Assembly: GCA_902558095.1 (NCBI GenBank)
Contig: CACECP010000004.1
Coordinates: 28,874-92,873, forward strand
DNA: 64,000 nucleotides
Source: an uncultured SAR86 cluster bacterium
Lineage (GTDB): Bacteria > Pseudomonadota > Gammaproteobacteria > Magnimaribacterales > D2472
Direction: 5' to 3'
Positions 1 through 64,000 of this stretch are shown one piece after another. The notes under the pieces are model-generated. The model ran no database searches. It was not told the DNA's origin and saw only the letters and a program-made list of their open reading frames with translations. Each line of letters begins with the position of its first letter. Within the stretch, counting starts at the first letter, position 1. The translations under genes were made by a program, and so were the position numbers.

Positions 1-82
1 ATAAATATCGAAATTATCGCTAATTAGACTGTATCTTTTTCTTGAAGGATATTTCTAATACAATACTGATGAGAAGATAATT

Positions 83-1342
83 TTGGGGAAAAATATTTTT
101 AAACAAATAAAAAATCTTTATTGTTTTAGAGCTTTTGCAGTTTTTGTCGCTCTTTTTTTTGTTAGCAATATTATTTCAAAAGAAATAGTCGTTGAGCCTG
201 GTGCGAATGCGCACGAAAGGTTACAAGAGGCAATGATATTAATGGAGGAGGGAGACATCCTTCGAATTAAATCTGGATACTACAGTTTTGAAGATGGCCT
301 TTCGCTAGATGTGGATGGGGTTAGCGTAGTAGGCGATGGTATGGAAGAAACGATACTTGATTTCAAAAATCAAAAATCTGGAGCTCAAGGCTTGTTGGTA
401 ACATCTGACAAGGTAACTCTTAAAGATTTTTCTATCTTGGATGCAAAAGGAGATGCTTTAAAGGTTATTGGTGCTAAAGGCATCAATATGATTAATCTCA
501 GAACTGAATGGACAGGAGGCCCCAAAAGCACAAACGGCGCTTATGGTTTTTATCCAGTTGAATCTGAAGATGTTTTAATTGATGGATGTGTTGCAATCGG
601 TGCATCTGATGCAGGAATATATGTAGGACAATCAAAAAATATCATAGTTAGAAATAGCATTGCACAATATAATGTTGCTGGAATAGAGATAGAAAACTCC
701 TATTATGCAGATGTCTATAACAATCTTGCATCTCATAACACTGGAGGAATTCTCATATTTGATCTCCCTGATTTACCTCAACAGGGTGGCCACCACATAA
801 GAGTCTTCGAAAACCAATCTATAGATAACGATACTGATAATTTTGCACCCGAGGGAAATATAGTAGGAGAAGTGCCAAGAGGCACTGGCATTATAATCAT
901 GGCCAATTCTGATGTTGAAGTCTTTAATAACCTTTTAAGTGGAAATGGAACTGTTAACCTATCCATAGTTTCATACTCGGATGAAACTGATGATCCTAAT
1001 TATTACCCGCATCCTAGAAGAATTCAGGTTCACAATAATACATATGGTCCTGGTGGATTTGACCCGGATATTAATACTGGAGATCTGGCAAAAACACTTT
1101 TTGATATTAGCAATGGAAATATGCCTGATATCTTTTGGGATGGCGTGGGCCCTTTATCACAGATGATATTTGGACAACCAGATGATGAAAAGTTGATTAT
1201 AAGCGAGGATAGTGAAGTTACCTTTTTAACCATAAGTGCGCTTAAGTACATGATGGGTTTTTCAAACCCGATACGAACAGATAAAGAAGAATTTAAAGGG
1301 GTCATTAATCCACTTGAGCCGATAAATATTGACGGCATTTAG
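83..1342 (+). CDS. Exported parallel beta-helix repeat protein (TIGR03805-like)
   Basis: ORF with TTG start, N-terminal hydrophobic signal, repeated beta-helix turns (e.g. DVLIDGCVAIGASDAGIYVGQSKNIIVRNSIAQYNVAGIEIENS). Confidence 0.8.
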   Translation: MGKNIFKQIKNLYCFRAFAVFVALFFVSNIISKEIVVEPGANAHERLQEAMILMEEGDILRIKSGYYSFEDGLSLDVDGVSVVGDGMEETILDFKNQKSGAQGLLVTSDKVTLKDFSILDAKGDALKVIGAKGINMINLRTEWTGGPKSTNGAYGFYPVESEDVLIDGCVAIGASDAGIYVGQSKNIIVRNSIAQYNVAGIEIENSYYADVYNNLASHNTGGILIFDLPDLPQQGGHHIRVFENQSIDNDTDNFAPEGNIVGEVPRGTGIIIMANSDVEVFNNLLSGNGTVNLSIVSYSDETDDPNYYPHPRRIQVHNNTYGPGGFDPDINTGDLAKTLFDISNGNMPDIFWDGVGPLSQMIFGQPDDEKLIISEDSEVTFLTISALKYMMGFSNPIRTDKEEFKGVINPLEPINIDGI

Positions 1343-1347
1343 GGATT

Positions 1348-2385
1348 ATGAAGAACATATATAATTTTTTGCTTGTGCTTTTGCTCTGCACTAAGCTTTA
1401 TGCTGTTAATGATAATCTAATTATTTCAGAAGCATTTCCAGAAAAGTTATCAGATTTTAGTTTTTTTAAAGATTCTTCAGCACAAATTCCACACGATGAA
1501 GTAATTCCCTATGAGCTTATTTCTACATTATTTTCAGACTATTCTTATAAACAAAGATGGGTGTATGTACCTAAAAACAAGAAAGCGAAATATGAAGAAG
1601 ATTGGGTTTTTAATTTCCCAACGGGGTCAGCATTAATAAAAACTTTTTACTATCCTGTAGATGAGAGAAATCCCTCTGCTGGTAAACAGCTTCTTGAAAC
1701 AAGATTGTTATTGAGAAAAGAAGACGGCTGGGAAGCAGTTTCTTATGCTTGGAATAAAGAACAAAATGAAGCTTATAAAAAAGTTGCGGGTAAAACTATA
1801 AATGTTGCATGGACAGATTTTGTGGGTGAAGAAAAAGAAGTCAGATACAGAGTTCCTAATGTAAATCAATGCAAAGAATGCCATGCTGCTGATGACAAAA
1901 TTTCTCCTATTGGACCAAAGGCAAGAAATATAAACAAGGATCTAGAATTTGAAGACGGTAACTTTAATCAATTGGTTTATTGGATGAATCGAGAGATTAT
2001 TGATGAATATCCATTGGAACTAAATTCTCCAGTAGATTGGATGGATGAAAGCAAGGACATTAATGATAGAGTAAGATCCTATCTAGACGTTAATTGCGGC
2101 CACTGTCATTCGCCAACAGGGAACGCAAATTCAACAGGTTTATATCTTCATTTAAATGAAACCAGAGATATTCATCTAGGAAAATATAAAAAACCAGTTG
2201 CTACTGGAAGAGGAAGCGGAGGTCTTAAATACTCCATTGTTCCCGGCAAGCCAGAAGAATCAATATTGCTTCACAGAATGGAATCAATGGATCCAGGAGT
2301 CATGATGCCTGAATCTGGCAGAGCATTGACTCATGAAGAGGCTGTTGTCATGGTCAGAGAGTGGATTCTATTAATGCAAAATTAG
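1348..2385 (+). CDS. Exported diheme c-type cytochrome-like protein (SO2930/TIGR03806-like)
   Basis: Signal peptide; two heme-binding motifs CKECH and CGHCH; follows the beta-helix gene by 5 bp. Confidence 0.8.
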   Translation: MKNIYNFLLVLLLCTKLYAVNDNLIISEAFPEKLSDFSFFKDSSAQIPHDEVIPYELISTLFSDYSYKQRWVYVPKNKKAKYEEDWVFNFPTGSALIKTFYYPVDERNPSAGKQLLETRLLLRKEDGWEAVSYAWNKEQNEAYKKVAGKTINVAWTDFVGEEKEVRYRVPNVNQCKECHAADDKISPIGPKARNINKDLEFEDGNFNQLVYWMNREIIDEYPLELNSPVDWMDESKDINDRVRSYLDVNCGHCHSPTGNANSTGLYLHLNETRDIHLGKYKKPVATGRGSGGLKYSIVPGKPEESILLHRMESMDPGVMMPESGRALTHEEAVVMVREWILLMQN

Positions 2386-2391
2386 TATTCG

Positions 2392-2835
2392 ATGACAAAT
2401 AAATTGAACAATAAGATGCTAATACTAGTTTTTATTATTTTTTGTCCTCTTATATTTGGTAGCAAGAATTTGAATTTGTTTGAAGGTTATTGGCAAACCT
2501 CAAGCTCCATTGTTCTTGTAAAAGAATGCAATCAGGAACTTTGTGCGTTTATAGAAGAAATTACTATTAAAGGCATTGATGAGTCTAAGCAACTACTTGA
2601 TATCAACAACAGGAATAAATCGCTAAGACAGAGACCACTAATTGGCATTAATCTTCTCAAAGATTTTTCTTATCCAGATCAGAATATAAAAACACTTAAA
2701 AATGGTAAAATTTATGATCCTGGTCGCGGCAGAATCTTTAAATCTAATTTATACATCTTAGAAAATGGAAATTTAAAAGTAGAGGGATGCTTTTTGCGTA
2801 TTTGTGGCCATGAGGAATGGAGTCGTCTTAAGTGA
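2392..2835 (+). CDS. DUF2147-like exported protein
   Basis: Signal peptide, GYW start of mature domain, G-K-I-Y-D-P-xx-G pattern typical of DUF2147. Confidence 0.6.
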   Translation: MTNKLNNKMLILVFIIFCPLIFGSKNLNLFEGYWQTSSSIVLVKECNQELCAFIEEITIKGIDESKQLLDINNRNKSLRQRPLIGINLLKDFSYPDQNIKTLKNGKIYDPGRGRIFKSNLYILENGNLKVEGCFLRICGHEEWSRLK

Positions 2836-2843
2836 TTAAAATA

Positions 2844-4298
2844 TTATCTTAATTCTTGCAAAGACAGCTCATTAACATCATCAACAATACCTAGAAATGC
2901 TTTTGTAGCTCTTTTCATTCCTTCAGCAGGGACAAGCTGAGGTATATCAAATGTTGTATGATAAATTACATGATCAATAATGTGAAAACCAGGAGCCTTG
3001 TCTGTAAGCTTTGGTTTATCAGTCATATAGTTATATATAGAAACTCCATTTTCTTTGAGCCTTTGCTTAAATATATATTCAAGTCTATCGCTCCCTGTAA
3101 CATTCCATCTAAAAGACCCTATAGCATTTGAAACTACAATATCTTCGTTAAACCAATAGAGTTGAGATTGACTTGGATGTTCCAATGTGAGGACAACTGC
3201 AACGTTATCCCAGTCGTAATATTCTTCGACCTCTCTAACACTATATTCACCATGATGGTGATCAGGATATAGAAAAAATACTATAGATCTTTTTCTTTCT
3301 GATTTTTTTAACTTAGCGTAATATTCCGCCATTTCTAAACCAACAGCAATGCCGCTAGCATTATCCATGGCTCCTTCAAAGTAACCATCTGTATGCGCAC
3401 CTAAAAAGATTTCTTCTTTAGACACGCCATCTAATTTTGCAATCATATAAGTGGTTTTAAGATTTTCAATGACATCAATCTTTAAACTAAAATCTACAAA
3501 AATTTTTTCTTTAAGCATTCTATCTCTAAGCAAAAAGCCTTCATCTTGGCTTATAGTTATTACGGGAGCGTCATATGATGTTGTTGGTTTTCCACTTGTC
3601 CCATGAAAGGCTCCTCCTGCAAACATGCCGTCACCGGGCACACCCATAATATTTATTATTAGAGATGCTCCTTTCTTTGATGCACGCTCATTTGCATAAA
3701 ACAATCCAGCCCTGTTGCTTGCTGAATGACTTCTCCCCCCCGGAACAAAAAAACTATAGATTACAACAGCCTTTCCTTGTATATCCTTTCCTAAAAAATC
3801 AGCTTCTGAACCTAATCCAGCCCATACAAGCTCTCCTTTAAAATTGCTATCAAGGTGTTTAATGTTTTCACCAGTTGGAAATGCCGAAGCTATAGAATGA
3901 AACTCATTATTATATGTATATCCCAATGACCATTCTTTTGGACGCCACTCTTTTGTAATAAATACATCTTTCTTTTCAATACTAAATCCAAGATCTATTA
4001 GCTTATTCTCAATATAATTCATGGTTTTTTCATCTTCTGGAGTTCCAGGAAGCCTGCCCCAGTATGGAGTTCTAACTTTGCTTTCTTTAGCAATATTTGA
4101 AATATCATGAACAATATCTTTCATTCTTTGAGGATTAACTGACTCATAATTTCCTGTTTCCCAGCTTGGGTAGGAGGAATCGCTTGGCGTTAACTTATCT
4201 AAATCTCTTGGAAGACCCTTACCATAAACAGGAGTAGCTTCGTCAGAAGTTAGTAAAAAAGAGAAAAGTAGAATAAATGAAATCTGTAAGCTTTTCAT
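2844..4298 (-). CDS. M28 family zinc peptidase, exported
   Basis: HTDGYFEGAMDNASG metal-binding motif; N-terminal signal. Confidence 0.8.
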   Translation of the reverse strand: MKSLQISFILLFSFLLTSDEATPVYGKGLPRDLDKLTPSDSSYPSWETGNYESVNPQRMKDIVHDISNIAKESKVRTPYWGRLPGTPEDEKTMNYIENKLIDLGFSIEKKDVFITKEWRPKEWSLGYTYNNEFHSIASAFPTGENIKHLDSNFKGELVWAGLGSEADFLGKDIQGKAVVIYSFFVPGGRSHSASNRAGLFYANERASKKGASLIINIMGVPGDGMFAGGAFHGTSGKPTTSYDAPVITISQDEGFLLRDRMLKEKIFVDFSLKIDVIENLKTTYMIAKLDGVSKEEIFLGAHTDGYFEGAMDNASGIAVGLEMAEYYAKLKKSERKRSIVFFLYPDHHHGEYSVREVEEYYDWDNVAVVLTLEHPSQSQLYWFNEDIVVSNAIGSFRWNVTGSDRLEYIFKQRLKENGVSIYNYMTDKPKLTDKAPGFHIIDHVIYHTTFDIPQLVPAEGMKRATKAFLGIVDDVNELSLQELR

Positions 4299-4343
4299 AA
4301 TTTTATTTTAGCATTTACTGAAATGTACTAATATAAAACCAAT

Positions 4344-4703
4344 ATGAAAAAAATAAATTTCAAATCAAAATTCCAAAAGTTTGACGATCATTGGTCTCCC
4401 AAGGTAATTGCTGAAATGAATGATTATCAATTTAAGCTCGTCAAGATAGAAAAGGATTTTATTTGGCATCAACATGATGATACCGATGAAGTATTTATCG
4501 TAATAGAAGGAAAAATATTTATAGAATTCGAAGACGAAACAGTGGAGATTAATGAGGGAGAAATGATTGTTGTTCCAAAGGGAGTTAAACATAAACCCTT
4601 TGCAGAAGAAGAGGCAAAGATTATGTTGATTGAGCCTACAGGGACAGTAAATACAGGTGAGATAGAGGATAAGCTCACGGCCCAAAACGATCAATGGATT
4701 TAA
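4344..4703 (+). CDS. Cupin domain protein
   Basis: WHQHDDTDEVFIVIEGK...GEMIVVPKGVKHKP cupin motifs. Confidence 0.85.
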   Translation: MKKINFKSKFQKFDDHWSPKVIAEMNDYQFKLVKIEKDFIWHQHDDTDEVFIVIEGKIFIEFEDETVEINEGEMIVVPKGVKHKPFAEEEAKIMLIEPTGTVNTGEIEDKLTAQNDQWI

Positions 4704-6145
4704 GAAGCAATTTTTTTATACCAAACTTTTTTTTAAATTTTATGTTTTGTTTAGCAATTACAAGTTGTGGGGGATCTGCTGGGCCTTCTAATCAACCATT
4801 GCTAGACACAAGCGCGGGTGCGGTAATGAAACCATTATTTAACTCAAATCCTATTATTATTGAAGATGCGGCTAGCTATTACTCTCATGCATGCAATGAT
4901 CCCTCTTTTCAATTTCTAATCCCTTTAAATATTAATGATGATGAACATATAGATTTTATTAGTCATTTTTGGTGTGATAGCAAAACCCCTGGTGAATATG
5001 ACAAAGAACCTACACCTGATGCTCTAGTTGCATATCTAAATGATGGATTTGGTAATTACTCCATTGATAACTTAAGTGTTTTTGGTGAAATCTATCCAGA
5101 ACTTGGAGGCGCAAGTAGAAAGTATGCAATAGGAGATATTAATAATGACGGTAAAAACGATATTGCGTTTGCAATGAACTGGGAAGATGGAAGGGCCTCA
5201 TATGATTATGAATCCATGATATCAAATTATTCTAGGCCAGCTTTGTTATTAAGTAATGATAATGGCTATGAAATAGTTAAATTAGGTGAACCGGATTGGG
5301 GGCATTCGGTCCGTATTAAAAACAATAAGGTTTTTTTTGCAGGACATAAATCACAAGTATTTGAATTAGATATAAACGGTTGGAATGACGAATCAAACAG
5401 CTATCCTGAATTAAGCTTTGCAAGCTTCCTTCTTTTTGATGAATATATAGTCAACAGCATTAGGAAAGACTCATCTCAAGGATTGGAACTAATTAAAGAT
5501 AATGAAATTATTTCGTCAATAATGTTTGAGGAGTCTTTTAAAGTTAACTTTGAAAGCTGGAATAATTCTGGAACAAATTATTACACTGAACTCGGTGTTT
5601 ATAATATTCGTGGAGAAAATTATTTTGATGGAATGATATCTGAGATGTGCCAAAAAGAAGATATTATCGTTGCATCTATAAATGCAAGTAAACTTATTTC
5701 AGGTGAAATTGTTGAAGGTGGATTCTATTCAGAATCTGATACAACTCCTGTTGTCATGTTAGCTTTATACATGATCGAAAATGATAAGCTGATAGCTTAT
5801 GACAAAACCATAAAAGATGAAGAAATAAATCATAATTATAATTTTTTTGATTGCACAGACGTAAATAATGATGGAAAAAAAGACATCATAGCAAATGTTT
5901 TTAGTCAGCAATGGAATGATTATGATAATAATAAAGGTGTCCCTGAGATTTACATAAATGCTGATGAGCAATACTACAATTTAGATACATCTAATTGGCC
6001 TACATATAGTAATAATGAAGATACTCAAGGTTTTTTGTTTGATTTTGACAATAACGGAACATCTGACTTAGTTGTCTTTCCATTAAAGGTCGCAACCTCT
6101 GGCCATATTGAAATTTACACAACAAATAAAAATATCACAGACTAA
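4694..6145 (+). CDS. Lipoprotein with FG-GAP/VCBS-type calcium-binding repeats
   Basis: Lipobox-like ITSC; DINNDGKNDIAF, DVNNDGKKDIIA, DFDNNGTSDLVV repeats. Confidence 0.7.
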   Translation: MDLRSNFFIPNFFLNFMFCLAITSCGGSAGPSNQPLLDTSAGAVMKPLFNSNPIIIEDAASYYSHACNDPSFQFLIPLNINDDEHIDFISHFWCDSKTPGEYDKEPTPDALVAYLNDGFGNYSIDNLSVFGEIYPELGGASRKYAIGDINNDGKNDIAFAMNWEDGRASYDYESMISNYSRPALLLSNDNGYEIVKLGEPDWGHSVRIKNNKVFFAGHKSQVFELDINGWNDESNSYPELSFASFLLFDEYIVNSIRKDSSQGLELIKDNEIISSIMFEESFKVNFESWNNSGTNYYTELGVYNIRGENYFDGMISEMCQKEDIIVASINASKLISGEIVEGGFYSESDTTPVVMLALYMIENDKLIAYDKTIKDEEINHNYNFFDCTDVNNDGKKDIIANVFSQQWNDYDNNKGVPEIYINADEQYYNLDTSNWPTYSNNEDTQGFLFDFDNNGTSDLVVFPLKVATSGHIEIYTTNKNITD

Positions 6146-6167
6146 ATTTTTATGATAACTTGTACAG

Positions 6168-7373
6168 ATGGGTAAATTTACAATATTTATTATAGTTATC
6201 TTACTAACTGGCCTAGCTATATATTCACCAAATTTAATAAGACTATATAAACTATCAAATTTATATAATAAAGACACCATAGCTCATAACTTTATAAATA
6301 TGGATAAGATTTTCTTTACATCTGATCCAATTGCTCCGTCAGATGATCCATATATGTTTGAAGAAGATCTAATTGAACTTCCTGAAACCTACATCTTTGA
6401 AGGTAAAGAAAAGAACTTAAAAGAAGCTTTAGATTATTTCTGCACAGATGGGCTCATAATTTTGCATAACGATAAAATACTTTATGAGAATTACTGGAAT
6501 GGTAATGATCGTTACAGTAAGCATATATCTTGGTCTGTAGCCAAATCATTTCTATCAGCATTAATCGGCATAGCTCTTGAAGAAGGACTTATTGATAGTA
6601 TTGAAGATCCAGCAACAAAATATTTGCCTGATTTTAAGGGTACAGGATATGAGGGAGTCAAAATAAAAAATATTCTGCAAATGTCTTCAGGAGTTTCTTT
6701 TAATGAGGACTACGCAGATCCAGATTCTGATATCAACAAATTTGGAAGAGCTGCTGCAAAAGGTACTCCTTTTAGGGATTTTGCAAAGACTTTAGAAAAT
6801 GGAAAAGAGCAAGGAACATACAACCACTATGTAAGTATTGATACACAAGTTCTTGCAATGATCTTAGAAACTGTTTCAGAGATGCCTTTAAGAGAATACC
6901 TTTCTAAGAAGATTTGGAGCAAGATAGGAATGGAAAGTGATGCTTATTACATTACTGACAGAACAGGTGTTGATATGGCCCTGGGTGGCTTAAATGCAAC
7001 ATTAAGAGACTATGCAAAATTCGGATACCTGTATTTAAATAATGGAAGTTGGTTTGGAGAACAAATTGTTCCAGAAGACTGGGTAAAGGCATCCCATACT
7101 CCAGATGCACCACATTTGATGCCTAACGCTGGAGAACTATCATCAAATGACTGGGGCTATGGTTATCAATGGTGGGTGCCGGGCGATCCAATAACTGACT
7201 ATACTGCACATGGAGTATATAACCAGTTTGTTTATGTTGATCCAGAATCAGGCATCGTAATCGCCAAAACATCATCTAATCACAGATTTAGATCTGAAAA
7301 GGAATATACCAAAGACGTTCACATAGCTATGTTTAGATCAATAACCAAGCATATTAAAGAAGAGATCCACTAA
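6168..7373 (+). CDS. Serine hydrolase, class C beta-lactamase family
   Basis: SWSVAKSF (SxxK) motif, YNHYVSIDTQVL, N-terminal membrane segment. Confidence 0.8.
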   Translation: MGKFTIFIIVILLTGLAIYSPNLIRLYKLSNLYNKDTIAHNFINMDKIFFTSDPIAPSDDPYMFEEDLIELPETYIFEGKEKNLKEALDYFCTDGLIILHNDKILYENYWNGNDRYSKHISWSVAKSFLSALIGIALEEGLIDSIEDPATKYLPDFKGTGYEGVKIKNILQMSSGVSFNEDYADPDSDINKFGRAAAKGTPFRDFAKTLENGKEQGTYNHYVSIDTQVLAMILETVSEMPLREYLSKKIWSKIGMESDAYYITDRTGVDMALGGLNATLRDYAKFGYLYLNNGSWFGEQIVPEDWVKASHTPDAPHLMPNAGELSSNDWGYGYQWWVPGDPITDYTAHGVYNQFVYVDPESGIVIAKTSSNHRFRSEKEYTKDVHIAMFRSITKHIKEEIH

Positions 7374-7444
7374 TCTATTTGTATTACCTACAATTCTTTC
7401 TTAGAATTAGAATTGATATTTTAATTTTGTTGAGGAAAAAGGAC

Positions 7445-8050
7445 ATGAACATTAAAACAAATTATTTAATTACTTTAATCTTTATTATTTCAATTAATAT
7501 TTCTGCTCACAATGATCATTCACAAGGAAATTCTGATGAATGGCAGATAAAAGCATATACAAGTGCTGCACCAGCATTTATTGGAGATCATGCAACTGTA
7601 ATTAGCGCATCTGGTAAAGTTTTACGTGAAGGAACTAATGGATGGACTTGCAGAAATCTTGTTCCAATGCCGGAAGGTGGATTTCCAGACGCTCATGCAA
7701 CTGCAGCTGCTTGCTCTGACCCAAATGCTGTTGCTTGGGTAGAGGCATATATCTCAGATACAACTCCTAAATTAGAAGGCGATGGTTGGATTTGGATGAA
7801 GCATGGAGACTTAGGAGTAGATAATTTTAAACCCTACACAGATGGTCAAAAAGATGCAGGCCATAAGCACTATATAGAATCAGGAGCTCATATGATGTTA
7901 ATGCCAAAAGACCCATCATCACTTGATGGACAAACAACTGACTATACTACTGGTGCTCCATATGTAATGTTTAAAGGAACAAAGTTTGTGCATTTAATGA
8001 TTCCGCTTGATGGGTACTATGATTATCAGCCTGAAGCTGCACCAAAATAA
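7445..8050 (+). CDS. Exported hypothetical protein
   Basis: ORF track gives 7379; ATG at 7445 begins a typical signal peptide (MNIKTNYLITLIFIISINISA). Confidence 0.6.
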   Translation: MNIKTNYLITLIFIISINISAHNDHSQGNSDEWQIKAYTSAAPAFIGDHATVISASGKVLREGTNGWTCRNLVPMPEGGFPDAHATAAACSDPNAVAWVEAYISDTTPKLEGDGWIWMKHGDLGVDNFKPYTDGQKDAGHKHYIESGAHMMLMPKDPSSLDGQTTDYTTGAPYVMFKGTKFVHLMIPLDGYYDYQPEAAPK

Positions 8051-8060
8051 TTTATAGATA

Positions 8061-8372
8061 ATGGAAGAAGTCAAAGTATATATGATTGCAAACCTTCAAA
8101 TTCATGATGCAGATAGATATAGAGAATATGAGAAAGGATTTTTTCCATTATTAAAGAAATATGCGGGCGAGTTTATAACTTATGACGATAATATAGTTAA
8201 TGTTGAAGGTGAAAAACCTATGGAGGGAAGGGTCATATTATTTAGCTTTCCCTCTGCAAAACACGCTGAAGACTGGTATTCAGATCCTGAATACCAAAAA
8301 CTATCAGAGCATAGACGGGCAAGTGTTACAACAACTTTAACCAGAGTTAGTGGGTTGCCACCAAGGAAATAA
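8061..8372 (+). CDS. DUF1330 family protein
   Basis: YREYEKGFFPLLKKYAGEF...EGRVILFSFPSAKHAEDWYSDPEYQ pattern. Confidence 0.8.
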   Translation: MEEVKVYMIANLQIHDADRYREYEKGFFPLLKKYAGEFITYDDNIVNVEGEKPMEGRVILFSFPSAKHAEDWYSDPEYQKLSEHRRASVTTTLTRVSGLPPRK

Positions 8373-8376
8373 TACT

Positions 8377-8682
8377 ATGGAGAGATATAAAACATTTAAA
8401 GAGTTTTACCCTTACTATTTATCCGAACATGACAATAAATATACCAAGTTAATGCATTTTATTGGAACAAGTATTGGAATCTTCTTTCTGACTATGTTTT
8501 TTCTATCTTTTAACTTCCTTTATCTTTTATTCGCTATTATTTCTGGTTATGCGTTTGCGTGGGTTGGACATTTTTTTGTTGAAAAAAACAAACCCGCCAC
8601 TTTTAAGTATCCCTTCTATAGCTTTGTAGGGGATCATAAAATGTATTTTGAAATCTTACAGGGCAAACATAAGATCTTTTAA
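8377..8682 (+). CDS. DUF962/Mpo1-like membrane protein
   Basis: F-YPYYLSEHDNKYTKLMHFIGTSIG and FVEKNKPATFKYPFYSFVGDHKM; start moved to ATG at 8377. Confidence 0.8.
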   Translation: MERYKTFKEFYPYYLSEHDNKYTKLMHFIGTSIGIFFLTMFFLSFNFLYLLFAIISGYAFAWVGHFFVEKNKPATFKYPFYSFVGDHKMYFEILQGKHKIF

Positions 8683-8720
8683 AGCATTCTGCTTTTATAT
8701 GATGCTTTTCAATTTCTAGA

Positions 8721-9509
8721 ATGAGTTTCGTAGACACAGATTTTTGGGAGGACCCACCCTGGGGAAATGGAGAAAAAAAATATCGACTTGGTTTAAAGCC
8801 AATTGATCTCAATAAATGGCTTGACAGAAAACCAGACCAAAATTTATTCAATCATAAAAAAGAATTACTAAAATCAAATTATAGTGATGTCATAGCAACT
8901 ACAAATGACTCTGAAGATGCTCAAAAGAAATTAGGAGATATCTTAAAAATTACCAAAACAACTTACCCTGATTTGGTAGCAGAATTAAGCTTAAACATAC
9001 AGGATGATCTTTGCTTGATGGAATCCAAAAACAAACAAAGGCTTATAGCTGCAAGCATATGTTCACCAAGCTATTGGGATGTGAAGACAAAGATTGGCAG
9101 ACCCCTAAGAGAAATTCATGACCCTGTGGTTTCCTTAGATGAAAAAATTGGAAATAGAATTTCAACATTTATTAGACAAGCACCAGTTATGAAACCATTT
9201 GCTAGACAAAATTGGTTGATACACGGAGATACAAAAAGATTTCATTTAAAAGAGGAGAAGACTCTCGAGACCCATCCTTCAGAATGGTTTATTAGATCTG
9301 AAAAAGAAACTCTCTGCAGATTCCACGAGGATTATTCCCTTTTCACTATTAATGTTTTATTTCAACCACTTAAGATAATTTTTGATTATCCTGAACAAAA
9401 AAATAACCTTATTTTAAGCCTTCAAAGATTAGATAAAGATGAGGCTGATTATTTTGGCGGCATTCCAAAGATTAAAACTTTATTGGAATATCTTTTGGGT
9501 CAAGTGTAG
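8721..9509 (+). CDS. DUF3445 heme-dependent oxidative N-demethylase family protein
   Basis: Family-like pattern including WFIRSEKETLCRFHEDYSLFTINV. Confidence 0.65.
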   Translation: MSFVDTDFWEDPPWGNGEKKYRLGLKPIDLNKWLDRKPDQNLFNHKKELLKSNYSDVIATTNDSEDAQKKLGDILKITKTTYPDLVAELSLNIQDDLCLMESKNKQRLIAASICSPSYWDVKTKIGRPLREIHDPVVSLDEKIGNRISTFIRQAPVMKPFARQNWLIHGDTKRFHLKEEKTLETHPSEWFIRSEKETLCRFHEDYSLFTINVLFQPLKIIFDYPEQKNNLILSLQRLDKDEADYFGGIPKIKTLLEYLLGQV

Positions 9510-9543
9510 TAAAATATACCTCATATTCTGACGGGGGCGCTTT

Positions 9544-10917
9544 ATGGCGAATAATGAATTTGAAACAATCGTTAATAACTCTAAAGAAATTTCTTTAAAA
9601 TGGAGAGCTTTACCAGCTCCTCAAAGAGGAGAGTTTATAAGAAAATTTGGTGAAGAGCTTAGGCAGCAAAAGGAATCTTTAGCGCATATCATTACTAAAG
9701 AAGCCAGGAAAATAGGAACTGAATCACTGGGTGAAGTTCAAGAGGCTATAGATATGTGTGATTTTGCTGTTGGATTAAGCAGGCAGCTATATGGACTAAC
9801 CATGCCCAGCGAAAGACCTAACCATAGATTGCAAGAATTATGGCACCCTCTTGGAATAGTTGGATGTATAACCGCTTTTAACTTTCCTATGGCAGTTTTT
9901 GCATGGAACTTTTGTTTAGCTGCTGTTTGCGGTAATAGCATAATTTGGAAGCCCAGCCCTCATTCAAATGAATGTGCCAGAGGAATTAAAGAAGCTTGGG
10001 ATAAAGTAAGTGGAGATTTTTCTGATTTAATTCTCATCCTCGAGGGAGGCAATGAGGAGGCAGTTTCTATCTGTGAAGATAATCGAATTGCACTTGTATC
10101 TGCTACAGGTAGCACACAAATGGGAAAAGAGCTTGCTCCAATTGTTTCAGCGAGGCTAGGCAAACTTTTGCTAGAGCTTGGTGGCAATAATGCAGCAATT
10201 GTTTGTCCTTCAGCAGACTTAGACTTAACTATAAAAGGAATAGCTTTTTCTGCTTGTGGAACTTCTGGTCAAAGATGCACATCTCTTAGAAGACTATTTA
10301 TTCATCAAGATATCTATGATGATTGTGTTGAGAGGCTTAAAAAATGTTTTGATGACCTAATAATTGGCTGTCCAACAAAAGAAGATTCACAGATAGGACC
10401 ATTAATATCTGAAAGTAGTTATAACTCAATGCAACAAACTCTAGATTCACTAAAGAACAAGAATGTTAAAGTTCTTGGTGGCGAGAGATTACATATAGAA
10501 GATCCTAAAGAATATTACGTAAAGCCAGCCTTAGTTCTTGTTGAAAATATTGAAGATGAAATGTTGTCAGAAACCTTTGCTCCCATCTTATATGTTAAGA
10601 AATATAAAGATCTTAAAGATGCAATATCTATGCAAAATAATGTATCTCAAGGATTAAGTAGCTCAATTTTTACTAATGAAATGAGAGAATCTGAATTATT
10701 TTTAAGCGAGTCTGGAAGTGATTGTGGAATTGCAAATGTAAATATTGGTACAAGTGGAGCTGAAATTGGAGGTGCTTTTGGAGGCGAGAAAGATACTGGA
10801 GGAGGTAGAGAGTCTGGTTCTGATGCATGGAAAAATTATATGAGGAGAATGACTGCAACTATAAATTATGGTGATGAGTTACCTCTTGCTCAGGGGGTAG
10901 AGTTTGATGAAAGCTAA
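9544..10917 (+). CDS. Aldehyde dehydrogenase, ALDH7-like (alpha-aminoadipic semialdehyde dehydrogenase-like)
   Basis: ITAFNFPMAVFAWN, LELGGNNAAIV, GQRCTSLRR active-site Cys region. Confidence 0.8.
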   Translation: MANNEFETIVNNSKEISLKWRALPAPQRGEFIRKFGEELRQQKESLAHIITKEARKIGTESLGEVQEAIDMCDFAVGLSRQLYGLTMPSERPNHRLQELWHPLGIVGCITAFNFPMAVFAWNFCLAAVCGNSIIWKPSPHSNECARGIKEAWDKVSGDFSDLILILEGGNEEAVSICEDNRIALVSATGSTQMGKELAPIVSARLGKLLLELGGNNAAIVCPSADLDLTIKGIAFSACGTSGQRCTSLRRLFIHQDIYDDCVERLKKCFDDLIIGCPTKEDSQIGPLISESSYNSMQQTLDSLKNKNVKVLGGERLHIEDPKEYYVKPALVLVENIEDEMLSETFAPILYVKKYKDLKDAISMQNNVSQGLSSSIFTNEMRESELFLSESGSDCGIANVNIGTSGAEIGGAFGGEKDTGGGRESGSDAWKNYMRRMTATINYGDELPLAQGVEFDES

Positions 10918-11914
10918 AATAGCAATTGTTGGAAGTGGAAACATAGGATGGGCTTTAAGAAAGTTGTTGAAAGATGACTATGAAATTAGACAGGGAGACA
11001 TTAATGATGGCTTTGATGCTTCTGATATTTCTCAGGTAAAAGATTTTCTGAAGGATATTGATGCTGTAATTTCAGCAGGACCATTCGCAGTTAATAAAAA
11101 TATTGCAAAGATAGCTTCAGAAAAAGGCATAGGTTATTTTGATTTAACAGAGGATGTTGAAACAACAGAATATATAAAGTCTTTGGAATCTACAAATATT
11201 TTAATGCCACAATGCGGCCTGGCTCCTGGCGCTATAAATATATGTGCAGCTGGAATGATGAAACATTTTGATAGTGTTAATGAGGTAATGATGAGAGTCG
11301 GTGCTTTGCCTAGATTTACTACAAATGAAATGAGTTATTATCTGAGCTGGTCTACAAATGGACTAATCAATGAATACTGCAACGAAGCTGATGCAATATA
11401 TGAAGGCAAGGCAATAAAGGTAATGCCTTTAGAAGGAGCAGAAAAGATTGTGATTGATGGTGAAAGCTTTGAAGCATTTAATACGAGCGGAGGGTGCGCA
11501 ACTATGTGTGAGACCTATGAAAACAAAGTAGAAACCCTTTCTTACAAGACTATTAGATATCCAGGACACCTTAACCATATGAAGTTTTTATTCAATGACC
11601 TTCATCTTAAAAAGAATAAGGATGTTCTTGAAAAGCTATTTGATAAAGAAGTCCCAAGAACTAGAAACGATGTCATTATTTTCTTTGTTAAAGTAATAGG
11701 CTTAATTGATGGGGTCCTGCAAGAAAAAACATATTTGCGTAAGATATATGGAGATGAAAAATACAGTGCCATTCAATTAACAACCGCTTCTGGCGCATGC
11801 AGCGTATTAAAAATGTACCTAGATGGAAAAATTGGAAATAAAGGATTTATTAAGCAAGAATCGTTATCATGGGATGATTTTATTGAAAATAAATATGGCC
11901 AAGTATATGCTTAA
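10904..11914 (+). CDS. Saccharopine dehydrogenase-family protein (possible lysine 6-dehydrogenase)
   Basis: N-terminal GSGNIGWALRKLL Rossmann motif; AGPFAVNKNIAKIASEKGIGYFDLTED; overlaps ALDH by 14 nt. Confidence 0.7.
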   Translation: MMKAKIAIVGSGNIGWALRKLLKDDYEIRQGDINDGFDASDISQVKDFLKDIDAVISAGPFAVNKNIAKIASEKGIGYFDLTEDVETTEYIKSLESTNILMPQCGLAPGAINICAAGMMKHFDSVNEVMMRVGALPRFTTNEMSYYLSWSTNGLINEYCNEADAIYEGKAIKVMPLEGAEKIVIDGESFEAFNTSGGCATMCETYENKVETLSYKTIRYPGHLNHMKFLFNDLHLKKNKDVLEKLFDKEVPRTRNDVIIFFVKVIGLIDGVLQEKTYLRKIYGDEKYSAIQLTTASGACSVLKMYLDGKIGNKGFIKQESLSWDDFIENKYGQVYA

Positions 11915-11953
11915 CGTATTAGAATTAACAAATATTTAAAAAAATATATACAT

Positions 11954-12445
11954 ATGAACATTAAAATATTTTCTTCAGCTTTTATTTTATTAATTATGTT
12001 TTCTGGTTGTGCTCTTGTGACCGATGAGTATCAAGAAAATCAAAGGAAAGTTATTGCATATTTATTGGAAGACCTTCCTTTACCAGATGATGCCAAAATT
12101 GTTAAAACTCCGACAGTATTACTTGGAACAGGTGAAGCGATTTCAGGAAGAATTATTTTAACTTCAGGCTTTAGCCCAGCTGAAAATCTCATATTTTACG
12201 GGACTGAAACCCTTACAACTGGCTGGAAGTTAATTTCCTCAAAGGTTGGCGAAGAAATAACTCTTGTTTATTCAAAGTCTGGAAGGTTTGCAACAATATA
12301 TATTGCACCTAGAGGCACTGTCACAGGGTTTATTGTCGGCGACTATGGAAGCGATATCGATATTTCTGTGGTACATCCTGAAGCTATTGATATTCAGAAC
12401 CCATATGAGGATCTTAATTACGAGAATCTGCCCGAAAGCCCGTAG
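11954..12445 (+). CDS. Lipoprotein, hypothetical
   Basis: Lipobox FSGC after hydrophobic signal. Confidence 0.6.
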   Translation: MNIKIFSSAFILLIMFSGCALVTDEYQENQRKVIAYLLEDLPLPDDAKIVKTPTVLLGTGEAISGRIILTSGFSPAENLIFYGTETLTTGWKLISSKVGEEITLVYSKSGRFATIYIAPRGTVTGFIVGDYGSDIDISVVHPEAIDIQNPYEDLNYENLPESP

Positions 12446-12459
12446 CAAACCCTTAACCA

Positions 12460-13152
12460 ATGATTGATTTTAGGCTTTCGAGCCCATCTCATATTATTTT
12501 TACTATTATTTGTATAGCAATGATTGTTATTCTGCCAAGACTTTTTATAAATAAGAGCAGCTCAAGCAAGAATATGTTAATTTTTGCCATTATTGTTTTA
12601 ATTCTTACTAATCAGAGCCTAGATTTTTATCGAGAAGGATATGGAATAGGCAATTGGAAACTAGGACTCCCACTTCATTTGTGTGACTTTTCTTCTGCTT
12701 CAATAATTATATATTTCTTCACAAAAAGGAGGGAATTCTTTTTGTTTGCTTTTTTTGCTGGAATTTCAGGTGCAGGCATGGCCATATTAACTCCAGATGT
12801 TAAGTATTCATTTCCTCATATTGATTATTTAAGACACATGATAGGACACTCAATGATTCTCCTTGGAGTTGCTTATGCAATTATTATTGATAATCAGAGG
12901 CCGCAACTAAAAGATGTTCATAGAGTATTGGGTGTTTTGTCTGTATTTTTATTGTTAATGTATCCTATTAATAACTTATTAGGATCTCCCGCTAATTACT
13001 GGTATGTATCTGAAAAACCTCCAGGCTTTAATGTAACTGACCTAATGCGTGATGCTCCATATCATATGATCGATATTTATATACTTACAGTGGTTATCTG
13101 TTATTTAATATATTTACCATATTTCATTAAAGATAAAATTGCTCAAAAATAA
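12460..13152 (+). CDS. TIGR02206/YwaF-like integral membrane protein
   Basis: Multiple TM segments, LPLHLCDFSS and IGHSMILLGVAYAI motifs. Confidence 0.7.
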   Translation: MIDFRLSSPSHIIFTIICIAMIVILPRLFINKSSSSKNMLIFAIIVLILTNQSLDFYREGYGIGNWKLGLPLHLCDFSSASIIIYFFTKRREFFLFAFFAGISGAGMAILTPDVKYSFPHIDYLRHMIGHSMILLGVAYAIIIDNQRPQLKDVHRVLGVLSVFLLLMYPINNLLGSPANYWYVSEKPPGFNVTDLMRDAPYHMIDIYILTVVICYLIYLPYFIKDKIAQK

Positions 13153-13157
13153 ATTTT

Positions 13158-13760
13158 ATGGTCAGCGCATCTAACAAGCAAATCCCTAAAAGCTTCAGGG
13201 CAAATAGATCAAAATTTCTTCAATGGTTAGGAAGAGCTGTGCTGAGTTTTTTCGGCTGGAAAGTTAAAGGTGGTATAGAAGAAAAACATAACGACAAAAG
13301 GTTAGTTGTTCTTATTGCTCCTCATACATCAAATTGGGATGGAATTTTTGGAGTTGCTGCACTTGCTGGACTTGATGCAAAGATAACTTTTATTGGAAAA
13401 CATACTGCTTTTAAATATGGTCTTGGGGCATTTTTAAGATATATGGGAGGAATACCAGTTGATAGGTCTAGGCCCGGAGGCATCATCCAACATGCCATCG
13501 ATCAAATAAAAGAAATCGATGGCTCATTAATTGCTATATCTCCAGAAGGCACTAGATCAAAAGTAAAAGAATGGAAAACAGGCTTTCTTCGAATTGCTAA
13601 AGAGATGAATGCTGAAATTGTTCCGGCTTCTTTAGATTATTCTAAAAAAGAGATCCTCCTTGGGAAAGTTTTTAGACTTTCAGGAGATAATCAAAAGGAT
13701 ATTTTAGATTTAAAGAAATATTACAGCGTATTCAAACCAAAGCATCCTGAAAAATACTAA
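13158..13760 (+). CDS. 1-acyl-sn-glycerol-3-phosphate acyltransferase-like protein
   Basis: APHTSNWDG (HX4D), ISPEGTRS motif. Confidence 0.85.
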   Translation: MVSASNKQIPKSFRANRSKFLQWLGRAVLSFFGWKVKGGIEEKHNDKRLVVLIAPHTSNWDGIFGVAALAGLDAKITFIGKHTAFKYGLGAFLRYMGGIPVDRSRPGGIIQHAIDQIKEIDGSLIAISPEGTRSKVKEWKTGFLRIAKEMNAEIVPASLDYSKKEILLGKVFRLSGDNQKDILDLKKYYSVFKPKHPEKY

Positions 13761-15583
13761 CCTCTAGATTCTTCAATCATTTTCTCTACCATCTCTTCAA
13801 CTATAAAAAGAGGAGGGTTTCCGTGATCAAGAACAGCAGAATGAAAATCTTTTATATTAAACTTATCGCCCAGCTCTTTCTTTGCTTTTTCTCTTAACTC
13901 TAAGATTTTAATCATTCCAACTTTGTAACTAAGAGCTTGCCCTGGCCATACAATATATCTTTCAATCTCAACTCTTACTTCTGTATCTGACAATCCAGTA
14001 TTAGCTTTCATATATTCCATAGCCTCTTCACGAGTCCATTTTTTATAATGCATGCCAGTATCAACCACTAATCTTATAGCTCTAAATAGCTCACTCTGTA
14101 AGATGCCTAGTTCATCATATGGATCTTCTGCAAGGCCAACTTCAAGAGCAAGCCTTTCTGCGTAAAGAGCCCAGCCTTCAGAGAAAGCCGACGTAAAATA
14201 TCCAAATCTTCTATAAAGTGTCAGATCCTCATTCTCAAGAGAATGTGCTATTTGATGATGGTGACCAGGTGTTGCTTCATGATAAGTTAACGTTCTCATA
14301 GTGTATTTTGGTGTTTGTTTTATGTCATATAAATTTGCATAAAATACCCCTGGACGACTTCCATCAAGAGCAGGGGGCTGATAATAACCTCTAGCGGCAG
14401 TTTGCTCTGAGTATTCTGGCACTACTTTTACTATGACTTCAGATTTTGGCATTGTATGAAAATAATCTGTCATTACTTTTATTGCCTCATTCATCATTTC
14501 TGTATAGTCACTTACTACAATTTCTTTTCTATTGGGTGTGTCTTCATACAAAAATTGTGGATCTTCATTAAGCTCATTCATGAGTTCTCCTACAGTTTTG
14601 TTTTTGTCATAGCCTAGCTCTGTAAGAATTTCTCTCATTCTTGAAGATATTCTATTTACTTCTTTAAGACCCATTTGATGAATTTCTTCTGGCGAATAGT
14701 CGGTTGTTGTATAAGTTCTTATTCTTAGTTTGTAATATTCATCACCGTTTGGTTGAGACCAAATGCCATGATTTTTATTTGCATATCGCTTGGTTCTCAT
14801 CATGAAATCTTTAAGAGTTCTAAAACCGGGCGTTACGCTTTCGTCTATGGCATTTTTAATTTGAAGTTCAAATTGTTTTTCTTTATCTTGATCTAGATTT
14901 AGCTCTTTAACCTTTTTTAAGAATTGAGTATAAAGCGGATGCTCATTGTAATCATAGCTAATAAATTCACTTAACTGATTTATGACATGATCATAAACAA
15001 ATTCAGGAGGAAAAATACCAGCATCAGCTTGATCTTCAAGATCAGCAAGAACTCCCTCATAAACTTTCTTTATTAAATTTGCTCTTTTAATAAAATCTTC
15101 AGCTTCAGATTCATTTCTAATAGGGTGCATGTTGCTCAAAAATTCTATTGTATTTAAATGTATTCCACCAATTTGATTTAATGGATAATCATGATGAGGA
15201 AACTCCTTTAGCTCTTTTAAATTATTTTCATAATCAAATATGGCAATTTTTTTTGTATTTTTTTGGACGTCTGTAAGCCTAGAGTCTTTATATTTGTATA
15301 GAGTTTTAATTGATTTCTCAAGACTTTCAATTTCTTCATTTATATCATCATCGCTCGGAATAGTTAGTCTTGAATTATGCTTAGTGATCCAATTAAATCT
15401 ATCAAATATTCCTATGTAAGTTAATGCTTCAGGTGAATCAATAAGGTCAACAACAAGCTCTTTGCCTAAAAAATGATCTATAGAAAAAGGCTTCATCAGA
15501 AATAGATTCACAAGATATAGCGAAGAGATGCCAACGATTAAGATAAAAAATCTTTTGACGTACTTAAGTATTTTTTTAATCAT
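13757..15583 (-). CDS. DUF885 family (M32-like) metallopeptidase-related protein
   Basis: TYHEATPGHHHQIAHS and FSEGWALYAERL motifs. Confidence 0.85.
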   Translation of the reverse strand: MIKKILKYVKRFFILIVGISSLYLVNLFLMKPFSIDHFLGKELVVDLIDSPEALTYIGIFDRFNWITKHNSRLTIPSDDDINEEIESLEKSIKTLYKYKDSRLTDVQKNTKKIAIFDYENNLKELKEFPHHDYPLNQIGGIHLNTIEFLSNMHPIRNESEAEDFIKRANLIKKVYEGVLADLEDQADAGIFPPEFVYDHVINQLSEFISYDYNEHPLYTQFLKKVKELNLDQDKEKQFELQIKNAIDESVTPGFRTLKDFMMRTKRYANKNHGIWSQPNGDEYYKLRIRTYTTTDYSPEEIHQMGLKEVNRISSRMREILTELGYDKNKTVGELMNELNEDPQFLYEDTPNRKEIVVSDYTEMMNEAIKVMTDYFHTMPKSEVIVKVVPEYSEQTAARGYYQPPALDGSRPGVFYANLYDIKQTPKYTMRTLTYHEATPGHHHQIAHSLENEDLTLYRRFGYFTSAFSEGWALYAERLALEVGLAEDPYDELGILQSELFRAIRLVVDTGMHYKKWTREEAMEYMKANTGLSDTEVRVEIERYIVWPGQALSYKVGMIKILELREKAKKELGDKFNIKDFHSAVLDHGNPPLFIVEEMVEKMIEESRG

Positions 15584-15615
15584 GATAAAATTCCATATAG
15601 TTATTATTAAGTATT

Positions 15616-16308
15616 ATGTCAGAAAAAATAGCCACACTTAAGAAGGAAGGGGATATCTCCATAATTACTCTGGATGATGGAAAAGCTAATGTTTTTTCAT
15701 CAAAAATGTCACAACAGGTAAATGATTGCTTAGATCAAGTTGAAACAGAAAAGGGCTGTCTTATCATTACCGGTAAAGAGGGCATGTTCTCAGCTGGTCT
15801 TGACCTAAAAACAATCCAAAGCGGTGATATGGATAAAATTCTTGAAATGTCTTCAAACGCCTTTAAGTTACTTGCAAGGATATTTTCTTTCCCACGACCC
15901 GTAATAGCAGCATGTTCTGGTCATGGTATCGCACTTGGAACATTTTTAATATGTTGTTGTGATTATAGAATAGGCGTGAAAGGCGACTTTATGCTTGGAG
16001 CAAATGAGATGAGAACAAATATGGTAATACCTACTCCAATCTTAGAATTAATAAAATTTAGAGTTAATAATTCTCATAAATACAGAGCTGTTCTAGGGGC
16101 AGAAATGTATACTTTAGAACAAGCCAATGAAGCAGGCTTAATGGATGAGGTTGTAAATGCAAAGAATCTAATGAATGTAGCTATGGAAAAAGCCAAGGAT
16201 TTAGCAAGTATGGGCCATCCAAGTTATACCTTAACAAAAGAACTTTTTATTGCAGAGCCTATGTCTAAAATTAATGAAGCTATGAAGGAGTATGAAAAAA
16301 ACAGCTGA
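15616..16308 (+). CDS. Crotonase/enoyl-CoA hydratase family protein
   Basis: GMFSAGLDLKTI, ACSGHGIALGTFLICCCDYRI. Confidence 0.85.
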   Translation: MSEKIATLKKEGDISIITLDDGKANVFSSKMSQQVNDCLDQVETEKGCLIITGKEGMFSAGLDLKTIQSGDMDKILEMSSNAFKLLARIFSFPRPVIAACSGHGIALGTFLICCCDYRIGVKGDFMLGANEMRTNMVIPTPILELIKFRVNNSHKYRAVLGAEMYTLEQANEAGLMDEVVNAKNLMNVAMEKAKDLASMGHPSYTLTKELFIAEPMSKINEAMKEYEKNS

Positions 16309-16323
16309 TAAAGATATTCGCTA

Positions 16324-16839
16324 GTGAAAGAAAAAGTCGAATATAACATTCATAAATTTTCTAATTCAGTAGATTCAGATATTATTGAACAAATATATGC
16401 TCTCAATCAAGAGAACACTCCAGAAGTTGGTAGTTTATCTTCAATAAAAGATTTACAAAACCTAATTAGGTTAAGCTCAATAAATTATTATGTTATTTCC
16501 CAAGATAAAATTATTGGTTTCATAATATGTTTTAGAGAACATTCCACCTACGACTCTGAGAACTACAAATTTTTTAGCAAAGAAGAAAGAAACTTTTTAT
16601 ATGTTGATAGGATTGCAATAAGTCATAAATATAGAAGATTTGGAATTGGAAAAAATCTTTACCTAAAAATAGAGCAAATGGCAGTTAGTAATAATTTACC
16701 AATATGTTGTGAGGTAAACACAGACCCTTTGAATGAGATATCAATAAAATTTCATAAAGATTTTGGATTTTCTGAAATTGGAAATCGTAAATTTAAAGAT
16801 CACTCTGTCGCATATTTTAAGAAACTATGTGAATATTAG
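16324..16839 (+). CDS. GNAT family N-acetyltransferase
   Basis: VDRIAISHKYRRFGIGKNLYLKIEQMA acetyl-CoA-binding motif. Confidence 0.8.
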   Translation: MKEKVEYNIHKFSNSVDSDIIEQIYALNQENTPEVGSLSSIKDLQNLIRLSSINYYVISQDKIIGFIICFREHSTYDSENYKFFSKEERNFLYVDRIAISHKYRRFGIGKNLYLKIEQMAVSNNLPICCEVNTDPLNEISIKFHKDFGFSEIGNRKFKDHSVAYFKKLCEY

Positions 16840-16912
16840 AGCGCTATAAACATATTAAACTATTTCCAATATATTATTATTTAATGACCAATTTATTTAT
16901 AATCTTTCAATT

Positions 16913-18226
16913 ATGAAAAAATTTATTACATTTTTGATACTAATTTCCTCAACAAATGTCATGGCTGATCTAAAAGGTAATTTAGATAAAGATATCGATG
17001 AGCTTATGGTAAAAGTGATTGAGTGGCGTCATGATATTCATGAAAATCCAGAGCTTGGTAACAGGGAGTTTAGAACATCAAAAAAAATAGAAGATCACTT
17101 AAGATCACTTGGAATAAAAGTTGAAACAAAAATCGCTTACACTGGAGTTGTTGGCATTTTAGAAGGCGACCTGCCAGGACCTACTATGGCTTTAAGGGCC
17201 GACATGGATGCGTTGCCTGTAGAAGAAAAAACTGGGCTTCCATTTGCTTCGAAAGTTAGAACTACATACCTTGGAAATGATGTTGGGGTTATGCATGCAT
17301 GTGGACATGATGCTCATGTTGCAATTTTAATGGGAGTTGCAGAATTCTTAGCAAAAAATAAATCTTCATTAAAAGGTAAGGTAATGTTTATTTTTCAACC
17401 TGCTGAAGAAGGCCCTCCCGAAGGAGAGGGTGGCGGTGCTGAAATGATGCTAGCTGAAGGTATTTTTGATAGATATAAACCAGAAGTTATATTTGGTTTG
17501 CATGTTACAAATATTCCAAATGGAGTTCTTTCAGTAAAATCTGGTCCTGCTTTGGCAGCAGCATCAGCATATAGAATTAAAATAAAAGGCGTTCAAACAC
17601 ATGGATCTACGCCATGGTCTGGTATTGATCCTATAATGGCAACAGCAGAGCTAATCGAAGCCTTAAACACGATTGTTAGCAGAAGAATAAATATTATTAA
17701 TAATCCAGCAGTTGTCTCTGTTGGATTAGTAAAAGCAGGAACAAGGAATAATATAATTCCAGAAGATGCAGAAATCATGGGCACAATAAGAACTTTTGAT
17801 CCTGAATTAAGAAAAGAGGTCTATAAGGAAATAGAGCAAATAGCAAAAGGAGTTGCAGTTGGAACTGGGACTGACATAACTGTTGAGTTTGACGTGGGAG
17901 GCTTCTATCCAGTTACATATAATGCTCCAGAATTAGTTGATTCAATGAAAGAGTCTCTTATGAAAGCCTCACCAGGAAAATTTTATGAATCAAATATACC
18001 AGTTACTGGAGCAGAAGATTTTTCATATTTTTCTCAGGAAATACCAGGGATGTATTTTTGGTTAGGTATTAATAAGCCAGGTGTTGGTTTAGAATCAGCT
18101 AACTTTGGAGAAAGGACAGATGTTGCAGGGAATCATTCACCATATTTTTATGTTGATGATTCTGCTTTAGATGAGGGAGTAAAAGCCTTTGTTTATTTGA
18201 TAGACGACTATCCAACAAAATTTTAA
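16913..18226 (+). CDS. M20 family amidohydrolase/carboxypeptidase, exported
   Basis: RADMDALPVEEKTGLPF, HACGHDAH, FQPAEEGP; signal peptide. Confidence 0.9.
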   Translation: MKKFITFLILISSTNVMADLKGNLDKDIDELMVKVIEWRHDIHENPELGNREFRTSKKIEDHLRSLGIKVETKIAYTGVVGILEGDLPGPTMALRADMDALPVEEKTGLPFASKVRTTYLGNDVGVMHACGHDAHVAILMGVAEFLAKNKSSLKGKVMFIFQPAEEGPPEGEGGGAEMMLAEGIFDRYKPEVIFGLHVTNIPNGVLSVKSGPALAAASAYRIKIKGVQTHGSTPWSGIDPIMATAELIEALNTIVSRRINIINNPAVVSVGLVKAGTRNNIIPEDAEIMGTIRTFDPELRKEVYKEIEQIAKGVAVGTGTDITVEFDVGGFYPVTYNAPELVDSMKESLMKASPGKFYESNIPVTGAEDFSYFSQEIPGMYFWLGINKPGVGLESANFGERTDVAGNHSPYFYVDDSALDEGVKAFVYLIDDYPTKF

Positions 18227-18253
18227 AAAAATAATTTACTAAGGAGTTTTAAA

Positions 18254-19228
18254 TTGGCTATACATAAACATATCGAAGACAATATTTCTATACCAGTAAT
18301 CGGTGCACCACTTTTTTTGGTCTCTGGTCCAGATTTGGTGATTGCACAATGTAAGGCTGGAATAATTGGATCTTTCCCTGCCTTAAATGCAAGGCCTCAG
18401 CATGTTCTTGAAGAATGGATTATAAGAATTAAGACTGAATTAGCTCAATATCAAGAAGAAAATCCTGATGCAAAAGTTGCTCCTTTTGCAGTTAATCAGA
18501 TCTGTCATGGATCTAATGACAGACTGATGCAAGATATGGAGACATGTGTTAAACATGAAGTTCCAATAATAATTACTTCATTAAGGCCGCCAGCTGAGGT
18601 TGTAGAGGCAGCTCATAGCTATGGCGGGCTTGTATATCATGATGTTATTAGCGTAAGGCATGCAAAAAAAGCTGCTGAACAAGGTGTAGACGGTTTGATT
18701 TTAGTTTGTGCAGGTGCTGGAGGCCATGCAGGTGCATTATCTCCATTTGCTTTACTTAGAGAAGTCAAAAAATGGTTTGATGGTACAGTAATATTATCTG
18801 GATCAATTGGTGATGGACACGCAGTTGCCTCTGCAATTGCTCTTGGAGCAGACTTTGCATATCTAGGCACTAGATTTATTGCAACAGAAGAAGCTAATGC
18901 AGATCCTGAGTATAAAAGAATGTTAGAAGCAAGCGCTGCCGAAGATATTGTTTACTCCTCATTATTTACAGGTGTTCATGGCAATTATTTAAAACCATCT
19001 ATCAAGAATGCTGGATTGGATCCTGATAATTTACCAGATGCTGATAAGTCCTCAATGAACTTTGGATCAGGAGGAAACACTGATTCAAAAGCATGGAAGG
19101 ATATATGGGGCTCTGGTCAAGGCATTGGGAACATAAAAGACTCACCTTCTGTAGCAGAGCTTGTTGGCAGAATAGAGGCTGAATATAAAACTGCCTTTGA
19201 AGATTTTAAAGCAAAGATTATCGGATAA
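18254..19228 (+). CDS. Nitronate monooxygenase family protein
   Basis: TTG start; VCAGAGGHAG and DFAYLGTRFIATEEA motifs. Confidence 0.85.
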   Translation: MAIHKHIEDNISIPVIGAPLFLVSGPDLVIAQCKAGIIGSFPALNARPQHVLEEWIIRIKTELAQYQEENPDAKVAPFAVNQICHGSNDRLMQDMETCVKHEVPIIITSLRPPAEVVEAAHSYGGLVYHDVISVRHAKKAAEQGVDGLILVCAGAGGHAGALSPFALLREVKKWFDGTVILSGSIGDGHAVASAIALGADFAYLGTRFIATEEANADPEYKRMLEASAAEDIVYSSLFTGVHGNYLKPSIKNAGLDPDNLPDADKSSMNFGSGGNTDSKAWKDIWGSGQGIGNIKDSPSVAELVGRIEAEYKTAFEDFKAKIIG

Positions 19229-19234
19229 AACTTT

Positions 19235-19402
19235 ATGATAGAAGTTGTGATTTTAATATCAATAATGTGGGTTGTTATGACAGCTATATTTTTTTTCTTA
19301 TTAAGCAAAAATGAAGGCACAAAAGGCATAACTTCAGAATACTTTACTAAAGATGGAGTCAAAAGGACTGCTAAAAAAGAGAGAGAAGATTATATAGTAT
19401 GA
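19235..19402 (+). CDS. Small single-pass membrane protein (55 aa)
   Basis: Translated by eye: MIEVVILISIMWVVMTAIFFFLLSKNEGTKGITSEYFTKDGVKRTAKKEREDYIV; ATGA overlap with the next gene at 19399. Confidence 0.55.
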   Translation: MIEVVILISIMWVVMTAIFFFLLSKNEGTKGITSEYFTKDGVKRTAKKEREDYIV

Positions 19403-20274
19403 ATAAAGCCATCGGCTTCATAGGCTTAGGCGTAATGGGGTTCCCAATGGCTGGTCATTTAACCAATCATTATAAAAACATTGCTGTTTTCAATAGAACT
19501 AAAAAAAAATCTGAAGAATGGAATAAGAAATTTAGTGGAATTGTTTGCAAGTCACCAGGAGAAGTTGCAAGAGTATCTGATGTCATAATTATTTGTGTTT
19601 GTGATGATAAGGACGTTAAAGATGTTATTTTCGGTGATAATGGAATAATAAACAATCTTAAGCCAGGATCAATAATAATTGATCACACAACAACGTCAGC
19701 AGACCTATCAAAGGAAATAAATAAATTACTTAATACAAAAAAAGTCTTCTATTTAGACGCACCTGTTTCTGGTGGGGAAGCAGGAGCAAACTTGGGTCAG
19801 TTATCAATAATGGTGGGTGGTGATAAAGAACATTATTATTTAAGTAAAAGCATATTAAAGCCGTACACAAAATTTATAAAATACATGGGGCCTTCTGGGT
19901 CTGGACAACTTACAAAGATGGTTAATCAAATATGTATAGCTGGATTAATACAGGCCTTAGCTGAAGGGATCAATTTTTCAAAGAAAGTTGGTCTAGAAAC
20001 TCAAGATGTCTTTGAAGTAGTTTCAAAAGGAGCTGCACAATCATGGCAAATGGATAATAGATGGAAAACAATGACACAAGATATATACGATTATGGATTT
20101 GCTGTTGATTTAATGAGAAAGGATTTAAATATTGTATTAAATGAAGCAAAAAAATCTGATATTAATCTTGATGTTACTAAAATCATTAATGAATATTATA
20201 AAGATATCCAAGAATTTGGAGGTGGAAAATTAGACACTTCTAGTCTTCTTAAAAGATTGGAAGGGCTAACCTAG
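19399..20274 (+). CDS. 3-hydroxyisobutyrate dehydrogenase-family NAD(P)-dependent oxidoreductase
   Basis: IGFIGLGVMGFPMAGHL, LDAPVSGGEAGA motifs. Confidence 0.85.
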   Translation: MNKAIGFIGLGVMGFPMAGHLTNHYKNIAVFNRTKKKSEEWNKKFSGIVCKSPGEVARVSDVIIICVCDDKDVKDVIFGDNGIINNLKPGSIIIDHTTTSADLSKEINKLLNTKKVFYLDAPVSGGEAGANLGQLSIMVGGDKEHYYLSKSILKPYTKFIKYMGPSGSGQLTKMVNQICIAGLIQALAEGINFSKKVGLETQDVFEVVSKGAAQSWQMDNRWKTMTQDIYDYGFAVDLMRKDLNIVLNEAKKSDINLDVTKIINEYYKDIQEFGGGKLDTSSLLKRLEGLT

Positions 20275-20634
20275 AAAAAAATTAGACGAATAGGCAAACA
20301 CCCCATAACCAAAAACAATCATTGCTGAAGCCGTCTCAAGCGAATCAATGTTATTTGAATCTAAATCTACCATAGAGTAATAGCTTTCAGGATTGGAAAT
20401 CAACCATATAACACCACTGATATGAGTAAACATTATCAATGCAATAACCCAATTTAAAGGCTGAGAGGTGAATACAATAAAAGAGCATAAAATAATAAAA
20501 ACTAACTCTATTGTTAGTACAGCGTTTATATTTTTTCTTTTTAATAGGTATCTCAAGAGACTGTAACCTTTTACATAAGAGTAAAAAAGAACAAATCCAT
20601 ATAGAAAATATAGTGAAGAAAGTAGATAAATCAT
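20266..20634 (-). CDS. Hypothetical integral membrane protein
   Basis: Several hydrophobic segments; third gene in the same direction as the GT60-like gene and MazG. Confidence 0.5.
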   Translation of the reverse strand: MIYLLSSLYFLYGFVLFYSYVKGYSLLRYLLKRKNINAVLTIELVFIILCSFIVFTSQPLNWVIALIMFTHISGVIWLISNPESYYSMVDLDSNNIDSLETASAMIVFGYGVFAYSSNFFLG

Positions 20635-20670
20635 ATTAAAATCTCACAACATTTAGATTATGAATATTTT

Positions 20671-21087
20671 CTAAAGATCTCCCTCTTTTCGAACTTCACT
20701 TCTTTGAACTTCAAATTTTTCGCCATATCTGGATGCTAGTTTTTCTTGATTTTCACTAATCACTTCATATGGATCAAGGTCAAGCGCAGCGCATGCTGTT
20801 GTCCAATACCACATGATATCTCCAAGTTCTCTTTTCATATGGAAAATATTATCTTCAGATGGAGGCTTGCCTTGAAGAAACATTTTTTTTACTATCTCAA
20901 CAAACTCACCAGTTTCACTTCCTAAGCCAAGAGCAGCAGTTAAAAGACGAGGTGTTTTAATATTTGAATTTTTTTCTATGTCATTAAAGCTTTTTTTCAA
21001 AGCATCTAAGTCAATACTTGGCTCGCTTGTAACTTTTGTAACAAAGTCGGTGTATGTATCAAAGAATTTTTTAATTTCATCGCTCAT
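20671..21087 (-). CDS. MazG-like nucleotide pyrophosphohydrolase
   Basis: LGLGSETGEFVEIVKK...MKRELGDIMWYW (EXXE, EXXD) motif. Confidence 0.8.
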   Translation of the reverse strand: MSDEIKKFFDTYTDFVTKVTSEPSIDLDALKKSFNDIEKNSNIKTPRLLTAALGLGSETGEFVEIVKKMFLQGKPPSEDNIFHMKRELGDIMWYWTTACAALDLDPYEVISENQEKLASRYGEKFEVQRSEVRKEGDL

Positions 21088-21143
21088 CAGCTCTCCTTAA
21101 TTTAATAAATAATTTTAACATTTAAGATAAGCTCAAAAATATT

Positions 21144-22133
21144 TTAATAAGGATTTTTATCCCAAGGCAATGATGATATAAATTTTGCTGAAAAGGCCTT
21201 GTTTCCATCAATTATTTTTTTATTTATTAAGTCTACTCCTGATAGAAACTCAAAATCTTTTAATATTCTTTTTTTTCCCAAGCCAAATACTCCCTCAACT
21301 TTGTTATTGATAATATTGTTAAGTTTAGAGATGCTTTTATGTTCTCTTTCATGCCATTTTATTTCTCTTTTTTCGTCTTCCTCATCATCCCAATGAAGCT
21401 TTCTTTTAATTTTAGATATATCAGCATATAAATGAAAAATTGGTACAGCTGGAATATGAAAAATTCCAAAGCCTCGAGTAAAAGCCCTTAGCATTAGAGA
21501 TATTTCCTCACCATAAAAATAAAAATCAGGATCATAGGGAATTTGTTTAACAAACTCTTTTGTAGAAAATAAAAATCCCGCAGCAACTAAGTATCCATGA
21601 CATATCTGTTTATTTGCAATAGAGCCAATTTGTCTGCAGAAATTTTCTTTAATAAACATGGCATCTTCTCTAAAAGCAATAGTATGAGTATTGCTATCAC
21701 TACTATTGAGGTCAAATTTATTATTATCTATATCTAATACATCAAAAGACCGGGGGTAGCATGTAATGATAGGAAGTTGATGCATTTCATAATCAATAGA
21801 CTGAATTCTTTTTATGTATTTTATTAGGTATGAATCCCATCCTTCTTCGAATTGCATGTGAGAATCGATCTGTAAATAATAATCTTCATCATCAAAGCTA
21901 TTTTGTATTCTAGATCTTGCCCAGCACGGCCCTTCTGAATATAAAGGATTAATATGCTCGTATTTTATTTGATTATTAAATTCTATAGATTCTATATTTA
22001 AAGGAATTGATGATTGATCACAAATTCCGAAAGTGAGATTTTTAGGAACATCAGATTTTTCATATGCACTCCTAATCGTTGATTCCAAGAGTGGGTCTTG
22101 ATATGAGGCTATTGATATAAAGATTTTCATCAT
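21144..22133 (-). CDS. GlcNAc-family glycosyltransferase (PF11397/GT60, Skp1 Gnt1-like)
   Basis: IFISIASYQDPLLESTIRSAY, EGPCWARSRIQ, DEDYYLQIDSHMQFEEGWD, YGEEISLMLRAFTRGFGIFHI. Confidence 0.8.
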   Translation of the reverse strand: MMKIFISIASYQDPLLESTIRSAYEKSDVPKNLTFGICDQSSIPLNIESIEFNNQIKYEHINPLYSEGPCWARSRIQNSFDDEDYYLQIDSHMQFEEGWDSYLIKYIKRIQSIDYEMHQLPIITCYPRSFDVLDIDNNKFDLNSSDSNTHTIAFREDAMFIKENFCRQIGSIANKQICHGYLVAAGFLFSTKEFVKQIPYDPDFYFYGEEISLMLRAFTRGFGIFHIPAVPIFHLYADISKIKRKLHWDDEEDEKREIKWHEREHKSISKLNNIINNKVEGVFGLGKKRILKDFEFLSGVDLINKKIIDGNKAFSAKFISSLPWDKNPY

Positions 22134-22147
22134 ACTTTAAAATTAAT

Positions 22148-22171
22148 ATTCAAAAATAGTATAATTTGAAT
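22148..22171. promoter_or_regulatory. Inverted repeat ATTCAAA-N10-TTTGAAT with embedded TATAAT in the divergent glycosyltransferase/P4H promoter
   Basis: Direct reading of the 43-bp intergenic region; TATAAT at 22160-22165. Confidence 0.35.
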
Positions 22172-22176
22172 CGAAA

Positions 22177-22794
22177 ATGAAACCAAAAAAAATATCTGAA
22201 AATGTAACTCTTTATTCTTCAAACCCTGTGGTTTATGTTGTATCTAATTTTCTTTCTGATAAAGAATGCGAGGCCTTTGTTGAGCTTGGAAAAGGTAAAA
22301 TGGAGAGAGCCACGGTCATAACAGACTCAGACCATGAGGTTCACGCAAGCAGAACAAATGATTATTGCTGGTTAGAACATAGTTCAAACGACATTGTTCA
22401 TGAGGTAAGTAAAAGATTTTCTGTATTAGTTCAGATGCCTATAAATAACGCAGAACAATTTCAGCTTGTATATTATGGTCCTGGTAATGAATATAAACCT
22501 CATTTTGATGCCTTTGATAAGACAACAGAAGAAGGGCAGAATAATTGGTTTCCAGGTGGGCAAAGGATGGTTACTGCTTTAGCATACTTAAATGATGTTA
22601 AGGAGGGTGGAGAGACAGACTTTCCAGAGATAAATGTTTCAGTTAAACCTAATAAAGGTGATGTAGTTGTTTTTCATAATTGTATAGAGGGAACAACCGA
22701 GATTAACCCTGACGCACTCCATGCTGGTTCACCAGTTGTTCAAGGTGAGAAATGGGCAGTAAATTTATGGTTTAGGGAAGCCGCAATTTATTAA
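22177..22794 (+). CDS. Prolyl 4-hydroxylase-type 2-oxoglutarate/Fe(II) dioxygenase
   Basis: PHFDAFD (HxD), GGQRMVTALAYLNDVKEGGETDFP, LHAGSPVVQGEKWAVNLWF. Confidence 0.9.
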   Translation: MKPKKISENVTLYSSNPVVYVVSNFLSDKECEAFVELGKGKMERATVITDSDHEVHASRTNDYCWLEHSSNDIVHEVSKRFSVLVQMPINNAEQFQLVYYGPGNEYKPHFDAFDKTTEEGQNNWFPGGQRMVTALAYLNDVKEGGETDFPEINVSVKPNKGDVVVFHNCIEGTTEINPDALHAGSPVVQGEKWAVNLWFREAAIY

Positions 22795-23636
22795 TTGTCT
22801 ATTTTAAGAGATCTTTGACTATCAGCAATATTGTATAAATGTTCTTGTGCCTCTGGCTTTAACTGAGCTACTCCCATTGTTAAAACATCAATGACTGCAG
22901 TATATGCAATTCTTGATGTAACCGGTTTCGAAATTCTATTATTTATTCCAACATCTATAGTCAGTGGAAAATCACATATATTTGCCAAAGGTGTGTTACC
23001 AGGCATAATCCCAATAACTTTAACACCATTTTTCCTAACAATTTTTACACTATCTATTAAAGCTGCAGTTGTGCCTGATTGTGAAATTGCAACAACGACA
23101 TCGTTTTTTTCTAATGAATTTGCTGACATAAATTGAAGATGTGGATCAGATATATATGATGAAGATATTTTTAATCTAAAAAACTTGTGTTGTCCATCCA
23201 TTGCAACTGGAGCAGATCCTCCAAATGCATAAAACTCTACTCTTTCTGCATTTACTAATGTTTCTATGGCATTTTCTAATATGTTTTGATCAATTTGAGA
23301 CCTAACATTTAGAATCTCACTAATAGTCGTATCAAACACCTTTTCACATAATTCATGAATTGAATCATCCTCCTTTATTTCGTACATTACAAAGTAATCA
23401 TCTGCAGCTAATTGTTGGGATAGGTTAATCTTAAGCTCTTGAAATCCAGAGAAGCCAATAGCTTTACAGAATCTTATTAGCGTTGGCTCACTTATACCCA
23501 TGGCGTCAGAGGCCTCAGCAGTCTTCATTGTTATTACAGATTTGGGATCTTTTAAAATAAATTCACCAACAGTTTTTTCAGACTTTCTTAAATCAGGTAG
23601 AGAATTTTTAATTTGCCTCAATAATTTTGTCGACAT
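22791..23636 (-). CDS. hexR: MurR/RpiR-family transcriptional regulator, HexR-like
   Basis: N-terminal HTH (GISEPTLIRFCKAIGFSGFQELKI) plus SIS domain (YAFGGSAPVA, ISQSGTTAALIDSV). Confidence 0.7.
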   Translation of the reverse strand: MSTKLLRQIKNSLPDLRKSEKTVGEFILKDPKSVITMKTAEASDAMGISEPTLIRFCKAIGFSGFQELKINLSQQLAADDYFVMYEIKEDDSIHELCEKVFDTTISEILNVRSQIDQNILENAIETLVNAERVEFYAFGGSAPVAMDGQHKFFRLKISSSYISDPHLQFMSANSLEKNDVVVAISQSGTTAALIDSVKIVRKNGVKVIGIMPGNTPLANICDFPLTIDVGINNRISKPVTSRIAYTAVIDVLTMGVAQLKPEAQEHLYNIADSQRSLKIDN

Positions 23637-23639
23637 AAG

Positions 23640-23654
23640 GTTAGAATATCTAAC
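23640..23654. promoter_or_regulatory. Perfect inverted repeat GTTAGA-ATA-TCTAAC upstream of hexR-like gene and uvrD
   Basis: Direct reading; lies 3 nt upstream of the regulator start codon, in the divergent intergenic region. Confidence 0.4.
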
Positions 23655-23678
23655 TTAAACAAAAAAATGAATCCCTAA

Positions 23679-25853
23679 ATGGATGTATCTCATATTTTAG
23701 ACAAATTAAACGATGATCAGAGAAATGCTGTTACGTCTGAGAAACAGCATTTGCTTGTTTTGGCTGGAGCTGGATCAGGGAAAACAAGGGTTCTGGTTCA
23801 CAAGATTGCATGGCAGGTCGAGGCAATAGGAATTAATCCTTCAGCTATTATGGCAGTTACATTTACAAATAAAGCTGCGAACGAAATGCGTTCTAGAATA
23901 GAATCCTTATTAAAAGCACCTATGCTGGATTCATGGGTTGGAACCTTTCATGGCCTATCCCACAAACTCTTGAAAAGATTCCATAATGAGGCTGGCCTAT
24001 CCAGTGGATTCACCATAATTGATTCTGATGATCAATTAAGAATTATTAAAAGAATCTCAAAAGAAATAGGTTTGGATGAGGCTACCTGGCCTGCAAGACA
24101 AAGCCAGTGGCAGATAAATAATTGGAAAGACGATGGGCTGCGAAGTAAAAATATAAAAGTTGATGGAGATTTCTATACTGAAACAGTTAATAAAATCTAT
24201 AAAGAATACGAAGATATATCTCAAAGAGATCATTTGGTAGATTTTGGTGAATTATTACTTAAATCATATGAAACTTTAATAAATTCCAAAGCTGTTAAAA
24301 CTTTTTTTCAAACAAGATTTAAATCAGTATTGATTGATGAATTTCAGGATACAAATACTATTCAATATAAATGGCTTCAAAAAATAGCTTCAGATAAATC
24401 CTATGTAACTGCAGTAGGAGATGACGACCAATCTATATATGGTTGGAGAGGCGCTAAAGTTGAACATGTAAATTCATTTTCTGAGGACTTCAAGAATACT
24501 GAAGTTGTAAGACTCGAACAAAATTATAGATCAACGAACGTGATTCTTAATGCTGCTAATGCCCTTATTGGAAACAATAAAGAAAGACTAGGAAAAAATC
24601 TATGGACAGAAAAAATAGATGGCGAGCAAATAATTTTATATCAAGCATACAATGAACAAGATGAGGCAAGATTTATTGCTGACATACTTAATGACTGGAT
24701 GAATAAGGGCGGCGCATATTCAGAAGCAGCAGTTTTATATAGATCAAATGCACAATCAAGAGCAATAGAGGAAGCGCTATTAAGAGTTAGTATTCCTTAT
24801 AGAATATACGGAGGACTTAGATTTTATGAGAGACTAGAAATAAAAAACGCAATAGCCTACTTAAAAATTATTTTTAATAATAATGACAACCCTTCTTTTG
24901 AGAGATCTATTTCTAATCCTACAAGAGGGGTTGGCGAAAAGACTCTAGCAAAGATTCGTAACACTGCAAAAAAATATAATATTTCATATATAAAAGCATC
25001 GGCAAAGTTACTTGATGAGGGTTCTATTTCTGGTAGAGGCGGATCAGGACTTAAGGATTACTTAGAGTTTGTTGCTGGTTGTAATACATTTATTCAAGAG
25101 AATTTATTATCAGAACTTATGGAATTAATTATTAAGGAAACTGGACTTTATGCTTATCACGCCAAAGAACCAGGAGAAAAAGGCAAAACAAGAACAGAAA
25201 ACCTAGAAGAGTTAATAACAGCAACTAAAAATTTTGAACAGAGCGTCACTGATAAAAAATCTAATGAAGAGATAGCTGAAAACTATTTAGATATTATTTC
25301 TTTGGACTCTGGGGATAGGCAGGCCTCAGAACATGATGATGCCGCTCAATTAATGACCATGCATTCAGCAAAAGGACTCGAGTTTAAATTAGTTTTATTA
25401 ACAGGACTTGAAGAAAGTTTGTTTCCTCATGGAAGGTCTATGGAGAGTGTTTCTCAATTAGAAGAAGAAAGAAGGTTGTGTTATGTAGCAATAACCAGAG
25501 CAATGGAAAAGCTATATATTACACATGCAGAATCAAGGAGATTGCATGGTACTGACACATTCAATCCACCATCAAGATTTTTACGTGAAATACCTAAAGA
25601 TTTAATTGATGAAATTAGGCCTAGAGCGCAAACCAATATTCCTTATAATAGAAAAGACTTTGAAGAAACAAAAAATGAATTTGAGGAGGAAATTGGGATT
25701 TCGTTAGGCCAAAAGGTTCACCATAAAAAATTTGGTGAGGGTATTGTCTTAAACTATGAGGGTTCAAGTGATTCTGCTAGAGTGCAAGTAAACTTTGATA
25801 ATTATGGAACCAAATGGCTGGTAATGGCATACGCAAATCTTAAAAAACTATAA
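23679..25853 (+). CDS. uvrD: DNA helicase II
   Basis: LAGAGSGKTRVL, VTFTNKAANEMRSRI, DEFQDTNTIQY, VGDDDQSIYGWRGA, TMHSAKGLEFKLV. Confidence 0.9.
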   Translation: MDVSHILDKLNDDQRNAVTSEKQHLLVLAGAGSGKTRVLVHKIAWQVEAIGINPSAIMAVTFTNKAANEMRSRIESLLKAPMLDSWVGTFHGLSHKLLKRFHNEAGLSSGFTIIDSDDQLRIIKRISKEIGLDEATWPARQSQWQINNWKDDGLRSKNIKVDGDFYTETVNKIYKEYEDISQRDHLVDFGELLLKSYETLINSKAVKTFFQTRFKSVLIDEFQDTNTIQYKWLQKIASDKSYVTAVGDDDQSIYGWRGAKVEHVNSFSEDFKNTEVVRLEQNYRSTNVILNAANALIGNNKERLGKNLWTEKIDGEQIILYQAYNEQDEARFIADILNDWMNKGGAYSEAAVLYRSNAQSRAIEEALLRVSIPYRIYGGLRFYERLEIKNAIAYLKIIFNNNDNPSFERSISNPTRGVGEKTLAKIRNTAKKYNISYIKASAKLLDEGSISGRGGSGLKDYLEFVAGCNTFIQENLLSELMELIIKETGLYAYHAKEPGEKGKTRTENLEELITATKNFEQSVTDKKSNEEIAENYLDIISLDSGDRQASEHDDAAQLMTMHSAKGLEFKLVLLTGLEESLFPHGRSMESVSQLEEERRLCYVAITRAMEKLYITHAESRRLHGTDTFNPPSRFLREIPKDLIDEIRPRAQTNIPYNRKDFEETKNEFEEEIGISLGQKVHHKKFGEGIVLNYEGSSDSARVQVNFDNYGTKWLVMAYANLKKL

Positions 25854-26938
25854 TGAAAAAGCTTTTCATACTACCTTTAATATTGCTGATAGCTGGATGC
25901 TCAAATAAAGAGAGTGATTCCGAAGTTGATATTATAGATAAGGATAAAACATATAACTGGAGATTGGTTACCTCATGGCCTAAAAATTATCCTGGTTTAG
26001 GAATGGCCCCAGAACGCATTGCAGATCTAGTTGAGGAAATGAGTGACGGCCAAATGAAGATTACAGTTTATGGAGCTGGTGAACAGGTTCCTGCATTCGG
26101 AGTTTTTGATGCTGTCTCTAGCGGATCACATCAAATGGGCCATAGCGGTGGTTATTTTTGGAAGGGAAAGGTACCCGCTGCTCAATTTTTTACTAGCGTT
26201 CCATTTGGACTTACTGCTGATGAGATTAATGCGTGGGTTTATAAAGGAGGAGGACTAGAACTATGGAGAGAAGTCTATGAGCCTTTCAATATCTACCCAA
26301 TTCCTGCAGGCAATACTGGAACACAAATGTTTGGTTGGTTTAATAAAGAAATAAATTCTCTCGATGATATTAAAGGGCTTAAAATGAGAATTCCTGGTAT
26401 TGGAGGAGAAGTTTTAAAAGAAGCAGGAGGTATACCGGTAACTCTTCCTGGAGGTGAGCTTTATACCGCATTACAAACAGGAGTTATTGATGCAACAGAA
26501 TGGGTTGGCCCATATAATGATTTAACCTTTGGATTTCATCAGGCAGCTAAATATTACTACTATCCAGGATGGCATGAGCCTGGCCCCATGCTTGAATTAA
26601 TAATAAATATCGATGCTTGGAACTCTTTACCAAAACATCTTCAAGTAATTATAGAAACCGCAGCTAAAGCTGTGAACCAAGAGATGCTGGATGAATATTT
26701 GGCCATGAATAATCAAGCTCTTATAGAGCTTGTTGAAGTTCATGGTGTGGAACTAAGAAAATTGCCTGATGATGTTATAGAAGAATTCAGAGAAATTTCT
26801 AACAAGATCCTTGAAGATTTGGCTAAAGAAGATGAAACAATTGCAAAGGTTTATGAATCATATACAGATTTCAAAAATAATGTATCTGCTTATCATGAAA
26901 TTTCTGAAGATGCCTTTATTGAGTCAAGAAATAAGTAG
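25853..26938 (+). CDS. TRAP transporter substrate-binding lipoprotein, TakP/DctP-like
   Basis: Lipobox IAGC; YNWRLVTSWPKNYPGLG..., GLKMRIPGIGGEVLKEAGGIPVTLPGGELYTALQTGVIDATEWVGP. Confidence 0.85.
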   Translation: MKKLFILPLILLIAGCSNKESDSEVDIIDKDKTYNWRLVTSWPKNYPGLGMAPERIADLVEEMSDGQMKITVYGAGEQVPAFGVFDAVSSGSHQMGHSGGYFWKGKVPAAQFFTSVPFGLTADEINAWVYKGGGLELWREVYEPFNIYPIPAGNTGTQMFGWFNKEINSLDDIKGLKMRIPGIGGEVLKEAGGIPVTLPGGELYTALQTGVIDATEWVGPYNDLTFGFHQAAKYYYYPGWHEPGPMLELIINIDAWNSLPKHLQVIIETAAKAVNQEMLDEYLAMNNQALIELVEVHGVELRKLPDDVIEEFREISNKILEDLAKEDETIAKVYESYTDFKNNVSAYHEISEDAFIESRNK

Positions 26939-27540
26939 TGCTTGAAGATTTAACTTTTAAATCTCTTGGTACAGCAAATTATCATGAGACTCTTGAATTA
27001 ATGAAATCTCACATTAAAAAAGAAGATTTCAATAATGAGATATGGTTGCTTGAACATCCTCCAATATTTACATTAGGCACAGCAGCAGATAAAAGCCATA
27101 TATTGGAACCAAAAGATATTCCTATTGTTCAAACTGATCGAGGAGGAGAGGTCACCTATCATGGACCGGGCCAGTTAGTTATTTATTTCTTACTTGACGT
27201 AAAAAAATTAGACTTTGGACCTAGAAAGCTAGTTTTTACAATTCAGACTTTTATAAAAGAATTATTAAAAAACATTTCTATAGAATGTGATTTTGTTGAA
27301 GGCGCACCGGGAGTTTATGTTGATAAAAAGAAAATTGCTTCAATCGGCCTGCGAATATCAAAAGGCAAGTCCTATCATGGGATAAGTCTTAATTTTGATA
27401 TGGATTTATCACCCTTTAAACAAATCAATCCATGTGGATACAAAGGATTAGAAGTCACTCAGATTAAAGATTTAAATAAAGATATTTCTAAATTACAATT
27501 AGAAGCTAAAGCAATAGATTTATTAAGAAAAATATTTTGA
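26938..27540 (+). CDS. lipB: Lipoyl(octanoyl) transferase
   Basis: [49 protein letters not shown] start. Confidence 0.95.
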
Positions 27541-27542
27541 TT

Positions 27543-28505
27543 ATGGAAATAATAGCAACTACAAAAATTACGAATAGAGATGGTATAAAAGCTATTAAAA
27601 ATGGTCAAAAACAAAATAAATACGCTGACATCCCAACACCCAAAAAACCAAGTTGGTTAAAAGTTAAAGCTGAATTCAACCCAAATTTTCATATAGTTAA
27701 AGAACAAGTTCAAAACAAAAAACTATACACCGTTTGCGAAGAAGCCCACTGCCCAAATATAAATGAATGTTGGTCTGCAGGTACTGCAACTTTCATGTTA
27801 ATGGGATCTGTGTGTACAAGAGCTTGTAAGTTCTGTTCTGTTGATACTGGTAATCCAAATGGATGGCTTGATAAGGACGAGCCAATAAATACTGCAAAAG
27901 CAGTTCAGATAATGAAGCTCAAATATGTGGTCTTAACCTCAGTTAATAGAGATGATCTTTCAGATGGTGGAGCTCAACACTTCGCTAATACAGTAAAGCT
28001 AATTAAAGAATTAAATCCAAATACTGCAGTAGAAGCTTTAACTCCAGACTTTAGGGGACTTTCATCCTCAATACATACATTGGTAAATTGTGGATTGGAG
28101 GTTTTTGCTCAAAATATTGAAACCGTTGAAAGATTAACCCATCAAGTTAGAGATATTAGAGCAGGATACCAGCAAACCTTAGATGTCTTAGCAGAATCAA
28201 AAAATATTAATCCAAGCGTTCTTACTAAAACTAGTATTATTCTTGGCCTTGGAGAGACTGACAAAGAAATAGAAAAAACAATGGATGATCTTATTAAAAA
28301 CAAGGTGGACATATTAACTATTGGGCAATATTTAAGACCAACAAGAAATCATCACCCAATTGAAAGATGGGTAACACCTGAAGAGTTTGAAAGATATAGA
28401 AAAATTGGTCTTGAGAAAGGTTTTCTTGAAGTAGTATCAGGCCCAATGGTTAGGTCTAGCTATAGAGCAGAAAGAGCGCTACAAAAAAATAATGCAGGAC
28501 TCTGA
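27543..28505 (+). CDS. lipA: Lipoyl synthase
   Basis: [13 protein letters not shown] and [10 protein letters not shown] radical-SAM/FeS motifs; ATG at 27543. Confidence 0.95.
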
Positions 28506-28563
28506 GTAACTAAGTAATATTTATGTGTATAATTAGAACGCAATAAATTTTTTTTTAAACAAA

Positions 28564-29145
28564 GTGGAAAATTCAACTAAAAGCATAAACATGATAGATG
28601 CAGTGAAATTATTTTTTAAAAACTACTTTAACTTCACTGGCAGAGCTAGCAGAAGCGAATATTGGTGGTTTATTTTGGCCTTTGCTATTGTATATATTGT
28701 AATTAGTACCATAGAATCAGTTTTTATATTCGCAGCTATATTTGATGATATATTGAACGATCCCTATTCTTATTCTACATCTGATGCTATTAAAGATTCG
28801 TTTTTAATGCCCAGTTTTCTATTCTACTTAGCAATGATGATTGGATTATTATCTTTAGCTGCAAGGAGACTTCAAGATAGAGGACATTCTGGATGGTGGC
28901 AATTGGCAAATATAATACCAGGGATATTATTTTTGATTCCATATTTCGTTTTTTTATTTTCTATTATGGATGGTCCAATTAATACAGGTGCTGGAATTGC
29001 AGCAAGTATCTTTGGAATTATTGCATTTGGAACTGGCGTAACCATGATTGTATTTTTATGCTTACCGCCCAAAGAGGATGTGAATAAATGGGGCAGAAAC
29101 CCATTATTGCCTGAGACCTCATCAACTGATCAAATACCGGATTAA
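28564..29145 (+). CDS. DUF805 membrane protein (copy 1)
   Basis: YFNFTGRASRSEYWWF...AARRLQDRGHSGWWQL; GTG start. Confidence 0.85.
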   Translation: MENSTKSINMIDAVKLFFKNYFNFTGRASRSEYWWFILAFAIVYIVISTIESVFIFAAIFDDILNDPYSYSTSDAIKDSFLMPSFLFYLAMMIGLLSLAARRLQDRGHSGWWQLANIIPGILFLIPYFVFLFSIMDGPINTGAGIAASIFGIIAFGTGVTMIVFLCLPPKEDVNKWGRNPLLPETSSTDQIPD

Positions 29146-29159
29146 CCAGGATTTAATTT

Positions 29160-29681
29160 ATGACAAACACAGTTAAAAAAATAAATATGTTAGATGCAGT
29201 AAAGTTATATTTTATAAATTATTTTAACTTCACTAGCAGAGCTAGCAGAAGTGAGTACTGGTGGGCATATCTGGCATATGTGATCGTAGCAGTTGTCATT
29301 ATGATTGCAGAAGGTCTTGCAATGGGGTTCGACTATGCTGGGTCTGGAGTTGCTTCAAACTTATTTACCTTTGCTACTTTGATTGGATGGCTCTCCTTAA
29401 ATGCTAGAAGACTTCAAGATAGGGGGCATACAGGGTGGTGGCAATTGGCTTATTTGATTCCAATAATACCTTTGTTATATTTCGTAATGCTATATGCTGT
29501 TACTGAAAATGAATCGTATATGTTTGCACTTGGCCTAGTATTACTTCTTTGGATTGGAATTCTTATAACATTTATTGTATTTCTTTGCTTACCGCCCAAA
29601 GAGGATGAGAACAAATGGGGTAGAAATCCATTATTGCCAGATACCGGGTTAAACGATCGGATGTCTGATCAATCTCTATAA
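29160..29681 (+). CDS. DUF805 membrane protein (copy 2)
   Basis: YFNFTSRASRSEYWWAY...NARRLQDRGHTGWWQL; paralog of preceding gene. Confidence 0.85.
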   Translation: MTNTVKKINMLDAVKLYFINYFNFTSRASRSEYWWAYLAYVIVAVVIMIAEGLAMGFDYAGSGVASNLFTFATLIGWLSLNARRLQDRGHTGWWQLAYLIPIIPLLYFVMLYAVTENESYMFALGLVLLLWIGILITFIVFLCLPPKEDENKWGRNPLLPDTGLNDRMSDQSL

Positions 29682-31013
29682 GATAAGATCTGGAAAGGTA
29701 ATCACTAAGAGAAGAATAAAAAGCTGAATAACTATAAATGGCACAACACCTTTATAGATATCAGCTGTCTTGATGCTTTCACTAGCAACCCCTCTTAAAT
29801 AAAACAAGGAGAATCCAAAAGGCGGAGTTAAAAACGAAGTCTGAAGAATTATTGCAAATAAAATTGCAAGCCATACAGGGTCTAATCCCATCATTAATAA
29901 AGGCGGTGCGACCAAAGGGACTATCACATAGCAGATTTCTATAAAGTCCAAGATAAATCCAAGTAAGAATATTATTAATAATACAAAAAATAGAGCGGTA
30001 TATGATCCACCTGGAAGAGCGCTAAAAAGAAGATCTATCAAAGCATCTCCTCCAATACCTCTAAATATTAATGAAAAGATTGATGCTCCAATAAGGATGG
30101 CAAAGATCATAGTAGATATAACAGCAGTTTTTTCTGAGGTTTCTTTTAAAAATTTAAAATTTATTTTTCCATTTACAGCGGCAATCATAAGAGCGCCAAA
30201 AGCTCCAATAGCAGAAGCTTCTGTAGGGGTTGCAATTCCAGCAAATATAGATCCAAGAACAAGAAAAATTAATAGCACTGGAAGAGCAAGAGTTTTTAAT
30301 AATTCAGTTTTCTTAATAGAGCCTTTCTTTGAATAATCCTTGAGGTTTAGATTTTTATGATTTTTATAAACCGTATAAATGAGATAACCAAGGCATATCA
30401 TTATTCCTGGAATTATTGCACCTATAAAAAGGTCTCCTACTGTGACAGTTTGTTGAGAAAAAATATTCATATCATTTTGAGCTCTTTGATAGGCATTTGA
30501 CATAACATCACCAAGAAGAACTAAGGCAATCGAAGGAGGTATTATTTGTCCAAGAGTTCCTGTGGAAGCCACAAGACCAGATGAAAAACTCTTTTCGTAT
30601 CCTTGATTAATTAATAATGGCAAAGACATAAGACCCATAGTCACAACTGTAGCACCTACAATACCAGTACTCGCAGCAAGCAATGCTCCAACAAAAATTA
30701 TTGATATGGATAAACCACCTTTTGTATTTCTAAATGCTGCCGCCATGTTTTCTAGCATTTTTGCTGCAATACCTGACTTTTCAAGAATAGTTCCCATGAA
30801 GATAAATAGCGGAACTGCAAGCAAGGTGACATTATTCATTATTCCAAAAACTCTCAATGGAATACTTTTAAAAATTGTTGGATCAAATACTCCAAAAGGA
30901 ATGCATATTAAAGCAAAGAGTATTGATATTCCGGCAAGTGTAAAAGCTACCGGATAGCCAATCAACAAAGCACAACATATTAGTATAAGCAGAAGAAGGG
31001 GGATTAATTCCAT
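29676..31013 (-). CDS. TRAP transporter large permease (DctM-like)
   Basis: VPLFIFMGTILEKSGIAAKML, TLGQIIPPSIALVLLGD, multiple TM. Confidence 0.9.
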   Translation of the reverse strand: MELIPLLLLILICCALLIGYPVAFTLAGISILFALICIPFGVFDPTIFKSIPLRVFGIMNNVTLLAVPLFIFMGTILEKSGIAAKMLENMAAAFRNTKGGLSISIIFVGALLAASTGIVGATVVTMGLMSLPLLINQGYEKSFSSGLVASTGTLGQIIPPSIALVLLGDVMSNAYQRAQNDMNIFSQQTVTVGDLFIGAIIPGIMICLGYLIYTVYKNHKNLNLKDYSKKGSIKKTELLKTLALPVLLIFLVLGSIFAGIATPTEASAIGAFGALMIAAVNGKINFKFLKETSEKTAVISTMIFAILIGASIFSLIFRGIGGDALIDLLFSALPGGSYTALFFVLLIIFLLGFILDFIEICYVIVPLVAPPLLMMGLDPVWLAILFAIILQTSFLTPPFGFSLFYLRGVASESIKTADIYKGVVPFIVIQLFILLLVITFPDLIL

Positions 31014-31492
31014 TTGTTTTTAATAGACTGATAAATTAGGGTTAATAAGAGCGTTATTGGAAATAATATAATTAAAGTTTTTTGAATATATACAAAACCA
31101 AGACCGCCTGCCTCGGTAGAGACTTCTTTAATTCTCCAAGCCATACTGATTAGATCAAGAGAAAAATACCCAATTACAAAACAAAGAGGCAGCAAGAAAA
31201 TAAGACTAAAAAAAAGATTAACTTTCTTTTTATATTTTTTTGAAGATTCCCTATAAAAAATATCAACTCTTACATGTTCATCCTTATATTGAACATAGCC
31301 AGCACATCCTAAAAAAACAAAGGCGTGAATATACATCACCAATTCTTGTAGGCCTGTTAATCCAATTCCCAATAAATATCTTGCTACTATTATTAGTATC
31401 ATGAATATTGTCATTAAGGGAATCATCAATGATATGAATTTTCCTAAAAGATTTATTGTTTTTTCCATATTTGTTATTGAATATCTATTCAT
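31004..31492 (-). CDS. TRAP transporter small permease (DctQ-like)
   Basis: Four-TM small protein, YKDEHVRVDIFY motif; overlaps the DctM-like gene. Confidence 0.85.
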   Translation of the reverse strand: MNRYSITNMEKTINLLGKFISLMIPLMTIFMILIIVARYLLGIGLTGLQELVMYIHAFVFLGCAGYVQYKDEHVRVDIFYRESSKKYKKKVNLFFSLIFLLPLCFVIGYFSLDLISMAWRIKEVSTEAGGLGFVYIQKTLIILFPITLLLTLIYQSIKNKWN

Positions 31493-31512
31493 GTATTCGT
31501 TAAAATACTCAC

Positions 31513-32283
31513 ATGATTATAGTACTTTCTCCAGCAAAAACACTTGATTATGAGTTTGAAACTAACGGCAAGTATTCTGTTCCAGCTTTCTTGGGTCAAT
31601 CTACTAAGTTGATTGGTCAACTTAAGAAAAAAGAACCTAAAGATATTGCTTCTCTAATGGGCCTTAGCGACAAGCTCGCCACATTAAATTATGATAGATA
31701 TCAATCTTGGACTGCTTCAAAAAAAATTTCTAGTGATTCAAAGCCATCTATGCTTGTTTTTAAAGGCGACGTCTATCAAGGACTTCAAGCAGAAGACTTA
31801 ACAGACAAGGATATGGATTTTGCTCAAAAGCATGTAAGAATTTTATCTGGATTATATGGAATTTTACGACCATTAGACTTAATGAAACCATACAGACTCG
31901 AAATGGGAACAAAACTAGAAACTGGACAAGGTAAAAATTTATATGAATTTTGGGGAAATAAAGTCCAGAAAAATGTCTTAGAAGAATTAAAAAAACAAAA
32001 ATCTGATCTTATAATTAATTTAGCATCAAAAGAATACTTCACAGTTTTAGGCAAGCTGTCTGATGAAATAAATGTGGTTTCTCCATCTTTCAAAGATTAC
32101 AAAAATGGCAAATATAAGATTATTAGCTTTTATGCAAAAAAGGCTAGGGGACTTATGGCCAGATGGATAATTAAAAACAAAGTAAAAGACTTTGAAGAAC
32201 TTATGAAATTTAATTTAGATGGTTATAAGTATTCAAAAGCCGAATCTACAGCAACAACACCAGTCTTTCTAAGAAAACTTTAA
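31513..32283 (+). CDS. yaaA: Peroxide stress protein YaaA
   Basis: MIIVLSPAKTLDYE, FKGDVYQGL, RILSGLYGILRPLDLMKPYRLEMGT. Confidence 0.95.
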   Translation: MIIVLSPAKTLDYEFETNGKYSVPAFLGQSTKLIGQLKKKEPKDIASLMGLSDKLATLNYDRYQSWTASKKISSDSKPSMLVFKGDVYQGLQAEDLTDKDMDFAQKHVRILSGLYGILRPLDLMKPYRLEMGTKLETGQGKNLYEFWGNKVQKNVLEELKKQKSDLIINLASKEYFTVLGKLSDEINVVSPSFKDYKNGKYKIISFYAKKARGLMARWIIKNKVKDFEELMKFNLDGYKYSKAESTATTPVFLRKL

Positions 32284-33146
32284 GAATCTGTTTCGTTGAA
32301 TTTCTTTACATCAACAAGATCATTAAATGATGCATCTCTTTTTTCTATATTAGCAGTCATTGCTTCAGTCATGTCTTTTTGACTTAACATGGCTCCGCTC
32401 CATAAAGCATTATATTCTAGGCTTTCGCTAACAGAGTGATCTCTTGAATAGTTCATGACCGCCTTTAGCCCATATATTGCAACTGGTGATTTAGATGCTA
32501 TTTCTTTAGCAAGACTATTTGCAGCTTTAAGCATATCTTCCTGAGATTTATAGGTATCACTTACAAGCCCAGTTTCTTTTGCTTCTCCTGCATACATTCT
32601 TCTTCCTGTATATGCCATTTCTCGCATTTTAGAATCTGGGATAATTTTAGGAAGTCTTTGCAATGTTCCAACATCAGCAGCCATACCAATATTGATTTCT
32701 TGTATACAGAAAAATGCATCGTCTGAAGCTAATCTAATATCACAAGCAGTAACAAGGTCCACAGCTCCTCCAATACATCCGCCATGAATTGCAGCAATAA
32801 CAGGCACCCTTATTTTTTCTAAAGTACTAATATATTCTTGAAGTTCTTTGGCAACTCTGTATACAGCTTCACCTATTCTAGCGTGATCAGGTTTTTTATC
32901 ATCTGGAATATTATCAACACCATTGGAAAAAGCATTTAAATCCATACCAGCGCAAAAATGCTTTCCTGTTGATGACATAACGACCACTCTGACTTCTGAA
33001 TCTCTATTGATTTCCTCTAATACATCGCCAAGTTCAACCCAAAAATCCCTGGACATAGTATTGAGTTCATTTGGTCGTGATAAAACAAGATTTGCTATAT
33101 GATTTTCAATATCAATTTGAAAGCATTTGTATTTATTTTTGCTCAT
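32280..33146 (-). CDS. Crotonase/enoyl-CoA hydratase family protein
   Basis: GKHFCAGMDLNAF, AAIHGGCIGGAVDLVTACDIRLA. Confidence 0.9.
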   Translation of the reverse strand: MSKNKYKCFQIDIENHIANLVLSRPNELNTMSRDFWVELGDVLEEINRDSEVRVVVMSSTGKHFCAGMDLNAFSNGVDNIPDDKKPDHARIGEAVYRVAKELQEYISTLEKIRVPVIAAIHGGCIGGAVDLVTACDIRLASDDAFFCIQEINIGMAADVGTLQRLPKIIPDSKMREMAYTGRRMYAGEAKETGLVSDTYKSQEDMLKAANSLAKEIASKSPVAIYGLKAVMNYSRDHSVSESLEYNALWSGAMLSQKDMTEAMTANIEKRDASFNDLVDVKKFNETDS

Positions 33147-33304
33147 TATTTACTTGCCATTTCAATTGATTCGCTAACTATCGTTCGCATTTTTTCAACA
33201 TGTTCAAATGTCTTATGATGAGATAAGACAACTTTTCTGTCTTTGCTTAATAAAACCAACATTTTCTTTAACTGCTCTAAATTTTCTAATATTTTATTAT
33301 CCAT
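33146..33304 (-). CDS. Small coupled protein (52 aa), unknown
   Basis: Translated by eye: MDNKILENLEQLKKMLVLLSKDRKVVLSHHKTFEHVEKMRTIVSESIEMASK; stop overlaps the start of the crotonase (TAATG). Confidence 0.5.
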   Translation of the reverse strand: MDNKILENLEQLKKMLVLLSKDRKVVLSHHKTFEHVEKMRTIVSESIEMASK

Positions 33305-33359
33305 AAATATAATTTTCTAACTAAATTGTAATGAATAAGCATTATAATGCTCTTGAGCT

Positions 33360-34184
33360 ATGAAATCACTAAGTCGCATTTTTTTAATAATTTTAACTAC
33401 AAGTAGCAGCTATTCTTTTTCTTCTGAAAAAGATAAATCTTTTCAAGAACAATCAATTCTATCAGTGTTATATGTCCAAACTTCAACAGAGTTTGCAGCA
33501 AATAACCTGCAAACATATTTAAATGCTACCGAGGCACTTGATAGGGCTTTAGAGGATAGCTCGTGGTCTGCAGCTCTTGAACAAAAAGAAAATTTTAGAG
33601 ACAAACCCCCAGCAATAATTATTGATATAGATGAAACAGTTTTGGATAATTCACCATTTCAATCTAGAACAATACTCTCAGGCCTTTCGTATCCAAATGG
33701 ATGGTCAGAATGGGTAAATGAATCAAAAGCAAATGCTGTTGAGGGCGTATATGATTTTCTTCATTATGCAAATGACAAAGAGGTAGAAATTTATTATCTC
33801 ACCAATAGACTTGAATCATTTAGAGACCCAACTATCAAAAACTTAATTAATCTAGGGCTACCTTTTAAAAACGAAAATATGTTGTTGATGAGAAAAGAAC
33901 AAAACTCTCGTGATAAGACTGAAAGAAGGAAGCTAGTTGCTGACAAAAATAGGGTAGTTTTGATAATTGGGGATCAACTAACAGATTTTATTTCTACTAA
34001 AGAAGCTTATGTTTTTCATACTGACAGAAAAAAGCTTGCAAAAAAGTATTCAGATATGTGGGGATCGAAATGGTTTATGATAACCAATCCAACGTATGGA
34101 AGATGGGAGCTTTCTATATATGAAGATATGCCTGAATCTGAAGAGGAAGCCTCTGAAATCAGAAAGAAAACACTTCAACCTTAA
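33360..34184 (+). CDS. HAD-family acid phosphatase, lipoprotein e(P4)-like
   Basis: SVLYVQTSTEFAANNLQTY, AIIIDIDETVLDNSPFQ, YLTNR, GDQLTDF. Confidence 0.9.
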   Translation: MKSLSRIFLIILTTSSSYSFSSEKDKSFQEQSILSVLYVQTSTEFAANNLQTYLNATEALDRALEDSSWSAALEQKENFRDKPPAIIIDIDETVLDNSPFQSRTILSGLSYPNGWSEWVNESKANAVEGVYDFLHYANDKEVEIYYLTNRLESFRDPTIKNLINLGLPFKNENMLLMRKEQNSRDKTERRKLVADKNRVVLIIGDQLTDFISTKEAYVFHTDRKKLAKKYSDMWGSKWFMITNPTYGRWELSIYEDMPESEEEASEIRKKTLQP

Positions 34185-34186
34185 AT

Positions 34187-35002
34187 ATGGTTGATAAAAA
34201 TTTTATTAATAAGCATTTAAAAGCTTTAAAAGACTGTGTAAAAAATGCTTCGTACGAAATTATGGAGATTTATCAAGGTGAAAGATTTTATCAAGAAGAA
34301 AAATTGGATGGCTCCCCACTCACTTTAGCAGACACTAGATCAAATGAAGTAATTTTGAACGCATTAAAAGAAATATCATCAGAGATACCAATAATTTCAG
34401 AGGAAACCTTTAATGAAAAACATCTATGCAGCTTAAGTGAGACATATTGGTTGGTTGATCCCCTAGATGGAACAAAAGAATTCATTAACAAGACAGACGA
34501 ATTTACTGTGAATATAGCCTTAATTAAAAATAAAAAGGTTGTTTTTGGAATCGTCGCTGCTCCGGTATCAGGCAGAACCTGGATTGGGTCAGTTTTTGAT
34601 AATAATTATTATGACGAAAACAATGTCAATAGAAAAATTAGGATAGTAATGAGCAAAAGTCATAAAAGTGAAAATGATAAAGCCTTTCTTCAGTTTCTTA
34701 ACAATAAAGGATATACCTTTGAGGTCGTAGAAAAGGGTAGTTCACTGAAGCTATGTACCTTGGCGGATAATGATGCAGATATTTATCCAAGGTTTGGACC
34801 AACATCAGAATGGGATATAGCAGCAGCACATGCTGTTTTGTCTAGTCATGGAGGAAGCGTAATTAAAATTAATGATAATGAAGAATTAGATTATGCCAAA
34901 GAGTCTTCTATACTTAATCCTTATTTTATTGCATTTAGAAATAATGCACTAAAGAATGAATTTTTGCCTGTTTTAGGAGATTTTTTTAAAAAATTGGTAT
35001 AA
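34187..35002 (+). CDS. cysQ: 3'(2'),5'-bisphosphate nucleotidase
   Basis: SEET...YWLVDPLDGTKEFI, PTSEWDIAAAHAVL. Confidence 0.85.
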   Translation: MVDKNFINKHLKALKDCVKNASYEIMEIYQGERFYQEEKLDGSPLTLADTRSNEVILNALKEISSEIPIISEETFNEKHLCSLSETYWLVDPLDGTKEFINKTDEFTVNIALIKNKKVVFGIVAAPVSGRTWIGSVFDNNYYDENNVNRKIRIVMSKSHKSENDKAFLQFLNNKGYTFEVVEKGSSLKLCTLADNDADIYPRFGPTSEWDIAAAHAVLSSHGGSVIKINDNEELDYAKESSILNPYFIAFRNNALKNEFLPVLGDFFKKLV

Positions 35003-35015
35003 TTTTCTATTAAAC

Positions 35016-35040
35016 ATAATTAATTGATATAATTAATTAT
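35016..35040. promoter_or_regulatory. Perfect inverted repeat ATAATTAATT-GATAT-AATTAATTAT overlapping a TATAAT box, upstream of rpoH
   Basis: Direct reading; 10-bp arms, 5-nt spacer, 16 nt before the rpoH ATG; TATAAT at 35028-35033. Confidence 0.4.
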
Positions 35041-35056
35041 AAATTTTATATATAAC

Positions 35057-35917
35057 ATGGGCACACAATTACAACCATCTCAGATTAATAGTCCTGGCAA
35101 GGATATAGAATCCTATCTATCTTCTGTACATGCTATTCCTATTCTTACAAAAGAACAGGAACAAGAGCTTGCTATAAGGCTTTATGAAGAAGACGATCTA
35201 GATGCTGCAAGACAGCTGGTTATACATCACCTGAGATTTGTCGTTCATATTGCTAGATCTTATCAAGGATATGGATTGCCATTAGGTGACATTGTTCAAG
35301 AAGGCAATGTAGGTTTAATGAAAGCCGTCGATAAATACGATCCACACAGAGGCGTTAAATTAGTTTCGTTTGCAGTTCATTGGATAAAAGCTGAGATTCA
35401 TGAATATATTCTTCGAAATTGGAGACAGGTTAAGATTGCAACAACAAAAGCACAAAGAAAACTTTTCTTTAATTTAAGAAGCAAGAAAAAGTCTCTAGAT
35501 TGGCTTACAAAAGACGAGGCAGAAAAAATTGCTGAAGACTTAAATGTTGATGTTAAAGATGTTTTGCATATGGAAAATAGACTTTCTTCTAATGATTCCT
35601 CTTTTGATGCTCCAGTTTCCACCGGAGATGATGATGAAATGATGTCTCCTTCTCAATATTTAGAAGATAAAAGATATGATCCTGAGCTTATAGTCGCAAA
35701 TGAGCAAGCTGCTGATATAAATAGCCAAGATTTAACTGAGGCTCTAAAAGTTCTAGATGACAGAAGCAAGGATATTCTTCAAAGAAGATATTTAGCTGAT
35801 ACAAAAGCAACTCTTCACGATCTTGCTGATGAATATGATGTATCGGCAGAAAGAATTAGACAGATTGAAAGCAGCGCTCTTAAAAAATTGAAATCTGCAA
35901 TGGTGGACTTTGCATAA
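35057..35917 (+). CDS. rpoH: RNA polymerase sigma-32 factor
   Basis: GYGLPLGDIVQEGNVGLMKAVDKYDPHRGVKLVSFAVHWIKAEIHEYILRNWR and region 4 HTH. Confidence 0.95.
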   Translation: MGTQLQPSQINSPGKDIESYLSSVHAIPILTKEQEQELAIRLYEEDDLDAARQLVIHHLRFVVHIARSYQGYGLPLGDIVQEGNVGLMKAVDKYDPHRGVKLVSFAVHWIKAEIHEYILRNWRQVKIATTKAQRKLFFNLRSKKKSLDWLTKDEAEKIAEDLNVDVKDVLHMENRLSSNDSSFDAPVSTGDDDEMMSPSQYLEDKRYDPELIVANEQAADINSQDLTEALKVLDDRSKDILQRRYLADTKATLHDLADEYDVSAERIRQIESSALKKLKSAMVDFA

Positions 35918-35932
35918 AATCAGTCATTTTTA

Positions 35933-36580
35933 ATGCGTCTTGATTTTTTACCTTCTTTTGTTAAAAGAAAAGGCCGAATAACAAAAAACCAAGAAGAGAA
36001 TCTTAAATTTTTATCTGATCTTTCCATAAAAAATTTAAAACAAATACGAGAGGAAGCATCAAATTTCTCTTATTGTTGTTTAGAGATTGGTTTTGGCAAT
36101 GCAGAGCATCTCAAGTTTCAGGCATTAAAAAATTCAGACATTTTATTTATTGGATCAGAGGTGTATATGTCTGGAATTGGAACGCTTATAGGGGCCATAA
36201 AAAAACATAATATTGATAACATAAGAATTTTCCCAGATGACATTAGAATCTTGCTAGATGATGAGGGCGGAAATATTTTTGACGCAGTAAAAATTTTATG
36301 TCCTGATCCATGGCCAAAAGAGAGACACCATAAAAGGAGATTAATAAATAATTATTTTTTGAGATTACTACACAAATCTATGAAAGATAAAGGAAATTTA
36401 TATATATCAACTGATTGGGAAAACTATGCAGAAAGCATTAAAAAATTATTAAACGATAGTACTTGTTTTGTTAGATCTGAGAAGTTCTTTTTAAAAAAAG
36501 AACATTTCACAAAGTTTGAGCAAAGAGGCCTAGATGATGGAAGAAATATTTTTGAATTTAATTATCAAACAATAGATTAA
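35933..36580 (+). CDS. trmB: tRNA (guanine-N7-)-methyltransferase
   Basis: CCLEIGFGNAEH, DPWPKERHHKRRLI. Confidence 0.9.
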   Translation: MRLDFLPSFVKRKGRITKNQEENLKFLSDLSIKNLKQIREEASNFSYCCLEIGFGNAEHLKFQALKNSDILFIGSEVYMSGIGTLIGAIKKHNIDNIRIFPDDIRILLDDEGGNIFDAVKILCPDPWPKERHHKRRLINNYFLRLLHKSMKDKGNLYISTDWENYAESIKKLLNDSTCFVRSEKFFLKKEHFTKFEQRGLDDGRNIFEFNYQTID

Positions 36581-37221
36581 TAGTTATTAAATATTTCTAA
36601 AAATTTTGCTGTGGCGATGGCTCTATGGCTAATACTGTTTTTAATATCTGGTTCTATTGAGGCCATCGAACAGTCAAAATCATTAGGATAGAAAATTTTA
36701 TCGTATCCAAAACCTCCACTACCTGAACTATTAACAGATATATAACCATGAATTTCTCCCTGAGTAATTAAAGGCATTGGATCATCTAAACTTTTTATAC
36801 CTACTAAGATACATACATAATATGCTTCTAAACTTTCTAAACCAAGTTCGTATAATTTGTTAATTATTTTATTTCTATTATCTTTATCGCTTGCATTGAT
36901 TCCTGCATATCTTGCAGAGTAGATGCCTGGTTCATAATTTAATTTTGGAATCACAAGACCAGAATCATCTGCAATGGTGTACTTCCCAGATTTTAGAGCA
37001 CCATGTTTTGCCTTAATGAGAGCGTTTTCAAAGAAAGAACTTCCATCTTCAACTGCATCTTCAATATGAAGATCTTTTAAGGAATATAACTTATGATTTT
37101 TGAATAATTTATTAAATTCTTTAATTTTGCCTTGATTAGAAGTAGCTATTAAAATTTCCTTATTTTTTTTCAAGTAGATATACCCCTTCAACCGCAACCA
37201 GATTCGAACTGATTCCTGCAA
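36577..37221 (-). CDS. rdgB: RdgB/HAM1 non-canonical purine NTP pyrophosphatase (start probably TTG near 37173)
   Basis: ILIATSNQGKIKEF, IADDSGLVIPKL, GSGGFGYDKIFYP. Confidence 0.9.
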   Translation of the reverse strand: MQESVRIWLRLKGYIYLKKNKEILIATSNQGKIKEFNKLFKNHKLYSLKDLHIEDAVEDGSSFFENALIKAKHGALKSGKYTIADDSGLVIPKLNYEPGIYSARYAGINASDKDNRNKIINKLYELGLESLEAYYVCILVGIKSLDDPMPLITQGEIHGYISVNSSGSGGFGYDKIFYPNDFDCSMASIEPDIKNSISHRAIATAKFLEIFNNY

Positions 37222-37753
37222 TTTTGCTTTTTTTCCCTTTTGAATTAAGGAAAACCTTATCCTTAATTATAATGTTCTCAACTTTACATAAAGCTTCAAA
37301 ATCATTAATTGTGCAAAGGTGAATATTATCTGTTTCATGCCAACTGGAAGGGAGGTCTGGCGTAACTGGCATCTTACCAAAAGCCAGATTCAACCTACAT
37401 TTCCAGTATCCAAGATTCGGAAGAGTAACCACACACCTCTTAGAAAGCTTTAGCATCCTATTTAGCGCAAGGCTTGGTTCTTTCAAACATTGAATAGATC
37501 TTGCCATTATTGAAATATCAAAATTTGATGATTTAAATTCATTAATGCCTTTATCAATATCTTGTTTAATAACGGAAACTCCTTTTGCTATACATTCTTC
37601 AATTTTTCTATCATTGATTTCTACGCCATATCCTAAAATATCCTTTGACTCTGTCAGCTCCTTTAACAAAGATCCATCTCCACAACCAAAATCTATAACC
37701 TTACTTTTTTCTGGCACCCATTCGTTTATAATTTTTGATATTTTCTTACTCAT
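37160..37753 (-). CDS. metW: MetW-like methionine biosynthesis protein
   Basis: VIDFGCGDGSLLKEL, VTLPNLGYWKCRLNL; follows metX. Confidence 0.9.
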   Translation of the reverse strand: MSKKISKIINEWVPEKSKVIDFGCGDGSLLKELTESKDILGYGVEINDRKIEECIAKGVSVIKQDIDKGINEFKSSNFDISIMARSIQCLKEPSLALNRMLKLSKRCVVTLPNLGYWKCRLNLAFGKMPVTPDLPSSWHETDNIHLCTINDFEALCKVENIIIKDKVFLNSKGKKSKIAGISSNLVAVEGVYLLEKK

Positions 37754-38838
37754 TAAGATTCTAAAAATTTCCTTATTATTTTTGCGTAACGTTCATTATG
37801 AAATAGAAAACTGTCGTGCCCGTGTTCACCCTTTAATACAACATAGGATGATTTAATATTATTATTCATTGCAGCAATCTGTATCTCTTTTCCTCTTTCT
37901 GGTGGATACAACCAATCAGAGTAAAAACCGATAATTAATAACTGCGCAGTTACACTATTTAGGGCATCATTAAGCGAAGACAATCCTTCAGCAGCATCAT
38001 ATCCATCCATAGCTTTTGTCATCAAGATGTATGTATTAGCATCAAAGATTTCTGAAAATTTTTTGCCTTTGTACTGTAAATAGTTTTCAACTTCAAAATC
38101 TACACCTTGATTAACCTTGGTATCATTATCTTGAAATTTTCTTCCAAATCTAGAATCCATATGCTCTTCTGACAGGTATGTAATATGACCCAACATTCTT
38201 GCAGTTTTTATTCCATTTTTTGGTATAACCCCATGATCAATATAATTACCATTGTGGAAGTTTTGATCTTTTCTTATTGATTCACGCGCAACCTCATTCA
38301 TAGCAATATTTTGGGTGCTTGATTTAGCAGCTGCTGCAAAAATACCAGCTTTCTTAATCTTATCTGGGTAGGCAATTGACCACTGAAGGGCTTGCATTCC
38401 ACCTAAACTTCCGCCGAGAACCATATGCCAGTATGGAATGTTTAACTTATCCATCAACATTTTTTGAGAGGCTACCCAATCATAAACACTTACTTGTGGG
38501 AAACCACTTCCGTAGACTTTATTTGTTTTGGGGTTAATACTTATTGGGCCTGAAGAGCCTGAACAACCTCCTAAATTATTGCAGCAAACAACGAAATAAT
38601 CATTGGTATTAATCGCCTTGTCTGGGCCTATAATTTGATTCCACCAACCGGTAACATCATCTTTTTTTCCTGCAGCAATATGATTTCCAGAAAAAGCATG
38701 ACAAACCAAAACAGCATTTGTTTTAAGCTCATTCAATTCACCATAAGTCTCTACCATCAAATCAAACGAATCTAATTTATCTCCTGACTTAAGAACAATA
38801 CCTTCAGGAAAAGAAATTAGTTTAGTTTCTATTTTCAT
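37753..38838 (-). CDS. metX: Homoserine O-acyltransferase
   Basis: VVCCNNLGGCSGSSGP, HMVLGGSLGGMQALQWS. Confidence 0.9.
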   Translation of the reverse strand: MKIETKLISFPEGIVLKSGDKLDSFDLMVETYGELNELKTNAVLVCHAFSGNHIAAGKKDDVTGWWNQIIGPDKAINTNDYFVVCCNNLGGCSGSSGPISINPKTNKVYGSGFPQVSVYDWVASQKMLMDKLNIPYWHMVLGGSLGGMQALQWSIAYPDKIKKAGIFAAAAKSSTQNIAMNEVARESIRKDQNFHNGNYIDHGVIPKNGIKTARMLGHITYLSEEHMDSRFGRKFQDNDTKVNQGVDFEVENYLQYKGKKFSEIFDANTYILMTKAMDGYDAAEGLSSLNDALNSVTAQLLIIGFYSDWLYPPERGKEIQIAAMNNNIKSSYVVLKGEHGHDSFLFHNERYAKIIRKFLES

Positions 38839-39368
38839 ATTAATGAACTTAGTGATTTAAGAATATCAGATAAAAAACTTTCTAGAAGGTTTATAAGTAT
38901 TAAAACAAATATTGGTGAAAAATCCAGACCGCCTGCAGAAGGAATATATCTTCTTACTGGAGCAAGTGACTTATGCGATATCTCTTCAATTATCTGTATG
39001 AAAGCGTTTGATTTATTTGGCGAAACCCAGCTCAATATGACTCCTCCAATTACACCAAAAAAAATTATTCTTAGCATTATCATAAATGTTATAACCACAG
39101 CTGCTCCAATTAAAACAAGAATCTCATATTTCCCATCAGCTGAGATAACCAAAGAAGACACTTTTAAAACTATCGCAATGATAAATATATTAATGATTTG
39201 ATTTGGAAAAATTCCTAGGACTTTAGATATAGGCTTATAAATTTTAAGAAAAATAGTAACAATCGGGTTGAAATAGTTAACTTTAAATAAATTAAATACT
39301 AATAAAAAAACAAAAAAGTAATTAGTAATATCCAATAAAATGACAGCTATTTCTAAGTTAGAATTCAT
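38835..39368 (-). CDS. yggT: YggT family membrane protein
   Basis: Two YggT repeats, WVSPN...; start refined to MNSNLEI. Confidence 0.8.
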   Translation of the reverse strand: MNSNLEIAVILLDITNYFFVFLLVFNLFKVNYFNPIVTIFLKIYKPISKVLGIFPNQIINIFIIAIVLKVSSLVISADGKYEILVLIGAAVVITFMIMLRIIFFGVIGGVILSWVSPNKSNAFIQIIEEISHKSLAPVRRYIPSAGGLDFSPIFVLILINLLESFLSDILKSLSSLI

Positions 39369-40149
39369 TTGATATTTCTTTTGATCTTTGAATGGCTGCA
39401 TTTATGCCGTCTTCAAAAGACTTATTTAACTTCAGTGATTTAAAAGAATTTAATCCAGCCTCGGTTGTACCTCTTTTTGATGCAACTGTTGCAATTAACT
39501 CATCAAGATCTTGATTATGTTCAATTGACGACCCTACACCCTTTATAAGATTTACCATAACATCATTGACCATTTTTTGATCACTATGACATAAATACAT
39601 TAGTTTTTTTTGATAGGATTTTAGTAGATAAAAAAAGTAAGCTGGGCCGCTTCCAATCATTCCTGTGAAAACATCTATTTTATTTTCTTTATCTAGCTCC
39701 AAGACAATACCTACATTTTTAAAAAGTTTTTTGACTTTCTTAAGATTACCTTCTTTAAAAGTAGCATTAAATATTGCAGTTATCCCTAAATTAAATTTTG
39801 ATGATGTATTAGGCATTGCTCTCATGAATTGAATATCTTTATTAATTTTTAGATATTTCTTTGATTTAATACCTGCTACAAAACTTATAATTTTTGGACT
39901 TTTATAATTTGTAATTATTTCTTTATAAGCATTGAGTGCGTCTTTTGGTTTAACGGCAAGAATAAACAAATCTATTTTTTCTGAGCTGTAATTTTCAAAC
40001 TTTTTAACTCTTAATCTTTTTAATTTTTTTTGATTTTTGATGTTTCTATCAATATAAAAAATTTTATTTGTTTTGTAGCCAGACTTTATCAGGCCCTCAA
40101 TAATGGCTTGTGCAATGTTCCCACCTCCGTATAAAACAATATTTTTCAT
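39358..40149 (-). CDS. proC: Pyrroline-5-carboxylate reductase
   Basis: YGGGNIAQAIIEGLI, RAMPNTSS, SGPAYFFYLL, VASKRGTTEAGL. Confidence 0.9.
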   Translation of the reverse strand: MKNIVLYGGGNIAQAIIEGLIKSGYKTNKIFYIDRNIKNQKKLKRLRVKKFENYSSEKIDLFILAVKPKDALNAYKEIITNYKSPKIISFVAGIKSKKYLKINKDIQFMRAMPNTSSKFNLGITAIFNATFKEGNLKKVKKLFKNVGIVLELDKENKIDVFTGMIGSGPAYFFYLLKSYQKKLMYLCHSDQKMVNDVMVNLIKGVGSSIEHNQDLDELIATVASKRGTTEAGLNSFKSLKLNKSFEDGINAAIQRSKEISNEF

Positions 40150-40832
40150 AATCTTTTACCAAAAATTGATTCACCAACTCTTACCATTGTTGAACCGCTT
40201 ATAATTGCATTCTCAAAATCTGACGTTGTACCTAATGAAATACATCTTGCATTAGGATACAAGATTTGAAGTTTTTTGCTTAGGTCTGAAACTAATTTCA
40301 TTTCTTTCTTTTGCTCACTTTTGTCGTCGGTAAGTTTTGGGAGAGCCATTATGCCTTTTAAATTTATATTTTTCATACTTTCAATTAATTTAGCAACGTC
40401 CATTAGACTGTCTGGATTGCATCCACTTTTAGAATCTTCGGAAGATATATTTACTTGAATACATGCGTTAATTTTTTTTTGGATTAGTGCACATTCTGAA
40501 TTTAGCTTTCTAATTATTTTCTCTCTACTTAACGTATGCACCCAGTTAGCATTTTTGGCAATTATTTTTACTTTATTTGATTGTATTGGACCTATAAAGT
40601 GCCAAATTATATTTTTTTTGCGAATAATTGATGCCTTCTCTTGAAGTTCTTGAGCATAATTTTCACCAAAATTGTATACACCGTTTTCTATAGCTCCTTC
40701 TATCATTGAAATATCTTTTTTCTTTGATACAGCGATTAAAGTGATTTCATTATGATCTTTTTTGATTGCTTCGCACGCAGCATAAATTTTATTTTTAACA
40801 GTTAATATATTTTGCCCTATTTCTGCTTGCAT
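40146..40832 (-). CDS. yggS: YggS-family PLP homeostasis protein
   Basis: LIAVSKKKD, FGENYAQELQEK, WHFIGPIQSNK. Confidence 0.95.
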   Translation of the reverse strand: MQAEIGQNILTVKNKIYAACEAIKKDHNEITLIAVSKKKDISMIEGAIENGVYNFGENYAQELQEKASIIRKKNIIWHFIGPIQSNKVKIIAKNANWVHTLSREKIIRKLNSECALIQKKINACIQVNISSEDSKSGCNPDSLMDVAKLIESMKNINLKGIMALPKLTDDKSEQKKEMKLVSDLSKKLQILYPNARCISLGTTSDFENAIISGSTMVRVGESIFGKRL

Positions 40833-41350
40833 GTTGTTCTTAATAGAGGGTCAAAACCATTTTTTGTAATTTTTTCTTTAGAGTTATTTGCTGCAGATCG
40901 ATTTTCATATGGTCCTGAAATTACACTATGAAGCAATTTACCAGGACTTAGATTACTGTATACCTCATTAATAGAAATATTTTGAATTTCTGATTTAAGT
41001 ATTTCTTGTGCTTCAATTGCATATTTTTTATTTCCATAAGCCCCAATCTGAACAAAATACTCACACGATAGTAAATCTTTGACATATTCTTCTTCAATTA
41101 ATATACGATCTTCTAATAGAGATGAAGGAAAATCAATGATGATAGTATTCATTGCGCTTTTAGGCTTTATTGAAGCGACTTCGGTTTTAAAATAAAAGAA
41201 TGATATAAAAGCAAGAAAAAAAGCTAATGATAATAAATAAACTATAGTATTTTTTGAAATACTATTATCGTTAGATCTTTTTGAACCAAAAGCTTGTTTA
41301 TTTTTATTATTTCTTATCTTAGTCTTTTTTCTATTTGCAAAATCTTTCAT
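40817..41350 (-). CDS. SPOR-domain membrane protein
   Basis: Basic N-terminus, single TM, C-terminal YFVQIGAYGNKKYAIEAQEIL...ISGPYENRSAA. Confidence 0.75.
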   Translation of the reverse strand: MKDFANRKKTKIRNNKNKQAFGSKRSNDNSISKNTIVYLLSLAFFLAFISFFYFKTEVASIKPKSAMNTIIIDFPSSLLEDRILIEEEYVKDLLSCEYFVQIGAYGNKKYAIEAQEILKSEIQNISINEVYSNLSPGKLLHSVISGPYENRSAANNSKEKITKNGFDPLLRTTCKQK

Positions 41351-41354
41351 GTAA

Positions 41355-43097
41355 TCACATTTTTTGCATTGGTGATATACCAAGAATACCTAACCCATTA
41401 GAAATAACCTGCCTTAAAGCTGACAAACACAAAATTATAGACTGCATATTTTCTTTAGATTCAGAGAGAACATGATTATCGTTATAATAACTATGTAATA
41501 ATTGCGATAAGTCCCTTAAGTAAAAAATAATTATATGAGGCTGAAGCGTTCTTGCAGATTTATTAATAATATGTGGATATTTGCTTATCTCATGAATAAG
41601 AGAGTCACATTTTTTATAAAGATCTTTTTCAATCGCCTCGATATTAGTATCTAGCTTTGGGTACATTTCCTTATATTTTTGTTCCAATGAAAAAATTCGA
41701 GCATGGGCATATTGAATATAGTAAAAAATGTTTTCCTTGCTATCAGATTTAGCTAAATCTAAATCAAAATCTAGATGTTGATCAGCCTGCTTTGATAAGT
41801 AATAAAACCTTGCCGCATCAGATCCTATATCCTCTAGAAGCTCTCTAAGTGTAAAAAATTCTCCAGATCTTGTGGACATCTTGACTGATTTGCCATTTTT
41901 AAAAAGATTTGCAAATTGAACAAGTTTTACTATTAATTTTTCTTTTTTAGAACCAATTGCATCTATGGAGGCTTCAATTCTTTTTATGTAACCATGATGA
42001 TCGGCACCCCAGACATTAATTAAATCATCATATCCTCTGTCTATTTTATTTTTATGATATGCAACATCAGACGCAAAGTATGTTGCTCTACCATCTTCTC
42101 TTACTAGAACCCTATGCTTATCATCTCCAGCACTTTCGGTATCAAGCCATATAGCTCCATCTTTTTTATACGTCTTACCTTCTTTAGTTAGCTTTGTTAT
42201 TGATTTTGAAATTTCAGAAGATTCATTTTTTAGATCGCCAAGTGAAGATTCATAAAACCAATTATCAAAATAGACATTAAAATCTTCAAGATCATTTTTA
42301 ATTGATTCTATTATGCTATTTAAAGAAAAGGTTTTAACAGAACTCCAGATGCTCTCGTCTAATTCTTTTAGTTTAAGTATGATTTGATCCATCTCTTCTT
42401 CTGGATCTGATGATAAATCTTTATCTATAAAGTCTATATCACCATATTCAATCTTATTCTTAGAGATAAACTCTCTACCAATAGAGTCAATGTAATCACC
42501 TTTATAAGCTTTTTGTGGAAAGAAGTTGTTAATCTTATTTTGAATTACTCTTAAGATTACACTTGCAGTCAAGATATCAATTTGCCTACCCGCATCATTT
42601 ATATAATATTCTTTTTCCACAAAAGATCCGGTGGCTTTTAAAATTCTTCCAATTGCATCACCATATGCTGCACCTCTTCCATGGCCAACATGAAGAGGGC
42701 CTGTGGGATTAGCAGATACAAATTCAATCTGAACTTTTCTACCAGCTCCAATATTTGATTCCCCAAAACTTTTATTTTCTTTAATAATTTTATTAAGGAC
42801 TGACACAAATTCTTTTTTATGAAGAGTTATATTAACGAACCCAGGTCCAGCTATTTGTACATCTTTAAAAATATCCAAATCATCTAAATTATCTTTAAGT
42901 TCTTTAGCAAGCTCTTTTGGATTAAGTTTTAGGACACTAGCAGCAATCATGCATACATTTGTTGTTAAGTGACCCTTATCTAAGTCTTCAGAAATAGAAG
43001 TAGAAAATTTGTTTAATATAATCTGAACAGAATCTTTGCTGATGCCATCTATTGAAGAAATGAAAAGATCTATTCTTTTATTTATAGTTTCAATCAA
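41355..43097 (-). CDS. argS: Arginyl-tRNA synthetase
   Basis: SANPTGPLHVGHGRGAAYGD, KMSTRSG (KMSKS-like). Confidence 0.95.
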   Translation of the reverse strand: MIETINKRIDLFISSIDGISKDSVQIILNKFSTSISEDLDKGHLTTNVCMIAASVLKLNPKELAKELKDNLDDLDIFKDVQIAGPGFVNITLHKKEFVSVLNKIIKENKSFGESNIGAGRKVQIEFVSANPTGPLHVGHGRGAAYGDAIGRILKATGSFVEKEYYINDAGRQIDILTASVILRVIQNKINNFFPQKAYKGDYIDSIGREFISKNKIEYGDIDFIDKDLSSDPEEEMDQIILKLKELDESIWSSVKTFSLNSIIESIKNDLEDFNVYFDNWFYESSLGDLKNESSEISKSITKLTKEGKTYKKDGAIWLDTESAGDDKHRVLVREDGRATYFASDVAYHKNKIDRGYDDLINVWGADHHGYIKRIEASIDAIGSKKEKLIVKLVQFANLFKNGKSVKMSTRSGEFFTLRELLEDIGSDAARFYYLSKQADQHLDFDLDLAKSDSKENIFYYIQYAHARIFSLEQKYKEMYPKLDTNIEAIEKDLYKKCDSLIHEISKYPHIINKSARTLQPHIIIFYLRDLSQLLHSYYNDNHVLSESKENMQSIILCLSALRQVISNGLGILGISPMQKM

Positions 43098-43660
43098 GCC
43101 TTTGCTCTCCCAACATATGTCATATTTCTTGTGTCTACCTTTACTAGCTCACCCTCGTTAACAAATAATGGGACTTGAATCTCAACATTGGTTTGAAGGG
43201 TAGCATTTTTAGTTGCTCCTGAAACAGTATCTCCTTTTACACCAGGCTCGGCATTAATAATTTTTAACTCAACAATTAAAGGCGGATTTACAGAAATAGG
43301 TGCGCCATTCCATAAGACTATTTCACAAATTTCTTGACCTACTAACCATTTTTTTGCATCACCCATTTGAGCCGAGCTAACCTCTATTTGATCAAATGTA
43401 TCTTTGTCCATAAAATGCCATGAATCATTATCATGGTATAGAAATTCCATTTCTGAGTGATTAACATCTGCTGCTTCTACACTTTCTCCAGATTTAAAAG
43501 TTTTGTCATTTGTATTTCCAGTTAAAAGATTTTTATATTTAACCCTCATTACTGCCTGCCCCTTTCCAGGTTTATGAAATTCATGTTCTACTATAGAGCA
43601 AGGAGCATTATCAATTATTAACTTTGTTCCATTTTTAAATTGGTTAGTTGAAATTTTCAT
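43094..43660 (-). CDS. efp: Elongation factor P
   Basis: EHEFHKPGKGQAVMRVKYKNLLTG. Confidence 0.95.
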   Translation of the reverse strand: MKISTNQFKNGTKLIIDNAPCSIVEHEFHKPGKGQAVMRVKYKNLLTGNTNDKTFKSGESVEAADVNHSEMEFLYHDNDSWHFMDKDTFDQIEVSSAQMGDAKKWLVGQEICEIVLWNGAPISVNPPLIVELKIINAEPGVKGDTVSGATKNATLQTNVEIQVPLFVNEGELVKVDTRNMTYVGRAKA

Positions 43661-43702
43661 AATAAATATATTTTTATGTTATTTTAATAGCGAGGTATCC
43701 AA

Positions 43703-45517
43703 ATGAAAAATTTTTTATTTTTAACTTTAATATGCATAATTGTAACTTCTTGCGCCCAGAGTAGCGAACAAAGCGATCAAAACGAAGACTTAGATAAGTT
43801 TTTAGCATTGGTTGAAGAAGAAAATAAAAAAGATGGTCCTGTAATTTATTCAGCTTCTTGGATAAGCTCAAATTTTATTACTTATGATTCTCAAAAAGTA
43901 ATCGCAGACTATGGAACAAGATATACTTTGAAATCTCTTGAGCGCTCAAGACAGGCTTCTGCTTTTGATGACTTAAAAACAACATCAGAAAATCGTAGAA
44001 TGTTAAATATTCTCAAGAGTTCTTTTGTGATGCCCCCTCCACTAGATGAAGATCTTGCCGCTGAATTATCTGAGATATCTACAGGATTAGAGGCTATGTA
44101 TGGTGCGGGTGAGCACTGCTTCGAAGATGGCTCTTGTTATGATTTAGAAGCATTTGAATCAATTATCGATACCTCAAGAAATCCAGAAGAATTATTAAAA
44201 GCATGGAAAGGTTGGCATGAGATTGGCAAGCCCATGAAGCCTATGTACATGCGCATGGTTGAAATTGGAAACAAGGGCTCTAAAGATCTTGGATATGATG
44301 GACTAAGTGATTTATGGTTTAGTAAATATGATATGCCAGCAGAGGACTTTTTAAATGAAACTGATAGAGTGTGGGAGGAAGTCAAGCCTTTATATGATGC
44401 CCTCCATTGTCATGTAAGAGCTAAACTAAATGAACACTATGGTGATGAGGTTGTACCAGATGAAGGACCATTGCCAGTGCATTTATTAGGTAACATGTGG
44501 GGACAGTCTTGGTCAAATATATACGATTTAGTTTATACAGAACAATCTAAATCAAATTCTATTGATGTGACAAAAATAATTAATGATAAAGAAATTAATG
44601 AAATAGAAATGGTTGAATATGCTGAAGACTTTTTCATTTCTATAGGTTTTGAACCTCTACCTAGTACATTTTGGGAAAGATCGCTATTTATAAAACCAAG
44701 GGATAGGTCTGTAGTTTGCCATGCTTCAGCATGGAACCTAGATCCAGCAAACAATGATCTTAGAATAAAAATGTGTATACAAAGAAACGAAGAAGATTTT
44801 ATTACAATCCACCACGAGTTAGGTCATATTTTTTATTATCAAGCATATAACCACTTGCCAACCCTTTTTCAGGGAGGTGCTAATGATGGCTTTCATGAAG
44901 CATTTGGAGATCTGTTAACTCTATCTATAACTCCAGATTACTTAACTCAAATTGGTTTTATATCAGAAGAAGAAGCAAATATTGCAAAAGAAGATCCGAT
45001 TGGTTTGTTAATGAAACAGGCCTTAGAGGGTGTTGTTGTAGTACCTTGGGCATTAATGTTAGACAAATGGAGATCTGGTGTTTTTAATGGTGAAATAAAA
45101 GAAGAAGAACTTAATTCATCTTGGTGGAAATTAAGAAAACAATATCAAGGCATTAGTACAAATGAGCAAAGATCTGAAGAATACTTTGACCCGGGAGCAA
45201 AATATCACATACCAGGCAATACTCCTTATACAAGATATTATTTGGCAAGGATAATGCAATATCAATTTCATGAAGCATTATGTAATGAAGCTAAGTTTGA
45301 TGGACCACTTCATGAATGCTCAATATATGGAAACAAAGACGCAGGAGAAAAGATAATCTCTACCATGGCAATGGGTCAGAGTGCGCCATGGCAAGATGCT
45401 TTTGAAAACTTGACTGGCTCAAGACAATTAAGTGGAAATTCAATTTTAAATTATTACGCTCCTCTTAAAGATTGGTTAGACGAGCAAAACAAAGAAAGAA
45501 CTTGTGGGTGGAATTAA
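43703..45517 (+). CDS. M2 family peptidyl-dipeptidase (angiotensin-converting-enzyme-like) lipoprotein
   Basis: Lipobox VTSC; ITIHHELGHIFYYQAY (HEXXH), GANDGFHEAFGD, PGAKYHIPGNTPYTRYYLA. Confidence 0.9.
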   Translation: MKNFLFLTLICIIVTSCAQSSEQSDQNEDLDKFLALVEEENKKDGPVIYSASWISSNFITYDSQKVIADYGTRYTLKSLERSRQASAFDDLKTTSENRRMLNILKSSFVMPPPLDEDLAAELSEISTGLEAMYGAGEHCFEDGSCYDLEAFESIIDTSRNPEELLKAWKGWHEIGKPMKPMYMRMVEIGNKGSKDLGYDGLSDLWFSKYDMPAEDFLNETDRVWEEVKPLYDALHCHVRAKLNEHYGDEVVPDEGPLPVHLLGNMWGQSWSNIYDLVYTEQSKSNSIDVTKIINDKEINEIEMVEYAEDFFISIGFEPLPSTFWERSLFIKPRDRSVVCHASAWNLDPANNDLRIKMCIQRNEEDFITIHHELGHIFYYQAYNHLPTLFQGGANDGFHEAFGDLLTLSITPDYLTQIGFISEEEANIAKEDPIGLLMKQALEGVVVVPWALMLDKWRSGVFNGEIKEEELNSSWWKLRKQYQGISTNEQRSEEYFDPGAKYHIPGNTPYTRYYLARIMQYQFHEALCNEAKFDGPLHECSIYGNKDAGEKIISTMAMGQSAPWQDAFENLTGSRQLSGNSILNYYAPLKDWLDEQNKERTCGWN

Positions 45518-45519
45518 AT

Positions 45520-46374
45520 ATGAAAATAGTAATCAACTTATTAATATCGCTTATTGCTTTTGCTATAGCAATTTCAATAGCTTATGCAACTGGAATAGAA
45601 TTAGTATTTAGAGCAGTATTTCTAGCTTTTGCAATTCAATGGCTTGCATTTATACCTGCATATATTTTTCAAACAGAAAAATTTTATGATCTTACCGGAA
45701 GCCTTACTTACTTATCTGTAATTTGGTATTCATTAGTATATTCTTCTGAATATTTTACAAATCTCAATCAAGCAAATTTAGTGATAGTACTTTTAATAAC
45801 TTTTTGGGCATTAAGACTTGGCTCTTTTTTATTTATGAGGATACATAAAGATGGAGAAGATAAAAGATTTCGCACTATAAAACCATCTGCATCACAATTT
45901 TTTATGACATGGACTCTTCAGGGTCTATGGGTATCACTATGTACAATGTGTGCATTAACAGCTATTTCAACTGAAACTGGACTTATAGTTAACCCCGTAT
46001 TTTTCATCGGATTGATTTTGTTTATTTTTGGTTTTTTGCTAGAAATTATTGCAGATAAACAAAAATCAGAATTTCGTGCAATTCCTGAAAATAAAGAAAA
46101 ATTTATAACATCCGGTCTTTGGTCAAGATCAAGACATCCCAACTATTTTGGAGAAATTGTCTTATGGACTGGCATAGCAGTTATGTCATTTTCTTCATTG
46201 GAGGGACTTCAATACTTAACACTGATTTCTCCTATTTTTACATATATATTACTAGTTTATATAAGTGGAGTAAGAATGTTAGAAGGAAGAGGCGATGTTA
46301 AGTGGGGAGATAACGAAGATTACAAAAATTATAAGAAAAACACTCCAGTTTTGTTTTTAAAGCTAAGAAAATAA
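45520..46374 (+). CDS. DUF1295/steroid reductase-like membrane protein
   Basis: GLWSRSRHPNYFGEIVLWTGI; start refined to ATG at 45520. Confidence 0.85.
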   Translation: MKIVINLLISLIAFAIAISIAYATGIELVFRAVFLAFAIQWLAFIPAYIFQTEKFYDLTGSLTYLSVIWYSLVYSSEYFTNLNQANLVIVLLITFWALRLGSFLFMRIHKDGEDKRFRTIKPSASQFFMTWTLQGLWVSLCTMCALTAISTETGLIVNPVFFIGLILFIFGFLLEIIADKQKSEFRAIPENKEKFITSGLWSRSRHPNYFGEIVLWTGIAVMSFSSLEGLQYLTLISPIFTYILLVYISGVRMLEGRGDVKWGDNEDYKNYKKNTPVLFLKLRK

Positions 46375-46524
46375 AGGAGATTTAAAAAATCTTATAAAAA
46401 ATATACAATAAATAAAACAAAACTAGCTTTTTTTAATCTAAAAATGTGTGAAAAAAAAGGCTCAAAATATTTTATTTATTAAGCTGAGACTGTTAACATT
46501 ATCAGACTTTAGGGAGTACATATA

Positions 46525-47286
46525 ATGCTTAAATTAATAAAAGGCATCTCATTGCCTGCACTTTTTTGCTTCAGTACATTTGTTAGTGCAAATGAAATAG
46601 AAGTAAACATGGAAAACGTTTTGGAGGTCGGCAGAGAAAATCAAAAGCTTTCTGCAAATTCTCAAGACAGGATTGATCAAACTGAAAGACAAACAGATAA
46701 GATTGTTAATGAATATAAGGTTGTTTCAAAGCAAGTTGAAGGCCTTAAGTTATACAATGAACAAAAGAGAATTCAAATTCAAGCTCAGCTTGATCTTATG
46801 GATAAACTTGATAATCAGTTAACACAAGTTGTGGTTATTCAAAGACAGATTCCACCTCTAGCACAAAAAATGCTAGACACATTAGAAACATTTATATCTC
46901 TTGATACTCCATTTAGAAAAGAAGAAAGAAGAGAGCGGGTTGATTTAGTAAGATCTTCATTGGCTAAGCCTAAGGTAACAGCTTCAGAACAAGTAAGACA
47001 GGTATTAGAGGCTTACAACATTGAAGCGGAGTATGGTAGAAAAATTGATACTTATGAAGATGAGCTGTCAGACGGAACCGTAGTAAATATATTAGTAATT
47101 GGAAGAATAGGAATGTTCTATCAAACCAAAGATGAAAGAACTAGTGGTAGATGGAATAATGAAACTGGTGAATGGGAAGAACTATCTTCTAGTTACAGAA
47201 AGCCTATTAGAGATGCAATTAGAATTGCTAAGAAATTAGCTCCAACAGACATGCTAATGATGCCAGTTGTTAAAGGAGAGGTATAA
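46525..47286 (+). CDS. DUF3450 periplasmic protein of TonB2-type system
   Basis: Signal peptide, coiled coil, RREERRERVDLVRSSLAK-type sequence; first gene of the ExbB/ExbD/TonB operon. Confidence 0.8.
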   Translation: MLKLIKGISLPALFCFSTFVSANEIEVNMENVLEVGRENQKLSANSQDRIDQTERQTDKIVNEYKVVSKQVEGLKLYNEQKRIQIQAQLDLMDKLDNQLTQVVVIQRQIPPLAQKMLDTLETFISLDTPFRKEERRERVDLVRSSLAKPKVTASEQVRQVLEAYNIEAEYGRKIDTYEDELSDGTVVNILVIGRIGMFYQTKDERTSGRWNNETGEWEELSSSYRKPIRDAIRIAKKLAPTDMLMMPVVKGEV

Positions 47287-48674
47287 TGAAAAAGTATTTA
47301 TCAATATTATTTGTATTATCCCTAACCTTTAATGGGTTTGTTTTCGCTCAAGAGGAACAAGAAGAGGGTAATGAAATCTCAACAGTTGAGGCTTTATTAA
47401 ATCTTGTTAAACAAGGCAAAACACAAGAACAATCTGAAAACTCTAAAAGAGAAGCAAGATTTATGGCTAATAAAAATAAACAGGCAGAAATTCTTGCAGC
47501 AGAAAAAAGAGAATTAGCAAGACAGGAGAGAATCGCTGATCAACTTGAAGCAGAATATAAGAAAAATGAAGAAATCCTTAGAGTCAAGGAAGAGGCATAT
47601 CAAAAAGAACTTGGTTCTTTAGTTGAGCTATTTGGCCATCTTCAAAGTTCTGCTGGTGAAGCGGCTGTTCAGTTCTCAGGTTCACTTACAAGTGGCCAAT
47701 ATGGACAAGACAGAGTAGCTTTCTTAAATGATTTGACAACTAAAATGTCAGAAACAACAGAATTGCCATCTATAAGAGAAATCGAAGGCTTATGGTATGA
47801 ACTTCAAAGAGAAATGGTTGCCAGTGGACAAGTGGTTTCATATGAGACAACTGTTGTTGATGTTGATGGCGAATCATCACAATGTATGGTTACCAGAATA
47901 GGATTATTTAATGCTGTATGTGATGGCAAGTACTTAGAATATGCAGCAGCCTCTGGCCAATATGCATTTTTACCAAGACAACCGGCAGGACGTTATACAA
48001 AAACTGCTAAAAACATTGGCAATGCAGAAGTTGGCGAACAGATAAAATTTGGGGTAGATCCGACTGGCCCAACAGGAGGAAGTTTATTAGCTAATTTAAT
48101 ACAAACTCCATCTTTAGCAGAAAGAGCTGCTCAAGGAAGAGAGGTTGGTTATGCAATCATATTTGTAGGTTTAATTGGTATTATTCTAGCTTTTTGGAAG
48201 CTTTGGAGTTTATTCGTGCTTGGTAAAGCAGTAAAAGCTCAATCTGGTTCAAAGACACTTGATGTAAGAAATCCATTGGGAAGAGTCTTAAAAGTTGGTG
48301 AAGATAACTTCAAAAAAGACATTGATACATTAGAGCTTAAACTTGCTGAGGCAATCATGGCAGAAAGACCATCAATTGAGAGAGGAATTAGTGCGGTTAG
48401 AATTATTTCAGTAGTAGCGCCTCTAGCAGGTTTGCTTGGAACGGTGACAGGTATGATTGTGACTTTCCAAATGATTACTTTGTATGGAACTGGAGATCCT
48501 AAGTTAATGGCTGGTGGTATCTCACAGGCTCTTGTAACAACTGTACTAGGCTTGTTAGTTGCAATTCCTACTACATTATTGCATTCATTTGCTGCCTCTT
48601 CTGCTAAGGGTATTATTAATGTTCTTGAGGAACAAAGTACTGGACTCCTTGCTGAGCGTGCAGAAGGTAGTTAG
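47286..48674 (+). CDS. MotA/TolQ/ExbB proton-channel protein with long periplasmic N-terminal domain
   Basis: C-terminal VAPLAGLLGTVTGMIVTFQMITLYGTGDPKLMAGGISQALVTT. Confidence 0.9.
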   Translation: MKKYLSILFVLSLTFNGFVFAQEEQEEGNEISTVEALLNLVKQGKTQEQSENSKREARFMANKNKQAEILAAEKRELARQERIADQLEAEYKKNEEILRVKEEAYQKELGSLVELFGHLQSSAGEAAVQFSGSLTSGQYGQDRVAFLNDLTTKMSETTELPSIREIEGLWYELQREMVASGQVVSYETTVVDVDGESSQCMVTRIGLFNAVCDGKYLEYAAASGQYAFLPRQPAGRYTKTAKNIGNAEVGEQIKFGVDPTGPTGGSLLANLIQTPSLAERAAQGREVGYAIIFVGLIGIILAFWKLWSLFVLGKAVKAQSGSKTLDVRNPLGRVLKVGEDNFKKDIDTLELKLAEAIMAERPSIERGISAVRIISVVAPLAGLLGTVTGMIVTFQMITLYGTGDPKLMAGGISQALVTTVLGLLVAIPTTLLHSFAASSAKGIINVLEEQSTGLLAERAEGS

Positions 48675-48683
48675 TAACTAGCT

Positions 48684-49214
48684 ATGTGGTTCGCAATTAC
48701 TGAAGCCTTCTCTTCCATAAGAGATTTTATGGAAGCTGGTGGGAGTGTGCTGTGGTTAATTGCTATTTTAGTATTTTTTATGTGGGCTATGATATTTGAG
48801 AGAATTTGGTATTTCTCACATGGCCATGAGTTTTATATTCAAGATCTTGCAAGTCAATGGAATAATAGATCAGACAAAACTTCGTGGCATGCTTTACAAA
48901 TACGAGAAAAATTATTATCACAAGCAAAAGTTGCAATTAATCGTAACCTATCAATTATTCAGACATGTGTTGTCCTGGCACCTTTATTTGGACTTCTAGG
49001 AACAGTGACAGGAATGATAGAGGTTTTCCAAGTTATGGCTTTTAATGGTGGTGGAGATGCCAGATCTATGGCTGGAGGAGTTTCAAAAGCAACACTTCCT
49101 ACAATGGCAGGAATGGTTGTAGCTCTTTCAGGTGTTTTTGCTAGTATTTATTTAAATAGCGCATCAGATAGACATACTAATGATTTAAGAGAATTGATAA
49201 AAAGAGAACTATAG
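48684..49214 (+). CDS. exbB: ExbB-like proton channel protein
   Basis: LAPLFGLLGTVTGMIEVFQVMAFNGGGDARSMAGGVSKAT. Confidence 0.9.
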   Translation: MWFAITEAFSSIRDFMEAGGSVLWLIAILVFFMWAMIFERIWYFSHGHEFYIQDLASQWNNRSDKTSWHALQIREKLLSQAKVAINRNLSIIQTCVVLAPLFGLLGTVTGMIEVFQVMAFNGGGDARSMAGGVSKATLPTMAGMVVALSGVFASIYLNSASDRHTNDLRELIKREL

Positions 49215-49224
49215 GAGTAATTAG

Positions 49225-49635
49225 ATGAGAAGAAATGCTATAAGCACTGCGGTAAAAGATGAAGAAAGTGAAATAAATTTAACTCCAATGCTTGATGTAG
49301 TTTTCATCATGCTTATTTTCTTTATTGTGACTGCAAACTTTATTAAGGAACCAGGACTTGAAATTAATAGACCAGACTCTGATACAGCAGAAACTCAGGA
49401 AAATGCTGCAATTCTTATTGCTGTCGGTCCTACTGGAGAGGTTTGGATGGATGGTAGAAGAATAGATGTAAGACAGGTTAAGGCTAATGTTGTAAAAATG
49501 TTAGCAGATAACCCAAAAGGTTCTGTAGTTATCCAAGCTGATGAGAAAGCTGTTGCTGATACCATAATTAAAGTAATGGATGGTGCAAGAGAAGCTGGAG
49601 TATCTGCAATATCATTAGCATCAGAACCAAAATAA
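49225..49635 (+). CDS. exbD: ExbD/TolR-like protein
   Basis: INLTPMLDVVFIMLIFFIVTANF. Confidence 0.95.
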   Translation: MRRNAISTAVKDEESEINLTPMLDVVFIMLIFFIVTANFIKEPGLEINRPDSDTAETQENAAILIAVGPTGEVWMDGRRIDVRQVKANVVKMLADNPKGSVVIQADEKAVADTIIKVMDGAREAGVSAISLASEPK

Positions 49636-49638
49636 TTT

Positions 49639-50340
49639 ATGAATCAAGTTTTTGCAGTAATTAATACCTTTACTAAACCAATTCGTACTGTTTACGTAAA
49701 AGCATTTAATGCTAATAGATATGCCGCAGGCATAGGCTTTTCTTCTTTAATAACCCTATCACTATTTTTTATAATGGTTATTTTAATAGCACTTGGCGAT
49801 AGCGGCATAAAAGAAGATACATCTGTAAAACTTGCTGACGTTGTAATGCCTGAAAGACAGATTGATACCTTTATGACGGAAGTTGATAAACCAGAAAAAC
49901 CTGAAGAACAGCCTGAAGATATTGCTCAACCAGAGTTAGATCTTGCTCCGCTAACTGGTTTAGATGTATCCATTGCGAAACCTAAAGCCAATTTCAAATC
50001 AGGAGGCTCTTTTTTTAAGGATGGTTCGTACATACCCTTATTTAAAGTAATTCCAATTTATCCAAGAAGAGCACAAGAAAGAGGCACTATGGGCTATGCC
50101 TTGGTTGAATTTACAATTACCGATACAGGAAGCGTTGAAAATGCTGAGGCAATTGAAGGATATTGCTCAAATAGCGATCCAAATGATCCTGCCACTGAGT
50201 TCAGACCTTGTACTATGTTTAATAGCGCATCAGCAAGAGCTGCGCTAAAATTAAAATATAAACCTAAGATTGTCGATGGAAAAGCTGTTCCAGTTGAGGG
50301 AGTACTTCATCGATTTACTTACGTACTTGATGAGAATTAA
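49639..50340 (+). CDS. tonB: TonB-family energy transducer
   Basis: N-terminal TM, Pro/Glu-rich segment, C-terminal YPRRAQERGTMGYALVEFTITDTG. Confidence 0.9.
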   Translation: MNQVFAVINTFTKPIRTVYVKAFNANRYAAGIGFSSLITLSLFFIMVILIALGDSGIKEDTSVKLADVVMPERQIDTFMTEVDKPEKPEEQPEDIAQPELDLAPLTGLDVSIAKPKANFKSGGSFFKDGSYIPLFKVIPIYPRRAQERGTMGYALVEFTITDTGSVENAEAIEGYCSNSDPNDPATEFRPCTMFNSASARAALKLKYKPKIVDGKAVPVEGVLHRFTYVLDEN

Positions 50341-50348
50341 AAACAATT

Positions 50349-51755
50349 ATGAATAAAAAATTTTCAATATATTTATTTTCATTATTAGCTATCTTTTTTG
50401 TTATGACCCCAATAACAATTGAAGCTCAATCTCAAGCAGATAAAAAACCAATAAAATATAAAAAATCTAGAGTTCTTCAAAGTAAAACTGCAAAAAAAAT
50501 GGCAGAAGTCTATGAAGCTCTTGAGCTAGTAGATGAAAAAGGAGAGCCGGCTCCTGATATGGAAACCGTTCTTAGAATTTTAAACGAACTCAGAAAAGAT
50601 CAACAAAATCTTAAAAGCTATGATAGGTCAGTTATGTGGAATGCATGGGCATATGTCTACTTCAGTGATGGAGACTATCCCAAAGCAATGGATGCGTATA
50701 CTAAACTTATTAACGAGCCAGAAGTAACAATTGGATTAAGAGTAGGCGCCTTGCTTTCACTTGCTCAGTTACATTTGCTTGAAGAGAATTACAAAAAAGG
50801 AATTGAGCTTATACTTCAATGGATGAGTGAGGTAGAAACAATCACAGCTCAATCTCACTCTCTTTTGGGACAAGCTTACTATCAAACCGGTGATTACAAG
50901 AAAGCTCTTTCATCAATGGAAACTGCCATTAGTATGGCCGAAGAAGAAGGATACAAACCAAGAGAAAATTGGTACGTAATCATGGCTGCATGCATAGGAG
51001 AAATGAAAAAAGAAATTGGGGAAAAAGAGTCTTTATTAAGGCAAATCGATATTTATGAAATCTTAGTAAATTTATATCCTAAAAAACAGTACTTTATTCA
51101 GCTTGGTGGATCATATGGGCAACTAGGCAGAGAAAAAGATTATATGATTACCCTAAAGGCTGCTTACCAAAAAGATTTTCTTGATAAAGAATCAGAGTAC
51201 CTTGCTTTAACTCAACTGCTTCTTTTAAATCAAAATCCATATTGGGCAGCAGAAGTTTTTGAACATGGCCAAAAGAAAATGATTACCGTTGTTGATGAAA
51301 AAACTGAGGAAGAAAAGGTTGTTCCGGTAATAAAAGATACAGAAAAGAATTTAAAACTCTTGGCAGATTCATGGAGGATGGCTCAAGAAATTGACAAAGC
51401 AATCCCAATCCTAGAAAAAGCAGCCAAGATGTCAAAAGATGGTGAGTCATACGTATTGCTAGGAAATCTGTATTTATCTGAAGATAGGCTAGATGAAGCA
51501 GCTGATGCAATTTTAAAAGGTTTAGAAAAAGGAAAAATTAAGAAGCTATCTCCTGTATATTTAACATTAGGTCAGGTTTATTTTGAGCTTCAAAAATTTG
51601 AGGATGCAAAGAAAAATTTTAGAATTGCTGCAAGAGATAAGGATAAAAAAATTAAACAGCAAGCAAATAATTGGATTAAATATACTGAAAATGAAGAGAT
51701 TAGAGTTAAAAACTTAGCCCTGAGAAGAGATTACATCCAAATGAACTCTACTTAA
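50349..51755 (+). CDS. TPR-repeat protein of TonB2 operon (TtpC-like)
   Basis: Signal peptide, multiple TPR units, last gene of operon. Confidence 0.75.
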   Translation: MNKKFSIYLFSLLAIFFVMTPITIEAQSQADKKPIKYKKSRVLQSKTAKKMAEVYEALELVDEKGEPAPDMETVLRILNELRKDQQNLKSYDRSVMWNAWAYVYFSDGDYPKAMDAYTKLINEPEVTIGLRVGALLSLAQLHLLEENYKKGIELILQWMSEVETITAQSHSLLGQAYYQTGDYKKALSSMETAISMAEEEGYKPRENWYVIMAACIGEMKKEIGEKESLLRQIDIYEILVNLYPKKQYFIQLGGSYGQLGREKDYMITLKAAYQKDFLDKESEYLALTQLLLLNQNPYWAAEVFEHGQKKMITVVDEKTEEEKVVPVIKDTEKNLKLLADSWRMAQEIDKAIPILEKAAKMSKDGESYVLLGNLYLSEDRLDEAADAILKGLEKGKIKKLSPVYLTLGQVYFELQKFEDAKKNFRIAARDKDKKIKQQANNWIKYTENEEIRVKNLALRRDYIQMNST

Positions 51756-52251
51756 CTTTTTCATAAGTTGATACAATAAAATCATAATCATTATCAGCAT
51801 CTTTAGAAAAGCTTATTGAATCCTTTTCCAACCAATTTGACAAATCTATTTCTGGATAAAAAACATCGCCATCAATATCGCAATCTACCCTAGTGAGGAC
51901 TAATTTGTTTGTTACTGATAGAGTATCTCTAAATAAAAAACCTCCTCCAATTACTACAATCTCATTTAGGCTATTTTTAATGCAATAATCTCTAGCATTA
52001 TTGATGGCACTTTCTGTACTAGTAAAAACATGGGCGCCTTCAATTTGATCAATAGTTTTTGAAACAACATAATTAATTCTATTTGGCAAAGGTCTTCCAA
52101 TTGATTCATATGTCTTTCTACCCATAACAATAACTTTGTTGGTCGTGTACTTCTTAAAGTGTGACAAATCAGTTTTAAGATTCCATGGAAGATTATTATT
52201 TACACCAATAACATTATTATTTGATAGAGCAACAACGTGAGAAATTATCAT
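51748..52251 (-). CDS. folA: Dihydrofolate reductase
   Basis: VVALSNNNVIGVNNNLPWNLKTDLSHFKKYT, VIVMGRKTYESIGRPLPNR. Confidence 0.95.
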   Translation of the reverse strand: MIISHVVALSNNNVIGVNNNLPWNLKTDLSHFKKYTTNKVIVMGRKTYESIGRPLPNRINYVVSKTIDQIEGAHVFTSTESAINNARDYCIKNSLNEIVVIGGGFLFRDTLSVTNKLVLTRVDCDIDGDVFYPEIDLSNWLEKDSISFSKDADNDYDFIVSTYEKVK

Positions 52252-52254
52252 AAT

Positions 52255-53118
52255 TTATACTGCCATCTTAGCTTTTATAGGAGGATGAGGATCATACCCC
52301 TCTAGAATGAAATCATCAACAGAGCATGTTTTTAAATCATCAATAGTATTAAGTTTAGGAATAACTAACTTTGGTAATGATCTTGGTTTTCTAGAGATTT
52401 GTTCTTTTACTTGCTCTATAGAATTTTTGTATATGTGCGCATCCCCAAAAGAGTGAATAAATCTTTTTGGCTTAAGGCCTAATATTTCTGCAATTATAGA
52501 AAGCAAAAGGGCATAGCTAGCAATATTGAAGGGAACTCCCAGGAACATATCGGCACTTCGTTGATACATATGACAACTTATATAATTTCTATTTACATAA
52601 AATTGAGACATTACATGACAAGGAGGCAATGCCATTTTATCAATTTCACCAACATTCCATGCTGATAATATATGCCTTCTGCTATTTGGATTATTTTTTA
52701 ATCCATCAATCAGCTCTTTAATTTGATCTATACCAGCCCAGCTTCTCCATTGAACCCCATAAACCGGACCTAGAAGCTTTTGTAAATCATTATTCTCATA
52801 ACCAAGCTCCTTTCCCTGTTTATCTGCATTATCAGTCCAAATTGTCGAATATTTCTCTAAATTTGTTAAATCAGATCTATCTTTATTAAATCTTATTTCT
52901 GCTAATCTTCTTTCGTCATCTGATCCCTCTAGAAACCATAAAAGTTCTGAAACAACACCTTTCCATGCAAGGGATTTTGTTGTAACGGCTGGAAAACCAT
53001 ACTCTAGATCAAAATCTAACTGATGACCAAAAGATGATATCGTACCAGTATTAGTTCTATCATCTTTTTCTTCTCCATTTTCTAGAATGAATTGTAAAAG
53101 GTCTAGATATGCTTTCAT
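52255..53118 (-). CDS. thyA: Thymidylate synthase
   Basis: RTNTGTISSFGHQLDFDL, ALPPCHVMSQFYV, RSADMFLGVPFNIASYALL; start refined to MKAYLDLL. Confidence 0.95.
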   Translation of the reverse strand: MKAYLDLLQFILENGEEKDDRTNTGTISSFGHQLDFDLEYGFPAVTTKSLAWKGVVSELLWFLEGSDDERRLAEIRFNKDRSDLTNLEKYSTIWTDNADKQGKELGYENNDLQKLLGPVYGVQWRSWAGIDQIKELIDGLKNNPNSRRHILSAWNVGEIDKMALPPCHVMSQFYVNRNYISCHMYQRSADMFLGVPFNIASYALLLSIIAEILGLKPKRFIHSFGDAHIYKNSIEQVKEQISRKPRSLPKLVIPKLNTIDDLKTCSVDDFILEGYDPHPPIKAKMAV

Positions 53119-53909
53119 GCGTTTTTCCTGGAATACAACAATATTAAGAAACCTATTAAAATCATAGGAATGCATAACAATTGACCCATACTAAGTGAAT
53201 CAAAAGCGATATAACCTAGATGAGAGTCAGGTTGCCTATAGAATTCTATTATAAATCTTATTGAGCCATAAAAGATAAGGAATGAAGAACAAACAATACC
53301 TTTTATATTGGTCTTTTGACTTATAAATAAGAGGATTACAAATAACAGTATGCCTTCACCAAAACTTTCATATAATTGAGAAGGATGCCTAGATATACCT
53401 AAAGGATCAGTTGGAAATATAAAACCCCAATCTCCATTTGTTGCTTTTCCATAAAGCTCTCCATTTAAGAAATTACCAATTCTGACAAGCCCAAGACCGA
53501 TTGGCATTGATAACGCAACTGCATCCATCAATCTGAGAAATTTAATTTTTTTCTTTTTGCAAAAAACAATAAGTGCAACGATGACACCGATAAGACCTCC
53601 ATGAAAACTCAGCCCACCTTCCCAAATCTTAAACAATGAAACTGGGTCACTGATGAGTTGTTGAGTTTGATAAAATAACATATACCCAATTCTTCCACCG
53701 CACATAGCCCCCAAAAACAGACCATATAAAAAAACCATGTCATTAACTTCATCAGAACTCAGACCTATCTCATTGATTATTTTATTTCTCTTTAGGAAAA
53801 AATATATCAAGACAGCTGATAACAACCAAGAAATGGCATAGTACTGAATTTTAATAGAACCAAACTCGATAAGACTCGGATTATTAAACCAATCTGATAA
53901 TTCAATCAT
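53115..53909 (-). CDS. lgt: Prolipoprotein diacylglyceryl transferase
   Basis: GGRIGYMLFY, GGLSFHGGLIGV, RIGNFLNGELYG, HPSQLYE. Confidence 0.95.
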   Translation of the reverse strand: MIELSDWFNNPSLIEFGSIKIQYYAISWLLSAVLIYFFLKRNKIINEIGLSSDEVNDMVFLYGLFLGAMCGGRIGYMLFYQTQQLISDPVSLFKIWEGGLSFHGGLIGVIVALIVFCKKKKIKFLRLMDAVALSMPIGLGLVRIGNFLNGELYGKATNGDWGFIFPTDPLGISRHPSQLYESFGEGILLFVILLFISQKTNIKGIVCSSFLIFYGSIRFIIEFYRQPDSHLGYIAFDSLSMGQLLCIPMILIGFLILLYSRKNA

Positions 53910-54709
53910 ATTAGAATCATATAGATAGATATAATAAAAAACCACATTGCCATGAGTCTTTTTAGGGTTGTTTGAGAAAAATAATGAGCTAGATCTGCAC
54001 CATATTTTGCTGCGAAAACACTTGTTATAGAAATTCCTAACAATGCGGGCAAGTATACATAGCCTAGACTTAAATTTGGAAGCTCTGTTATCTTAATGCC
54101 AGCAATGATATATCCTAGTGTTCCAAAGACTGCTATCGGAATTCCACAGGCAGCGGATGTTCCAATTGAAGTAGTTAATTTTAGACCAGAAGCTCTAAAA
54201 TATGGCACTGAAAATGTACCTCCACCAATTCCAAGCATTGATGATAAGAATCCTATGACCGAACCTGCAAAAACAGACTTAGGTTTATTTGGCGTTATTC
54301 TCTTTGAATAGATCTTGATATCAAATAAGATTTGTATGCCAACTAACAAAACAAATATTGCAATCGTTATCTTAAGAAAGATACCTTCTATTTGAACAGC
54401 AAATAATGCTCCAGCTAATGCTCCAAGTATAATCCCAGATGCAACGGGTTTTAGATGATTAAAATCAATGGACTTCTTCTTCCTATGAGCATTTGCCGAT
54501 GCCAAACCAGTGAAGATAATGCATGAAATGGCAGTGCCTATTGAAAGATGAACGATTATAGATTCATCAAAGCCTAAATTTATAAATGTTCCAATTAGAA
54601 CTGGCACAATAATTAAACCACCACCAATACCAAACATTCCTGCAAGTAAGCCTGCAATAACACCTAGACCACTAAAGATTAAAACTTCATTTAACATTAT
54701 TAAATTCAT
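53906..54709 (-). CDS. TauE/SafE family sulfite exporter-like permease
   Basis: GLLAGMFGIGGGLIIVPVL and SSMLGIGGGTFSVPYF duplicated motifs. Confidence 0.9.
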   Translation of the reverse strand: MNLIMLNEVLIFSGLGVIAGLLAGMFGIGGGLIIVPVLIGTFINLGFDESIIVHLSIGTAISCIIFTGLASANAHRKKKSIDFNHLKPVASGIILGALAGALFAVQIEGIFLKITIAIFVLLVGIQILFDIKIYSKRITPNKPKSVFAGSVIGFLSSMLGIGGGTFSVPYFRASGLKLTTSIGTSAACGIPIAVFGTLGYIIAGIKITELPNLSLGYVYLPALLGISITSVFAAKYGADLAHYFSQTTLKRLMAMWFFIISIYMILI

Positions 54710-55175
54710 TACAAAAAGAATATTTTAGTTTATTTAATGCTTCAAAATAGACCCTTTCTTTAAATGAAATAATTACAGTTAAGGGATACCAATATGATAC
54801 CCATTTATAATCATCGAATTCATTATCAGGATCATTTTCAAAGGATATTTGAATATCTTCCTTTAATTTGAATAAAAACCATTTTTGTTTTTGACCTTTA
54901 AATTTTTTATCTAAGAATCTTCTTCGACGGCTTTTCTTTGGGACATCATACTTTAGCCATTCCTCAACACTGGAAATAAGCTTTGTTGATTTTGGTTTTA
55001 TTCCAGCTTCTTCAAACAATTCTCTTTTAGCAGCCTTTAGTGGTGTTTCTCCATAGTCTATACCGCCTTGAGGAAACTGCCAGCTGTTGATACCCTTTCT
55101 TTTACATATTAATAATTTGCCTTCTTGGTTGGCAATTATTAGACCTACGTTCAACCTGTAACCATCTTCTTTCAT
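54687..55175 (-). CDS. rppH: RNA pyrophosphohydrolase
   Basis: YRLNVGLIIANQEGKLLICKRKGINSWQFPQGGIDYGETPLKAAKRELFEEAGI Nudix box. Confidence 0.95.
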   Translation of the reverse strand: MKEDGYRLNVGLIIANQEGKLLICKRKGINSWQFPQGGIDYGETPLKAAKRELFEEAGIKPKSTKLISSVEEWLKYDVPKKSRRRRFLDKKFKGQKQKWFLFKLKEDIQISFENDPDNEFDDYKWVSYWYPLTVIISFKERVYFEALNKLKYSFCNEFNNVK

Positions 55176-55180
55176 ATTTC

Positions 55181-56734
55181 TTAATTATGTTTACTTAGAT
55201 CTATATTTTTATTTATGAGATATACAAAAATTAAGCTTAGTAGGATCAATAAAAGACTTGGACTTGATGCCATTACCCATTGACCCTCACTAGTAAAGTT
55301 ATAGACTTTCGTTGAAAGAGTGTCGAAACCAACTGGCCTTAATAATAATGTTGCTGGCTGTTCCTTAATTGATTCAATAAAAACTATCATAATGCCTAGC
55401 AAAATTGCTGGCCTTATTTGTGGTAAATAAAAATTAATAAATGCTTTATATGAGTTTTTGGGATGCGTTTGTAATGCATTTTCAGATGACTTAGATATAT
55501 TAGCTAAAGAAGAAGAAATATAATTAAAAGCAGGCGTCATAAATCTTAAGCTCAAGCAAAGAATCAGGCCCAAGATTCCATATAGAGTTATTGCAGTATT
55601 AAAAATTAAATCGAAAGATATTAGTAATCCAGCAGAAATTACAGAACCTGGTATAGCATAGCCTGAAGTAGATATTGAAATCATGGGTTTAAGATATCTT
55701 GTCTTTTTGTAGCTGAGTGCTAATGAGATAGCAAAAAATACGGTAAGAAGCGCAACAAATATTCCTATTGTTACTGAGTTAAGAAGTAACTTTAGATGCT
55801 CAAATAAATCAAAATATGAATTATCAAAATGCCAAAGGATTAATTGAATAAAAGGCATGCAAAAAACAAATGAAAAAATTAAAAAGCATGTTATTGTCGA
55901 TAAATATTTACTAGCTATACCTAGTTCTATTTTCTCAAAGACCTCAGCGGTCTTTGGGGCTGTAGAATCAGATTTAGATCCAAAGTATTTACTTATAAAT
56001 ATTATAAATAAAACAAATATTAATAAATAACCTGCCAATCTAGCTGCAGAAAAATAACTCTGATAACCGAACCATGCGTCATAGATTCCTACTGTGAAAG
56101 TTTCGACATTCAAAGTACGAACTCCACCCAAATCAGATATTGTTTCAAATATTACCAAAGCCATACCTGCAAAAATTACAGGTTTTATTGAGGGAATAAT
56201 TACTTTTTTTATTGCTGATAAATTATTGTCACCTAGGGATTTAGCTGCCTTAAAAATACTTAATCCAACATTTGATAGCTGAGCCTTGGTCAGCAAAAAT
56301 ATATATGGAAACAGCGCCATTGACATCACCAAAGAAGCGCCATATATATTTTTTATTGATGGTAGATTAATGCCTAACTGCCTAAGGTATTCAGAAACTG
56401 GACTAGCATACTCAAATATTCCAACAAAAATAAAAGCATAAACATATGCTGGAAAAGCTATTGAAAGACTAAGAGCCCAGCTAAAGAACTTATGCCCTGG
56501 AAATTTATAAAATGTAACCAAAATAGCAAGTGGAACAGCTATAAAGGCCGATAAGATTGCAGATCCAAAAGAAAGAATAACAGTATTAAAAAATAGTCCT
56601 GTTAGATAATCATTTGAGATATATGTTGTATCTATATCTTGAAAAAAAGCAAGAAAGAAGAATGCAATAAAGAAAAATAAGGCAAAAGCCAACCAAGGCA
56701 ATGAGATATATGTCCATTCTTTTAAGTTTTGCAT
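55181..56734 (-). CDS. ABC transporter permease, ferric-iron (FbpB/SfuB) type
   Basis: Two permease halves with many TM; SLGDNNLSAIKKVIIPSIKPVIFAG and FINFYLPQIRPAIL EAA-like motifs. Confidence 0.85.
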   Translation of the reverse strand: MQNLKEWTYISLPWLAFALFFFIAFFFLAFFQDIDTTYISNDYLTGLFFNTVILSFGSAILSAFIAVPLAILVTFYKFPGHKFFSWALSLSIAFPAYVYAFIFVGIFEYASPVSEYLRQLGINLPSIKNIYGASLVMSMALFPYIFLLTKAQLSNVGLSIFKAAKSLGDNNLSAIKKVIIPSIKPVIFAGMALVIFETISDLGGVRTLNVETFTVGIYDAWFGYQSYFSAARLAGYLLIFVLFIIFISKYFGSKSDSTAPKTAEVFEKIELGIASKYLSTITCFLIFSFVFCMPFIQLILWHFDNSYFDLFEHLKLLLNSVTIGIFVALLTVFFAISLALSYKKTRYLKPMISISTSGYAIPGSVISAGLLISFDLIFNTAITLYGILGLILCLSLRFMTPAFNYISSSLANISKSSENALQTHPKNSYKAFINFYLPQIRPAILLGIMIVFIESIKEQPATLLLRPVGFDTLSTKVYNFTSEGQWVMASSPSLLLILLSLIFVYLINKNIDLSKHN

Positions 56735-56746
56735 AAATTCAAATAT

Positions 56747-57835
56747 TTAATCTAATGATTTTGGTTTTGATATAGATTTTTTACCTTTCATACCAGCCTC
56801 TTCAAGTAATTCCATTTGTGTATGCAGGCTTCCTTTGCCTTCTGTTAGCCTATTATGTGCAATTTCATAAGAGGCCATAGCATCCTGTAATTTCTCAGCT
56901 ATATTTGAAAAAGCCTCTGAAAAATTAGAATATTTATCTAATAATAGACCAGCTCTATTTGATACTTCCTCAGCATGTTTTTGCTGCTTATCAACTCTCC
57001 ACATATAGGCTGTCATTTTTAATATTGAAATAAGATGTATTGGCGTCATAAAAGCTATTTTATTTTCATTTGCAAACTCCTGAACACTCCAGTCATTAGA
57101 TAAAGCCAAAGAAAGGGCAGAATCAATTGGTACAAATATAAAAATAAAGTCTGGTGATTCAATTGTTTCTATGTCTGCATAACCTTTATCAGAAAGCTGT
57201 TTTACATGATTTTTTATTGAGTTTATATGTTCTTTCAAAAAATTCTTTTTATCATCATCATTATCACTTCTCACATATCTTTCATATGCTGTTAGAGATA
57301 CTTTTGAATCAATTATTATATTTCTTCCATCACTTAGTTTTATGACTGCATCAGGTCTGAGTTGACTACCATCTTTGCTTTTATAGCTTGGCTGAAGTTC
57401 ATATTCTAGGCCTTCAACCAAACCCGCATCCTCGAGTGCTTTTTTAAGGATTTGTTCACCCCAATCTCCTTGTTGTTTTGTATCCCCTTTTAAAGCTTTT
57501 GTAAGGTTCTGTGCATCTTCTTGCATGCCAGATGTAGCATTAAGAAGATCTTCAATTTTTGCGTTAAATCTTTCGCTATTTTTAATGGCGATTGCTTTTT
57601 GTTGTTCGATACTTGTTTTAAGAATGTCTAAATCTCTTTGAAGTTGTTCTTTGTATGGTTTCCAGGTTTTATCAATTTCTTCTTTATTAGATTCGTTTAA
57701 TTTTTTTGAAAATTCTTCAAATTCTGATTGCTTGTTCTTGTTATTAGCATTCCTATAAAAATAAAGCGCTGTTAAGCCAAAAAGAATAGTGGAAAAGCCC
57801 AAGACAACTGCTAAAAAACTATCCACCATGATCAA
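56747..57835 (-). CDS. rmuC: DNA recombination protein RmuC
   Basis: GDWGEQILKKALEDAGLVEGLEYELQ, LRPDAVIKLSDGRNIIIDSKVSL, FIFVPIDSAL. Confidence 0.95.
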   Translation of the reverse strand: MIMVDSFLAVVLGFSTILFGLTALYFYRNANNKNKQSEFEEFSKKLNESNKEEIDKTWKPYKEQLQRDLDILKTSIEQQKAIAIKNSERFNAKIEDLLNATSGMQEDAQNLTKALKGDTKQQGDWGEQILKKALEDAGLVEGLEYELQPSYKSKDGSQLRPDAVIKLSDGRNIIIDSKVSLTAYERYVRSDNDDDKKNFLKEHINSIKNHVKQLSDKGYADIETIESPDFIFIFVPIDSALSLALSNDWSVQEFANENKIAFMTPIHLISILKMTAYMWRVDKQQKHAEEVSNRAGLLLDKYSNFSEAFSNIAEKLQDAMASYEIAHNRLTEGKGSLHTQMELLEEAGMKGKKSISKPKSLD

Positions 57836-57861
57836 ATCTCCTATAAAATATCACTTATATT

Positions 57862-59073
57862 ATGCACCAAGAAATCATTACAAAGTTTAATTTACTAAAA
57901 GAAAAACAACTATCAATTGATATTACAAGAGGTAAACCAGATACAGACCAGTTAGATCTCTCAAATGAGCTATTAAATATCTCTATACCAACATACTCAG
58001 AAGATGATATCGACCTTAGGAATTACGGCGAGCCTTTTGGTATTAAGGAGGCTAGAAGACTAGGATCTGAATTGCTTGATGCCCCAATAGAAAATATTCT
58101 TGCAGGAGAGCAGTCGAGTTTATTATTAACCTATCAAACCGTTCTTTCAAATTTTCTTTTTGCTGATCCGGTACCATGGAAAAACCTTCAAAAACCAAAA
58201 TTTATATGCCCCGTACCAGGATTTGATAGACACTTTATGATGCTTGAGGATTTTGGAATTGAGGCTGTACCAGTCCCTCTTAATCAAGATGGTATTGACT
58301 TAGATGCGTTCAAAGAAGTTTTAAAAGAAGATGGAGAATTTGTTGGTATTTTATGTGTTCCAAAACACTCAAATCCATCTGGAGATACTTACTCTGAAGA
58401 AAACTTAAAAAAAATGTTTGAAATAGGCTCAAAGATTTCTGATAAATTTCTTTTTCTTTTCGATAATGCATATTTAGTTCATGATTTTCTGCCTTCACCT
58501 GAGCAAAAACCTCTGTGGAAAATTGCCACAGAATCTGGAGTAGAAGATCAAACTGTAATCACCACTTCTTTTTCAAAGATTTCTTTTGGTGGTGGAGGCA
58601 TTTCATTTATGGCGACATCAGGACATTCGTTAGATCTCATTAAAAAAGTTAGAACAACAATGATTATTTGCCCAGACAAAATAAACCAAAAGAGGCATGT
58701 AGAATTTTTTAAAAATCTTGATGGTGTGAAATCGCATATGAAAAAGCATGCTGATTTAGTTAGACCAAAGTTTGAAATAGCATATTCATATCTTGAAAAA
58801 TTGCCCAAAGAATGTGGAGTTTTCTCCAAACCTACTGGTGGATATTTTATTACTTACTCTACTTCAAAACCCATTGCTACTAAAGTAGTGGAGTTATGCA
58901 AAGATTTGGGCGTATTGATAACACCTGCGGGTTCTACTTTTCCAAATAACAATGATCCTAAAGATAGCGTTATAAGGCTTGCTCCAACATATGTTTCAAA
59001 AGATGAGCTTGAAGTTGCAATGGAGGTTTTTACAACTTCTATTCAAGTAGCCCATTATGATATAGATATTTAA
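57862..59073 (+). CDS. PLP-dependent aminotransferase (PF12897-like)
   Basis: DITRGKPDTDQLDLS, NPSGDTYS, TTSFSKISFGGGGISFMATS. Confidence 0.85.
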   Translation: MHQEIITKFNLLKEKQLSIDITRGKPDTDQLDLSNELLNISIPTYSEDDIDLRNYGEPFGIKEARRLGSELLDAPIENILAGEQSSLLLTYQTVLSNFLFADPVPWKNLQKPKFICPVPGFDRHFMMLEDFGIEAVPVPLNQDGIDLDAFKEVLKEDGEFVGILCVPKHSNPSGDTYSEENLKKMFEIGSKISDKFLFLFDNAYLVHDFLPSPEQKPLWKIATESGVEDQTVITTSFSKISFGGGGISFMATSGHSLDLIKKVRTTMIICPDKINQKRHVEFFKNLDGVKSHMKKHADLVRPKFEIAYSYLEKLPKECGVFSKPTGGYFITYSTSKPIATKVVELCKDLGVLITPAGSTFPNNNDPKDSVIRLAPTYVSKDELEVAMEVFTTSIQVAHYDIDI

Positions 59074-59402
59074 TTTGTTACATTCTCATGTGGAACGTAG
59101 CAGTTTCCATCAAAGTGTGAAAATATTTTTCTAATATCAGGGTGATTTGCAGGACCATTTTTTAAATCATCAAGTAAGTTTTGCTCAGAAACATAAGCAA
59201 TATAAAAAATTTCTTCATTCTCAGCAAATAAATGGTAAAAGGGTTGGTTTTTATCAGGCCTTATCTTTTTAGGTATTGCGTTATACCACTCATCAGTATT
59301 ATTAAATACAGGATCTAAATCAAAAATAACACCTCTAAAGTCTAGGAATTTATGCTTAACAATATTTCCAATTGAAAACTTTGCTTCTACTAATTCTTGC
59401 AT
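59070..59402 (-). CDS. hspQ: Heat shock protein HspQ
   Basis: FSIGNIVKHKFLDFRGVIFDLDPVFNNTDEWY, QPFYHLFAEN. Confidence 0.9.
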   Translation of the reverse strand: MQELVEAKFSIGNIVKHKFLDFRGVIFDLDPVFNNTDEWYNAIPKKIRPDKNQPFYHLFAENEEIFYIAYVSEQNLLDDLKNGPANHPDIRKIFSHFDGNCYVPHENVTN

Positions 59403-59438
59403 TATATTTATAACTTAAACCATTATTAGGAAAATGTC

Positions 59439-59765
59439 ATGAGTGAAGATATTAAAGTTGTTACCACATATCAAATAGCTAACGTTGAGATAGCCGACCA
59501 CATAGGGCTTGTTCAAGGTAGTACAGTCAGATCAAGAAATGTTGGGTCTGATATATTTGCTGGCCTTAAAAATCTTGTTGGTGGCGAACTGGTTGGGTAT
59601 TCTAAACTTCTTAAAACTTCCAGGGATCAAGCATACGAAAGAATGATAGAGGATGCTAAGTCAAAAGGAGCCAATGCAATTTTAGGATTTCGATTTCAAA
59701 CATCAACTGTTGCTCAAGGAGCCTCTGAAATCTTAGCTTATGGAACCGCTGTAAAAATTAAATAG
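59439..59765 (+). CDS. YbjQ/UPF0145 family protein
   Basis: LVQGSTVRSRNVGSDIFAGLKNLVGGEL, GANAILGFRFQT. Confidence 0.9.
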   Translation: MSEDIKVVTTYQIANVEIADHIGLVQGSTVRSRNVGSDIFAGLKNLVGGELVGYSKLLKTSRDQAYERMIEDAKSKGANAILGFRFQTSTVAQGASEILAYGTAVKIK

Positions 59766-59773
59766 GAAATATT

Positions 59774-59998
59774 ATGAATAAAACAGAAAAAGTAGCTCTT
59801 AGAGAGTCGATTATAGTTGTCATCATGGGAGCAGTTATAAATTTTCCATTACAAACCTATCTTCTTTGGTTGACGATAGATAATTGGCAGTGGTCAAACC
59901 CATTAAAAATATCTATATTTATTCAAATAATAATAACTGTTGTAGCACTTATTCGTGTATATACAATTAGAATGAGATTCCAAAGAGGAAAATTTTAG
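59774..59998 (+). CDS. Small two-TM membrane protein
   Basis: Two hydrophobic segments; close behind the YbjQ gene. Confidence 0.6.
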   Translation: MNKTEKVALRESIIVVIMGAVINFPLQTYLLWLTIDNWQWSNPLKISIFIQIIITVVALIRVYTIRMRFQRGKF

Positions 59999-60005
59999 TT
60001 AAATA

Positions 60006-60377
60006 TTATTCTTCTTTATTATGATGTTTATGTTTCTTTTTCTCTGCCATCATTCTCATTTTCATTCTTTGAGCAATCATGTCTTTACAGAAGACATCAT
60101 ATACTTCTGAATAATTAGCAGCCAACTCAGCGATTAAAGAAACTTCTAACCATTTTTCTTCATTTTCTGGATTTGCTTCTATTTCTTTCCAAATCCCATC
60201 ACTTAAAGCTAGCAAACCACCAATACCATCTTTCATTTCCTTGCATTCTTTAAAATCCATAAGGTGATTTGGATGATCAGCAAATCTTTCTTTAGCAGAT
60301 TTTTCTGAGGATTTATGACCATCAGCAACCATCCCTATAGACACAAATACCCCAATAATTAACAACAAATTTCTCAT
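60006..60377 (-). CDS. Exported hypothetical protein, His/Lys-rich C-terminus
   Basis: Signal peptide MRNLLLIIGVFVSIGMVADG; C-terminal KKKHKHHNKEE. Confidence 0.5.
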   Translation of the reverse strand: MRNLLLIIGVFVSIGMVADGHKSSEKSAKERFADHPNHLMDFKECKEMKDGIGGLLALSDGIWKEIEANPENEEKWLEVSLIAELAANYSEVYDVFCKDMIAQRMKMRMMAEKKKHKHHNKEE

Positions 60378-60477
60378 ATTTCTCCCTTAAATTAAGTTTA
60401 CATATATTAGATTACATTTTTTAAAAAAAAGATCAAAAAAATCTTTACATTTAAATTTAAGTATTCATAATGCGCCG

Positions 60478-60524
60478 ATATTCATACTAATGAACATATT
60501 CTGAATGTTTATTAGTATGAATAT
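60478..60524. repeat. Inverted repeat, 20-bp arms with one mismatch and 7-nt loop, covering the start of the YgjV-like gene
   Basis: ATATTCATACTAATGAACAT-ATTCTGA-ATGTTTATTAGTATGAATAT read directly. Confidence 0.8.
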
Positions 60525-60777
60525 TTTAGAAATTATCCAAATTTTAAGTGTTTTTTTCGGTACATTAATTGCCGCACCTCTAGTTGTGTCTAAAAAAGCT
60601 AAGAAGAGAATGATCGGATTGCTTGCGGTAATTGCTGGGAGTTTTTTTGCAATTATTGTTCAGTTATATTTAGGTTTATATTATTTCGTATTTGCCAATG
60701 CTTTTTGGCTACTTAATGCTTGCAATGGTATTAAAAAGATAGCTAAAACTAAAAGAAAAAAATCTGTTAATTTTTAA
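60505..60777 (+). CDS. Small membrane protein, YgjV-like
   Basis: Three hydrophobic segments; start at 60505 or 60517. Confidence 0.5.
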   Translation: MFISMNILEIIQILSVFFGTLIAAPLVVSKKAKKRMIGLLAVIAGSFFAIIVQLYLGLYYFVFANAFWLLNACNGIKKIAKTKRKKSVNF

Positions 60778-61435
60778 AATCATCAAAATCAAGTATATGA
60801 ATGCCGCTATCAGTATTATTCATTTTTGATACAAGAGAGTTTGCAACATTTGAGGCATGCACATTTCTATACTTTTTTAAGGGACCAATCATCAAATGAC
60901 CTAAAATATTTGTAATATTTTCAAATACTGATATTAAAACTGAGATCTCCTCATTCTTTCTTTTACCTAACAAATGACTTGGCCTTGCTATTACTACTTT
61001 TTCAAAACTCATAGCAATTATTTCTTTTTCTATTCTTTCTTTTGTATTCAGATAAACATTTCTTGATTTTTCATTTGCGCCTATTGCAGAAATCAGTCCT
61101 ATTGATTTTGCACCTAATTTTTTGGCGTAAATTGCAATATTCTTAATGCAATCAAAATCAACTTTTTCAAAATCTTTTCTTTTTTCTTTTTTTAGATATA
61201 TAAGATCAAATAGTGAAAGTTTTTTTCCAATTGCTATATAGACCTCATCGATATTATTTAGTTCGTCTAATTCATCAAGACTATTAAAATCAGTTACCAC
61301 TTGTTTAAGATGCGTTTTTTCTTGAAGTTTATTTCTCAAGAGCAAAGTTAACTCTGAATTCCCGTCATCTAATACATCTAATATATGCCCACCTACTAGA
61401 CCCGAGGCTCCAGCCAAAAGAATATTTTTACTCAT
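60767..61435 (-). CDS. NAD(P)-binding oxidoreductase (HTATIP2-like)
   Basis: ILLAGASGLVGGHIL, SIGLISAIGAN, VVIARPSHLLG. Confidence 0.75.
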   Translation of the reverse strand: MSKNILLAGASGLVGGHILDVLDDGNSELTLLLRNKLQEKTHLKQVVTDFNSLDELDELNNIDEVYIAIGKKLSLFDLIYLKKEKRKDFEKVDFDCIKNIAIYAKKLGAKSIGLISAIGANEKSRNVYLNTKERIEKEIIAMSFEKVVIARPSHLLGKRKNEEISVLISVFENITNILGHLMIGPLKKYRNVHASNVANSLVSKMNNTDSGIHILDFDDFKN

Positions 61436-61922
61436 TATTTATATTTTGGATTTCTTCAATAATTTCATGAACAGTCTTAGATCCATCAACAACATGCTCT
61501 GAAAACTTTTCATACAAAGGCCTTCTTTCATTATAGATATCTGATATCGACAGTCCATCTGGAACGGCTAAACCTCTTTCTTGCCCCGCATCAATTCTTT
61601 CAACAATAGTCTCTAGAGGAGTATTGATATAAATAATTTTAGAAAAAGATTTCAAGTGCTTCATTGAAAGGCCTGAATAAACTGCACTGCCACCTGTTGA
61701 AATTATTTCAGTTGATGAATTAAGAGCAAGAATTACTTCTTCTTCAGCTGATCTAACATGCTCATAGCCAAATTTTTTCTTGATATTTTCTAGGGACATT
61801 TTAAATTTATTTTCTATTAGATGATCGGTGTCTATAAAGCTAAGATTAAATTTTTTTGAAATAGCAGCACCAATTGTGGATTTTCCACAGCCCGCCATAC
61901 CTATGAGGCTGATATTATTCAT
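61428..61922 (-). CDS. Shikimate kinase-like protein
   Basis: GMAGCGKSTIGAAISKKF P-loop, FIDTDHLIE, STGGSAVYS. Confidence 0.8.
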   Translation of the reverse strand: MNNISLIGMAGCGKSTIGAAISKKFNLSFIDTDHLIENKFKMSLENIKKKFGYEHVRSAEEEVILALNSSTEIISTGGSAVYSGLSMKHLKSFSKIIYINTPLETIVERIDAGQERGLAVPDGLSISDIYNERRPLYEKFSEHVVDGSKTVHEIIEEIQNINNE

Positions 61923-62334
61923 TTTTAAATGATGATGGATATGTGACATGTTGCTTTAGGTTGTCACCAATCTCATACCATGGCGCTTTTGATCCAACAA
62001 AGACATGGTGAGCTTTTGGTAGTTCTGGATCTCCATTTATAACACCAACTGAAACATAATATTTATCAGATTTAGTTTCATCCAAAAACATTATATTAGA
62101 GCCACATGTATCACAAAATACACGCCTACAAAGCTCAGATGAGGAATAGGACTTAATATTTTTCATCCCAGAGGAATATCTAAAAGAAGATTTATCCACT
62201 TCAATAAAACTTCCGAATGCAGATCCGTGACATCTCCTGCACTGAGAACAATGACAATGTGAAAAGTATTTAATTTTTTGAGTAATTTCAAAAGAAATTT
62301 TTTTACACTCACAATTTCCATTAAGTTTATCCAT
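61915..62334 (-). CDS. GFA family protein
   Basis: NCECKKISFEI, CHCSQCRRCHGSAFGSF, FCDTCGSNI; start refined to MDKLNG. Confidence 0.85.
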   Translation of the reverse strand: MDKLNGNCECKKISFEITQKIKYFSHCHCSQCRRCHGSAFGSFIEVDKSSFRYSSGMKNIKSYSSSELCRRVFCDTCGSNIMFLDETKSDKYYVSVGVINGDPELPKAHHVFVGSKAPWYEIGDNLKQHVTYPSSFKNE

Positions 62335-63289
62335 TTTTACTAAACTCCTGAGTAGCTTTAATAAGTTCATGCGTGATTTCCTTTTCAAAAGCACTATGGC
62401 CTGAGGAGGGCGCAATAATCAATTCTGCCTCTGGCCAATTTTTTGATAACTCCCATGCAGTCTCCATCGGACAAACAATATCGTATCTTCCTTGGATTAT
62501 TTTTGTAGGTATATTTCGAATCTTATCAATTGAGTCAATGGAAATTAGTTGATTTTCATTCTCTAAAAAACCTTTATTAATAAAATAATGATTTTCAATA
62601 AGTGCAAATGCCAAAGCAAATTTTGATTCAGAGTAAGATGAAATCATTTCTGGTTTATGACTTAATGTACTTACAGAACCTTCCCATTTAGACCAAGCTA
62701 CTGCAGCTTCCATCTTCTTCTTATCATCATCGCCTGTAAAGATTTTGTAATATGCATCCATTAAGTCATGTCTATCTTCTTCTTTAATAGGCTTTAAAAA
62801 TCCTTCCCAGGCTTCTGGAAATATTCTGCTAGCCCCGTCTTGATAAAACCACCTTAACTCTTTATCTCTCAACATAAAGATACCCCTAAGAACCAGCTCT
62901 GAGACTGAACTAGGATATGTTTGAGCATAGGCTAGAGAAAGTGTACTTCCCCATGATCCTCCAAAGACAAGCCATTTTTTAATTTCTAGTTTCTCTTTAA
63001 GTCTTTCAATATCTTCTACTAAATCCCATGTTGTATTATTTTTTAAACATGCATGAGGCTTACTTCTCCCACAACCTCTTTGATCAAATATCACAATTCT
63101 AAATGCTTCTGGATTAAAAAATCCTCTTACCTTTGTGCTACCTCCACCACCTGGCCCTCCATGAAGAAAGACAGCAGGTTTCCCATTAGGATTTCCACAT
63201 TCTTCATAATAAATCTCGTGTCCATCGATCTCCAAATAACCTGTTGAATAAGGCTCAATATTTTCGAAAAGTGTTTTTATTTCGCTCAC
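62327..63289 (-). CDS. pip: Prolyl iminopeptidase (S33)
   Basis: FLHGGPGGG, FDQRGCGRSKPH, FGGSWGSTLSLAYAQTYP. Confidence 0.95.
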   Translation of the reverse strand: MSEIKTLFENIEPYSTGYLEIDGHEIYYEECGNPNGKPAVFLHGGPGGGGSTKVRGFFNPEAFRIVIFDQRGCGRSKPHACLKNNTTWDLVEDIERLKEKLEIKKWLVFGGSWGSTLSLAYAQTYPSSVSELVLRGIFMLRDKELRWFYQDGASRIFPEAWEGFLKPIKEEDRHDLMDAYYKIFTGDDDKKKMEAAVAWSKWEGSVSTLSHKPEMISSYSESKFALAFALIENHYFINKGFLENENQLISIDSIDKIRNIPTKIIQGRYDIVCPMETAWELSKNWPEAELIIAPSSGHSAFEKEITHELIKATQEFSKNG

Positions 63290-64000
63290 GATATAAGCAT
63301 TTTTTCAGTGATATCCCATAATTTAGATGCCTCATCAGTGTCTATAGCCCAGTCAGCTACTCCAAAATATCTTTGAAGAGATTCATCTATCTCATTTTTT
63401 CTTTTTGCAACATCACAATCTTCACAAAAGACACCGCCAATATTTTCCAGGCTTGGACTAGTTGCACACCACAAACTTGTAGATGCTCCTTGGCTGGTTG
63501 TTTTAAAGAAATTCTTGGCCATCTCTGATGGTGATCCATCTTCATCCATCCAACCTAGAGCTACCATTTCTGCATTTTCAAGATGACGCTGAAGAGGAGT
63601 AATAATGCCGCCCGGATGAACGGAATAACCAGACACACCCTTATCTATCATTCTTCTATGAAACTCAATTGCAATTAATGAAGATGCTGTTTTAGATTGA
63701 CCATACGCCATCCACTTATCATATGGATTATTATGAAAATGAATATCGTCCCAAAGTATTCCGGTAAGAGAATGTGCTGAGGATGAAAGACTGACAAATC
63801 TGGCACCATCATTTTCAGCCATGGTATTCATTAGCTCTTTTGTAAGCAAAAAGTGACCAATGTGATTTACAGCAAACTGACTTTCCCATTTATTTCCTAT
63901 TCTAGTTTCAGGACAGGCCATAATTCCAGCATTGTTAATTAATAGATCTAAATTACTAAAGCTTTCTTTAAAATCATCTGTAAATTTTTTAACGGAATTT
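63286..64000 (-). CDS. Short-chain dehydrogenase/reductase, 5' end beyond the window
   Basis: In-frame upstream sequence SNLDLLINNAGIMACPETRIGNKWESQFAVNHIGHFLLT; reading frame open to the right edge. Confidence 0.85.
   Translation of the reverse strand, partial: NSVKKFTDDFKESFSNLDLLINNAGIMACPETRIGNKWESQFAVNHIGHFLLTKELMNTMAENDGARFVSLSSSAHSLTGILWDDIHFHNNPYDKWMAYGQSKTASSLIAIEFHRRMIDKGVSGYSVHPGGIITPLQRHLENAEMVALGWMDEDGSPSEMAKNFFKTTSQGASTSLWCATSPSLENIGGVFCEDCDVAKRKNEIDESLQRYFGVADWAIDTDEASKLWDITEKMLIS

Follow-up and report, generated by a model that had tools for sequence, protein, structure and literature searches.

Our analysis of gene content, motifs and co-occurrence in SAR86 genomes suggests that a prolyl 4-hydroxylase (P4H) and a GT60-type glycosyltransferase (GT), encoded by a divergent gene pair, probably form a hydroxyproline-O-glycosylation module, which would act in the cytosol on a (PAPT)n protein from a slot in a polysaccharide-export locus before that protein is exported. 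We infer the identity of the substrate, the order of the reactions, the acceptor, the sugar, the cytosolic site and the role in capsule or surface glycan from sequence. The pair lies in a stretch of 64,000 nucleotides from an uncultured SAR86 cluster bacterium, hereafter the window, and its divergent arrangement is as given in the preliminary description of this DNA (Table 1).

Table 1. The gene pair and its flanking genes, in window coordinates
Feature	Coordinates	Strand	Basis
MazG-like protein, flank marking other side of presence/absence site	20671..21087	-	PF03819
GT60-type (PF11397) polypeptide HexNAc-transferase, 329 aa	21144..22133	-	Pfam, conserved residues, AF2/Foldseek
Intergenic region of divergent pair, 43 bp	22134..22176	.	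Relatives usually 40-60 bp
Collagen/plant-type prolyl 4-hydroxylase (2OG/Fe(II)), 205 aa	22177..22794	+	PF13640, PDB matches, alignment
RpiR/SIS regulator, flank marking one side of presence/absence site	22791..23636	-	PF01418, PF01380

The hydroxylase was described as an intact 2OG/Fe(II) dioxygenase, and this is borne out by its Pfam match to PF13640 (62.3 bits, cut-off 27, E 9.2e-17) and by the alignment (A2), in which the iron ligands H109, D111 and H182 and the 2OG-binding K192 are present and conserved. In the PDB it matches 3itq (2.4e-33) and the Chlamydomonas P4H (1.5e-31); the profile matches are confined to the P4Hs of B. anthracis, Chlamydomonas, human (C-P4H alpha-2) and chlorovirus, and no PHD2, PPHD or PhyA chain is among the PDB matches of profile A2 at E ≤ 1. 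We take PDB 5c5t to be a prolyl 4-hydroxylase of viral origin. With an HxD...H triad, the 2OG-binding Lys and C-P4H and Cr-P4H as its nearest relatives, the window enzyme is, judged by its motifs and matches, a P4H of the collagen/plant type and not of the PHD/PhyA type. PhyA and PPHD are PHD-type (PMC7864055), and since the window P4H is not, the analogy with the Skp1 pathway covers the order of the enzymes and not the type of hydroxylase. In relatives of family f4, P4Hs with an N-terminal transmembrane segment occur (L075:5316-6101, minus strand; L078; L401), the enzymes of family f1 being soluble.

The GT, earlier described as PF11397/GT60-like, scores 142.7 bits against that family, well above the curated cut-off of 21 (E 2.6e-41), and its catalytic residues are in place on alignment, with D90-S91-H92 (DxH, the GT-A metal motif) and H234 kept in all or nearly all homologues. 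A sequence search for a solved structure related to it found none, and the best structural matches of its AlphaFold (AF2) model (mean pLDDT 95.7) in Foldseek are GT27 polypeptide GalNAc-transferases, GalNAc-T2 and GalNAc-T3 (E 2e-9, TM ~0.55). The GT60 family includes both the Skp1 enzyme and the Golgi mucin-type pp-alpha-GlcNAc-T (PMC8724618); given these mucin-type members and the GT27-like fold, both of which would also suit Thr/Ser acceptors, the acceptor may be either hydroxyproline (Hyp) or Thr. Reading of the sequences agrees with the earlier statement that neither the GT nor the P4H carries an evident signal peptide.

The pair recurs in SAR86 relatives, answering the earlier proposal to check its conservation. 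Among 150 relatives the GT was found in 52 and the P4H in 68, and in about 35 of 90 f1 genomes the two genes are paired and diverge as they do in the window. The two f1 genes are nearly always divergent, usually 40-60 bp apart, and lie mostly at one site, between UvrD-(RpiR) and MazG, which is empty in sister genomes (the RpiR-MazG gap of the pair-less G009 is ~55 bp); RpiR orthologues are present in genomes with and without the pair. Elsewhere in the class few genomes have PF11397 (3 of the 368 others sampled), and the adjacency, recurring across the family, is far beyond chance. Furthermore, the GT was found without the P4H in 0 of 52 genomes, a count that treats G007 and G088, f1 genomes with an apparent GT alone, as contig-edge cases, the contig ending in or at the gene; the P4H occurs without the GT in 18 genomes, and 80 have neither (p 3e-25). 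A GT that is never without the P4H, together with a P4H that is often without the GT, follows the logic of a second step needing the first.

The arrangement varies between genomes. In G034 the P4H and the repeat protein described below are present and there is no GT; beside the P4H its place is taken by a probable second 2OG oxygenase (L063:4771-5589, plus strand; HxD, HWR), for which no Pfam match was found, and the slot protein of this genome carries (PT)n. The P4H of G046 (L069:5567-6202, minus strand) is without H109 and H182, two of the three iron ligands, but keeps an intact GT as its partner. Downstream of the pair in G012 (SAR86A) lies the remnant of a tandem duplication (L066:5762-6907), in which an intact MazG comes after a partial MazG-GT fusion ORF. 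In f4 the P4H is found in 19 of 20 genomes, also at the slot beside UvrD, and the GT is located elsewhere (AlgH-GT-GGT-MscS). We thus rejected transfer of the two genes as a single mobile cassette; the P4H slot, common to f1 and f4, looks ancestral, and the GT may have joined it in f1.

What might the two enzymes act on? We searched the window's own genome by patterns and profiles, with a P[AT]-specific pattern in place of a general PxPxP one, which misleads when sense is left uncontrolled because antisense (GT)n arrays match it too. The genome holds one strong Pro-x array, a (PAPT)n stretch carried by a protein of 158 aa that is encoded on a different contig (C5:68458-68934). Its homologues begin with MAK..K and a hydrophobic segment, followed by LS(P/A)GAIAAAVAAAAA, (PAPT)n or a variant of it, and a T/S-rich or other tail; the overall layout is a signal or anchor segment, then a LSPGAIAAAVAAAAAL segment, then the (PAPT)n stalk and finally a Thr/Ser-rich tail. 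The gene order at this locus is PheT-Wza-YjbH-slot-HU-esterase, with YjbF in genera other than the window's, and the neighbours are recognized as YjbH (PF06082, 2.2e-138), Wza (SLBB/Poly_export) and YjbF (PF11102). The slot is thus in the position of GfcA/YjbE, a small exported protein beside YjbH and Wza and, in some genomes, YjbF. No match of the slot protein to an E. coli YjbE/GfcA family model was found at E ≤ 10 in Pfam or E ≤ 1 in NCBIfam, and the Pfam/NCBIfam matches that the slot protein did have were discarded as low-complexity noise. In sequence and co-occurrence the protein belongs with the AGP-like group, that is, secreted Ala-Pro/Thr-Pro/Ser-Pro repeat proteins accompanied by a P4H.

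Similar arrays are seen in other settings. In several g9 genomes an RNase E/G homologue, a cytosolic protein, has a C-terminal (PAPT)n (L395:1959-4025, plus strand; L396; L334), so PAPT may also serve as a generic linker. The f4 surface proteins of L398 (G101) and L283, of subtilase and cadherin-domain kinds and with lipoprotein-like starts, have (PAPT)n or (PTPE)n linkers directly after a CGGGGG stretch.

The distribution of the repeat protein follows that of the enzymes. Homologues turned up in 25 f1 genomes, every one of them positive for P4H and/or GT, and in 0 of 51 f1 genomes without them. When the f1 loci are sorted by slot version, slot A (PAPT) is present in 26 genomes, all with the pair, and slot B in 34, all without it (Fisher p 1.4e-17), where 11 slot-B proteins were read directly and the rest assigned by a distant YjbH, and where G084, with a truncated YjbH, is a borderline slot A. 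Within the window's genus alone the numbers with and without the pair are 5/0 for slot A against 0/18 for slot B. The slot-B proteins (L433-L448 loci), from genomes without the pair, have Ig-like/HYR domains and end in a long tail of (GT)n or (ST)n. On the UvrD tree, and counting only genomes in which either slot version was seen, all five supported independent contrasts agree (sign test p 0.0625), five being too few for p < 0.05 to be within reach; with missing slots scored as absent, a mean of 3 contrasts are concordant, 0 discordant and 4 uninformative. In G034 and G039 some 240 kb separate the two loci, and linkage thus does not explain their co-occurrence. In G046, the genome whose P4H is minus two ligands, the slot array has decayed to PAPVPTLPPTTVPPTTQ; pair and slot in G072 are similar to those of G046. 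Outside f1, the slot protein of G095 (f4) has (PAPT)n in the same slot, and the slot proteins of G100 (f3) and G120 (f2), genomes in which no P4H was detected, are without the array. Neither slot version was found in 13 genomes with the pair, several of which are incomplete near-copies of slot-A genomes; in one of the 13, G012, which is 91% complete, a search for the capsule locus at contig ends found nothing. In f2 there is no association between P4H and P[AT] repeats (5/12 vs 3/8), and most of the P4Hs there, being ~30% identical, may not be orthologues.

Bacteria outside SAR86 provide a further view of the same partners. In a Burkholderiales MAG (L150) the GT and P4H are fused in a protein of 621 aa, with PF11397 at 56-298 and PF13640 at 507-610, and in a betaproteobacterium (L147) a (PTPE)n protein, a GT and a P4H form one cluster. 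GT60-type genes also adjoin Pro-rich repeat proteins in Halomonas ((PEPT)n, L159) and Ramlibacter ((PS)n, L163), which with L147 amount to 3 of 26 GT loci outside SAR86 and are thus suggestive only. No further full-length GT-P4H fusion was found in the phage and plasmid records searched. Beside this fusion, L150 encodes another PF11397 protein, which is joined to a methyltransferase-like domain (L150:3029-4600, plus strand); an ORF with PPPSTTTVV repeats, whose strand is uncertain, follows. On viral contigs (L205-L213, L190, L215), ~7 kb can contain a PF11397 gene together with one P4H-like gene or two.

Taken together, a GT that is never without the P4H, the fused protein and a shared candidate substrate support a functional link between the enzymes, and as a functional unit the pair is on firmer ground than the preliminary description had it; the enzyme classes and intact active sites of that description also stand, as does the recurrent neighbourhood that it asked for. 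In the mechanism that we favour as the most economical, the P4H would hydroxylate prolines in the Ala-Pro/Thr-Pro tandem repeats, and the GT60-type enzyme would then use UDP-HexNAc to attach HexNAc, presumably GlcNAc, to the hydroxyproline so formed, both modifications being made in the cytosol ahead of export. The main SAR86 substrate would be the small exported repeat protein that stands where GfcA/YjbE would at a polysaccharide-export locus of the YjbH/Wza/(YjbF) type, and the modified protein would be exported with its polysaccharide machinery. It is conceivable, if rather doubtful, that the Hyp-linked HexNAc is also the primer or anchor for the exported polysaccharide, giving a protein-anchored capsule, with the pair gained and lost along with capsule type.

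The two enzymes could instead modify different residues of the PAPT protein, the P4H hydroxylating Pro, which would make a stiffer stalk, and the GT acting as a mucin-type enzyme that places HexNAc on Thr, whether in the Pro-Ala-Pro-Thr unit or in the tail rich in Thr/Ser. The GT27 polypeptide GalNAc-transferases as best folds, the presence of the Golgi pp-alpha-GlcNAc-T in GT60 (PMC8724618), the occurrence of Thr in all slot-A proteins and the GTs of L159 and L163, which lie beside PTPE/PSPS repeat proteins with no P4H within 8 kb, are all consistent with such an arrangement. Against it, the SAR86 GT is never without a P4H, whereas the slot-B proteins, though rich in Thr, are found in genomes that have no pair. 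We regard this as a serious alternative, if a somewhat unlikely one.

Less weight falls on readings in which the PAPT protein is not the target. A shared surface-glycan lifestyle might select for both loci, with the enzymes acting on different molecules, be they proteins, a peptide or the precursor of a glycan; the 13 pair-carrying genomes without a recognized slot protein and the PAPT linkers in several f4 surface proteins would fit, and co-occurrence is not proof of catalysis. We nevertheless consider it improbable, as repeat decay coincides with loss of the P4H active site in G046, and as the fusion and the triple cluster with a Pro-rich protein are found in unrelated bacteria. The preliminary description had looked to a cytosolic target, and the pair might modify a folded protein of the cytosol, such as EF-Tu or a regulator like Skp1, as an oxygen-sensing module. 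Enzymes with no evident signal peptides are compatible with this, as is the cytosolic modification of protist Skp1 by a P4H and then a GT60 enzyme (PMC8724618), but the P4H is not of the PHD/PhyA type, with neither PhyA nor PPHD matched at E ≤ 1, and a universal EF-Tu cannot explain the exceptionless tracking of a capsule-slot allele. Hydroxylase type and distribution thus disfavour both targets, the evidence pointing to an exported repeat protein, and we judge the folded-target reading very improbable.

Plants, algae and protists are known to O-glycosylate hydroxyproline. The open PMC papers searched describe no pathway in bacteria dedicated to it, in keeping with the earlier remark that a bacterial Hyp-GlcNAc pathway is not established. 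The favoured module comes with a specific candidate substrate and lends itself to a clear genetic test at two loci, what it predicts for mass spectrometry is simple, and it bears on the surface chemistry of an abundant group of ocean bacteria.

Among known systems, the Skp1 PhyA-Gnt1 pathway of Dictyostelium and Toxoplasma resembles what is predicted for the SAR86 pair in using a P4H and a GT60-type HexNAc-transferase in sequence, both soluble and cytosolic, and enzyme fusions occur there too (PMC8724618). PhyA, on the other hand, is a PHD-type enzyme that modifies a single Pro in a folded protein, Skp1 being an SCF subunit of eukaryotes (PMC8724618), while the SAR86 P4H is collagen/plant-type and its predicted substrate a disordered exported repeat. 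None of the further Skp1-pathway transferases was found in the pair's neighbourhood, and with a P4H of another type the pair does not belong to that pathway. PPHD, the EF-Tu hydroxylase, is likewise a bacterial protein prolyl hydroxylase but PHD-type. The E. coli group-4 capsule loci gfcABCDE/yjbEFGH share the placement of the slot protein beside YjbH (GfcD), Wza (GfcE) and sometimes YjbF (GfcB); no P4H or GT60 enzyme is described for them, whereas the SAR86 slot protein has Pro-Ala-Pro-Thr arrays. GfcA of E. coli is small, Thr-rich and a proposed glycan-modified export substrate (PMC8592465), which makes a glycosylated SAR86 counterpart in the same position plausible, and our findings bear on the role of GfcA/YjbE in capsule operons, unknown in E. 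coli (PMC8592465). Finally, the Hyp-rich glycoproteins of plants and green algae (AGP, extensin) are alike in P4H type, the Chlamydomonas P4H (2jig/3gze) being among the best matches, and in the alternating Ala-Pro/Thr-Pro motif. Their glycans in plants differ in starting with Gal or Ara and in being made in the ER/Golgi by other transferases, the SAR86 system being GT60-type and presumably cytosolic. If the primer or anchor reading were true, the product would be a bacterial proteoglycan of the arabinogalactan-protein type; more generally, the evidence suggests a bacterial counterpart of plant Hyp-rich glycoproteins in the streamlined SAR86 of the ocean.
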